Positions 1 to 36,432 of a DNA stretch of 36,432 nucleotides are shown here, piece by piece. Positions within the stretch are counted from its first letter, which is position 1. Every line of letters begins with the position of its first letter. The notes below the pieces were generated by a model. That model saw only the letters and a list, made by a program, of their open reading frames with translations. It was not told where the DNA came from and ran no database searches. Source of the DNA: Desulfurivibrio sp. (GTDB taxonomy: Bacteria > Desulfobacterota > Desulfobulbia > Desulfobulbales > Desulfurivibrionaceae); NCBI GenBank assembly GCA_013791995.1, contig VMSS01000227.1:1-36432 (forward strand). Direction: 5' to 3'. Made by a program: the position numbers and the translations under genes.

Positions 1-1
1 C

Positions 2-1003
2 GGCTTGATTGGCGGCTTGCTCTCCGGCTTCATCGGCTCAGGCGGCGCTTTTGTCATGACCCCGGCCATGATGTCTCTGGGCGTCCCCGGCGCAGTGGCA
101 GTAGCCAGTAACATGTGTCACAAATTCCCCAAGGCCATGATCGGCGCTTACAAACGCTGGAAATACGGCCAGGCAGACATCAAGCTCGGTCTGGTCATGG
201 CCGTGACCGCCATCATCGGCGTGCAGATCGGTATCACGATCCAAAAATACATCATGAACTCTTTTGGCAACGCAGGTTCCAACCTTTATGTCTCCACAGT
301 TTTCATGATTGTTCTCGTTTTTGTCGGCGGCTATGTGTTCTATGATGCTTTGAAACTCGCCAGGGGCGACGGGAAAGAGACCGTGAGCAAGTTGGCCCTG
401 CGCATGCAGAAAATTCAGCTCGCACCCATGATGCATTTCAAAACAGCTAAAGTGACCATCTCAGCCTGGATCACCATCCCGGTCGGTCTGCTTACCGGCA
501 TGCTCGCAGCCACCATCGCAGTGGGCGGCTTCATCGGCGTTCCCGGCATGATCTATGTGGTTGGTGCTTCCGCCGTTGTAGCCAGCGCCACCGAGTTGAT
601 CATCGCCTTTGTTATGGGCGCCTGGGGTTCCGTACAGTGGGGTCTCTCCGGTCTTATCGATATCCGGCTCTCCCTGCTGCTCCTGGCCACCTCCCTCATC
701 GGCGTACAGCTCGGCGCCCTGGGAACCACCTATGTTAAGGACTACATCATCAAGGTGGTCATGGCCACCACCATGCTCATCGTCGCGGTCAGCCGTGGCG
801 CCAAAATCCCCGGCTACTTGGCCGACCTTGACCTGATGACCCCGATGAACGCTCCCATGCACGCTCTGCTTGAAGGCGTCAGCTTCTGGGCCTTGGTTCT
901 CGCCCTCGGTTCCGCCGGTCTCATCATCACCGTGGCCATGGTCAAGGGAATGAGTGCCGACCGCCAGAGCAAAAAAGTCTTTGCCGGAGTAAGCAATGGC
1001 TAA
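2..1003 (+). CDS. Sulfite exporter TauE/SafE family membrane protein (5' end truncated by window edge)
   Basis: ORF open to window start; N-terminal GLLSGFIGSGGAFVMTP and repeated multi-TM halves typical of TauE/SafE (DUF81). Confidence 0.85.
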   Translation, partial: GLIGGLLSGFIGSGGAFVMTPAMMSLGVPGAVAVASNMCHKFPKAMIGAYKRWKYGQADIKLGLVMAVTAIIGVQIGITIQKYIMNSFGNAGSNLYVSTVFMIVLVFVGGYVFYDALKLARGDGKETVSKLALRMQKIQLAPMMHFKTAKVTISAWITIPVGLLTGMLAATIAVGGFIGVPGMIYVVGASAVVASATELIIAFVMGAWGSVQWGLSGLIDIRLSLLLLATSLIGVQLGALGTTYVKDYIIKVVMATTMLIVAVSRGAKIPGYLADLDLMTPMNAPMHALLEGVSFWALVLALGSAGLIITVAMVKGMSADRQSKKVFAGVSNG

Positions 1004-1850
1004 ATACCGAAAGATCCTCGTTGCCTACGATGGTTCTCGGTCGGCCAAAAACGCTCTCTCCCTGGCAAGCCAGCTTGCCAGGGAGGATAAAAGCTGGATC
1101 AAGGTTCTGGCCGTTGTTCCCCCCTACCATGGGGATCTGGAACTCCTCGGGGTAGCGGATATCAAGGCAACCATTGCCGGCTCCGGCCAGAAATTACTGG
1201 TCGAGGCCAAGCAAATCGCGGATCGAGAGGAAGTCCACATCCTTACCAACTTGGAACAGGGTGAGGCCTACGAGCAGATCGTCCATGTGGCGGAAGAGGA
1301 AAACTGCGATCTCATTGTCATGGGCCGCAAGGGCCAAGGCAAACTGGAGCGGGAACTCATGGGCAGCGTCACCGCCCGGGTTATCGGGCATACCCGCAAG
1401 GATATTCTGGTGATCCCGGAAACCGCCAAGCTTTCCTGGCAAAACATCCTGCTGGCCACGGACGGTTCAACCTGTTGCGACAACGCCTTGGCCCGCGCTT
1501 TGGAAATAGCGCAGGAACGAGCAGCAAAGCTCAACGCTGTTTCCGTAGTCTACAGCAATGACGAGTTTTACGCCCTCGGCCAGGACGTGGTGAATGAATT
1601 ATACCAGAATGCAGACAAGGTTTTGGATAAGGTCAGAAAATGGGGTGGGGATCTCGGAGTGCAAACGGAACTGTTCGTACGGGATGGCGACCCCCATCAG
1701 GCTATCACCGATCTGGCAACAGAAATCTCCGCCAGCCTTATCGTCATGGGTTCCCATGGCCGAAAAGGCTTGACCAGATTCCTTATGGGAAGCGTCACGG
1801 AAAGGGTCATCGGCTATGCAGACTGTCCGGTTCTGGTTTGCCACCTGTAG
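996..1850 (+). CDS. Universal stress protein, tandem UspA domains
   Basis: Two Usp repeats (KILVAYDGS... VMGRKGQGKLERELMGSVT; NILLATDGS... VMGSHGRKGLTRFLMGSVTERV); start overlaps TauE stop by 8 nt. Confidence 0.92.
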   Translation: MAKYRKILVAYDGSRSAKNALSLASQLAREDKSWIKVLAVVPPYHGDLELLGVADIKATIAGSGQKLLVEAKQIADREEVHILTNLEQGEAYEQIVHVAEEENCDLIVMGRKGQGKLERELMGSVTARVIGHTRKDILVIPETAKLSWQNILLATDGSTCCDNALARALEIAQERAAKLNAVSVVYSNDEFYALGQDVVNELYQNADKVLDKVRKWGGDLGVQTELFVRDGDPHQAITDLATEISASLIVMGSHGRKGLTRFLMGSVTERVIGYADCPVLVCHL

Positions 1851-1884
1851 TCGCAAGATTTACTCAAAAAATATCATGTTTCCG

Positions 1885-1916
1885 ACAGGCGCTCAGATGA
1901 GCGCCTGTTTTTTTTT
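1885..1916 (+). terminator. Rho-independent terminator after UspA gene
   Basis: ACAGGCGCTC-agat-GAGCGCCTGT followed by a T run. Confidence 0.9.
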
Positions 1917-1958
1917 GGATTAGGGGAAGGAGGAACGCATCGCCGTAATCCAAAAGCT

Positions 1959-2108
1959 GTAAGCGATTACAGGGTACGGAAGAACCCTGTGAGCAGGTAA
2001 GCGACCGGAAGGGAGACACTCCGGATAACCAGAAGCAAACAGGTCGATAACAACCAAGCGATCGGTAGCGAGACTGCGAAGCAGATGCCGTGCCCTGTGA
2101 TCGCTTGC
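1959..2108 (+). repeat. Dispersed structured repeat, copy A
   Basis: 21-bp closing stem gtaagcgattacagggtacgg / ccgtgccctgtgatcgcttgc (18 Watson-Crick + 3 G-U); conserved GCGAGACTGCGAAGCAGATG at 2068-2087. Confidence 0.75.
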
Positions 2109-2155
2109 TGCATTGACCATGGCATTCCCGCATACTTTCGGGTATCTTCACCCCC

Positions 2156-3661
2156 ATGCTTCTTATCCATCCCCCAGCCGCCAAGGGTTGCGAACCCCCT
2201 GCCGGGATTGCCCGCCTGGCCGGAACCCTTCGGGGTCATGGCCTGGACTGCACCCTGCTGGACGCCAACCTCGAAGGCCAGATGTTCCTGTTCGCCGCCC
2301 CGAACCTCGGCACGGATACCTGGAGCCTCCGGGCGGGCAGAAATCTCTCCGATAATCTGGCGGCCTTGCGTACCCGTGCGCTGTACCAAAACCCTTCCCG
2401 CTACCGCCGGGCAGTGGCGGACGTCAACCGGGTGCTTGAGCAAACCGGTCGGAAACACCATCTCTCCCTCAGCCTCGCAAACTATCAGGACAAGAACCTC
2501 TCTCCCTTGAAAAGCACGGATCTTCTCCGGGCTGCGGAACATTACGAAGCAAACATCTTTTCCCCATACTTCACGAACCGGCTCCCCAGTCTTATCGAAG
2601 AAACCCGCCCCACTCTCATTGGCATCTCCTTAAACTACTTAAGCCAGGCCACCACTACCTTTGCCATGGTCGGCTTCCTTAAGAAGCACTATCCCGGGCT
2701 GCCGGTTGTGCTGGGGGGCGGGCTGATCACCTCCTGGCTGCGCAACCCGGATTTTCGCAACCCCTTTGCAGGGTTGATCGACCATTGCCTTGCCGGGCCC
2801 GGAGAAGAACCGCTGGTCAAACTTCTTTCCGGTAATTTTTCCCCTCGCCACCATACGCCTTCCTACCTCGGTCTGCCACTGGCCGATTATCTGGCACCGG
2901 GCCTGATTTTACCTTACGCCGCCTCTTCTGGGTGCTACTGGAACAACTGCCTGTTTTGCCCGGAAAAGGCCGAGGGCAACCCGTACATCCAGATTCCTCC
3001 GGCCACGGTGCTGGCAGATATCGCCAGCCTGAAAGCTGCCACCTGCCCCAGCCTGCTCCATTTCCTCGACAACGCGGTGAGCCCTGCTTTAATGCAGGCC
3101 TTAGCCGCGGAACCGCCGGGAATGGACTGGTATGGTTTTGCCCGGATCAGCCCACAGCTGGCCGATCTTGATTTCTGCCATGCCCTGCGCCAATCCGGAT
3201 GCCGAATGCTGAAGCTGGGCCTTGAATCGGGCGACCAGACCGTGCTGGACGCCATGAACAAGGGGCAGGATCTGGCCTTGATCGAAAAGGCGCTCAATAA
3301 TTTGGCTGCGGCCGGGATCGCCACCTATATCTACCTGCTCTTTGGCACCCCATCGGAATCACTTGCCGAAGCGCGCCGAACCTTGGACTTCGTGGCTCGG
3401 CACCATGAATCCATCACCTTTCTCAATCTGGCCGTGTTCAACATGCCCCTCGGCAGTCCGGAAGCTTCCTCCGTGGTGCGCAACGAGTTTTACGGAGGCG
3501 ACCTTTCCCTGTACACCGACTTCGAACACCCACGGGGATGGTCCCGCAAGGAAATCAGGAGGTTCCTCGACCAGGAATTCAAACGCAACCCTGCCATTGC
3601 CCGGATTCTCCATCGCGATCCGGTGCTTTTCACTTCCAACCATGCCGCTTTTTTCTGCTGA
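2156..3661 (+). CDS. B12-binding-type radical SAM protein
   Basis: N-terminal MLLIHPPAAKGCEPPAGIARLAGTLRGHGLDCTLLDANLEG (B12-binding-like); cluster motif SSGCYWNNCLFCPE; downstream radical SAM TIM-barrel motifs (LKLGLESGDQ, YIYLLFGTPSES). Confidence 0.85.
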   Translation: MLLIHPPAAKGCEPPAGIARLAGTLRGHGLDCTLLDANLEGQMFLFAAPNLGTDTWSLRAGRNLSDNLAALRTRALYQNPSRYRRAVADVNRVLEQTGRKHHLSLSLANYQDKNLSPLKSTDLLRAAEHYEANIFSPYFTNRLPSLIEETRPTLIGISLNYLSQATTTFAMVGFLKKHYPGLPVVLGGGLITSWLRNPDFRNPFAGLIDHCLAGPGEEPLVKLLSGNFSPRHHTPSYLGLPLADYLAPGLILPYAASSGCYWNNCLFCPEKAEGNPYIQIPPATVLADIASLKAATCPSLLHFLDNAVSPALMQALAAEPPGMDWYGFARISPQLADLDFCHALRQSGCRMLKLGLESGDQTVLDAMNKGQDLALIEKALNNLAAAGIATYIYLLFGTPSESLAEARRTLDFVARHHESITFLNLAVFNMPLGSPEASSVVRNEFYGGDLSLYTDFEHPRGWSRKEIRRFLDQEFKRNPAIARILHRDPVLFTSNHAAFFC

Positions 3662-3817
3662 AATGTAAAAAACCACCGGACCGCCACTCTTTTGCCCTAT
3701 TTTTCTTTTGACAAAATCTCTGGCGAGTACTGATAATGACAAGAAGATATCGGCCTTACCAGCCGGACTCAACACCGCTGCCGGTCCTGCTGGCAAACAT
3801 CCGAGAGGGAGGGTTCC

Positions 3818-4240
3818 ATGTATAAAAAAATCATGGTTGGCTATGACGGCACACCATTCAGTGATTGTGCGTTGAAAGAGGCGATTGCCCTGGCAAAGAA
3901 ATCAGGCGCTAAACTCCTGCTGGTATCCGCCCCGGAGATCAATGTCGACCCCCATTCCCTGGCCCCCGGCGCAACCGATTTTATAAAAAAAGATGCCCGC
4001 GCCGCTCTGGATCAGGCTGCGGCAAGGGTGAAAAAAGCCGGGCTCAGCTGTGAAACAAAGATCGTCATCTCAACCTCTACCCGGGAAGCGCTGGTGGAAA
4101 CAGCCCAAAAAAAGAAGATCAACCTGATCGTCCTCGGCACCCATGGCCGCACCGGACTCAGACGGTTGCTCATGGGCAGCACTACGGCAGGAGTCATCGG
4201 ACATGCGCCCTGCACCGTGCTGGTGGTGCCCTGCCCATAA
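3818..4240 (+). CDS. Universal stress protein UspA family
   Basis: MYKKIMVGYDGTPFSDCALKEAI ... LGTHGRTGLRRLLMGSTTAGVIGHAPCTVLVV. Confidence 0.93.
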   Translation: MYKKIMVGYDGTPFSDCALKEAIALAKKSGAKLLLVSAPEINVDPHSLAPGATDFIKKDARAALDQAAARVKKAGLSCETKIVISTSTREALVETAQKKKINLIVLGTHGRTGLRRLLMGSTTAGVIGHAPCTVLVVPCP

Positions 4241-4258
4241 ACTCCTTTCCTGGGACGG

Positions 4259-5008
4259 TTACCGCCCGCAGACCGGGCAGCCCTGCATGGCAAATGGCTT
4301 TTCCAGCCGGCAGGAACGAAGCAGCGCTTCGTCTTGAAAAATATCCAGGGTGGAACCATCGGCCCTGACCTCCCCCTCGTGGAGGACGATGGTCCGTTCA
4401 CACAATTCCAAAACCATGTCCAGATCATGACTGGTAAAAATTCTGGTGTGATGGAAGTCTTTTAAAAGCGCCATGAGCTGCCGCCGGGCAAAGGGATCAA
4501 GTCCGCTGGTCGGCTCATCCATGACCAGAATATCCGGCGACATGGCCAGCACCGTGGCGATGGCCACCCTCTTTTTTTCCCCGCCTGAAAGCCGGTAAGG
4601 CGGCTTGTCGCGCAGATGCCCCGCCCCGACCCGACTTAAGGCATCGTCCACCCGCTCTTCCACTTCAGCCCCGGTCAATCCCAGATTCAAGGGACCAAAA
4701 GCCACATCGTCAAAAACCGTGGGCATGAACAACTGGTCGTCTGGATCCTGAAAAACCATGCCCACCGTCCGCCGGATCTCAGGCAGAGTGGATTTGTTCA
4801 ACGGGAAATCTCCGATGCGGATCGCACCTTCATTGGTGGAGAGATACCCGTTCAGATGCAAGAGCAAGGTGGATTTCCCCGCGCCGTTGGCGCCGATAAT
4901 CGCCACTGATTCGCCATGGGTGATCCGGAAAGAAACGCTCCGCAGAGCCTCGGTTCCGTCGGGATAGACATGACGCAGATTCTTAACCTCGACGATATGA
5001 TGGCTCAT
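4259..5008 (-). CDS. cbiO: Energy-coupling factor ABC transporter ATP-binding protein (CbiO/NikO type)
   Basis: Walker A GANGAGKST, signature LSGGEKKRVAIA, Walker B ILVMDEPTSGLD; start chosen at MSHHIVEVKNL, overlapping the upstream gene stop. Confidence 0.92.
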   Translation of the reverse strand: MSHHIVEVKNLRHVYPDGTEALRSVSFRITHGESVAIIGANGAGKSTLLLHLNGYLSTNEGAIRIGDFPLNKSTLPEIRRTVGMVFQDPDDQLFMPTVFDDVAFGPLNLGLTGAEVEERVDDALSRVGAGHLRDKPPYRLSGGEKKRVAIATVLAMSPDILVMDEPTSGLDPFARRQLMALLKDFHHTRIFTSHDLDMVLELCERTIVLHEGEVRADGSTLDIFQDEALLRSCRLEKPFAMQGCPVCGR

Positions 5009-5817
5009 CCAGCCCCCCCTGTAACGATCATTCCCAAAAGTTGGGAAACATTGACCAGACGAAAAAGAAGAAACAGACCCGACCAACCCGCAAGAAAAAG
5101 AAACTCCCTGGCACCGAATCGGGTTGTCCGGCGTGGGTGGAATTCTCCGGTAAACCCCCTGGCCAGCATGGCAAGGTGAATCCGCTCCGCCCGCAACCAG
5201 GTTCGCAGCAGGAGATGACTTATCAACGGGCCGTAGGAACGCAGCCCCAACCCTTTGCCGCCAAAAGCACGAAGCTCGCGGGCCCGCGCCGTCCGTGAAC
5301 CTTCTTCGGTGAGCACAAAAAGATATCGGTACAGGAAAAGAAGCTGCACGGTGAATACTCGGGGCATTCCCAGCTGATCAAGAGCCTGGCAGATCGCCGG
5401 AAATCCCGTTACGCCAACGAGGATGAGGGCGGCTCCGACAGTGAGCGTCGCCCGAACCATAATGGAGGCGAAGGAAATCCAGCCTCCGCTGATGCCGACG
5501 GGGCCGAGGCGGACCAGCACCGTTTGGTCGAAAAGAGGATTGAACATGCCCACCATCAGGGCAAAGGGAAGAACAACCACGATTTTTCCGGCAATATGGC
5601 GTGTCGGCAGGTTGCCGAGCGCCATGATCACTGCCGGATACAGAAAAAACGGAAACAGGGCGGTCAGTTCGTATTTGCCCTGGGAAACCACAGCCAGAAT
5701 AAAGACCAGCGTCACCAATACCTTGGCCCTGGCATCAAGCCGGTGCACAACTGTATCTGCAGTGGCCATCAGGTCAAGTTGCCTGAAGTCCTTAACCGCT
5801 CCACCGATGGACGCCAT
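5005..5817 (-). CDS. cbiQ: Energy-coupling factor transporter transmembrane protein CbiQ/NikQ
   Basis: LDARAKVLVTLVFILAVVS N-terminus, multi-TM, RARELRAFGGKGLGL coupling region; operon with CbiO and CbiM. Confidence 0.9.
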   Translation of the reverse strand: MASIGGAVKDFRQLDLMATADTVVHRLDARAKVLVTLVFILAVVSQGKYELTALFPFFLYPAVIMALGNLPTRHIAGKIVVVLPFALMVGMFNPLFDQTVLVRLGPVGISGGWISFASIMVRATLTVGAALILVGVTGFPAICQALDQLGMPRVFTVQLLFLYRYLFVLTEEGSRTARARELRAFGGKGLGLRSYGPLISHLLLRTWLRAERIHLAMLARGFTGEFHPRRTTRFGAREFLFLAGWSGLFLLFRLVNVSQLLGMIVTGGAG

Positions 5818-5901
5818 TCGGCTCCCCCCAAAACTAAATGAAGGGAAGAGGCATCACGCCTCCTCCCCCTGATCAGACGATGTCCTAACTTTCCTGCCGC
5901 G

Positions 5902-6924
5902 TCAGGTTACTCGGCCCTGTTTTCTTAAAAAAACCCCGCTCAAAAAGGCAATGACAAGGGTCAACAAACCGCCGACAATTCCCGCAACGCTGACGCCCAG
6001 AGAACTTTCCTGCCCGATTCCGTTTTCCGATTGTTGCCCTGATTGCTTAAACGTATAATCCGGCAGAAAGGCGATGGATTCCTGCACCGATGCGAGCCGG
6101 GCATGCAGCTCATCCTGTGAAACGCCGAGCTCTTCAGCGCCGGTGACCTTGGCAATGGCCCATTCCAGTCCATCCGGTTTTTCAGAGGCAAACCAGGAAA
6201 CAAATCCTCCGGTCAACAGGGCCGCAACGAGAAAAGCCCCCAGGACGTTGCGCAACGGGGTTCTGCCCAGGAGGCGAGTTTCCTGTACCCCACGGATAAT
6301 TTCCGGGCGGGCTTGGTACACAAAAGAAATCACTGCACCGGTCACCAGTCCCTCGACCACTCCGATGGCCAAATGAATCGGCTGCATAAGGGCGGCGAAT
6401 GCTGCAAACGGCAGCTCGGAAATACCCGAGGCCACCGTCTGGAGGACCACACCAAACGCTCCCATCTGGAGGCCGATGATGGCGGCAACCATGGCGGCTG
6501 CGGGTTTCCGGGCCTTACCCGGAGTGCTGCCGACCAAGGGTTTATACACCAAGGGATAGGCAATAAACGCCGGCAAAAATCCGAGGTTGAAAATATTGCA
6601 GCCCAAGGCCAACAGTCCTCCGTCGGCGAAAAACAGCGCCTGCACCACAAGCACCGAGGAAATGGTGATGAACGCCGCGGAAGGCCCGAGTAAAATCGCA
6701 AGAAGAAGGGTACCGCCGAGATGACCGCTGGAACCGGTGGCCGGGATGGTGAAATTGATCATCTGCGCGGCAAAGATAAAAGCGCCCAGAACACCCATGA
6801 GCGGCGCCTTGCCTTCATCCATTTCTTTGCGCAGTTTTCCGGAACAGTATATGATGGCGCCAGCGGAAGCGGCCCACATGGTCCCGCCGACTGCGGGCGA
6901 CAGCAATGCGTCTGCCATGTGCAT
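5902..6924 (-). CDS. cbiM: Substrate-binding component CbiM/NikM with fused C-terminal PDGLE (CbiN/NikN-like) region
   Basis: MHMADALLSPAVGGTMWAASAGAI (start within longer ORF); GSSGHLGGTLLLAILLGPSAAF; C-terminal ASEKPDGLEWAIAKVTG. Confidence 0.92.
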   Translation of the reverse strand: MHMADALLSPAVGGTMWAASAGAIIYCSGKLRKEMDEGKAPLMGVLGAFIFAAQMINFTIPATGSSGHLGGTLLLAILLGPSAAFITISSVLVVQALFFADGGLLALGCNIFNLGFLPAFIAYPLVYKPLVGSTPGKARKPAAAMVAAIIGLQMGAFGVVLQTVASGISELPFAAFAALMQPIHLAIGVVEGLVTGAVISFVYQARPEIIRGVQETRLLGRTPLRNVLGAFLVAALLTGGFVSWFASEKPDGLEWAIAKVTGAEELGVSQDELHARLASVQESIAFLPDYTFKQSGQQSENGIGQESSLGVSVAGIVGGLLTLVIAFLSGVFLRKQGRVT

Positions 6925-6984
6925 GGTGTTTTCTCCTTGGTGGGGTCGTGTAGCCACCCTTCGGTAGCACGGATTTTTTTTAGG

Positions 6985-7022
6985 TGACACGTATTCAGTA
7001 CAATATTTCAAAATAGGTGTCA
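6985..7022. promoter_or_regulatory. Candidate operator upstream of the nickel/cobalt transporter operon
   Basis: Inverted half-sites TGACAC (6985-6990) and GTGTCA (7017-7022), 26 nt apart, 61-98 nt upstream of cbiM start; nikR is adjacent. Confidence 0.4.
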
Positions 7023-7247
7023 ACGCATTTTGGTGTATGTTTTTCACTTGTTATTGTTACCAGCGGTGCATCTCCGCACAGAAAGGGGCAGCATCACTGT
7101 ATCTCAGCGCAATGCGGAGGCAAGCGGAGCAGAAGATGCTCCGATCCGATATTTACAGGCAGTTTGCAGGTACAATAGTCTCCGGCCCCCAGACGGGATG
7201 ACGATTTGATGCAAGCCTGAGGACACTGATGGAGTCATAACAACGGC

Positions 7248-7319
7248 CTTCGACAAGCTCAGGCCGAACGGATGTTTCCTTAACATCTCGATATTCCGTT
7301 CGTGCTGAGCCTGTCGAAG
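7248..7319. repeat. REP-like inverted repeat (CTTCGACAGGCTCAG...GAACGG family), copy 1
   Basis: cttcgacaagctcaggccgaacgg ... ccgttcgtgctgagcctgtcgaag. Confidence 0.85.
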
Positions 7320-7396
7320 CACCTGCTTGAAGCAAGGTCCGAAGTGTCGAGTCAAACAGCACTGATCTTTTACGTTTTTTTACAAGGAGAAGCTCT

Positions 7397-7822
7397 ATGG
7401 GAAAAACCATCCGGTTCGGAATCTCGCTCGATGAAAAACTGCTGGAAAGCTATGACCAACTCATCGAAGCCAAAGGCTACATGAATCGCTCCGAAGCGAT
7501 CCGCGACCTAATCCGCTCTTCGCTGGTAGAGGAGAAATGGGACACCGGAGACACGGATGCGGAAATGGTCGGCACCGTCACTCTGGTGTACAACCACCAT
7601 GTCCGCGATCTTTCCGACAAGCTCACCGAACACCAGCACGCCCACCACGACCGGGTTATCTCGGCGCTCCATGTGCATCTCGACGCGCATAACTGCCTTG
7701 AGGTCCTGGTGGTGCGAGGGCCGGTCGGGGAAGTAAAACGAATAGCCAGCGAACTCATTGGGGTGAAAGGGGTCAAACATGGCCAGTTGGTCATGACCAC
7801 CACCGGTCAGGAACTCCATTAA
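7397..7822 (+). CDS. nikR: Nickel-responsive transcriptional regulator NikR
   Basis: Ribbon-helix-helix [37 protein letters not shown] and ACT-like domain with [22 protein letters not shown]. Confidence 0.95.
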
Positions 7823-7949
7823 ATCTTTGCGCCATCAGGGCCAAGACTGCTCGGAAAGTTACGAAGCCGGCTTGACAGGTTTTGTCACGCTGTTATATCC
7901 TGATACACTGAAGTAGCAGCAGTCCAAATATTCCAGCCAGGAAGCCTTC

Positions 7950-9065
7950 ATGCGCCAGACCGTACTCTTTGTTGATGACAATCCGGTTATCCTCAAAACC
8001 ATCGAACTGGCCTTTGCCAAAGAGGAATACACCGTGCTGCTCGCCGCCAGCGGCGAAGAAGCCCTTCGGCTGGTGCACGAGGATACTCCCCAGGTCATTG
8101 TCAGCGACCTGCGGATGACCGGCATGAGCGGCCTGGAGTTTCTTCACCGGGCCCGCCTGACAAACCATTTTTTTGTCGGCATGATCTTCACCGCGTATCT
8201 GGATATCGACAGCATCATGAAAGCGGTGAGCGAAGAGGCGGTATGGCGGTACATTACCAAACCATGGCAGGACAACCGGGAACTGGTCATGGCCGTACGC
8301 AACGCCTTCCAATACCATGAGGCCATGGCCTCCAATCGCCAGGCCGAGGAACAACTCCAGCGGGCGGAACGCCTCTCGGCCCTGGGCCATCTCGTGGCCG
8401 GGATCGCTCACCAGTTCAACAACATCGACGTGGGCATCATGGGGTATGTGCAGATGTCCTTGCTGCACAAAGATCTGCCAAGCGAAGTTCGTGAATACCT
8501 GGAACAGGTCAAGCTCTTCACAAAACGCGGCACGGAAATCGTCCGGGAACTGGCCACCTTCAGCGACCAGAGTTCCCAATGGGGATTTTCCAACGGCAGC
8601 CTGACGGATACGGTAACCGAGGCCCTCTCTTTCTGCCGCAAAGAAATGGAAACTGCGGGGATACAAATCGAAACCGAATTTGCGGAAAATTGCACTGCAG
8701 TATTGAATTTCGGGTTGACCAAACAACTGATTATGAACCTGATCCGCAACGCCGGCCACGCTACTCTGGGAAAAGAAGTGCGCACCGTTCGCATCGAAAC
8801 CGGAAGACAGGACGACAACGTGTTTGTCCGGGTCACGGATAACGGCTGCGGCATCCCAAAGGGGTATCTCCCCAAGATATTCGACCCGTTTTTCACCACC
8901 AAAGGCGCCCAGGCCGCGCCCGGCTCCCCGCAAGCCTCCGTTTCCGGGGTTGGCCTGGGGTTGAGCCTGAGTCAGACCGTAGCCCAAGCCCATCGGGGCG
9001 AAATAACGGTGCAGTCTACCCTGGACAAAGGGTCCTGCTTCACTTTCACCTTGCCTGCGGCCTAA
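7950..9065 (+). CDS. Response-regulator receiver / histidine kinase fusion protein
   Basis: Receiver FVDDNPVILK...VSDLRMTGMSGLEFL; HisKA LGHLVAGIAHQFNNIDVGIMG; HATPase NLIRNAGHA, DNGCGIPKGYLPKIFDPFFTTK. Confidence 0.92.
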   Translation: MRQTVLFVDDNPVILKTIELAFAKEEYTVLLAASGEEALRLVHEDTPQVIVSDLRMTGMSGLEFLHRARLTNHFFVGMIFTAYLDIDSIMKAVSEEAVWRYITKPWQDNRELVMAVRNAFQYHEAMASNRQAEEQLQRAERLSALGHLVAGIAHQFNNIDVGIMGYVQMSLLHKDLPSEVREYLEQVKLFTKRGTEIVRELATFSDQSSQWGFSNGSLTDTVTEALSFCRKEMETAGIQIETEFAENCTAVLNFGLTKQLIMNLIRNAGHATLGKEVRTVRIETGRQDDNVFVRVTDNGCGIPKGYLPKIFDPFFTTKGAQAAPGSPQASVSGVGLGLSLSQTVAQAHRGEITVQSTLDKGSCFTFTLPAA

Positions 9066-9142
9066 AATCCTTCCATTATGGACCTGCCGTTTCCGGTGAA
9101 CCTGTCGAACCGCGGTGCCATTGATTACGACTCTCGCCACCA

Positions 9143-10213
9143 TCACACAGCAAGATCAATCTCCTGCACCGTACCCGCTCCGCCGCTCTCAACCAAAAAA
9201 ATCGAGCTTTCCCGAAGCTGCCCCAACAGTCCATTGTCGCTGTTTTTCAAAGCAAAATCCGTTTCCACCGGATTAAGAAAGATGGCGCCGACATTTTTTT
9301 CCGCAAGGCTGGCCAACGATTCCTTTCCGGCTTCATCCCGCATCCAAATCCGCAGCTCGGCGTAGAGCGGATCGTTTTCGTCAAGCCAGCCGTTGCCGGC
9401 GCTGTCCAGCCTTGCCAATTCGCTGAATCCCATGCCGGTCGCAGGACCAAAAAGTTCCAACCCGTTGTTGATCAGACCGTCGTGGTTGCGATCAAAGGCG
9501 AGAAAACCGCTGCCGGGAGCAAGCCCTGGGATCTGCTCCATATCTCCATCCCCATCAAGATCAAATCCGAATCGCATATTGCTCAACTCCGCCGCCTTGC
9601 CGTTAAAATTGATCACCAACGGATCAACCAAGAGGGCATCTCCGGCTCTGACCTGCACACTGTTGGTCGCCGCAAACTCCCGCTGCATTGCCAGTTGAAG
9701 CTGGAAATCAATGGTTTGCCCATCTGCGGTGACAACCTGTCCGCTGGCGGAAAAAGTCATGGATTCCTGCTCGTTCACCGTTTCCACGAGGTCGTATTCA
9801 AGACCCCAGCCCTGGCCTGCAATCGGAGGATCTTCCGGGTTTACTCCCTGAACCGTCCCAGGATATGGTGCGATATTTTTAGAGGAAAACGACTCAAGAG
9901 TGGAAATGCGGATCTTCCGCCCGGTAAGCGCCTCCAGAATGAGGCGCATGGCTTTCAGTTTGGGGTCTTCCGGAGAAGAAGCTTCTGGCTGCTGGGCCGC
10001 AGCAGAATCCCCCGCCGCCGGAAACTGGGCCGCGACCTGCTGGATCTGCCGAGCCTCAGGGGAGATCCGCACCTGAACACCGGATGGTTCTTCTTCCCCG
10101 TCAAAAACAAGCCGTTCATTACCCACCCAGAGGCGGAGCGATTCTTTCTTCTCGTATTCTTCGTGTAGTCCGTGGGTGCTTGCCAGGCTGACAGCACCAC
10201 TAGCTATTTTCAT
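9143..10213 (-). CDS. Hypothetical protein with C-terminal calcium-binding (EF-hand-like/RTX-associated) domain
   Basis: FDLDGDGDMEQI, FLAFDRNHDGLINNGLELFG, LDSAGNGWLDENDP; start at MKIASGAVSLAS. Confidence 0.75.
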   Translation of the reverse strand: MKIASGAVSLASTHGLHEEYEKKESLRLWVGNERLVFDGEEEPSGVQVRISPEARQIQQVAAQFPAAGDSAAAQQPEASSPEDPKLKAMRLILEALTGRKIRISTLESFSSKNIAPYPGTVQGVNPEDPPIAGQGWGLEYDLVETVNEQESMTFSASGQVVTADGQTIDFQLQLAMQREFAATNSVQVRAGDALLVDPLVINFNGKAAELSNMRFGFDLDGDGDMEQIPGLAPGSGFLAFDRNHDGLINNGLELFGPATGMGFSELARLDSAGNGWLDENDPLYAELRIWMRDEAGKESLASLAEKNVGAIFLNPVETDFALKNSDNGLLGQLRESSIFLVESGGAGTVQEIDLAV

Positions 10214-10494
10214 GACGAAAACCTCCCTGAAGAAGATGTTTACCTCCTCAGGATACGTTTCGGCTTTTGGGGAGAAAAAGTTTAAAAAAGATCCGTACAG
10301 GATACCCCCGCCCATTGTACCGCGCAGCCACCTTCTTCCTGCTCTCGTTGCCGCACATTAACGCATCGACCTTGGGCATGATCTGTTCCAGTGTTTCATC
10401 CTTTGCCCCCCACTACGGCACGGGCGGACAAATGCTTTTTCTCGGCGGCAATTTTTCTTTGCCTGTTTGCCTCATTTAACGTACTCTATAAGTT

Positions 10495-11370
10495 ATGAAT
10501 ATCCGCGACTTCTTGAGAAAAATCAAAGACCTGCCCACCATTTCCGCGGTGGCCAACGAGATCAACACCAGCGACAAGAACGACTCGCTCACCGCGAAAT
10601 CCCTTGGGGCTATTATTACCCGTGACCCATCCCTCACAGCCACCGTCCTGAAACTCGCCAACTCCGCCTATTACGGAATGGCCCATGAAATAACCAGCAT
10701 TGAGAGGGCGGTTACGGTTCTGGGGTTCGACACCATCAAAAATCTGGCCCTCTCCATTTCCGTGTTCCATGTTTTCAAAACGCGGGAAGGACAGGCTTTT
10801 GATCTGAAGGGCCTCTGGTATCATTCCCTCGGGGTTGGTATTGCGGCGAAGTATCTTGCCCTGCACAGTCCTATACTGACCTGCGATAAAGCCTTGCCGG
10901 AGCAGGCCTTTATCTGCGGCATCCTGCACGACATAGGCAAGATAGCCTTTGCCCAGAATCTGCCTGTCGAAATGGCGGAGATTCTCAAGCAAACCCGAAG
11001 CGGGACGAGTGCCCAGCACGATATTGAAAAAACCATCCTCGGCTTCAATCACCAGAGGGCCGGACAAGCCATGGCGGAAGCCTGGAACTTTCCGGAAGAT
11101 TACCAGACCGTTATCAGATTGCACCACGCCCCCTCTGCCACGGTCATCGGGGACAATGCCAAAATAGCAACTCTGTCCATGGCCGTTTACCTGGGCAACA
11201 AAATAGCCAAGGCCCTGCATCTGGGAGAGAGCACCGACCCGCACATGACAAAGGTGACACCGGACGACCTGAGAAACATAGGGATCAACAAACAGGATCT
11301 TCCAGAAATTCTGCAAGAGATTAAAAACGAATATGCCCAGTGCGTTGAAGCCTGGTCGTATGAGCTTTGA
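10495..11370 (+). CDS. HDOD domain signalling protein
   Basis: LRKIKDLPTISAVANEI... TRDPSLTATVLKLANSAYYG... HDIGKIAFA: typical HDOD. Confidence 0.93.
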   Translation: MNIRDFLRKIKDLPTISAVANEINTSDKNDSLTAKSLGAIITRDPSLTATVLKLANSAYYGMAHEITSIERAVTVLGFDTIKNLALSISVFHVFKTREGQAFDLKGLWYHSLGVGIAAKYLALHSPILTCDKALPEQAFICGILHDIGKIAFAQNLPVEMAEILKQTRSGTSAQHDIEKTILGFNHQRAGQAMAEAWNFPEDYQTVIRLHHAPSATVIGDNAKIATLSMAVYLGNKIAKALHLGESTDPHMTKVTPDDLRNIGINKQDLPEILQEIKNEYAQCVEAWSYEL

Positions 11371-11427
11371 TTTTTATCCTTCAGCTTTTTGCTTTCTTAT
11401 TACACTGTTCTTCAGCCAGTTTCCCCC

Positions 11428-11453
11428 GTCATTCCGGCTTTCGCCGGAATGAC
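11428..11453. repeat. Perfect hairpin, REP-like GTCATTCCGGC-tttc-GCCGGAATGAC
   Basis: 11-bp perfect inverted repeat with 4-nt loop, downstream of the HDOD gene. Confidence 0.85.
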
Positions 11454-11558
11454 TTGTTCACAAGTAAGGCATTGACAAAAAGCACGCATGATCAGCTGAT
11501 TGGCGCATGGAACCCATATGCTGGCTGAAGTTCGATGGTAATCAGATTTTGCTTAGCA

Positions 11559-12887
11559 TCACTCCTTGACGCAGACAAAAACCCCTTGATTCGGCGGGTC
11601 CAGCTCATAGTAGCGCTTCAGCAGCATGATGCTGGACTTGGCAAGAACGGTTCCCTTGGTGAGCAACAGGAGCCCTGTGCCGCTGAACACATCCCGACTC
11701 AATTCCATCTCATCCTCCAGGGCAGCAGGCAGCAATTCGATCTCAAGATGGTCGGTCTTGGGCCGGATCTTTTTATAAAAAGCCTCCGCCTGCTCAAGGG
11801 CCGCAGGGATGATCTTGGGATCAAAGAGGGTGCCCTTCTGAAGATCCACCTCCTTGCGAATAAAAGCAAAGCCTGATGCCCCTGAGGCTTTGCGCATTTT
11901 CTTGTCGATATAATCGGCCAGGGCAATGATCCGTGCGCCCAGCGGAATGTCCGTCTTCTTCAACTCATCGGGAAAACCGTTGCCGTCATAACTTTCATGG
12001 TGGGCGCGGATTATCAGCCCCGCCCCCCGCAATTCTTCGATCCTGTCAATGGCAGCCTGGCCACGGACCGGATGCTGCAAATACTCTTCCCGCTCCGTAA
12101 AATTCATCTGCTCGGCCTCCCGCGCCAGCATAATGTCGGGAATCCCTATCTTGCCGATATCGTGAAGCAGGGCTGCCACCATGACCGTTTCCCGCTGCTC
12201 GCTTTCCATGCCGAGTTGCTTGGCGATATTCACCGAAACCTCCGCGACATTGCGCGAATGGGCCCGCATCCTGGGGTCACGCAACTCAATGAGTCCGGAA
12301 AAAGCAATGATGGTGTTCTTGAAATTGATCCGCAACCTGCTGTTTATCGCCCGCACGGAATCATAGCTTTTCTGGAGTTCCATGGTCTGTTCCTGGACAA
12401 TGGACTCCAGCTCCGTATTCCACTTCTGCAATTCAGCGTTCTGTTTCTTGACAATAGCCGCCAATTTCTTGTTTTCGGTGAGCAACCGATACATCTTCAA
12501 TGCGCCCATGACTGTCTGGACCAATTCTTCGTCATTCCAGGGCTTGTTCAGATAACGGAAAGTGCCGCCCCGATTGATGGCGTCGATGGCGGCATTGATA
12601 TCGGCATAGCCGGTGAGTAGAATCCTGATGGACTGAGGGGAAATTGCCTTGGATTTTGACAAAAAATCAACGCCGGTCATCTCCGGCATCCTCTGATCGG
12701 AGACAATGACCCCGATCTCGCCTTCCCTGGAAAGTACCTCCAACCCCTTGGCCCCGGAGGAGGCGGTGAACACCTCGACCTCTTCATCCATGAAAAGCCG
12801 CTGCAGGGAACGCAGGATATTTTCCTCATCGTCCACAAAAAGAATCTTCCCCTTTTCCGGAGAGGACGGGCTCGGTGTCTCGCTCAT
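11559..12887 (-). CDS. Response regulator with HD-GYP-type phosphodiesterase output domain
   Basis: Receiver ILFVDDEENILRSLQRLF...SDQRMPEMTGVDFL...LTGYAD; HD domain ALLHDIGKIGIP; HHESYDGNGFP. Confidence 0.92.
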   Translation of the reverse strand: MSETPSPSSPEKGKILFVDDEENILRSLQRLFMDEEVEVFTASSGAKGLEVLSREGEIGVIVSDQRMPEMTGVDFLSKSKAISPQSIRILLTGYADINAAIDAINRGGTFRYLNKPWNDEELVQTVMGALKMYRLLTENKKLAAIVKKQNAELQKWNTELESIVQEQTMELQKSYDSVRAINSRLRINFKNTIIAFSGLIELRDPRMRAHSRNVAEVSVNIAKQLGMESEQRETVMVAALLHDIGKIGIPDIMLAREAEQMNFTEREEYLQHPVRGQAAIDRIEELRGAGLIIRAHHESYDGNGFPDELKKTDIPLGARIIALADYIDKKMRKASGASGFAFIRKEVDLQKGTLFDPKIIPAALEQAEAFYKKIRPKTDHLEIELLPAALEDEMELSRDVFSGTGLLLLTKGTVLAKSSIMLLKRYYELDPPNQGVFVCVKE

Positions 12888-13765
12888 TGTTTCCCCTCGC
12901 TTTCTGTTACAGCGGAGGGGGCACCAGCGACCCGACACACCTCTCCGCAATTTCCGCAATCAAACACCAACACTGCTCCGACCTGACCGTCCGTCTCATT
13001 CATCATGGCCCCCCTTACGCAGAACTGCTGTCCGGCAAGAGCGAGCACCCGGCTGACAACCTTACCCGGCTGCACTTCCTCCAGCAGCGCACCCCACTCC
13101 GGAGGCAAAACCTCCGCCACCGTCGCGCCGAGGGGGGAATGGCGAAAACCCAGCAGCACCTCTTCGGCAAAGCGATTCCGCTGCACCAGCATCCCCTCCC
13201 GGTCAAAGCCAACCACCCCCATGGGCAGAGTGTTCAGGATAACCTGACTATGCCTGAGCACCTTGTTCTGGAACAGAAGCTCTTCAGTGCGCTCCTCCAC
13301 CTTTTCTTCAAGCTGCGCGGCAATGCGGGAAAGTTCATAGTTGGCTTGCTGCAGCTCCAGGTTGAGTTCGTTGTTCGCCTTGACCAGGAAATACCGCTCC
13401 ACCGCCTTGGCGATGGTTATTTTAAGCTCATCGTCGTTCCAGGGCTTGGGAATGAATTTGTATACCTGGCCTTCGTTGATCGCCGCCACCACGGCTGCGG
13501 TGTCGGCATAGCCGGAGAGCACGATGCGGATGGTCTCGGGCCAGCGATCATGCACATCTTTAAAAAAAGTAACGCCGTCCATCTCCGGCATCCGATAGTC
13601 TGAGATCACCACCTGGACCGGTTGATGCTGTTCCAGAAGCGCCAGCCCCTCTTTTCCTGACTCCGCGGTGAGAATTCGGTAGTTCTCGTCAAGAAAAAGG
13701 CGTTTCAAGGATCTCAAGACGTTCGCCTCGTCATCCACGCATAGGATTGTCACGTTTTCCGTCAT
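12884..13765 (-). CDS. Response regulator receiver protein with coiled-coil and PAS-like domain
   Basis: MTENVTILCVDDEANVLRSLKRLF...SDYRMPEMDGVTFF...LSGYAD; QVILNTLPMGVVGFDREG PAS-like; overlaps downstream HD-GYP gene start. Confidence 0.88.
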   Translation of the reverse strand: MTENVTILCVDDEANVLRSLKRLFLDENYRILTAESGKEGLALLEQHQPVQVVISDYRMPEMDGVTFFKDVHDRWPETIRIVLSGYADTAAVVAAINEGQVYKFIPKPWNDDELKITIAKAVERYFLVKANNELNLELQQANYELSRIAAQLEEKVEERTEELLFQNKVLRHSQVILNTLPMGVVGFDREGMLVQRNRFAEEVLLGFRHSPLGATVAEVLPPEWGALLEEVQPGKVVSRVLALAGQQFCVRGAMMNETDGQVGAVLVFDCGNCGEVCRVAGAPSAVTESEGKQ

Positions 13766-13826
13766 ACACCCTCTCTCCGTAATTTCGATACAGTCGCAAC
13801 AACTCAGGATGAGTTTCAAACATGTG

Positions 13827-13920
13827 CTTCGACAGGGCTCTCCTGACCTTGGTCGAAGGGCTCAGCACGGACGGAATATCAATTCATTAAAAACATCCGT
13901 TCACCCTGAGCCTGTCGAAG
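13827..13920. repeat. REP-like inverted repeat, copy 2 (interrupted/compound)
   Basis: cttcgacagggctc ... tcgaagggctcagcacgg ... catccgttcaccctgagcctgtcgaag. Confidence 0.75.
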
Positions 13921-13967
13921 GGGTGTTGTTACGAAGCCATCAATTTCCTACCCAGACACCACCACGC

Positions 13968-15563
13968 TCACTCCGTTTTTATGGGCAAGGTCACAACAAA
14001 GGTCGTCCCCTTGCCCTGCTCGCTGGTCACCTCAATCCTGCCGCCATGCTTCTTGGTCACGAGATCGTAGACTATGCTCAATCCCAGCCCGGTCCCCTTG
14101 CCCACCTCCTTGGTGGTATAAAACGGCTCGAATATCCTGCTCAAACTTTCAGGGGGGATGCCACAACCGGAATCGGAAATAGACACGGTTATCTCCGATT
14201 CGCTCGCTCTGGTGGTAATCACGATCTCGCCCTGACCTTCTATGGCATGCGCCGCATTCACCAGGAGATTCATGAATACCTGATTGAGCTGCTGCGGATA
14301 GCACCGGGTCGGAGGAAGATCGCCATACTCTTTTTTTACGGTACACTTGTATTTGAGTTCGTTCCAGATGATATTTAAGGTGTCATCCAGACACTGGTTG
14401 ATATCGGCCATGCTGCGCTCGAACTGATCGACCCTGGAAAAACTTTTCAGATTCTGAACGATCTTGCGGACCCGCTCAACACCGTCCAGGGATTCGGCGA
14501 CCAGGGCCGGCAGATCTTCAAGAATAGGCTCAATCTTGAGCTGCCTGCGACTTTCGGCTAACCGCTTGGTGCGGTCATCACCCTCATCCTGGGGAAAAAT
14601 CTCCCCTTGCACCTTCAAAAACTCCGCCACCCGCGCCAAATATTTCTGCAGGGTGCCCAGATTACTGGTGACAAAGCCGATGGGGTTGTTGATCTCATGG
14701 GCCACACCTGCAGCCAATTGCCCGATGGAGGCCATTTTCTCCTGCTGGACAAACTGGGACTGAGCGGCTTTCAGTTCATCGTAGGCGCTTTGCAGCTCGC
14801 TGTTCTTTTTATCTATGATCTGCATCATGTGACTGAACTGGATGCCGATCCGCACCACCGGATCATCGGCGGCCTCCTGATAAAATTCGCAGGCCAGGCA
14901 ATTACTGAGCTTTTGCGCAAACTTCCCCTGTACCTTCCCCTTGCAACGGGTTCCGGCAACAGCCCAGCATTGCAGAGGCTCCCGCCCGAAACAGACGCAT
15001 TTTTTTTCGCCGCATTGCATCATTTTCCAACACGGCATATGGTCCGAAGGCAGGGTGAAAAAAAACTCTCCCCCATTCCCGTTGGTGACCCGATGGATCA
15101 TGGAAGAGATCTCTCCCAGGGCGGCTTCCAGCTTTTTCCTGTCCTCTTCGATCTTCAGCAGAATCCGCTTGCGGTTGGAAATATCGTGGAGGGTGACCAC
15201 CCGGCACAGGTCGCTATTTTCAGCCTCGGGACTGTAGCAGGTCTGCTGAAAAAACCTGTTACTGGGTTCATGAAATCGCTCGCATTGGGATATGTCTGCC
15301 TGTGCACTCACCGGCAGCATCCCTGCCTCAACCAAAAGGGCTTCCCAAGCACTGCCAAGAATTTCAGCATACGATTTCCCCAGAAAGTCGCACACCGCCT
15401 TGTTGCAACGCTGGATACCCCCCGCCGCATCCACCAGAAGAACCAGGTCGGAAACCCCGTCCATGGCCATGGTCCATTCGTCCTTGGCACGCTTGACCTG
15501 GGCAAAAAGCTGCAGTAACGCCTCATATTCCTGCTGCGCTGCCGGGGCCGACTGTTTCTTCAT
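13968..15563 (-). CDS. PAS-domain sensor histidine kinase with central Cys-rich module
   Basis: PAS MDGVSDLVLLVDAAGGIQRCNKAVCDFLGK; CWKMMQCGEKKCVCFGREPLQCWAVAGTRC...NCLACEFY; HisKA GQLAAGVAHEINNPIGF; HATPase ISDSGCGIPPESLSRIFEPFYTTKEVGKGTGLGL. Confidence 0.92.
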   Translation of the reverse strand: MKKQSAPAAQQEYEALLQLFAQVKRAKDEWTMAMDGVSDLVLLVDAAGGIQRCNKAVCDFLGKSYAEILGSAWEALLVEAGMLPVSAQADISQCERFHEPSNRFFQQTCYSPEAENSDLCRVVTLHDISNRKRILLKIEEDRKKLEAALGEISSMIHRVTNGNGGEFFFTLPSDHMPCWKMMQCGEKKCVCFGREPLQCWAVAGTRCKGKVQGKFAQKLSNCLACEFYQEAADDPVVRIGIQFSHMMQIIDKKNSELQSAYDELKAAQSQFVQQEKMASIGQLAAGVAHEINNPIGFVTSNLGTLQKYLARVAEFLKVQGEIFPQDEGDDRTKRLAESRRQLKIEPILEDLPALVAESLDGVERVRKIVQNLKSFSRVDQFERSMADINQCLDDTLNIIWNELKYKCTVKKEYGDLPPTRCYPQQLNQVFMNLLVNAAHAIEGQGEIVITTRASESEITVSISDSGCGIPPESLSRIFEPFYTTKEVGKGTGLGLSIVYDLVTKKHGGRIEVTSEQGKGTTFVVTLPIKTE

Positions 15564-15909
15564 GATTTTTCCGATTGTTTCGTTTTTCTCTCTTCCAAGA
15601 ATGGCCCTGAAGGGGAAACAAGCCAAACCACTGGGAACCTTGAGATTATGGTATCACATCACTCTATCCTTGAAAAACACTGTTTTTATCACAACTTTTC
15701 AGGAGCCGTTACGAAAAAAACGTCTTCATCGACAGCGGCACAAGTCACGTTCCAGCACTCCTTTCGTTCGTTACGGATCTTCGTGTCGATCATGCTATTC
15801 GGTGTTGCATGTTTTTCTTGAACAACGATTTAGACACCGACCTTCTGCTGTGCTACTATCAAACAGTAAAATTCAATTCCTTACACACATCACGGGGCCA
15901 CCACGCCAG

Positions 15910-18198
15910 ATGAAATTCCGTCTTATCTTTCTTGCCCTCGGGCTCCTCGCTCTTGCCGCCATCATCACCGGTGGAGTCGTGTATTTCCACACGGTCAACA
16001 CGCTGGTCCATGAGCAAACCGGGGAAATGGCCCAAGAAAGCATCAAACAGATCGACACAGCCATTTCTTCCGTCCTGAAGACCAACCAAAAGGCAATAGC
16101 CGTTCTCGCCGACATGTGGTCGGTGCAAAACTTCATCAACACGCAAAACCCGGAGACTCTCGCCGAAGTAAAACCCGTACTGGACGACTTCCGGGAAGCA
16201 TACAACGCCACTCGTTGTTGCCTCCTCGACACAAACGGGCTTGTAATCGCCGCCAGCGCCGGCGAAAAAACCCCTGTTCGGATCGGCGATGATTATTCCC
16301 GCCGTCCGTTTTTCCAGAAAGCCTTGGCAGGTGAACCCGTCATGGGACTGGTTCAAGGAGCCACGAGCACCGAACCGGCCATCAACCTCAGTCATCCGAT
16401 TTTTTCAAAAAATATGGTGGTGGGTGTCGCACTCCTTACCGTACCCCTTGCCGATATTAAGGAAATTTTTGCCACTTCCAACGGAATCGTTGCCCTGACC
16501 GACGAACACAACATCGTTTTTTCCACCAACAAACCGGAATGGCTCTTGAGACTGCTGGGAACCGTCACAGCCGAAGAACTCATTGATATTGCCGAAAACA
16601 AGCTGCTCAAAGGCGAGATGCCCACCCAACTCCAGATAACCTTTGATGAGGCCGATGGCTCCGCCGTTTTCCCCGACGGCAGGAAATATTTTTTTGCACG
16701 CACCCCCCTGTCAAGCTCACCCACCTGGCAGATCAGCTATTTCCTGGAACATGCTCAGATTGACACCGGGCTATACAAAACCCTGTTCGGAAAGCCCGGA
16801 ATACTTCTGGCCGGGATGGCTTTTTTTGTGCTCGGGGCTATGGGATATCTTTTCCGACAGGCGGAAATATTCTTGCGTCAACGGGAATTGGCAGAGAAGA
16901 AAGCCAAAACCTCCAATCTCTTTCTCTCCCAGATCCTGAATATCGCAGCCGACGGCATGCGGGTGGTGGACAGGAATTTTACAGTGGTCCAGGTCAATGG
17001 AACCTTTGCCACCATGATGGGAATGGAGAAAAAGGATGTTCTGGGCAAAAAATGTCATGAGGTGTTCTGGGGTCCTTTCTGTAAAACCGAAAAATGCCCC
17101 ATGCGCCAGATACTCGGTGGGAAAAAACGGGTGGAATATGAATCCGTTAAAGAAAGTTCAACCGGGAAAATCATAAACTGCTGGATCATCGCAGTGCCTC
17201 TCTACGACACGAACAACACCTTCGTCGGCATCCTGGAAAGCTATCGGGACATCACCGAAAAAGTTGAAAACGAGCTTGCCATGGAAAAGGCCTTTGAAGA
17301 AGCACACAAGTTCGCCGAAGAACTGGCCGCCTCCAACGACCAGTTGCATCAACAACAGCACCAACTTGCCCTTGCCCACGACACCCTCAAGCAGAGCCAG
17401 GCCCAGATCCTCCAGCAGGAAAAAATGGCTTCGGTGGGTCAGTTGGCTGCGGGCGTTGCCCACGAGATCAACAACCCCATGGGCTTTATTTCAAGCAACT
17501 TAAGCTCGCTGGCAAAATATCTGGAACGGCTTACCGGATTTATCCGGGCTCTTGAGGAAAAGCTCCCGCAGGCTCCACCGGACGAGGAGCTTGCCGCCCT
17601 GCGCAAAAAACTCAAAATCGACTACATCATGGAAGACGCCATGCATCTGGTAACCGAATCGCTGGACGGCGCGGACCGGGTCAAGAAGATCGTGCAGGGA
17701 CTCAAAAATTTCTCACGAATCGATCAGGCCGAGCAACTGGCAGCCGATATCAACGAGTGCCTGGACTCCACCCTCAACATTATCTGGAACGAGCTGAAAT
17801 ACAAATGCGAGGTGAAGAAGGAATACGGTGAGCTGCCGCCCACGGTCTGCTATCCGCAGCAGCTCAACCAGATGTTCATGAACCTCCTGATCAACGCAGC
17901 CCAATCCATTGAAACCAAAGGAGAACTCAGGATAAAAACCTGGTCCGAACAGGGTTTCATCCATACCCGCATCTCCGATACCGGCTGCGGTATTCCCCCG
18001 GACAAGATCAAACATATCTTCGAGCCGTTCTACACCAGCAAGGAGGTGGGCAAAGGCACGGGGTTGGGGTTGAGCATCGTCTATGATATCGTGGTCAAAA
18101 ACCACAAGGGCGATATCGAAGTGGAGAGCGAAGTGGGAAAGGGCACGACCTTCACGGTCAAGATTCCGGTGGTCGCCACGCCGCCTCCGGGGCAATAG
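15910..18198 (+). CDS. Membrane sensor histidine kinase (periplasmic Cache-like domain, PAS, HisKA, HATPase)
   Basis: Start at MKFRLIFLALGLLALAAIITGG; extracytoplasmic domain with second TM ILLAGMAFFVLGAMGYLF; PAS; GQLAAGVAHEINNPMGF; ISDTGCGIPPDKIKHIFEPFYTSKEVGKGTGLGL. Confidence 0.92.
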   Translation: MKFRLIFLALGLLALAAIITGGVVYFHTVNTLVHEQTGEMAQESIKQIDTAISSVLKTNQKAIAVLADMWSVQNFINTQNPETLAEVKPVLDDFREAYNATRCCLLDTNGLVIAASAGEKTPVRIGDDYSRRPFFQKALAGEPVMGLVQGATSTEPAINLSHPIFSKNMVVGVALLTVPLADIKEIFATSNGIVALTDEHNIVFSTNKPEWLLRLLGTVTAEELIDIAENKLLKGEMPTQLQITFDEADGSAVFPDGRKYFFARTPLSSSPTWQISYFLEHAQIDTGLYKTLFGKPGILLAGMAFFVLGAMGYLFRQAEIFLRQRELAEKKAKTSNLFLSQILNIAADGMRVVDRNFTVVQVNGTFATMMGMEKKDVLGKKCHEVFWGPFCKTEKCPMRQILGGKKRVEYESVKESSTGKIINCWIIAVPLYDTNNTFVGILESYRDITEKVENELAMEKAFEEAHKFAEELAASNDQLHQQQHQLALAHDTLKQSQAQILQQEKMASVGQLAAGVAHEINNPMGFISSNLSSLAKYLERLTGFIRALEEKLPQAPPDEELAALRKKLKIDYIMEDAMHLVTESLDGADRVKKIVQGLKNFSRIDQAEQLAADINECLDSTLNIIWNELKYKCEVKKEYGELPPTVCYPQQLNQMFMNLLINAAQSIETKGELRIKTWSEQGFIHTRISDTGCGIPPDKIKHIFEPFYTSKEVGKGTGLGLSIVYDIVVKNHKGDIEVESEVGKGTTFTVKIPVVATPPPGQ

Positions 18199-18260
18199 TC
18201 GGCTCGCTGGAGGATGTCAGGACCCAATAACGGCATTCACTCGATGAACCGACAAAAACC

Positions 18261-18284
18261 CTTCGACAGGCTCAGGGCGAACGG
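18261..18284 (+). repeat. REP-like half element, copy 3
   Basis: cttcgacaggctcagggcgaacgg; single arm. Confidence 0.75.
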
Positions 18285-18356
18285 CGACAACACCGATCAC
18301 AACGGACAATCGCATAACGCATGACAAATCCTCCTTTTGGCAGGATCACCAAAAAT

Positions 18357-19160
18357 TCATCCCCCCAACGGCACCAGCTCCACCTCGCCCCAGGCGCCCA
18401 ATTCCTCGCCCCGAATAATGACCACCCCCAGAATACCCGGCACACCGGATGCCTTAGCCAGAGCGGATTCAAGGCTCTGGCCCGGAAGAACCGCGTTGCC
18501 GGCCAGGGTAGCCACCGCGTCCGCCAAGGCGGTATCCTTGGCCAGCACAGTGACGGAATCGGCCTCGCCCAGGCTCAGGGAATGTCCCACGGTGCCGGAC
18601 GAGGTGCAGATGCCGAGGGGCATGCACCTCGCTGGGATTTTTAAGCCCACCCGGTTGCTGAGCGGCGAGGTTCCGGCAAAGATGCCGACCACACTTTCCT
18701 GGTTGCGGCAAAAATAGATGTCGCCGCCGTTTTCCACCACCACCTCCCCTGCGCCCGCAGCCAAAAGATCCAGCCCGACATACTCGGCGATGGCCCCGGC
18801 CACTGCGGCCATGGGTCCAACATCCGCCGTGAGGCCTGCGCCGAGCATGGTCTTGACAATGGGCGGGGCCGTTGGATCGGCTGACAGGGGGCATAGGGAG
18901 GTAGCAAATTGCGGATGACGGGAAATATAGCTTTCCAACTGGCTGCGATACAGGAGAACTGCATCTTTGGCCATATCCCGCAGATCTTTTCCGGCAAGGA
19001 TCTGCAAATCCGTTTCCCTGATCCGCACCTCAAAACCGATCAGACCGCCGGGCGCAACACGACTTCGATAGGTTCTCTTCCGGTAGGAGCAGGGATCCGG
19101 GTGTTTCTTTTTTCTTTTGACGGTCACAGGATGGCTGGTATGGTGAGTGGTTAATTGCAT
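18357..19160 (-). CDS. UPF0280 family protein
   Basis: GAGLTADVGPMAAVAGAIAEYVG...VVENGGDIYF...GICTSSGTVGHSLSLGEADSVTVLAKDTALADAVAT. Confidence 0.88.
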   Translation of the reverse strand: MQLTTHHTSHPVTVKRKKKHPDPCSYRKRTYRSRVAPGGLIGFEVRIRETDLQILAGKDLRDMAKDAVLLYRSQLESYISRHPQFATSLCPLSADPTAPPIVKTMLGAGLTADVGPMAAVAGAIAEYVGLDLLAAGAGEVVVENGGDIYFCRNQESVVGIFAGTSPLSNRVGLKIPARCMPLGICTSSGTVGHSLSLGEADSVTVLAKDTALADAVATLAGNAVLPGQSLESALAKASGVPGILGVVIIRGEELGAWGEVELVPLGG

Positions 19161-19237
19161 TGGGTATTTGGCGGCAGTATAGCGGAGAACGGGACAGGGA
19201 GCAAGGATGATCCCCAAGCCCTGAAAGCAGGAGAAAA

Positions 19238-20596
19238 ATGGACAGCACCAGGCAGGCACGGCTCATTCTTTTTACCCGCTACCCGGAGCCGGGCCGGACA
19301 AAAACCCGCTTGATTCCCGCCTTGGGAGCCCAGGGCGCTGCCGCGCTCCAACGGCGGATGAGCGAAGCAATTGTCATCCATATGACGGAGTTTGCCGCCC
19401 AACATCCGGTTGTCCCGGAAATTCGCTATGCCGATGGAAGTCAGCAAGCCATGGAGACCTGGCTGAGCAACGACATCCCCTGCATACCCCAGGGCGAGGG
19501 AGATTTAGGCGACCGATTATGTCGGGCCTTTGCCCATGCCTTTGCCCAAGGCGACCGCCAGGTGGTGATTATTGGCGCCGACTGCCCCACCCTCACTCCT
19601 GCCCTCTTTGCCCAGGCCTTTGCTGCCCTGAATCATAAGGATCTGGTGATCGGGCCGGCCATGGACGGCGGGTATTATCTTGTTGGCCTCAGCCGACCAA
19701 CCCCGTCTCTTTTCTCGGATATCCCTTGGGGCAGCGGGGAGGTACTGCCTGCAACCCTGAAACAGGCAGAAGGCATGGCTCTCGGAACCCATATCCTGGA
19801 GACCCTTGCCGATGTTGACCGCCCGGAAGACCTGCGCCATTTCATCCCTGTTCAGCAGCAGCTTGAAAACAGACTGAAACAGCCGGGCTGTTACGACATC
19901 TCAATCATTATCCCGACTCTCAATGAGGCGGCTTGTATCGGCCAAACCGTGGCCGAGCTGGTCGAGCAGCCGGGGGTAGAGGTGATTGTGTCCGATGGCG
20001 GCAGCAGCGACCAAACCGTGACTCTGGCCACGGTGGCAGGGGCCAGGGTAATCCAGGCTCCGCTCGGGCGGGGAAACCAGCAGAACGTTGGGGCGCAAGC
20101 GGCACAAGGCAGAGTGCTGCTTTTTCTCCATGCAGACACCCGTTTGCCGGAGGGATTTGTGCCGGAAATTTGCGAAACCCTCGACAAACAGGGCATCGTC
20201 GCCGGCACCTTCCGCTTCGGTGTTGACGCCGCAGGCTGGCGGTTCCGACTGCTTGAGCTGTGCACCAATTGGCGGGCCTCCTGGTTCGGACTTCCCTATG
20301 GCGACCAGGGGCTGTTCCTGGCCGCCGCCCGGTTTCAGGCAATGGGAGGCTTCCGGGAGATTCCCTTGCTGGAGGACCTTGATCTGGTGCTTAGGTTGCG
20401 TAAAAAAGGACGTCTCGCCCTGCTCACAACTCCGGCCCTCACCTCTTCCCGGCGCTGGCAGCGCTTGGGATTTGTACGCACAACCGTGGTGAATCAGATG
20501 ATTTTACTCGGATTTTTTTTCGGAATCAGTCCGGACAGGCTTGCCCGCTGGTATGGCAGGGGCCAGGAGAACAATGGCAGGTTCTCTGGGAAGTAA
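19238..20596 (+). CDS. Fused DUF2064-type transferase + family 2-like glycosyltransferase (rSAM/selenodomain-associated transferase 1 and 2 types)
   Basis: N-half RLILFTRYPEPGRTKTRLIPALG...VVIIGADCPTL; C-half ISIIIPTLNEAACIGQTVAEL...VIVSDGGSSDQT...LHADTRLPEG. Confidence 0.88.
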   Translation: MDSTRQARLILFTRYPEPGRTKTRLIPALGAQGAAALQRRMSEAIVIHMTEFAAQHPVVPEIRYADGSQQAMETWLSNDIPCIPQGEGDLGDRLCRAFAHAFAQGDRQVVIIGADCPTLTPALFAQAFAALNHKDLVIGPAMDGGYYLVGLSRPTPSLFSDIPWGSGEVLPATLKQAEGMALGTHILETLADVDRPEDLRHFIPVQQQLENRLKQPGCYDISIIIPTLNEAACIGQTVAELVEQPGVEVIVSDGGSSDQTVTLATVAGARVIQAPLGRGNQQNVGAQAAQGRVLLFLHADTRLPEGFVPEICETLDKQGIVAGTFRFGVDAAGWRFRLLELCTNWRASWFGLPYGDQGLFLAAARFQAMGGFREIPLLEDLDLVLRLRKKGRLALLTTPALTSSRRWQRLGFVRTTVVNQMILLGFFFGISPDRLARWYGRGQENNGRFSGK

Positions 20597-21076
20597 GTAG
20601 CGCTGCAGATTTTGGTCCGGGACAGAGGAAAGCAGCATCCCGGAACTTTTAAACAAATAGGGCGAGGCCAGGGAATCGGTCATGAGCGGGTTGGTGTCTG
20701 CCAACAGCCCGGACATCGCCAAAAAAAGAACGGTGACAACCACCCCTGCCTTGACCAGACCGAAAATCCCGCCCATGAATCGGTCAAACCAGCCGAGAAG
20801 CGAGAGGCTCATGACCTTTTTGAGCACGTACCCCAGGGCCAGAACCCCAAAAAAGACCGCAAGAAAAAGCAGGGCGTAGGTTACAAGAAAAGAGATTTGG
20901 GGCGAAGGGATGAAGGAGGAAAGGCGTGGACTTATCTGTTCGTAATAGCGACCGGCAAAAATGTAGCCGAGAATGAGCGCGGCCAACGAGGCCATCTGCC
21001 GAATAAACCCGATCCAGATGCCGCGAACAAGAAAGAAGAGTATGATGGCGATGACGCCGAAATCAATTGCAGTCAT
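20504..21076 (-). CDS. CvpA family membrane protein
   Basis: MTAIDFGVIAIILFFLVRGIWIGFIRQMASLAALILGYIFAGRYYEQ; LLGWFDRFMGGIFGLVKAGVVV. Confidence 0.9.
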   Translation of the reverse strand: MTAIDFGVIAIILFFLVRGIWIGFIRQMASLAALILGYIFAGRYYEQISPRLSSFIPSPQISFLVTYALLFLAVFFGVLALGYVLKKVMSLSLLGWFDRFMGGIFGLVKAGVVVTVLFLAMSGLLADTNPLMTDSLASPYLFKSSGMLLSSVPDQNLQRYLLPREPAIVLLAPAIPAGKPVRTDSEKKSE

Positions 21077-21156
21077 GGTTGACCCCTGAGACATATTATT
21101 TAATGTTAACAGAAACTTGCATGCAAAATCAAGTTTTTTCATGAAAGGAGTGAACA

Positions 21157-21936
21157 ATGGCGTTTGCCCAAGCCATTTTTGAGCAATACTGGCCGTGCTG
21201 GCAGCAGCTTTTTGCTCCGACCACCCGGTTATACCTTGGGGGGGTGTCGCTTTCCGCTCTTGTCGAGGGAAATGGTTCTCTGCTGACCGAAATTGCCGAA
21301 AGATATTTGAGCACGGAAGAATTGGCTCGATGGAATGGTTTCAGCCAGGAAAAGCGACGCAACGAATGGCTGGGCGGACGGTTGGCCGCCAAATTGGCTG
21401 GCAGCGCGCTTCTGGGCGAGCCGGAAGCAGGCTGGCAAAACCTTGTAATCCGGACGGAAGAAGATGGCCGCCCCTATCTGACAGCTGAGGCCGGGAAAAT
21501 GGCTCCGTTCATCTCCATCTCCCATAGCGGGGTGCTGGCCGCAGCCCTGGCGGCAAACTGCCCCTGCGGGCTTGATATTCAGCTGACGGGCGAGAGAATC
21601 CACAGAGTCCGGGAACGCTTTGCCTTTCCCGATGAAGAAACTATTCTACAATCCTCTCTGGAAAAATCCTTTGCGGAAACAGAACGACTCACCATGCTGT
21701 GGGCGGCCAAGGAATCGGTGCGAAAAATGATCCGGTCCAGCCCCCTGCTCGGCCTGCTGGAGATCCGATTGCTTGCCGGGCATGGCGGACAAGGTACTCC
21801 GCAAGAACCGCTGTTGCTGACTTTTGCTTCGGGCAGAGAACCGGGTTCCTGCCCCCCAATTATTTCCGTGCTGTGTTTTTTTGCGGACAACCTGGCCTGG
21901 GCCATGGGTTGTCTTCCGAATATAACCAAGGAGTAG
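21157..21936 (+). CDS. 4'-phosphopantetheinyl transferase superfamily protein
   Basis: NEWLGGRLAAKLA; FISISHSGVLAAALAANCPCGLDIQ; LTMLWAAKESVRKM. Confidence 0.88.
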   Translation: MAFAQAIFEQYWPCWQQLFAPTTRLYLGGVSLSALVEGNGSLLTEIAERYLSTEELARWNGFSQEKRRNEWLGGRLAAKLAGSALLGEPEAGWQNLVIRTEEDGRPYLTAEAGKMAPFISISHSGVLAAALAANCPCGLDIQLTGERIHRVRERFAFPDEETILQSSLEKSFAETERLTMLWAAKESVRKMIRSSPLLGLLEIRLLAGHGGQGTPQEPLLLTFASGREPGSCPPIISVLCFFADNLAWAMGCLPNITKE

Positions 21937-21939
21937 CCC

Positions 21940-22620
21940 ATGGATCTCATGTCTTTTTTAAAACAGGTCCCGCTGTTCAGCGGCCTGACCGCCGAACAGT
22001 ATGACGAACTGGCCATGATCATCACCCTCCAGGACTATCGCCGCGGCCAGAGCATCTTTGCCGAAGGCGACCCAGGAACCGGATTTTATGTGGTCATGGA
22101 GGGTTTGGTCAAGATCTACAAGCTGTCCATGGAGGGCAAGGAACAAATCCTCCATATCTTCGGACCGGGGGAGCCCTTTGCCGAAGCCGCCGTCTTTATC
22201 GGCTCGACCTTCCCGGCCCATGCCCTGGCCCTGGAAAAAAGCCGGGCACTCTTCATCCCCCGCCGCGCCTTCATCGAGCTGATCCAGACCAATCCGGCCC
22301 TGGCAATGAACATGCTGGCGGCCCTGTCCATGCGGCTGAAAAAATTTGCCCACCTGATCGAAGATCTGTCGCTTAAAGAGGTGCCGGGGAGGGTGGCGGC
22401 TCATATTCTTTACCTCAGCACCCAGCAGGGAGACAGCGACACGGTGAAGCTCAACATCGGCAAGGCTCAACTGGCCAGCCTGCTGGGCACCATTCCGGAA
22501 ACCCTCTCCCGCATTCTGACAAAACTCTCCAAACAGGGCTTGATCGCCAGCGAAGGTTCGCAGATTACCATTCTGGATCGGGACGGCCTGGAAGATCTGG
22601 CCATGGGGGAAAAGCTGTAG
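21940..22620 (+). CDS. Crp/Fnr family transcriptional regulator
   Basis: Cyclic-nucleotide-binding-like fold (FAEGDPGTGFYVVMEGLVKIYKLSMEGKEQILHIFGPGEPFAEAAVF) and HTH (AQLASLLGTIPETLSRILTKLSKQGLI). Confidence 0.95.
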   Translation: MDLMSFLKQVPLFSGLTAEQYDELAMIITLQDYRRGQSIFAEGDPGTGFYVVMEGLVKIYKLSMEGKEQILHIFGPGEPFAEAAVFIGSTFPAHALALEKSRALFIPRRAFIELIQTNPALAMNMLAALSMRLKKFAHLIEDLSLKEVPGRVAAHILYLSTQQGDSDTVKLNIGKAQLASLLGTIPETLSRILTKLSKQGLIASEGSQITILDRDGLEDLAMGEKL

Positions 22621-22665
22621 ACAAGGAATAAATACGCAAACGACCTGCTTGGTGCCGGACATGGA

Positions 22666-22798
22666 GTAAACTGTTCAGCAGCGCCACAGATGCTAGGAAG
22701 AGGTCCGCGCAGTGTGCTGCCGCACACAAGCGGGCCGATGACAGCTAAGCGAGCACAGCGAGACTGCGACGCAGATGCGGTGCTGCTGGACAGTTTAC
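22666..22798 (+). repeat. Dispersed structured repeat, copy B
   Basis: Closing stem gtaaactgttcagcagc/gctgctggacagtttac; inner stem ggtccgc/gcgggcc; hairpin GTGTGC-tgcc-GCACAC; core GCGAGACTGCGACGCAGATG. Confidence 0.8.
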
Positions 22799-24909
22799 TG
22801 TTCCAGCCCGAACTCAAAGGCCATCCCGGTCTTTGCCAGGTGGCCGAGGATATTCTTGAGTCCTTGCAGGGTATCGACCTGAAAATTGACCTGCCAGGCA
22901 GAGGTGCGCGACGGTCGGCTGGAAAGCAGTTCGATCTCGCTGATCTTCATCTCTTCCGGAGCCACGCCCAGCATCATCAGGATACGGTTACGGGACGGGG
23001 CCTCCAGGATGAGGATGTTCTGCATCTTGGGCACCGCCGTTTCCTTGAGCCGCCAGCGCACTTCAACCAGGTCCTCCCGCTGGACGCGGAGTGAGGTGAT
23101 AGTAGAGCATTCCTTCTGGTGAATGGAGAGGCCGCGTTCGCTGAGCAACCCGTACAACACTTTTTCCGTGGGCACCGGGTTGCAGCACCGTGAAAATTTG
23201 ATGCAGGCAGGATCCAGGGTGGCAAGTTCTATACGGTTCAGGCTGCCGGTTGGAGGCAGCAAGGTTTCCTTGTCCGCGTACAGCCGATTTTTGATTTCGT
23301 TAATGAGTTCCCGCAACCGGAACCTGCCTTCGCCCAGCCCAAGAAAAAGATCCGGCAAATCCTTTGCCCCAAGGGGCGCCATGATGCTTCCCATACCGGT
23401 TTTTTCCAGGAGATCATAGGGCAGACCATAGCACTTGAGCTCCTGCCGAAGGATGCTTTCGCCGATCATGTGGGCCAAGGCCTCGCGCCGCTGGCGGAAC
23501 AATTTGGAAAGCTCCGCCCTGGCCTTGGGGGTCTGGCAGCGCTGCTGAATCTCCGGCTCGAAACGCACCGGATCTTTCTGGCAGATGATCTCCACCTGAT
23601 CACCGTCTTCAAGAAGGGCATCGGGCTCTACCTGCCGCTTGCCGATCTTGGCCTTGATGCAGCGCTTGCCCACATCCGTGTGCACTTTGAAGGCGAAATC
23701 CAGCACAATACTGTGGGCAGGCAGCTCAATCGGGTCCCCTTTGGGAGTGTAGGTGTATATAGCCTTCTTGCTGCTGACCGCGATCATCTCCCGGTAGGAG
23801 AGATCCTCGTCCGTCCCGAGAATATCCAGCATCTCCCGCAGTTCCACCTCAAAACTGCTGGGCACCGTCTTGTGAACAAACCATTCCCGCACCAGCCCGG
23901 TACGGGAGGAAGTGATCATTTCCTCGGTACGGATCTTGAACAGATAGTTGTGCCCCCTGATGTTGGCCCGGGTATGGAGGCTCCGGTAGCCGGTAGCCTT
24001 GGGGTTGGCGATGAAATCACGGATGGTTCTGGGGATGGGTGGATAATTCTGGTGAATGACGCCGAGAATCCGGTAACAGGTTTGGATGTCGTTGGCAACG
24101 ATGATGAATTCCAGTGGATTGGCGATGGTCTTGTGGAGAAGCTTGTGGGCCGGATCAAAATAGGCCCAGAGCCCCTTGGGATTGAGGCGGATTTCGTGGG
24201 TGATCCACACCTCCTTCATCCGATCCTCAAGGGTGCGCTTGATGGCAAGCACCTCTTCACTGCCTTGCAGCCGTTTGATTCCGGCCAGCACCTTCAGGCT
24301 CTGCCGCGGAAATTTATACATCAGGGCCAGGGTATACAACTCGCGCTTGATGTTGTTCAACCCCATGACCTTGGCCAGGGGCGCATAGATGTCCAGGGTT
24401 TCCTCGGCGATTTTCTGCCGCTTGTCCTTGGGCATGGAGCCCATGGTCCGCAGATTGTGCAGCCGGTCCGCCAGCTTGATCAACAGCACTTCAAGATGAG
24501 CGGCGGCTCCGGAAAAAAGCTTGCGGTGAACCAGCTTGTAAAAGGTCTGCTTGTTTCCGGAAAAATTGGCGATCTTGGTGCATGCATCCACGATAATTTC
24601 GATGTTTTTGCCGAATATCTCACCGATCACCTCGCTGGTCACTTCGGGCACATCCTCCACCGTATCGTGGAGCACGGCGGCGGCCAGCAGCTCCGGATCA
24701 CGGATTTCCAACTCCTCCACCAGGATTTTCGCCACCTGGAGGGGGTGGCTGACATAGACCTCGCCGGACTTGCGCCGCTGGCCCTGATGGGCGGAAACGG
24801 CAAAGGACAGCGCCTCCCAGAAAATCTTGGCCGGACCTTCCTGGCCGCCGATAACCTGCTCCATCCGTTCGCAATAGGCGGCTATGTTAAATTTTTTGGA
24901 AGGTGCCAT
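22795..24909 (-). CDS. RelA/SpoT (RSH) family bifunctional-type protein with HD, synthetase-like, TGS and ACT-like regions
   Basis: HD: RRKSGEVYVSHPLQVAKIL, AAVLHDTVEDVPEVTSEV; synthetase-like IRDFIANPKATGYRSLHTRANIRGHNYLFKIRTEEM; TGS IYTYTPKGDPIELPAHSIVLDFAFKVHTDVGKRC. Confidence 0.92.
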   Translation of the reverse strand: MAPSKKFNIAAYCERMEQVIGGQEGPAKIFWEALSFAVSAHQGQRRKSGEVYVSHPLQVAKILVEELEIRDPELLAAAVLHDTVEDVPEVTSEVIGEIFGKNIEIIVDACTKIANFSGNKQTFYKLVHRKLFSGAAAHLEVLLIKLADRLHNLRTMGSMPKDKRQKIAEETLDIYAPLAKVMGLNNIKRELYTLALMYKFPRQSLKVLAGIKRLQGSEEVLAIKRTLEDRMKEVWITHEIRLNPKGLWAYFDPAHKLLHKTIANPLEFIIVANDIQTCYRILGVIHQNYPPIPRTIRDFIANPKATGYRSLHTRANIRGHNYLFKIRTEEMITSSRTGLVREWFVHKTVPSSFEVELREMLDILGTDEDLSYREMIAVSSKKAIYTYTPKGDPIELPAHSIVLDFAFKVHTDVGKRCIKAKIGKRQVEPDALLEDGDQVEIICQKDPVRFEPEIQQRCQTPKARAELSKLFRQRREALAHMIGESILRQELKCYGLPYDLLEKTGMGSIMAPLGAKDLPDLFLGLGEGRFRLRELINEIKNRLYADKETLLPPTGSLNRIELATLDPACIKFSRCCNPVPTEKVLYGLLSERGLSIHQKECSTITSLRVQREDLVEVRWRLKETAVPKMQNILILEAPSRNRILMMLGVAPEEMKISEIELLSSRPSRTSAWQVNFQVDTLQGLKNILGHLAKTGMAFEFGLEQ

Positions 24910-24991
24910 GGGTAGTCGCTGTCTTTCTTATCCGGTTTTGGGTAATTTGATGCCCTGTCCCTGCAAATAAGGTACAATCTCAGTTATCAGG

Positions 24992-25007
24992 TAGTCTTAT
25001 AAGACTA
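24992..25007. promoter_or_regulatory. 16-bp perfect palindrome TAGTCTTATAAGACTA, possible operator between RSH gene and rnr
   Basis: Sequence is self-complementary; lies 83-98 nt upstream of the RSH start. Confidence 0.4.
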
Positions 25008-25103
25008 TTTCGTTCTCAACCCTTGTGCAATGATTTTCCATTTCTTTTAAAAAATAGCGTAACTATCCAGCGTGATGCTGGAATCAGATAAAAACCACAC
25101 AAT

Positions 25104-25215
25104 GTAACTGTTCGGCAATGCCGGCCAAAAGGCCTGTGAAGTGTGCTGTTGCACATGAGCAGGCTCATGACGGCTGAGCGAGACTAGCGAAGTAGATATG
25201 CTGCTGAACAGTTAC
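25104..25215 (+). repeat. Dispersed structured repeat, copy C
   Basis: Closing stem gtaactgttcggca/tgctgaacagttac; inner stem ggcctgt/gcaggct; hairpin GTGTGC-tgtt-GCACAT; core ATGACGGCTGAGCGAGACTAGCGAAGTAGAT. Confidence 0.8.
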
Positions 25216-25240
25216 ACAATAGCCGGGGAGAGGCACGCCT

Positions 25241-27556
25241 GTGACACGGAGAGGAAAGGTTTTTCACAGCAAACATGGTCGCCCGGGAAAACGACAGCGC
25301 GAAGGTGGCAGACCGCCCCGCCAACACCAGGAAGCACGCTTTGAAGGCGAGATCCTGGGCCGAATCTACACTGCGGAGATGCCGCTTTCCGCGCAGGACC
25401 TGCTTGAGGCCCTTGAGCTGAGCAAGAGCCACCGGCAGGAGGTGCTGGGGGTACTGGAGGATCTCTGCAGACGCAAGGTTCTTTCCTGCCGCAGAGACAC
25501 CTTTGCCCTGCGCAAGAGCGTGGAGCTGTTTGCCGGCCCGATCAGCGTGACCACCAAGGGGTATGGCTTTGTCGCTCCCACCGAGGCTCCGGCCGAACTG
25601 GAGATCGACCAGGACGTCTTTATCCCACCCGGCATGCTGGGCGGCGCAGCCCACAACGACAAGGTGCTGGTCCAATTGATGAGCCGCCGCCAGGGCCGTT
25701 ACGAGGGCAGGGTAATCGCGGTCCTGAACCGGGCTACCACCCGGCTGGTCGGGGTCTACATGGCCGGGGGCACTACCGGGCTGGTGACCCCGGAGGACAG
25801 TCGCTTCCCCTACAATCTGGTCATCCGTAAGGAGGACAGCCGGGGTGCCAAGAACGGCGACGCGGTGTTGGCCGAGGTCACCTCATTTGCTGCCGGGCAG
25901 CGCAACCTGGACGGCATCATCCTTGAGGTGCTGGGCAACCCCAAGGATATCCAGGTGCAGACCGAGATGGTCATCCGCAAGTTCGACCTGCCCCATCTCT
26001 TTACCCAAGAGGTCACCACGCAGGTGGAGGGGCTGGACCCGGAGGTGAAAATGACCCCCGGCCGCACCGACCTCCGGGGGGTGGTCCACGTAACCATCGA
26101 CGGAGAAACAGCCCGTGATTTTGATGATGCCGTGGCCATCGAACCCCTGAAAAATGGCTACCGGCTCTATGTCTCCATCGCCGATGTCAGCCATTATGTC
26201 CGGCCGCATACCCCGGTGGATGTGGAAGCGTACCAGCGCGGCACCAGCGTCTATTTTCCCACCCGGGTCATCCCCATGCTGCCGGAGCGGTTGTCCAACA
26301 ACCTCTGCAGCCTGGTTCCCAACGAGGACCGCTACACCTTCACCGCCATGCTCGATTTTGACGAGCACGGCAAGCGGCTGGGCAAACGCTTCATGAAAAG
26401 CATCATCCGCAGTCGGCATCGCCTCACCTACACCACGGTCAAACAGGTGCTGACGGACCGCGATCCCGCGGTACTGAGCCAGTACGCCGACATAATCCCG
26501 GCCCTGGAGATGATGGGCCGCCTGGCCCTGAGCCTGGAAAAACGACGGATCAAACGGGGAAGCATCGGCTTTGAACTGCCGGAGCCCTTGGCGGTACTGG
26601 GCGAAGACAACACCGTGCAGACCATCAAGCGGAGCGAACGCAATCAGGCCCACAAGCTCATCGAAGAGTTCATGCTGGCCGCCAACGAGGCGGTGGCCGA
26701 AACCCAGACCGAAGGCAAGATCGACTCCCTCTACCGGATCCACGAACCACCCGACCCGCTCAAGGTGGCCGAATTCACCGAGTTTGCCCAAAGCATGGGT
26801 TTGAATGTGGATGACGGCGACGGCTCGCCCAAGTGGTTCGGCCAAGTGCTGGCCATGGCCGCCGGCACCCCCCAGGAATACATCATCAGCAATCTCCTGC
26901 TCCGCACCATGCAGCAGGCCCGTTACTCCCAGCACAATCTCGGCCATTTCGGCCTGGCCGCCACCCACTACACCCATTTCACCTCCCCCATCCGGAGGTA
27001 TCCGGACCTCATGGTCCACCGGGCCCTGGCCGCAAGCCTGCAGAAAAAAGGAAAGGTTTTACCCGCCGGCGAGACGGTTTCCACCGAAGAGGCCGGCACC
27101 TTTCTCTCCAAACGGGAGCGGGTGGCTGTAGAGGCCGATCGGGAGATGATGGAACGGCTTCAGGTTCACTTCATGGCCGACAAAATCGACGAGACCTTTG
27201 AGGCCATTATTTCCGGAGTCACCTCCTTCGGCTTGTTTGTCGAACTGACCGAGGTGTTTGTCAACGGCGCCGTGCCCATCACCGAGATGCGGGATGACTA
27301 TTACGAACTGGAGGAGGGCCGCCACCGGCTCATCGGCCAGAGGACCAAAACCATCTTCCAGATCGGCGATCTGGTGCAGGTGCGGTTGACCAGCGTGGAA
27401 ATCCCTCGAAGACGGATCAATTTCAGCATTGAGGAAAAACTGGCCGGAGCCACGGACCTGGCCAAACCTGCCACGGGCAAGCGGGTGAAAGGGCCGACCA
27501 AAGACCGCAAAAAAGCCGCCGTCCAACCAAGGAAGCGTGCCGTCAAAGCAAAATGA
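25241..27556 (+). CDS. rnr: Ribonuclease R
   Basis: GTG start; cold-shock-like N-terminal domains, RNB catalytic VHVTIDGETARDFDDAVAIE, C-terminal S1 domain and basic tail. Confidence 0.93.
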   Translation: MTRRGKVFHSKHGRPGKRQREGGRPPRQHQEARFEGEILGRIYTAEMPLSAQDLLEALELSKSHRQEVLGVLEDLCRRKVLSCRRDTFALRKSVELFAGPISVTTKGYGFVAPTEAPAELEIDQDVFIPPGMLGGAAHNDKVLVQLMSRRQGRYEGRVIAVLNRATTRLVGVYMAGGTTGLVTPEDSRFPYNLVIRKEDSRGAKNGDAVLAEVTSFAAGQRNLDGIILEVLGNPKDIQVQTEMVIRKFDLPHLFTQEVTTQVEGLDPEVKMTPGRTDLRGVVHVTIDGETARDFDDAVAIEPLKNGYRLYVSIADVSHYVRPHTPVDVEAYQRGTSVYFPTRVIPMLPERLSNNLCSLVPNEDRYTFTAMLDFDEHGKRLGKRFMKSIIRSRHRLTYTTVKQVLTDRDPAVLSQYADIIPALEMMGRLALSLEKRRIKRGSIGFELPEPLAVLGEDNTVQTIKRSERNQAHKLIEEFMLAANEAVAETQTEGKIDSLYRIHEPPDPLKVAEFTEFAQSMGLNVDDGDGSPKWFGQVLAMAAGTPQEYIISNLLLRTMQQARYSQHNLGHFGLAATHYTHFTSPIRRYPDLMVHRALAASLQKKGKVLPAGETVSTEEAGTFLSKRERVAVEADREMMERLQVHFMADKIDETFEAIISGVTSFGLFVELTEVFVNGAVPITEMRDDYYELEEGRHRLIGQRTKTIFQIGDLVQVRLTSVEIPRRRINFSIEEKLAGATDLAKPATGKRVKGPTKDRKKAAVQPRKRAVKAK

Positions 27557-27626
27557 ACCAAGAGATGCAGGATATGGTGCAATATTCAGCTCGATGCCGG
27601 AATTGAACGAAAACCACTACATGCAA

Positions 27627-27752
27627 TTACTGTTCAGCAGTGCCACAGATGCGCACCCCGCAAAGGGGTATAAACTCCAGCGGCTTGCGAATAGTACTAC
27701 TGCTACATGAGCAAGCCGATGACAACGCAGATGTGGCACTGATGGGCAGTTA
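27627..27752 (+). repeat. Dispersed structured repeat, copy D
   Basis: Closing stem ttactgttcagcagtgccaca/tgtggcactgatgggcagtta; inner stem cggcttgc/gcaagccg; GATGAC...CGCAGATG; upstream about 45 nt also resembles that of copy C. Confidence 0.78.
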
Positions 27753-27771
27753 CGATACGGTGCGGGAGCAG

Positions 27772-28533
27772 ATGGGACACGTGGCCATCGTTCTGGTCTC
27801 ACCGAAATTTGCGGAAAACATCGGCTCCGCGGCGAGAACCGCGGCAAACATGGGGATCGGTCAGCTCATTCTCGTCTGTCGGGAAATACCCGACCGCGAG
27901 ACAATGCTCAAACTGGCCACCGCCAAGGCGGCCCATCTCATCGACAATCTGGAGCACCATCAAGAACTGGGCGCGGCCTTGGCTCCCTTCGGCTGGGTGC
28001 TTGGCACCTCCGCCCGCCAGGGCAAAAAACGAACCACTGTCAACAGCCCCCGGCAGCTCATGAACGAGGTTCTGCCCCAGCTCAAAAACAACCGGGTCGC
28101 CCTGCTCTTCGGCCCGGAAGACCGGGGGTTGTCCAACGAGGAACTTCGCTACTGCAACCAGATCACCACCATTCCAACCGTGGATTTCTCCTCCCTCAAC
28201 CTGGCCCAGGCCGTGGCAATCCTTTGCCACGAACTCCATTACAGCGTCCTGGAAGCAATAAGCCGCAACACCTTTCCTGATCCAGCCCCCAAGCAGGGAA
28301 ACAAGAGCGAGTTGGAGTCCATGTTTGGCCATGTGGAAGAAGCGCTTACAACCATCGGCTTTTTAAAAAAGGGGGAGGATGAGTACTGGATGACGAGCAT
28401 TCGCCGGTTTCTGGGTCGAACAGGGCTGAAATCAAAGGAGATCAAGATCATCCGCGGCGTCTGCCAACAGCTGCTCTGGCACAACGATCAGAAGAATCCG
28501 GATAAAGACAAAAACAAAGAGAGCAGAAAATAA
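27772..28533 (+). CDS. TrmH/SpoU family RNA methyltransferase (TrmJ-like)
   Basis: VAIVLVSPKFAENIGSAARTAANMG, VALLFGPEDRGLSNEEL, SSLNLAQAVAILCHEL; start uncertain (GTG 27760 or ATG 27742 also possible). Confidence 0.9.
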   Translation: MGHVAIVLVSPKFAENIGSAARTAANMGIGQLILVCREIPDRETMLKLATAKAAHLIDNLEHHQELGAALAPFGWVLGTSARQGKKRTTVNSPRQLMNEVLPQLKNNRVALLFGPEDRGLSNEELRYCNQITTIPTVDFSSLNLAQAVAILCHELHYSVLEAISRNTFPDPAPKQGNKSELESMFGHVEEALTTIGFLKKGEDEYWMTSIRRFLGRTGLKSKEIKIIRGVCQQLLWHNDQKNPDKDKNKESRK

Positions 28534-28568
28534 GGGCCAACCACCAGTGAACCACTGGCAGTAGTCCC

Positions 28569-29525
28569 TTAAAACATGCGTTTCTTCCAGAGAACAAACC
28601 CGGCCAGACCGGTAAGCGCGATGGAGAGACCGAGCACGCCCCAAAAACCAAGCTGCTGGCCCAGGAATGGCACCCCCACGTTCATCCCCCAGAAGCTGGA
28701 GATCATGGTCGGAGTGGAGATCAGGATGGTGATGGAGGCGAGCAGTTTCATCACCTGGTTCAGGTTGTTGGAGATAACCGAGGTGAAGGCATCCATCATG
28801 CCGCTGAGGATATCGGAATACATCTGCACCATCTCCAGGGCCTGCCGGTTTTCGATAATGGCATCCTCAAGAATATCCTCATCCTCTTCGTACTGCGGCA
28901 GCAAGTGCTGCAGGGCGCTGTTCTTCCTAAGGCGCAGCAGCCGCTCCAGAACCAGTCCGTTGGAGCGCAAGGCCACCGTGAAGTAGGTGAGACCTTTCTC
29001 CATATCGAACAGCCTGAAAACCTCCGCATTATTCATCGATTTTCGCAGATGACGCTCGATTTCATCGGTCTGCCGGTTGATCTGATGGATGAAGCGCAGA
29101 TAGACCTTGGCGGTCTTGTAGAGGATCTGAAAAAGAAAGCGGGTGCGCTTGCCGGTGTTGTAATAGGCCGGCGCGCCTGGGCCGACAATATTTCCGGGCA
29201 GGATCTCGGTCTCTTCCAGGGAAACGGTAATGACCTGGTCCGGGGTCAGGATGATGCCCAGCGGCAGGGTGTCGTACATATCCGGCCCACGCAGCACCGG
29301 AAAATTGGTGAGCACCAGCATGCAGTTGTCTTCGATTTCTATACGGGAGCGCTCTTCCGAGTCCAGAGCGGCGCGGAGCAGATCTTCCGGCACTCCGGTG
29401 GCCTGAGAAACGCTGTTGATTTCGTCCGGCGTCGGGTTGACCATGCGGATCCAGGATCTTGGAACCGGCCCACTGTCGGTGACGATCTGCAGCTGATGGT
29501 CAAAGCGCTTGTACACGGTAAGCAT
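28569..29525 (-). CDS. corA: CorA family magnesium/divalent cation transporter
   Basis: C-terminal two TM helices with MISSFWGMNVGVPF (GMN motif). Confidence 0.93.
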   Translation of the reverse strand: MLTVYKRFDHQLQIVTDSGPVPRSWIRMVNPTPDEINSVSQATGVPEDLLRAALDSEERSRIEIEDNCMLVLTNFPVLRGPDMYDTLPLGIILTPDQVITVSLEETEILPGNIVGPGAPAYYNTGKRTRFLFQILYKTAKVYLRFIHQINRQTDEIERHLRKSMNNAEVFRLFDMEKGLTYFTVALRSNGLVLERLLRLRKNSALQHLLPQYEEDEDILEDAIIENRQALEMVQMYSDILSGMMDAFTSVISNNLNQVMKLLASITILISTPTMISSFWGMNVGVPFLGQQLGFWGVLGLSIALTGLAGFVLWKKRMF

Positions 29526-29819
29526 GTCAGTTCGCCTCCTGTTCGAGCGGAGTTTTGTCCGGCCCGCGCCGCAATATTATAGGCCGCCCACAGGCAAATC
29601 CGGAAATAATCTTGTCGTTTTGCAGGATTAAAGAGAAAAGATAAAGGGAAAAGGTGACAAGAAATCAGGGATACACAACACCCCGAGACAATTCAATCCT
29701 GCAAAAGCTCTTTACTTGGTTTTGGAAACCCGTGTCAATCGAAAAGCTGGGCTATCAAGGAGATGCGTGGAACTCCCCGCGCAAACCGAGACAAACATGA
29801 ACAGCATACGCTGTTGGCC

Positions 29820-29873
29820 AAAAAAAGGCGAGGAAAGTATCTTTTCACCGAAGTTGAAAATACTTTCCCCGCC
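29820..29873 (-). terminator. Rho-independent terminator downstream of the NosL/beta-barrel gene
   Basis: On - strand: GGCGGGGAAAGTATTTTCAA...TGAAAAGATACTTTCCTCGCC followed by T run. Confidence 0.8.
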
Positions 29874-29891
29874 TGGCTGGAAGCTTACTTC

Positions 29892-31199
29892 CTAATAATT
29901 GAAACGGTGCTTAAAATTCAGCATGGCCGTGGCCACATAGTCGGTGCCCACTCCATACAGATTCACATCCTCATAGAGCGGAAGACCATAGCTGCCATTC
30001 AGGCTGAAATTGCCGCCCATGGCTGAAAGAAAGCGCCAACTGGCAACACCGGTCAGGAGAACCGACCTTCCCCCGCTGTTCTGGACCTTGACGCCAAAGT
30101 TTTCATTCTTCCCGGTTTCGGTGGCATCCAGTTCCAAGCCAAGCATGAGATCGTAATTCGGTGTGTAATGAAGCGCCGCGCCGAGCTTGGTCACATCGCC
30201 GAAATCATAATCATCCCCGTTTTCGCGGTTGATCAGGTGGCTCAATTCCCCGTGCAGCCAGAAATCGCCAAAACGGAGCGAACCCAGCAGGCCCGCGCCG
30301 AGATTGACACTGCCGGTTCCCAATTGCAGCCCGGGCATCATGCGAAAGGCGGTGTCGAAATCGCCAGTGGGCAGGGTCATATTGCCCATCACGCTGATAA
30401 ACTTGCTGTAGTAATCGTCCCGCCACAGGTTGTAACCGAGCTTCAGATCGAGATCGGTAATCCCCTTATGCTTGGTGACTTTTTCGGTTCCACCCATCCG
30501 CATGTTTGAGGTCATGATCTTGTCGAGATCCGAGATTTTGGCGGTAACCGACAACCGGTCCGTAATGCCGTAATTTCCCATCAGCATGGGACCGGAGGCC
30601 TCCATCTTGGCGGGGACCATCGACGCGGTGGTGGCTGCCAGAAACTCGGCGGTGGAAACCTTGTCCGAGCCCATCATCAGATCATCCTTGACCATGGACA
30701 TATACCCCGCCCCAACGCTCACCGAGCCTTTTGGCGGAGGAACCGCCGAGTTGACCCGGTTCGGCATGGTCATGCCCATGGGGGAGATGGCCAGCAGAGC
30801 CTGGGAGAAGGTAAGCTCCTTGCCGCCGTGCTCGGCCATGAATTTTTTAGCCCCATCCTGATCGGCAAAGGCAATGATATTGGGAATCATGTCCGGCACC
30901 AGGTCGCTGCCAATGACGTAGACAGCCTCTTCCGCCGCGATCTCCTTGCCGCTCAGCCAGTCGTGCACCAGCACCGAGGCAAAACCCTCGACCCCACCCG
31001 CATCGGAAACCAGGCGCAGCATGTCGGCTCCGCCGCAGGTCTTTTCGACCCGGCCATCCTTGCTGGTAATTATTGCGCTGGTGCGCTGGTATTGATCGAT
31101 ATACATGCCGCACAGACGACAGCCCTCGCGCTCACCTGCCTGTGCCGCCGAGGCCAGCAGGAGTGCCGCCACCATAATAACTCCATATTTTTTATCCAT
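29892..31199 (-). CDS. NosL-like domain fused to an outer-membrane beta-barrel-like domain
   Basis: Signal-like MDKKYGVIMVAALLLASAAQAG; NosL motif CRLCGMYIDQYQRTSAII; C-terminal alternating barrel strands ending KHRFNY. Confidence 0.75.
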   Translation of the reverse strand: MDKKYGVIMVAALLLASAAQAGEREGCRLCGMYIDQYQRTSAIITSKDGRVEKTCGGADMLRLVSDAGGVEGFASVLVHDWLSGKEIAAEEAVYVIGSDLVPDMIPNIIAFADQDGAKKFMAEHGGKELTFSQALLAISPMGMTMPNRVNSAVPPPKGSVSVGAGYMSMVKDDLMMGSDKVSTAEFLAATTASMVPAKMEASGPMLMGNYGITDRLSVTAKISDLDKIMTSNMRMGGTEKVTKHKGITDLDLKLGYNLWRDDYYSKFISVMGNMTLPTGDFDTAFRMMPGLQLGTGSVNLGAGLLGSLRFGDFWLHGELSHLINRENGDDYDFGDVTKLGAALHYTPNYDLMLGLELDATETGKNENFGVKVQNSGGRSVLLTGVASWRFLSAMGGNFSLNGSYGLPLYEDVNLYGVGTDYVATAMLNFKHRFNY

Positions 31200-31365
31200 T
31201 GCGTCCCCTTGACGTGTTTGTGTTTCCGTGTGAAAAAAACTGAAGGGGCACGCTACCACAATGTTCCACGGGAATACATGCGACAAATTGTCGCAGCACT
31301 GGCACAGCAGGAAATGCATCGGTCAGGAAAAATTTATGGGATGGGTGAATGTTGGTGGTGCGGAT

Positions 31366-31413
31366 AAAAAAAGCGGAGTGTGTATGCCTCATGGAGACAT
31401 ACACACTCCGCTT
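31366..31413 (-). terminator. Intrinsic terminator-like hairpin (16-bp perfect stem)
   Basis: AAGCGGAGTGTGTATG / CATACACACTCCGCTT with 11-nt loop; T run follows on - strand. Confidence 0.75.
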
Positions 31414-31581
31414 CGGGATGCAAAAAGAAAACAGCGGTCGGAATGAGGCTCTTCCCGGACATTTCCGGGGACAGACAGGAGGCGTTTTGTCTGCCCTTGT
31501 GTCCAGGGTAACAGGCAATTCCTTGCGATTTTACCTGTAAAACTACCGGTTCACACTGTCCTGCTTTTCCGACCGCCCGGG

Positions 31582-31609
31582 AAAACGGGGCGAAAACATT
31601 CCCGCCCCG
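31582..31609 (-). terminator. Terminator-like hairpin downstream of small membrane-protein gene
   Basis: On - strand CGGGGCG...CGCCCCG followed by TTTT. Confidence 0.6.
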
Positions 31610-31630
31610 AAAACCTGAAACTCAACTCGG

Positions 31631-31852
31631 TTACATTCCGGTTACTGCGCCAAACCAGCTGGTGACGAGTGCAAGGGGGCCTCCCGCCGCGATGACCCCG
31701 GCAACAAGACAACTCACCGACCATGCGCCCACCAACCCAGCTGCCATTGCGCCCAAGCCGACTACTGCGCCCTGCATGATATCGGTGCCGATTCCGTCTG
31801 TTACCAACGCGTTGCTTCGTGTTTTGGTCCTGACCATCTGTCCATTTTTCAT
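31631..31852 (-). CDS. Small Gly/Ala-rich hydrophobic protein (73 aa)
   Basis: Shine-Dalgarno AGGAGG placed ahead of ATG; hydrophobic glycine-rich segment MQGAVVGLGAMAAGLVGAWSVSCLVAGVIAAGGPLAL. Confidence 0.75.
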   Translation of the reverse strand: MKNGQMVRTKTRSNALVTDGIGTDIMQGAVVGLGAMAAGLVGAWSVSCLVAGVIAAGGPLALVTSWFGAVTGM

Positions 31853-31890
31853 TTCGGGCCTCCTGAAAAAAAGTTGTGTTCTTACCTTCT

Positions 31891-31918
31891 ATTATAAGTA
31901 CTCCTGAATTCTGGTCAA
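31891..31918 (-). promoter_or_regulatory. Sigma-70-like promoter for the 73-aa gene
   Basis: On - strand TTGACC-N16-TATAAT upstream of the AGGAGG-ATG. Confidence 0.7.
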
Positions 31919-32058
31919 GGTATTTTTTTACATAAAATCAAGTAGTTACATGTAAACCGCAGGGGTGAGGATTGGCGTGAATAGCAGGAGGCAGGATATC
32001 AACACACAGAATATTCGGCTAATTATGACAATTGTGGTTGGCAGAACAAGGCAGGAGG

Positions 32059-32694
32059 TTAGAGTCCCTGCAGAGGACAGGCATCGCAGAGCGGATTGGA
32101 TTTTTTGCAATATTCCTTGGCGAGGCGAACAAGAAGAGCGTGGTACTCATTAAACAGCTGTGTTTCCGTGGGAAGTTTTCCCAGGAACAAATCCTGGATC
32201 TCCTCATACCCTGCGTCATCGGCGATGAGATCATGCCGGAGGAGAATGCGGTAGGTGTAAGCATCCACCACGAACACCGGTTTACCTGCGGCATACAGGG
32301 TGATGGAGTCGGCGGTTTCCGGGCCGATGCCCTTGACGGCCAGCAGCTTCTCCCGAAGGGTGGCGGTGTCCTGATCTAAAAAAGTATCCAGGTCCCCGCT
32401 GTCTTCGCGGATAGCGGCAAAAAGACCTTTGAGCCGTTTGGCCTTCTGGTTGTAATACCCGGAAGGCCGGATTTTCTCGGCAAGAATTTCAGTGGGCAAG
32501 GCTTCCAAGGCGGAAAAAAACAAAAGCCCCTCCCCCTTGAGCGCCTCGATGACCATGCTCACATTCCGCCAACTGGTGTTCTGGGTCAGGACCGCTCCCA
32601 GCATGATCTCGAAAGGGGTTTCCCCGGGCCACCAGTGCTGGGGGCCAAAATGATCGAAAAGACGGGTATGGATTTCTACAATCCGGTTGGTCAC
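32059..32694 (-). CDS. Endonuclease III-related HhH-GPD protein
   Basis: FEIMLGAVLTQNTSWRNVSMVIEAL; HhH LLAVKGIGPETADSITLYAAGKPVFVVDAYTYRIL; C-terminal CX6CX2C. Confidence 0.9.
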   Translation of the reverse strand: MTNRIVEIHTRLFDHFGPQHWWPGETPFEIMLGAVLTQNTSWRNVSMVIEALKGEGLLFFSALEALPTEILAEKIRPSGYYNQKAKRLKGLFAAIREDSGDLDTFLDQDTATLREKLLAVKGIGPETADSITLYAAGKPVFVVDAYTYRILLRHDLIADDAGYEEIQDLFLGKLPTETQLFNEYHALLVRLAKEYCKKSNPLCDACPLQGL

Positions 32695-32718
32695 GGTTTT
32701 GTTTGCATCCCTAAAGAA

Positions 32719-33051
32719 TCAATCGGAGCGCATAAAAAGGAAATAGATGGCAATGGCCAAGGCACCAACGAAGACTCCGGCCACGGGCAGAACCTTGCCC
32801 AACTGAAGCTGGCCGTTCACCACCAACCCCTGCATGTAACTGCTTCCGCTGAAAATCCAGAGGCCGAAACCCAGGCCTGTCATGACCAGGGTGTTCATTG
32901 CCTGCTTGTAGAGATTGTAGCAAATAAAAGCGCCAAAGGGGACCAGAAACCAGGTGTTCGTGAAAAGCCCCCCGGCATCCACCTCGCGGAACTGTTGCGG
33001 CACATTGGTGCTGTTGACGAAATCGACAATCTGCCCCAGGAATTCGGTCAT
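32719..33051 (-). CDS. Hypothetical membrane protein (110 aa)
   Basis: Compact ORF with several hydrophobic segments; no shadowing gene on the other strand. Confidence 0.6.
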   Translation of the reverse strand: MTEFLGQIVDFVNSTNVPQQFREVDAGGLFTNTWFLVPFGAFICYNLYKQAMNTLVMTGLGFGLWIFSGSSYMQGLVVNGQLQLGKVLPVAGVFVGALAIAIYFLFMRSD

Positions 33052-33127
33052 GGCGGTGCGTCCTCCCTCGTTGGTGATTAAGCCGTTACAGAATAATTAA
33101 AAAATGGGCGGTGCTCGCAGAGACGGC

Positions 33128-34429
33128 TTACTCCTGCCGATCCGGTGCGGTGGCCTGCTTGTACACCTTGATTGCGCAGTATGAACCGCACATACTGCAG
33201 GCATCGCCCTTGTAGGAACTTCCTTCTTCCCGGAAGCGCCTGGCTTTGTCCGGGTCGATGGACAGTTCGATTTGGCCTTTCCAGTCCAGATTGTTACGGC
33301 ACTTGGCCATGGCGATATCCTTGTCGATGGCACCGGGCAGACCCTTGGCAATATCGGCGGCATGCGCGGCAATACGGGAGGCCATGACTCCCTCGTGCAC
33401 ATCCTCGGCGCTGGGAAGTTTGAGATGTTCGGCAGGGGTGACATAGCAGAGAAAATCAGCGCCCGCCGCTCCGGCGATGGCGCCGCCGATGGCGCCGGTG
33501 ATATGGTCGTAGCCCGGAGCAATATCGGTGACCAGAGGACCCAAGACATAAAACGGCGCGCCCTGGCAGAGCTGCTTCTGGAGCAGGATATTGGCCTGGA
33601 TCTGGTTGAGCGGCATATGCCCCGGCCCCTCGACCATAACCTGCACCCCGGCCTCCCAGGCCCGCTGGGTCAGCTCGCCCAAATGGATAAGCTCCTGAAC
33701 CTGGCCCCGATCAGTGGCGTCGGCCAGACAGCCGGGCCGGATCCCGTCGCCCAGACTAAGGGTGACTTCGTGCTCCTTGAGGATAGCCAGCAACTCGTCA
33801 AAATGTTCGTACATGGGGTTTTCTTTTTTATTGTAGCTCATCCACTCGATGGTAAAAGAGCCGCCCCGGCTGACCACGCCCATGAGCCGCTTGTGATTGC
33901 GGACCCGATCCATGGTGGAGCGGGTGATGCCGGAATGGATGGTCATGAAATCAACCCCATCCTGGGCCTGCTGCTCAATGCCTTTGAACATCTGGGCAAC
34001 CGTGACCTCACCGATCTTTTTCTTCTGCTTTTCCACCACCTCGGCAATACTCTGGTAAATAGGCACGGTTCCCAAAGGGATGGGGCAGTTTTTCAGAATC
34101 TCGCGGCGGATCTCATTCAGCTCGCCGCCCATGGAAAGATCCATCACCGTATCGGCCCCGGCCTTGAGGCAGACACAGAGCTTTTGCAGCTCCTGGCTCA
34201 CCTCGGGATAATCCTTGGAGGAGCCGATATTGGCGTTGACTTTGGTGGACAAGCCTTTGCCCACCCCCATGATCTTGTCGAAGTGGTGATTTTTGTTCTT
34301 GGGAATGCAGATCGTCCCCTGAGCCACCCCCTGCATCAGGGCCTGGACCGTGATGTTCTCGTTTGCGGCACAATTTTCAAAAAGAGGGGTAATCGTACCC
34401 CTGATCGCTTCTTCTCGAATGCTCATCAC
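33128..34429 (-). CDS. ThiC-family radical SAM enzyme (phosphomethylpyrimidine synthase ThiC or paralogue such as BzaF)
   Basis: STKVNANIGSS, MDLSMGGELNEIRREIL, VTLSLGDGIRPGCLADATD, MVEGPGHMPLNQI, C-terminal DACSMCGSYCAIK cluster motif. Confidence 0.92.
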   Translation of the reverse strand: MMSIREEAIRGTITPLFENCAANENITVQALMQGVAQGTICIPKNKNHHFDKIMGVGKGLSTKVNANIGSSKDYPEVSQELQKLCVCLKAGADTVMDLSMGGELNEIRREILKNCPIPLGTVPIYQSIAEVVEKQKKKIGEVTVAQMFKGIEQQAQDGVDFMTIHSGITRSTMDRVRNHKRLMGVVSRGGSFTIEWMSYNKKENPMYEHFDELLAILKEHEVTLSLGDGIRPGCLADATDRGQVQELIHLGELTQRAWEAGVQVMVEGPGHMPLNQIQANILLQKQLCQGAPFYVLGPLVTDIAPGYDHITGAIGGAIAGAAGADFLCYVTPAEHLKLPSAEDVHEGVMASRIAAHAADIAKGLPGAIDKDIAMAKCRNNLDWKGQIELSIDPDKARRFREEGSSYKGDACSMCGSYCAIKVYKQATAPDRQE

Positions 34430-34562
34430 TCGTTCTCCGGTAACCCTCGGCGCAAGCCGACAGGTGTTGACAGTAAAATAAAGGGAAATTCAAGACGCAA
34501 AAACATACCAGCGGCCCCTTGAGAATGCAACGGAAATGTGTGGGAATACAGGGGGGGAAAGC

Positions 34563-35132
34563 CTATAACACCCCGTGTTCATGGAGAATTTTAAGGCCTA
34601 TACCAATAAGAACCAACCCGCCGACAATCTCGGCCCGGGCACCCAAGCGCGAGGCCGCCCCCAGCAGACAGCCCAGCCGCAGACCAAGGGCGGTGAGCCC
34701 CGAGGCAACCAAACCGATGATCAGGGCCGGAAGCCAAACACTTACTTCCAGCACGGCAAAACTCAATCCCACGGCCAAGGAGTCGATACTGGTGGCAATT
34801 GAAAGGGTGACGAGCATCCGTCCCCGGGTAGGGTCTGTCCCCTCGCCTGCCTCATGCTCCTCCCTGATCGCCTCCCAGATCATCTTGATCCCCACGAAGA
34901 AAAGCAATCCAAAAGCGAGCCAGTGGTCAAAGGTTTCGATATAGGATCGGACCGTAAGGCCGCCAAGCCAACCAAGGATGTTCATCCCGGCCTGGAAAAA
35001 ACCGAAATGGAAGGCCAGACGAAACAGTTGCCTGGAATTGACCTGGCACAGGCTGACTCCGGCGGCCAGGGCTACGGCAAAAGCGTCTACAGCCAAGGCC
35101 AGGGCAATAAGCAGGATTGTGGAAAATTCCAT
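34563..35132 (-). CDS. mntP: Putative manganese efflux pump MntP
   Basis: ALALAVDAFAVALAAGV and second copy LSIATSIDSLAVGLSFAV; six-TM layout. Confidence 0.92.
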   Translation of the reverse strand: MEFSTILLIALALAVDAFAVALAAGVSLCQVNSRQLFRLAFHFGFFQAGMNILGWLGGLTVRSYIETFDHWLAFGLLFFVGIKMIWEAIREEHEAGEGTDPTRGRMLVTLSIATSIDSLAVGLSFAVLEVSVWLPALIIGLVASGLTALGLRLGCLLGAASRLGARAEIVGGLVLIGIGLKILHEHGVL

Positions 35133-35337
35133 GGAATAGGCTGCGCGGATGTGGTTATGATAGGAATGATTCGGGTCGCGCCGCCAATTGACCATCTTTC
35201 TCCCTGGCTGGCAAGAAAAAAGCCCGCGACAAAAAAAGAGCGGAATTCCCTTCAAGGTTTGGTATCATTACCTTAAATTGCCATTACTTTTCTGCCTTGG
35301 CTTGTTGAAATTGCAGCACCCAAAAAGGTTGTGACTC

Positions 35338-36006
35338 ATGATTAAAATAATGCTGGTTGATGACCACGAAATGGTCAGAACAGGCCTGAAGTCCCTGCTT
35401 GAAACCCAACCTGATTTTCAGGTGGTGGGCGAAGCGGGCAACGGAATCGAGGCGTTGAGCAAGGTTGCCGAGATTGCCCCGGACGTGGTGGTGATGGATA
35501 TCAGCATGCCGCTGATGGACGGATTGGAAACAACCAAAAAACTCGTTGAACTGCACCCGGATTGCCTGGTCCTCGCCCTGACCGTGCATGAGGACAAACA
35601 ATATTTTTTCCAGATGCTCCAGGCCGGGGCCAAGGGATATCTCACCAAGGAGGCTGCCGCAGATGAACTGGTGGCGGCCATCCGTTCCGTGGCGGCCGGC
35701 AATGTCTATCTCTTGCCTGCCCTGGCCCGCTGGCTTCTCGAAGATTACAACGAACTGGCCAGCCAGGCCCAGGTTTCTTCAAACGGCACGGACCACACCG
35801 GCCTGAACGCCCTGACCATGCGGGAGCGGGAAGTGCTGGAACTGGTGGCCGAAGGCAATACCACCCCCCGGATCGGAGAAATCCTTACCTTGAGCCCAAA
35901 GACCATCTCGCGGCACCGGGAGCGGATCATGAACAAACTCAATCTGCATTCCACTGCGGAGTTGGTGAAATTCGCCATTCGAACCGGCCTGGTGAAAGCG
36001 GGCTGA
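35338..36006 (+). CDS. NarL/FixJ-type response regulator with LuxR HTH
   Basis: IKIMLVDDHEMVRTGLKSLLE...VVVMDISMPLMDGLE; LTMREREVLELVAEGNTTPRIGEILTLSPKTISRHRERIMNKL. Confidence 0.95.
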   Translation: MIKIMLVDDHEMVRTGLKSLLETQPDFQVVGEAGNGIEALSKVAEIAPDVVVMDISMPLMDGLETTKKLVELHPDCLVLALTVHEDKQYFFQMLQAGAKGYLTKEAAADELVAAIRSVAAGNVYLLPALARWLLEDYNELASQAQVSSNGTDHTGLNALTMREREVLELVAEGNTTPRIGEILTLSPKTISRHRERIMNKLNLHSTAELVKFAIRTGLVKAG

Positions 36007-36008
36007 AC

Positions 36009-36230
36009 CTAGAGCGTCCCACCCTCGCCATTCCCGCCCGTTTCCTGCGGCGCATCCTCACGGCAGCAAGGTCCCCCCTTTTTCCCTTTCCCCAGACATC
36101 GATCGCAACGGTCATCGCTGCACATCTGACAGGAAAAACAGTCCCGACAGGGATGCTTTTGTGGACACCCCTGTTTTTTCTCGGGGACGTAGACCTTGCC
36201 TGTTCCATCTGGGAGATCGACAAATGGCAT
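36009..36230 (-). CDS. Small cysteine-rich protein (73 aa)
   Basis: MPFVDLPDGTGKVYVPEKKQGCPQKHPCRDCFSCQMCSDDRCDRCLG; AAGGAG Shine-Dalgarno 5' of ATG. Confidence 0.7.
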   Translation of the reverse strand: MPFVDLPDGTGKVYVPEKKQGCPQKHPCRDCFSCQMCSDDRCDRCLGKGKKGGPCCREDAPQETGGNGEGGTL

Positions 36231-36278
36231 TCGGAGTCTCCTTGCCCTTGTCTGCCGAAAAAGCGGAGAAAGGGGCTC

Positions 36279-36432
36279 TCAGTTTCCCTTGTCCTTGGTC
36301 GAGGCCTGCGGTTCACCGCTCTCAATCGGCAGGTTCGGGTCTCTGGCCCATTCGTTCCACGAGGCGAAATAAACCCGCAGCCTGGTGAACCCTGCAAGCT
36401 TAAGGGCCACATAGGTATTGGCCGCCCGGGAG
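36279..36432 (-). CDS. Rhodanese-like sulfurtransferase, C-terminal fragment (truncated by window edge)
   Basis: Minus-strand translation SRAANTYVALKLAGFTRLRVYFASWNEWARDPNLPIESGEPQASTKDKGN*. Confidence 0.75.
   Translation of the reverse strand, partial: SRAANTYVALKLAGFTRLRVYFASWNEWARDPNLPIESGEPQASTKDKGN

What the first reader, a model, noticed from the sequence alone, without database searches (positions are those of the whole stretch)
22666..27752. Dispersed family of structured intergenic elements with wobble-only stem variation (four copies in this window)
Seen directly: four intergenic elements (1959-2108, 22666-22798, 25104-25215, 27627-27752), all on the + strand. They share one layout: long closing stem, inner stem, apical hairpin with 4-nt loop, then right inner arm followed by GATGAC, then GCGAGACTGCGAAGCAGATG, then right closing arm. 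Stem sequences differ between copies but pairing is kept (inner stems ggtccgc/gcgggcc, ggcctgt/gcaggct, cggcttgc/gcaagccg). Almost all non-Watson-Crick pairs are G-U on the + strand and would be A-C on the - strand. Inference: selection acts on a + strand RNA (or on one folded DNA strand), so this may be an undescribed structured RNA or a folded-strand mobile element (MITE/REPIN-like). I do not recognise it as a known class.
Basis: partly seen in the sequence, partly recalled or inferred. Interest (0 to 1): 0.85.

Follow-up and report, generated by a model that had tools for sequence, protein, structure and literature searches.

The report
Folded mini-transposons planted at gene ends
The four folded intergenic elements are copies of a very abundant, apparently undescribed family of tiny non-autonomous transposons in sulfur-cycling bacteria, probably moved by an IS66-type transposase but carrying a folded core that has been conserved far longer than their ends, which makes the question of what that fold does testable.

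Summary
Observation confirmed and extended. The host MAG (a Desulfobulbales/Desulfurivibrionaceae relative) has about 72 copies on both strands; 52 of 58 genomes searched among it and its relatives have them, Desulfurivibrio alkaliphilus AHT2 at least 150. Rfam has nothing. Ends and duplication length equal those of IS66-family, ISBst12-group transposons of the same order and of ISDge4, seen transposing experimentally. So this is a MITE, not a REPIN. The unusual part: the core fold is conserved across families and, more weakly, across the phylum while the arms change; stems co-vary; single-step pair changes favour G-U over A-C (264:71), so the + strand fold is what is kept. Second surprise: where a gene points at the right end, its stop codon lies within 12 nt of that end in 123 of 158 copies; the left end shows this much less (29 of 100). 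The host genus lacks the transposase now. What the fold does is unproven.

The parts
1959..2108 (+). Copy 1 hairpin, type-B arms (GTAAGCGATTACAGGG../..CCCTGTGATCGCTTGC), long form with an extra inner copy of the GGTAAGCGA..CTCCG module; no target-site duplication found
22666..22798 (+). Copy 2 hairpin, long form with 3' branch; its terminal GTTTAC supplies the TAA stop codon (22795-22797, minus strand) of the RelA/SpoT-like gene 22795-24909; the same junction is kept in genome UBA2273 (L088)
25059..25215 (+). Copy 3, full unit: left end 25059-25103 (GTAACTATCCAGCGTGATGCTGG..) plus hairpin 25104-25215
25051..25058 (.). Left target-site duplication AAAATAGC of copy 3
25216..25223 (.). Right target-site duplication ACAATAGC of copy 3 (7/8)
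27579..27753 (+). Copy 4, full unit: left end 27579-27626 (GCAATATTCAGCTCGATGCCGG..) plus hairpin 27627-27753; no 3' branch, but a CACCCC..GGGGTATAAACTCC insert
   Evidence: boundaries read from sequence
27571..27578 (.). Left target-site duplication GATATGGT of copy 4
   Evidence: read from sequence
27754..27761 (.). Right target-site duplication GATACGGT of copy 4 (7/8)
   Evidence: read from sequence

Best explanation
The elements are old copies of a family of non-autonomous DNA transposons (MITEs, roughly 150-220 bp). Shown by sequence: 8-bp target-site duplications; a left end of about 45 nt and a right end that match the terminal repeats of ISBst12-group IS66 transposons; no transposase gene inside. 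Inferred: an ISBst12-type IS66 transposase acts in trans on both ends and inserts the unit as double-stranded DNA, the enzyme having since been lost from the host lineage. The right terminal repeat is also the right arm of a long hairpin whose core is conserved while the arms drift in pairs, on one strand (+). Inferred: the + strand folds as a single strand (RNA, or a DNA strand) and that fold helps the family, either by promoting its mobilisation or by being tolerated or useful after insertion. Shown: copies accumulate with the right end at the stop codon of a gene pointing at it, often supplying the TAA. Inferred: this reflects insertion preference plus selective retention.
For: The 8 nt after the right end recur upstream of the hairpin, mostly 27-57 nt away and peaking at 45-46 nt: 121 matches at 7/8 or better against 19 with swapped flanks; 87 units listed; perfect duplications around near-identical young copies in G052 and G043. 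IS66 transposons of the same order (NF033517, 290 bits for the G048 one) have ends GTAACTATCCAGC, GTAACTATTCAGC, GTAACTGTTCAGG, GTAACTACTCAGCC with perfect 8-bp duplications; ISDge4 (ISBst12 group) has a GTAACTGCTCAGCA end and an 8-bp repeat on observed transposition (PMC12898284), and three sampled copies carry that end letter for letter. Fold; 3' branch closing pair C-G 34 / G-C 10, no mismatch among 44. Same-site copies in different species: arms more conserved than the adjoining left end in 22 of 26 pairs, 18 double compensatory changes. Stop codons within 12 nt: 123/158 right vs 29/100 left; random-position background 0.7%.
Against: No relative of the IS66/ISBst12 transposase was found in the host or any of 16 congeners, and no IS66 domain in G043, where copies are young. 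The IS66 loci examined do not contain the core, so it is not a simple internal deletion of a known parent. Compensatory stem changes could come partly from template switching or gene conversion between arms or copies; whole apical stems are swapped at shared sites. Where a gene reads into the element it is more often antisense to the folding strand (158 vs 100), which argues against a plain mRNA 3'-end RNA function. Orientation to replication is even, 75:75 in D. alkaliphilus, giving no support for a lagging-strand DNA role. Counts treat copies as independent, and genes were called by a simple script.
Confidence: 0.8

Rival explanations
1. REP/REPIN-type element moved as single-stranded DNA by a RAYT (Y1) transposase.
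For: Palindromic, intergenic, high copy; strand-specific fold. Y1 genes occur in 24 of 28 genomes searched.
Against: No Y1 match in G000, G005, G027, G035, all of which carry elements. 8-bp duplications and GTAA ends. The one Y1 gene found inside a unit (L303) is an IS200-like insertion splitting an arm.
Confidence: 0.04
2. The core is a functional RNA (own transcript, or antisense to gene 3' ends) and the transposon is only its vehicle; retention at stop codons reflects regulation of the neighbour gene.
For: + strand bias, tandem G.A modules, covariation in core and branch, core layout kept in other orders of the phylum while arms change; arms kept at shared sites while the left end decays; association with stop codons is stronger in copies without a detectable duplication (95/112) than in those that still show it (28/46).
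Against: No transcript data; no promoter identified; orientation to neighbours mixed; copy number far above what a regulator would need.
Confidence: 0.25
3. The stems are kept by mutation mechanics (quasi-palindrome template switching, gene conversion between copies) and the elements are junk; position at stop codons is only where insertion does least harm.
For: Apical stems and optional modules are exchanged at shared sites; compact genomes leave little free DNA.
Against: Such repair would erase, not preserve, the fixed U.G/G.U and G.A modules; it does not predict a 4-5 fold excess of G-U over A-C nor the left/right difference at stop codons.
Confidence: 0.15
4. Transcription terminators or other ordinary intergenic hairpins.
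For: Position right after stop codons.
Against: No T run after the stem in the copies read, shared sequence core, target-site duplications, order-wide homology.
Confidence: 0.03

Closest known systems
ISBst12 group of the IS66 family (e.g. ISDge4, PMC12898284)
   Same: GTAACTRYTCAGC-type terminal repeats and 8-bp duplications
   Different: Autonomous, single transposase gene (475 aa in G048); the IS66 loci tested lack the folded core
Bacterial MITEs: Correia/NEMIS, ERIC/IRU, RUP (reviewed in PMC2229807, PMC10969869)
   Same: 100-200 bp, many copies, transcripts predicted to fold into long stems, thought to be mobilised in trans; ERIC acts on mRNA in an orientation-dependent way
   Different: Those three are listed with TA at their termini; here ends are IS66-like with 8-bp duplications, the core outlives the ends over great phylogenetic depth, and the right end sits at stop codons
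bcr1 of the Bacillus cereus group (Okstad 2004, PMC524882, not read here; characteristics from own knowledge)
   Same: ~150-nt mobile repeat with a conserved structured transcript
   Different: No shared sequence known to me; different phylum
REP/RAYT and GTAG/CGTC repeats (PMC3733652)
   Same: Palindromes with a defined strand, high copy
   Different: 20-40 bp, tetranucleotide tag, Y1 transposase, no 8-bp duplications

Membership tests
MITE mobilised by ISBst12/IS66 | Terminal repeats match the autonomous element | tested here: met
   13-14 nt identity of ends, several subtypes in parallel
MITE mobilised by ISBst12/IS66 | Same target-site duplication length (8 bp) | tested here: met
MITE mobilised by ISBst12/IS66 | No transposase gene, small size | tested here: met
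   units of roughly 150-220 bp
MITE mobilised by ISBst12/IS66 | Internal sequence derived from the parent | tested here: not met
   no core in five IS66 loci; only the ends are shared. This feature is usual for MITEs, not required of all
MITE mobilised by ISBst12/IS66 | Transposase present in genomes with young copies | tested here: inconclusive
   present in G048, remnants in G052, absent from G043 and the host genus; MAG gaps possible
MITE mobilised by ISBst12/IS66 | Transposase moves the element | not testable with these tools
   needs an assay
REP/REPIN (RAYT) | RAYT Y1 transposase in genome | tested here: not met
   none in G000
REP/REPIN (RAYT) | GTAG-tagged 20-40 bp palindromes without duplications | tested here: not met
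Known Rfam family | Covariance-model match | tested here: not met
   only one chance-level sub-threshold hit
Functional structured RNA | Covariation beyond relatedness controls | tested here: met
   R-scape itself was not available, and relatedness is only partly controlled
Functional structured RNA | Transcribed discretely | not testable with these tools
   no RNA-seq

The most novel reading that the evidence does not exclude
The core is an ancient functional nucleic-acid module (RNA or folded DNA strand) that has been carried by several transposon-end types across Desulfobacterota and takes part in directing or retaining insertions so that the right end lands at the stop codon of a gene facing it, a form of gene-end targeting not known to me for IS66-type elements.
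Probability: 0.25. Interest if true: 0.88.

Novelty: new variant of a known kind. Interest (0 to 1): 0.64.

Why it matters
It names a dominant repeat class of an important sulfur-cycling bacterial group (at least 150 copies in the isolate D. alkaliphilus AHT2, whose genome paper has no mention of transposons or insertion sequences). It offers a MITE family in which the fold outlasts the ends, so the old question whether MITE structure is passive or selected can be tested, and a stop-codon placement rule that is checkable in a culturable strain.

Tried and rejected
RAYT/REPIN: rejected. Classical terminator: rejected, no T run. Simple internal deletion of IS66: not supported. Replication-strand orientation: 75:75, no signal. 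Rfam at relaxed threshold: nothing. Viral contigs: exact core pattern absent. The core-pattern hit in a Mesorhizobium MAG (L159) gave no model match and is taken as chance. Literature: no paper found describing the element in Desulfobulbaceae or Desulfobulbales; the two repeat surveys read do not name Desulf- genomes. An ORF-bearing unit (L303) first looked like an autonomous element but is an IS200-like nested insertion.

Full report
The observation. Pairing of the arms is real: on 21 own-genome short copies, 95.6% of outer-stem cells pair and 18 of 25 outer pairs show changes on both sides; no shuffle reaches the observed totals and slid controls collapse. The + strand folds better than its shuffles and, in each of the four cases, has the lower minimum free energy of the two strands.

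Distribution. A covariance model (R1) from those 21 copies finds 70 distinct places in the host MAG (2.96 Mb), 39 plus and 31 minus; adding the 1959 and 25104 copies, which R1 misses at that threshold, gives about 72. It rings in 52 of 58 genomes, host and relatives. The complete genome G019, whose length of 3,097,763 bp equals that published for Desulfurivibrio alkaliphilus AHT2, has at least 150 (the scoring cap). Named hits come almost only from Desulfobulbaceae and related Deltaproteobacteria MAGs. Weaker matches occur in 13 genomes of other orders sampled from the phylum.

True boundaries and mode of spread. Near-identical copies in G052 and G043 show the unit directly: 8-bp repeat, GTAACTATCCAGCTTAGTGCCGCAGAATTGGCATCTACTGGGAACC, hairpin, 8-bp repeat. 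Over 248 copies with an intact right end, the 8 nt after that end recur upstream mostly 27-57 nt left of the hairpin, with a sharp peak at 45-46 nt; flanks swapped between copies give 19 matches against 121. In the window, copies 3 and 4 keep 7/8 duplications; none was found for copies 1 and 2. The ends come in parallel subtypes (GTAACTATCCAGC, GTAATCGTTCACC, GTAACTGATCAC with TAAGCGATTACAGG). Looking for transposons with such ends led to IS66-family, ISBst12-like elements of the same order: 1.6-2.4 kb, ends GTAACTATCCAGC, GTAACTATTCAGC, GTAACTGTTCAGG, GTAACTACTCAGCC, perfect 8-bp duplications; the G048 one has a single 475-aa transposase gene. An ISBst12-group element caught transposing in Deinococcus geothermalis has GTAACTGCTCAGCA as one end and an 8-bp repeat (PMC12898284). 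That the transposase acts on the small elements is inference. The host genus has no such gene now, and none of five IS66 loci tested contains the core.

Anatomy of the core. Read from sequence: an outer stem of about 27 bp ends in CCGCAGATGC/GCAGATGCGG, which places two G.A pairs between Watson-Crick pairs; a second tandem G.A can form at AAGAGG/CCGATG below the inner stem GGYCTGC/GCAGGCC, and a third at GCGAAG/TGAGC below the apical hairpin. The third is replaced by ordinary pairs in copies with the CATAC..GTATG apical hairpin (columns 44-45 with 64-65). On the other strand these would be C.T mismatches. The G.A geometry is inferred from sequence, not measured. The optional 3' branch GCTAAGCGAGC-N3-GCGAGACTGCGAA has a closing pair that is C-G in 34 and G-C in 10 copies and never mismatched, with inner pairs such as GC/GC, AC/GT, CC/GG and GT/AC. 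In D. alkaliphilus and in other orders of the phylum the layout survives with different sequences and different arms.

Which strand is selected. Over 116 copies, single-step changes give G-U 264 times and A-C 71; between nearest neighbours 199 and 40. Copies at the same site in different species still show 18 double compensatory changes, 37 G-U against 15 A-C differences, and their arms are more conserved than the adjoining left end in 22 of 26 pairs. Exchange of whole apical stems at shared sites says that gene conversion or re-insertion also acts.

Where copies sit. About 90% are intergenic. Where a gene points at the right end, its stop codon is within 12 nt of that end in 123 of 158 copies; for the left end 29 of 100. 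In about 35 copies the stop is the TAA of the element's own GTAAC; the window's copy 2 does this for the RelA/SpoT-like gene, and the same junction is kept in UBA2273 (L088). A random position has such a stop 0.7% of the time. The left/right difference holds in copies that keep duplications (28/46 vs 9/31) and is stronger in those that do not (95/112 vs 20/69), so both insertion preference and retention may contribute. Orientation to the replication fork is even in D. alkaliphilus.

Verdict. Mobile element of the MITE kind with ISBst12/IS66-type ends: strongly supported. Conserved + strand fold: supported. Its role: open; the mRNA that most often runs in would carry the other strand, so a plain 3'-UTR function is not the obvious answer. 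Limits: copies are not independent, genes were called by a simple script, named genomes were sampled through a core pattern, and no expression data were at hand.

Noticed in passing
L303 1331-2081 (minus strand), L191: An IS200-like element (Y1 gene, 142 aa) is nested in the left hairpin arm of one copy, whose 8-bp duplication AAGCTTGC is intact.
   Followed up: yes
L416, L417, L418, L420, L421, L422: In two phylum-level genomes of different families (G176, G212) a longer shared unit with ends around CCGGATTATGCAGCTCGCAAG..GAGCCCCTTGCGGCTTCAAATGCCTGAGGATTTA carries the core, suggesting a subfamily with other ends and recent exchange.
   Followed up: no
L321 about 3290-3570: Two elements inserted in tandem, with the same 8-bp sequence CTGATTTT occurring three times, around and between them.
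   Followed up: no
window 1959-2108: Copy 1 carries the GGTAAGCGA..CTCCG module inside the inner arm as well as a 3' branch, so the module occurs at two positions.
   Followed up: partly
L309: In one G043 copy the left-end segment lies on the other side of the hairpin, as if the hairpin had flipped.
   Followed up: no
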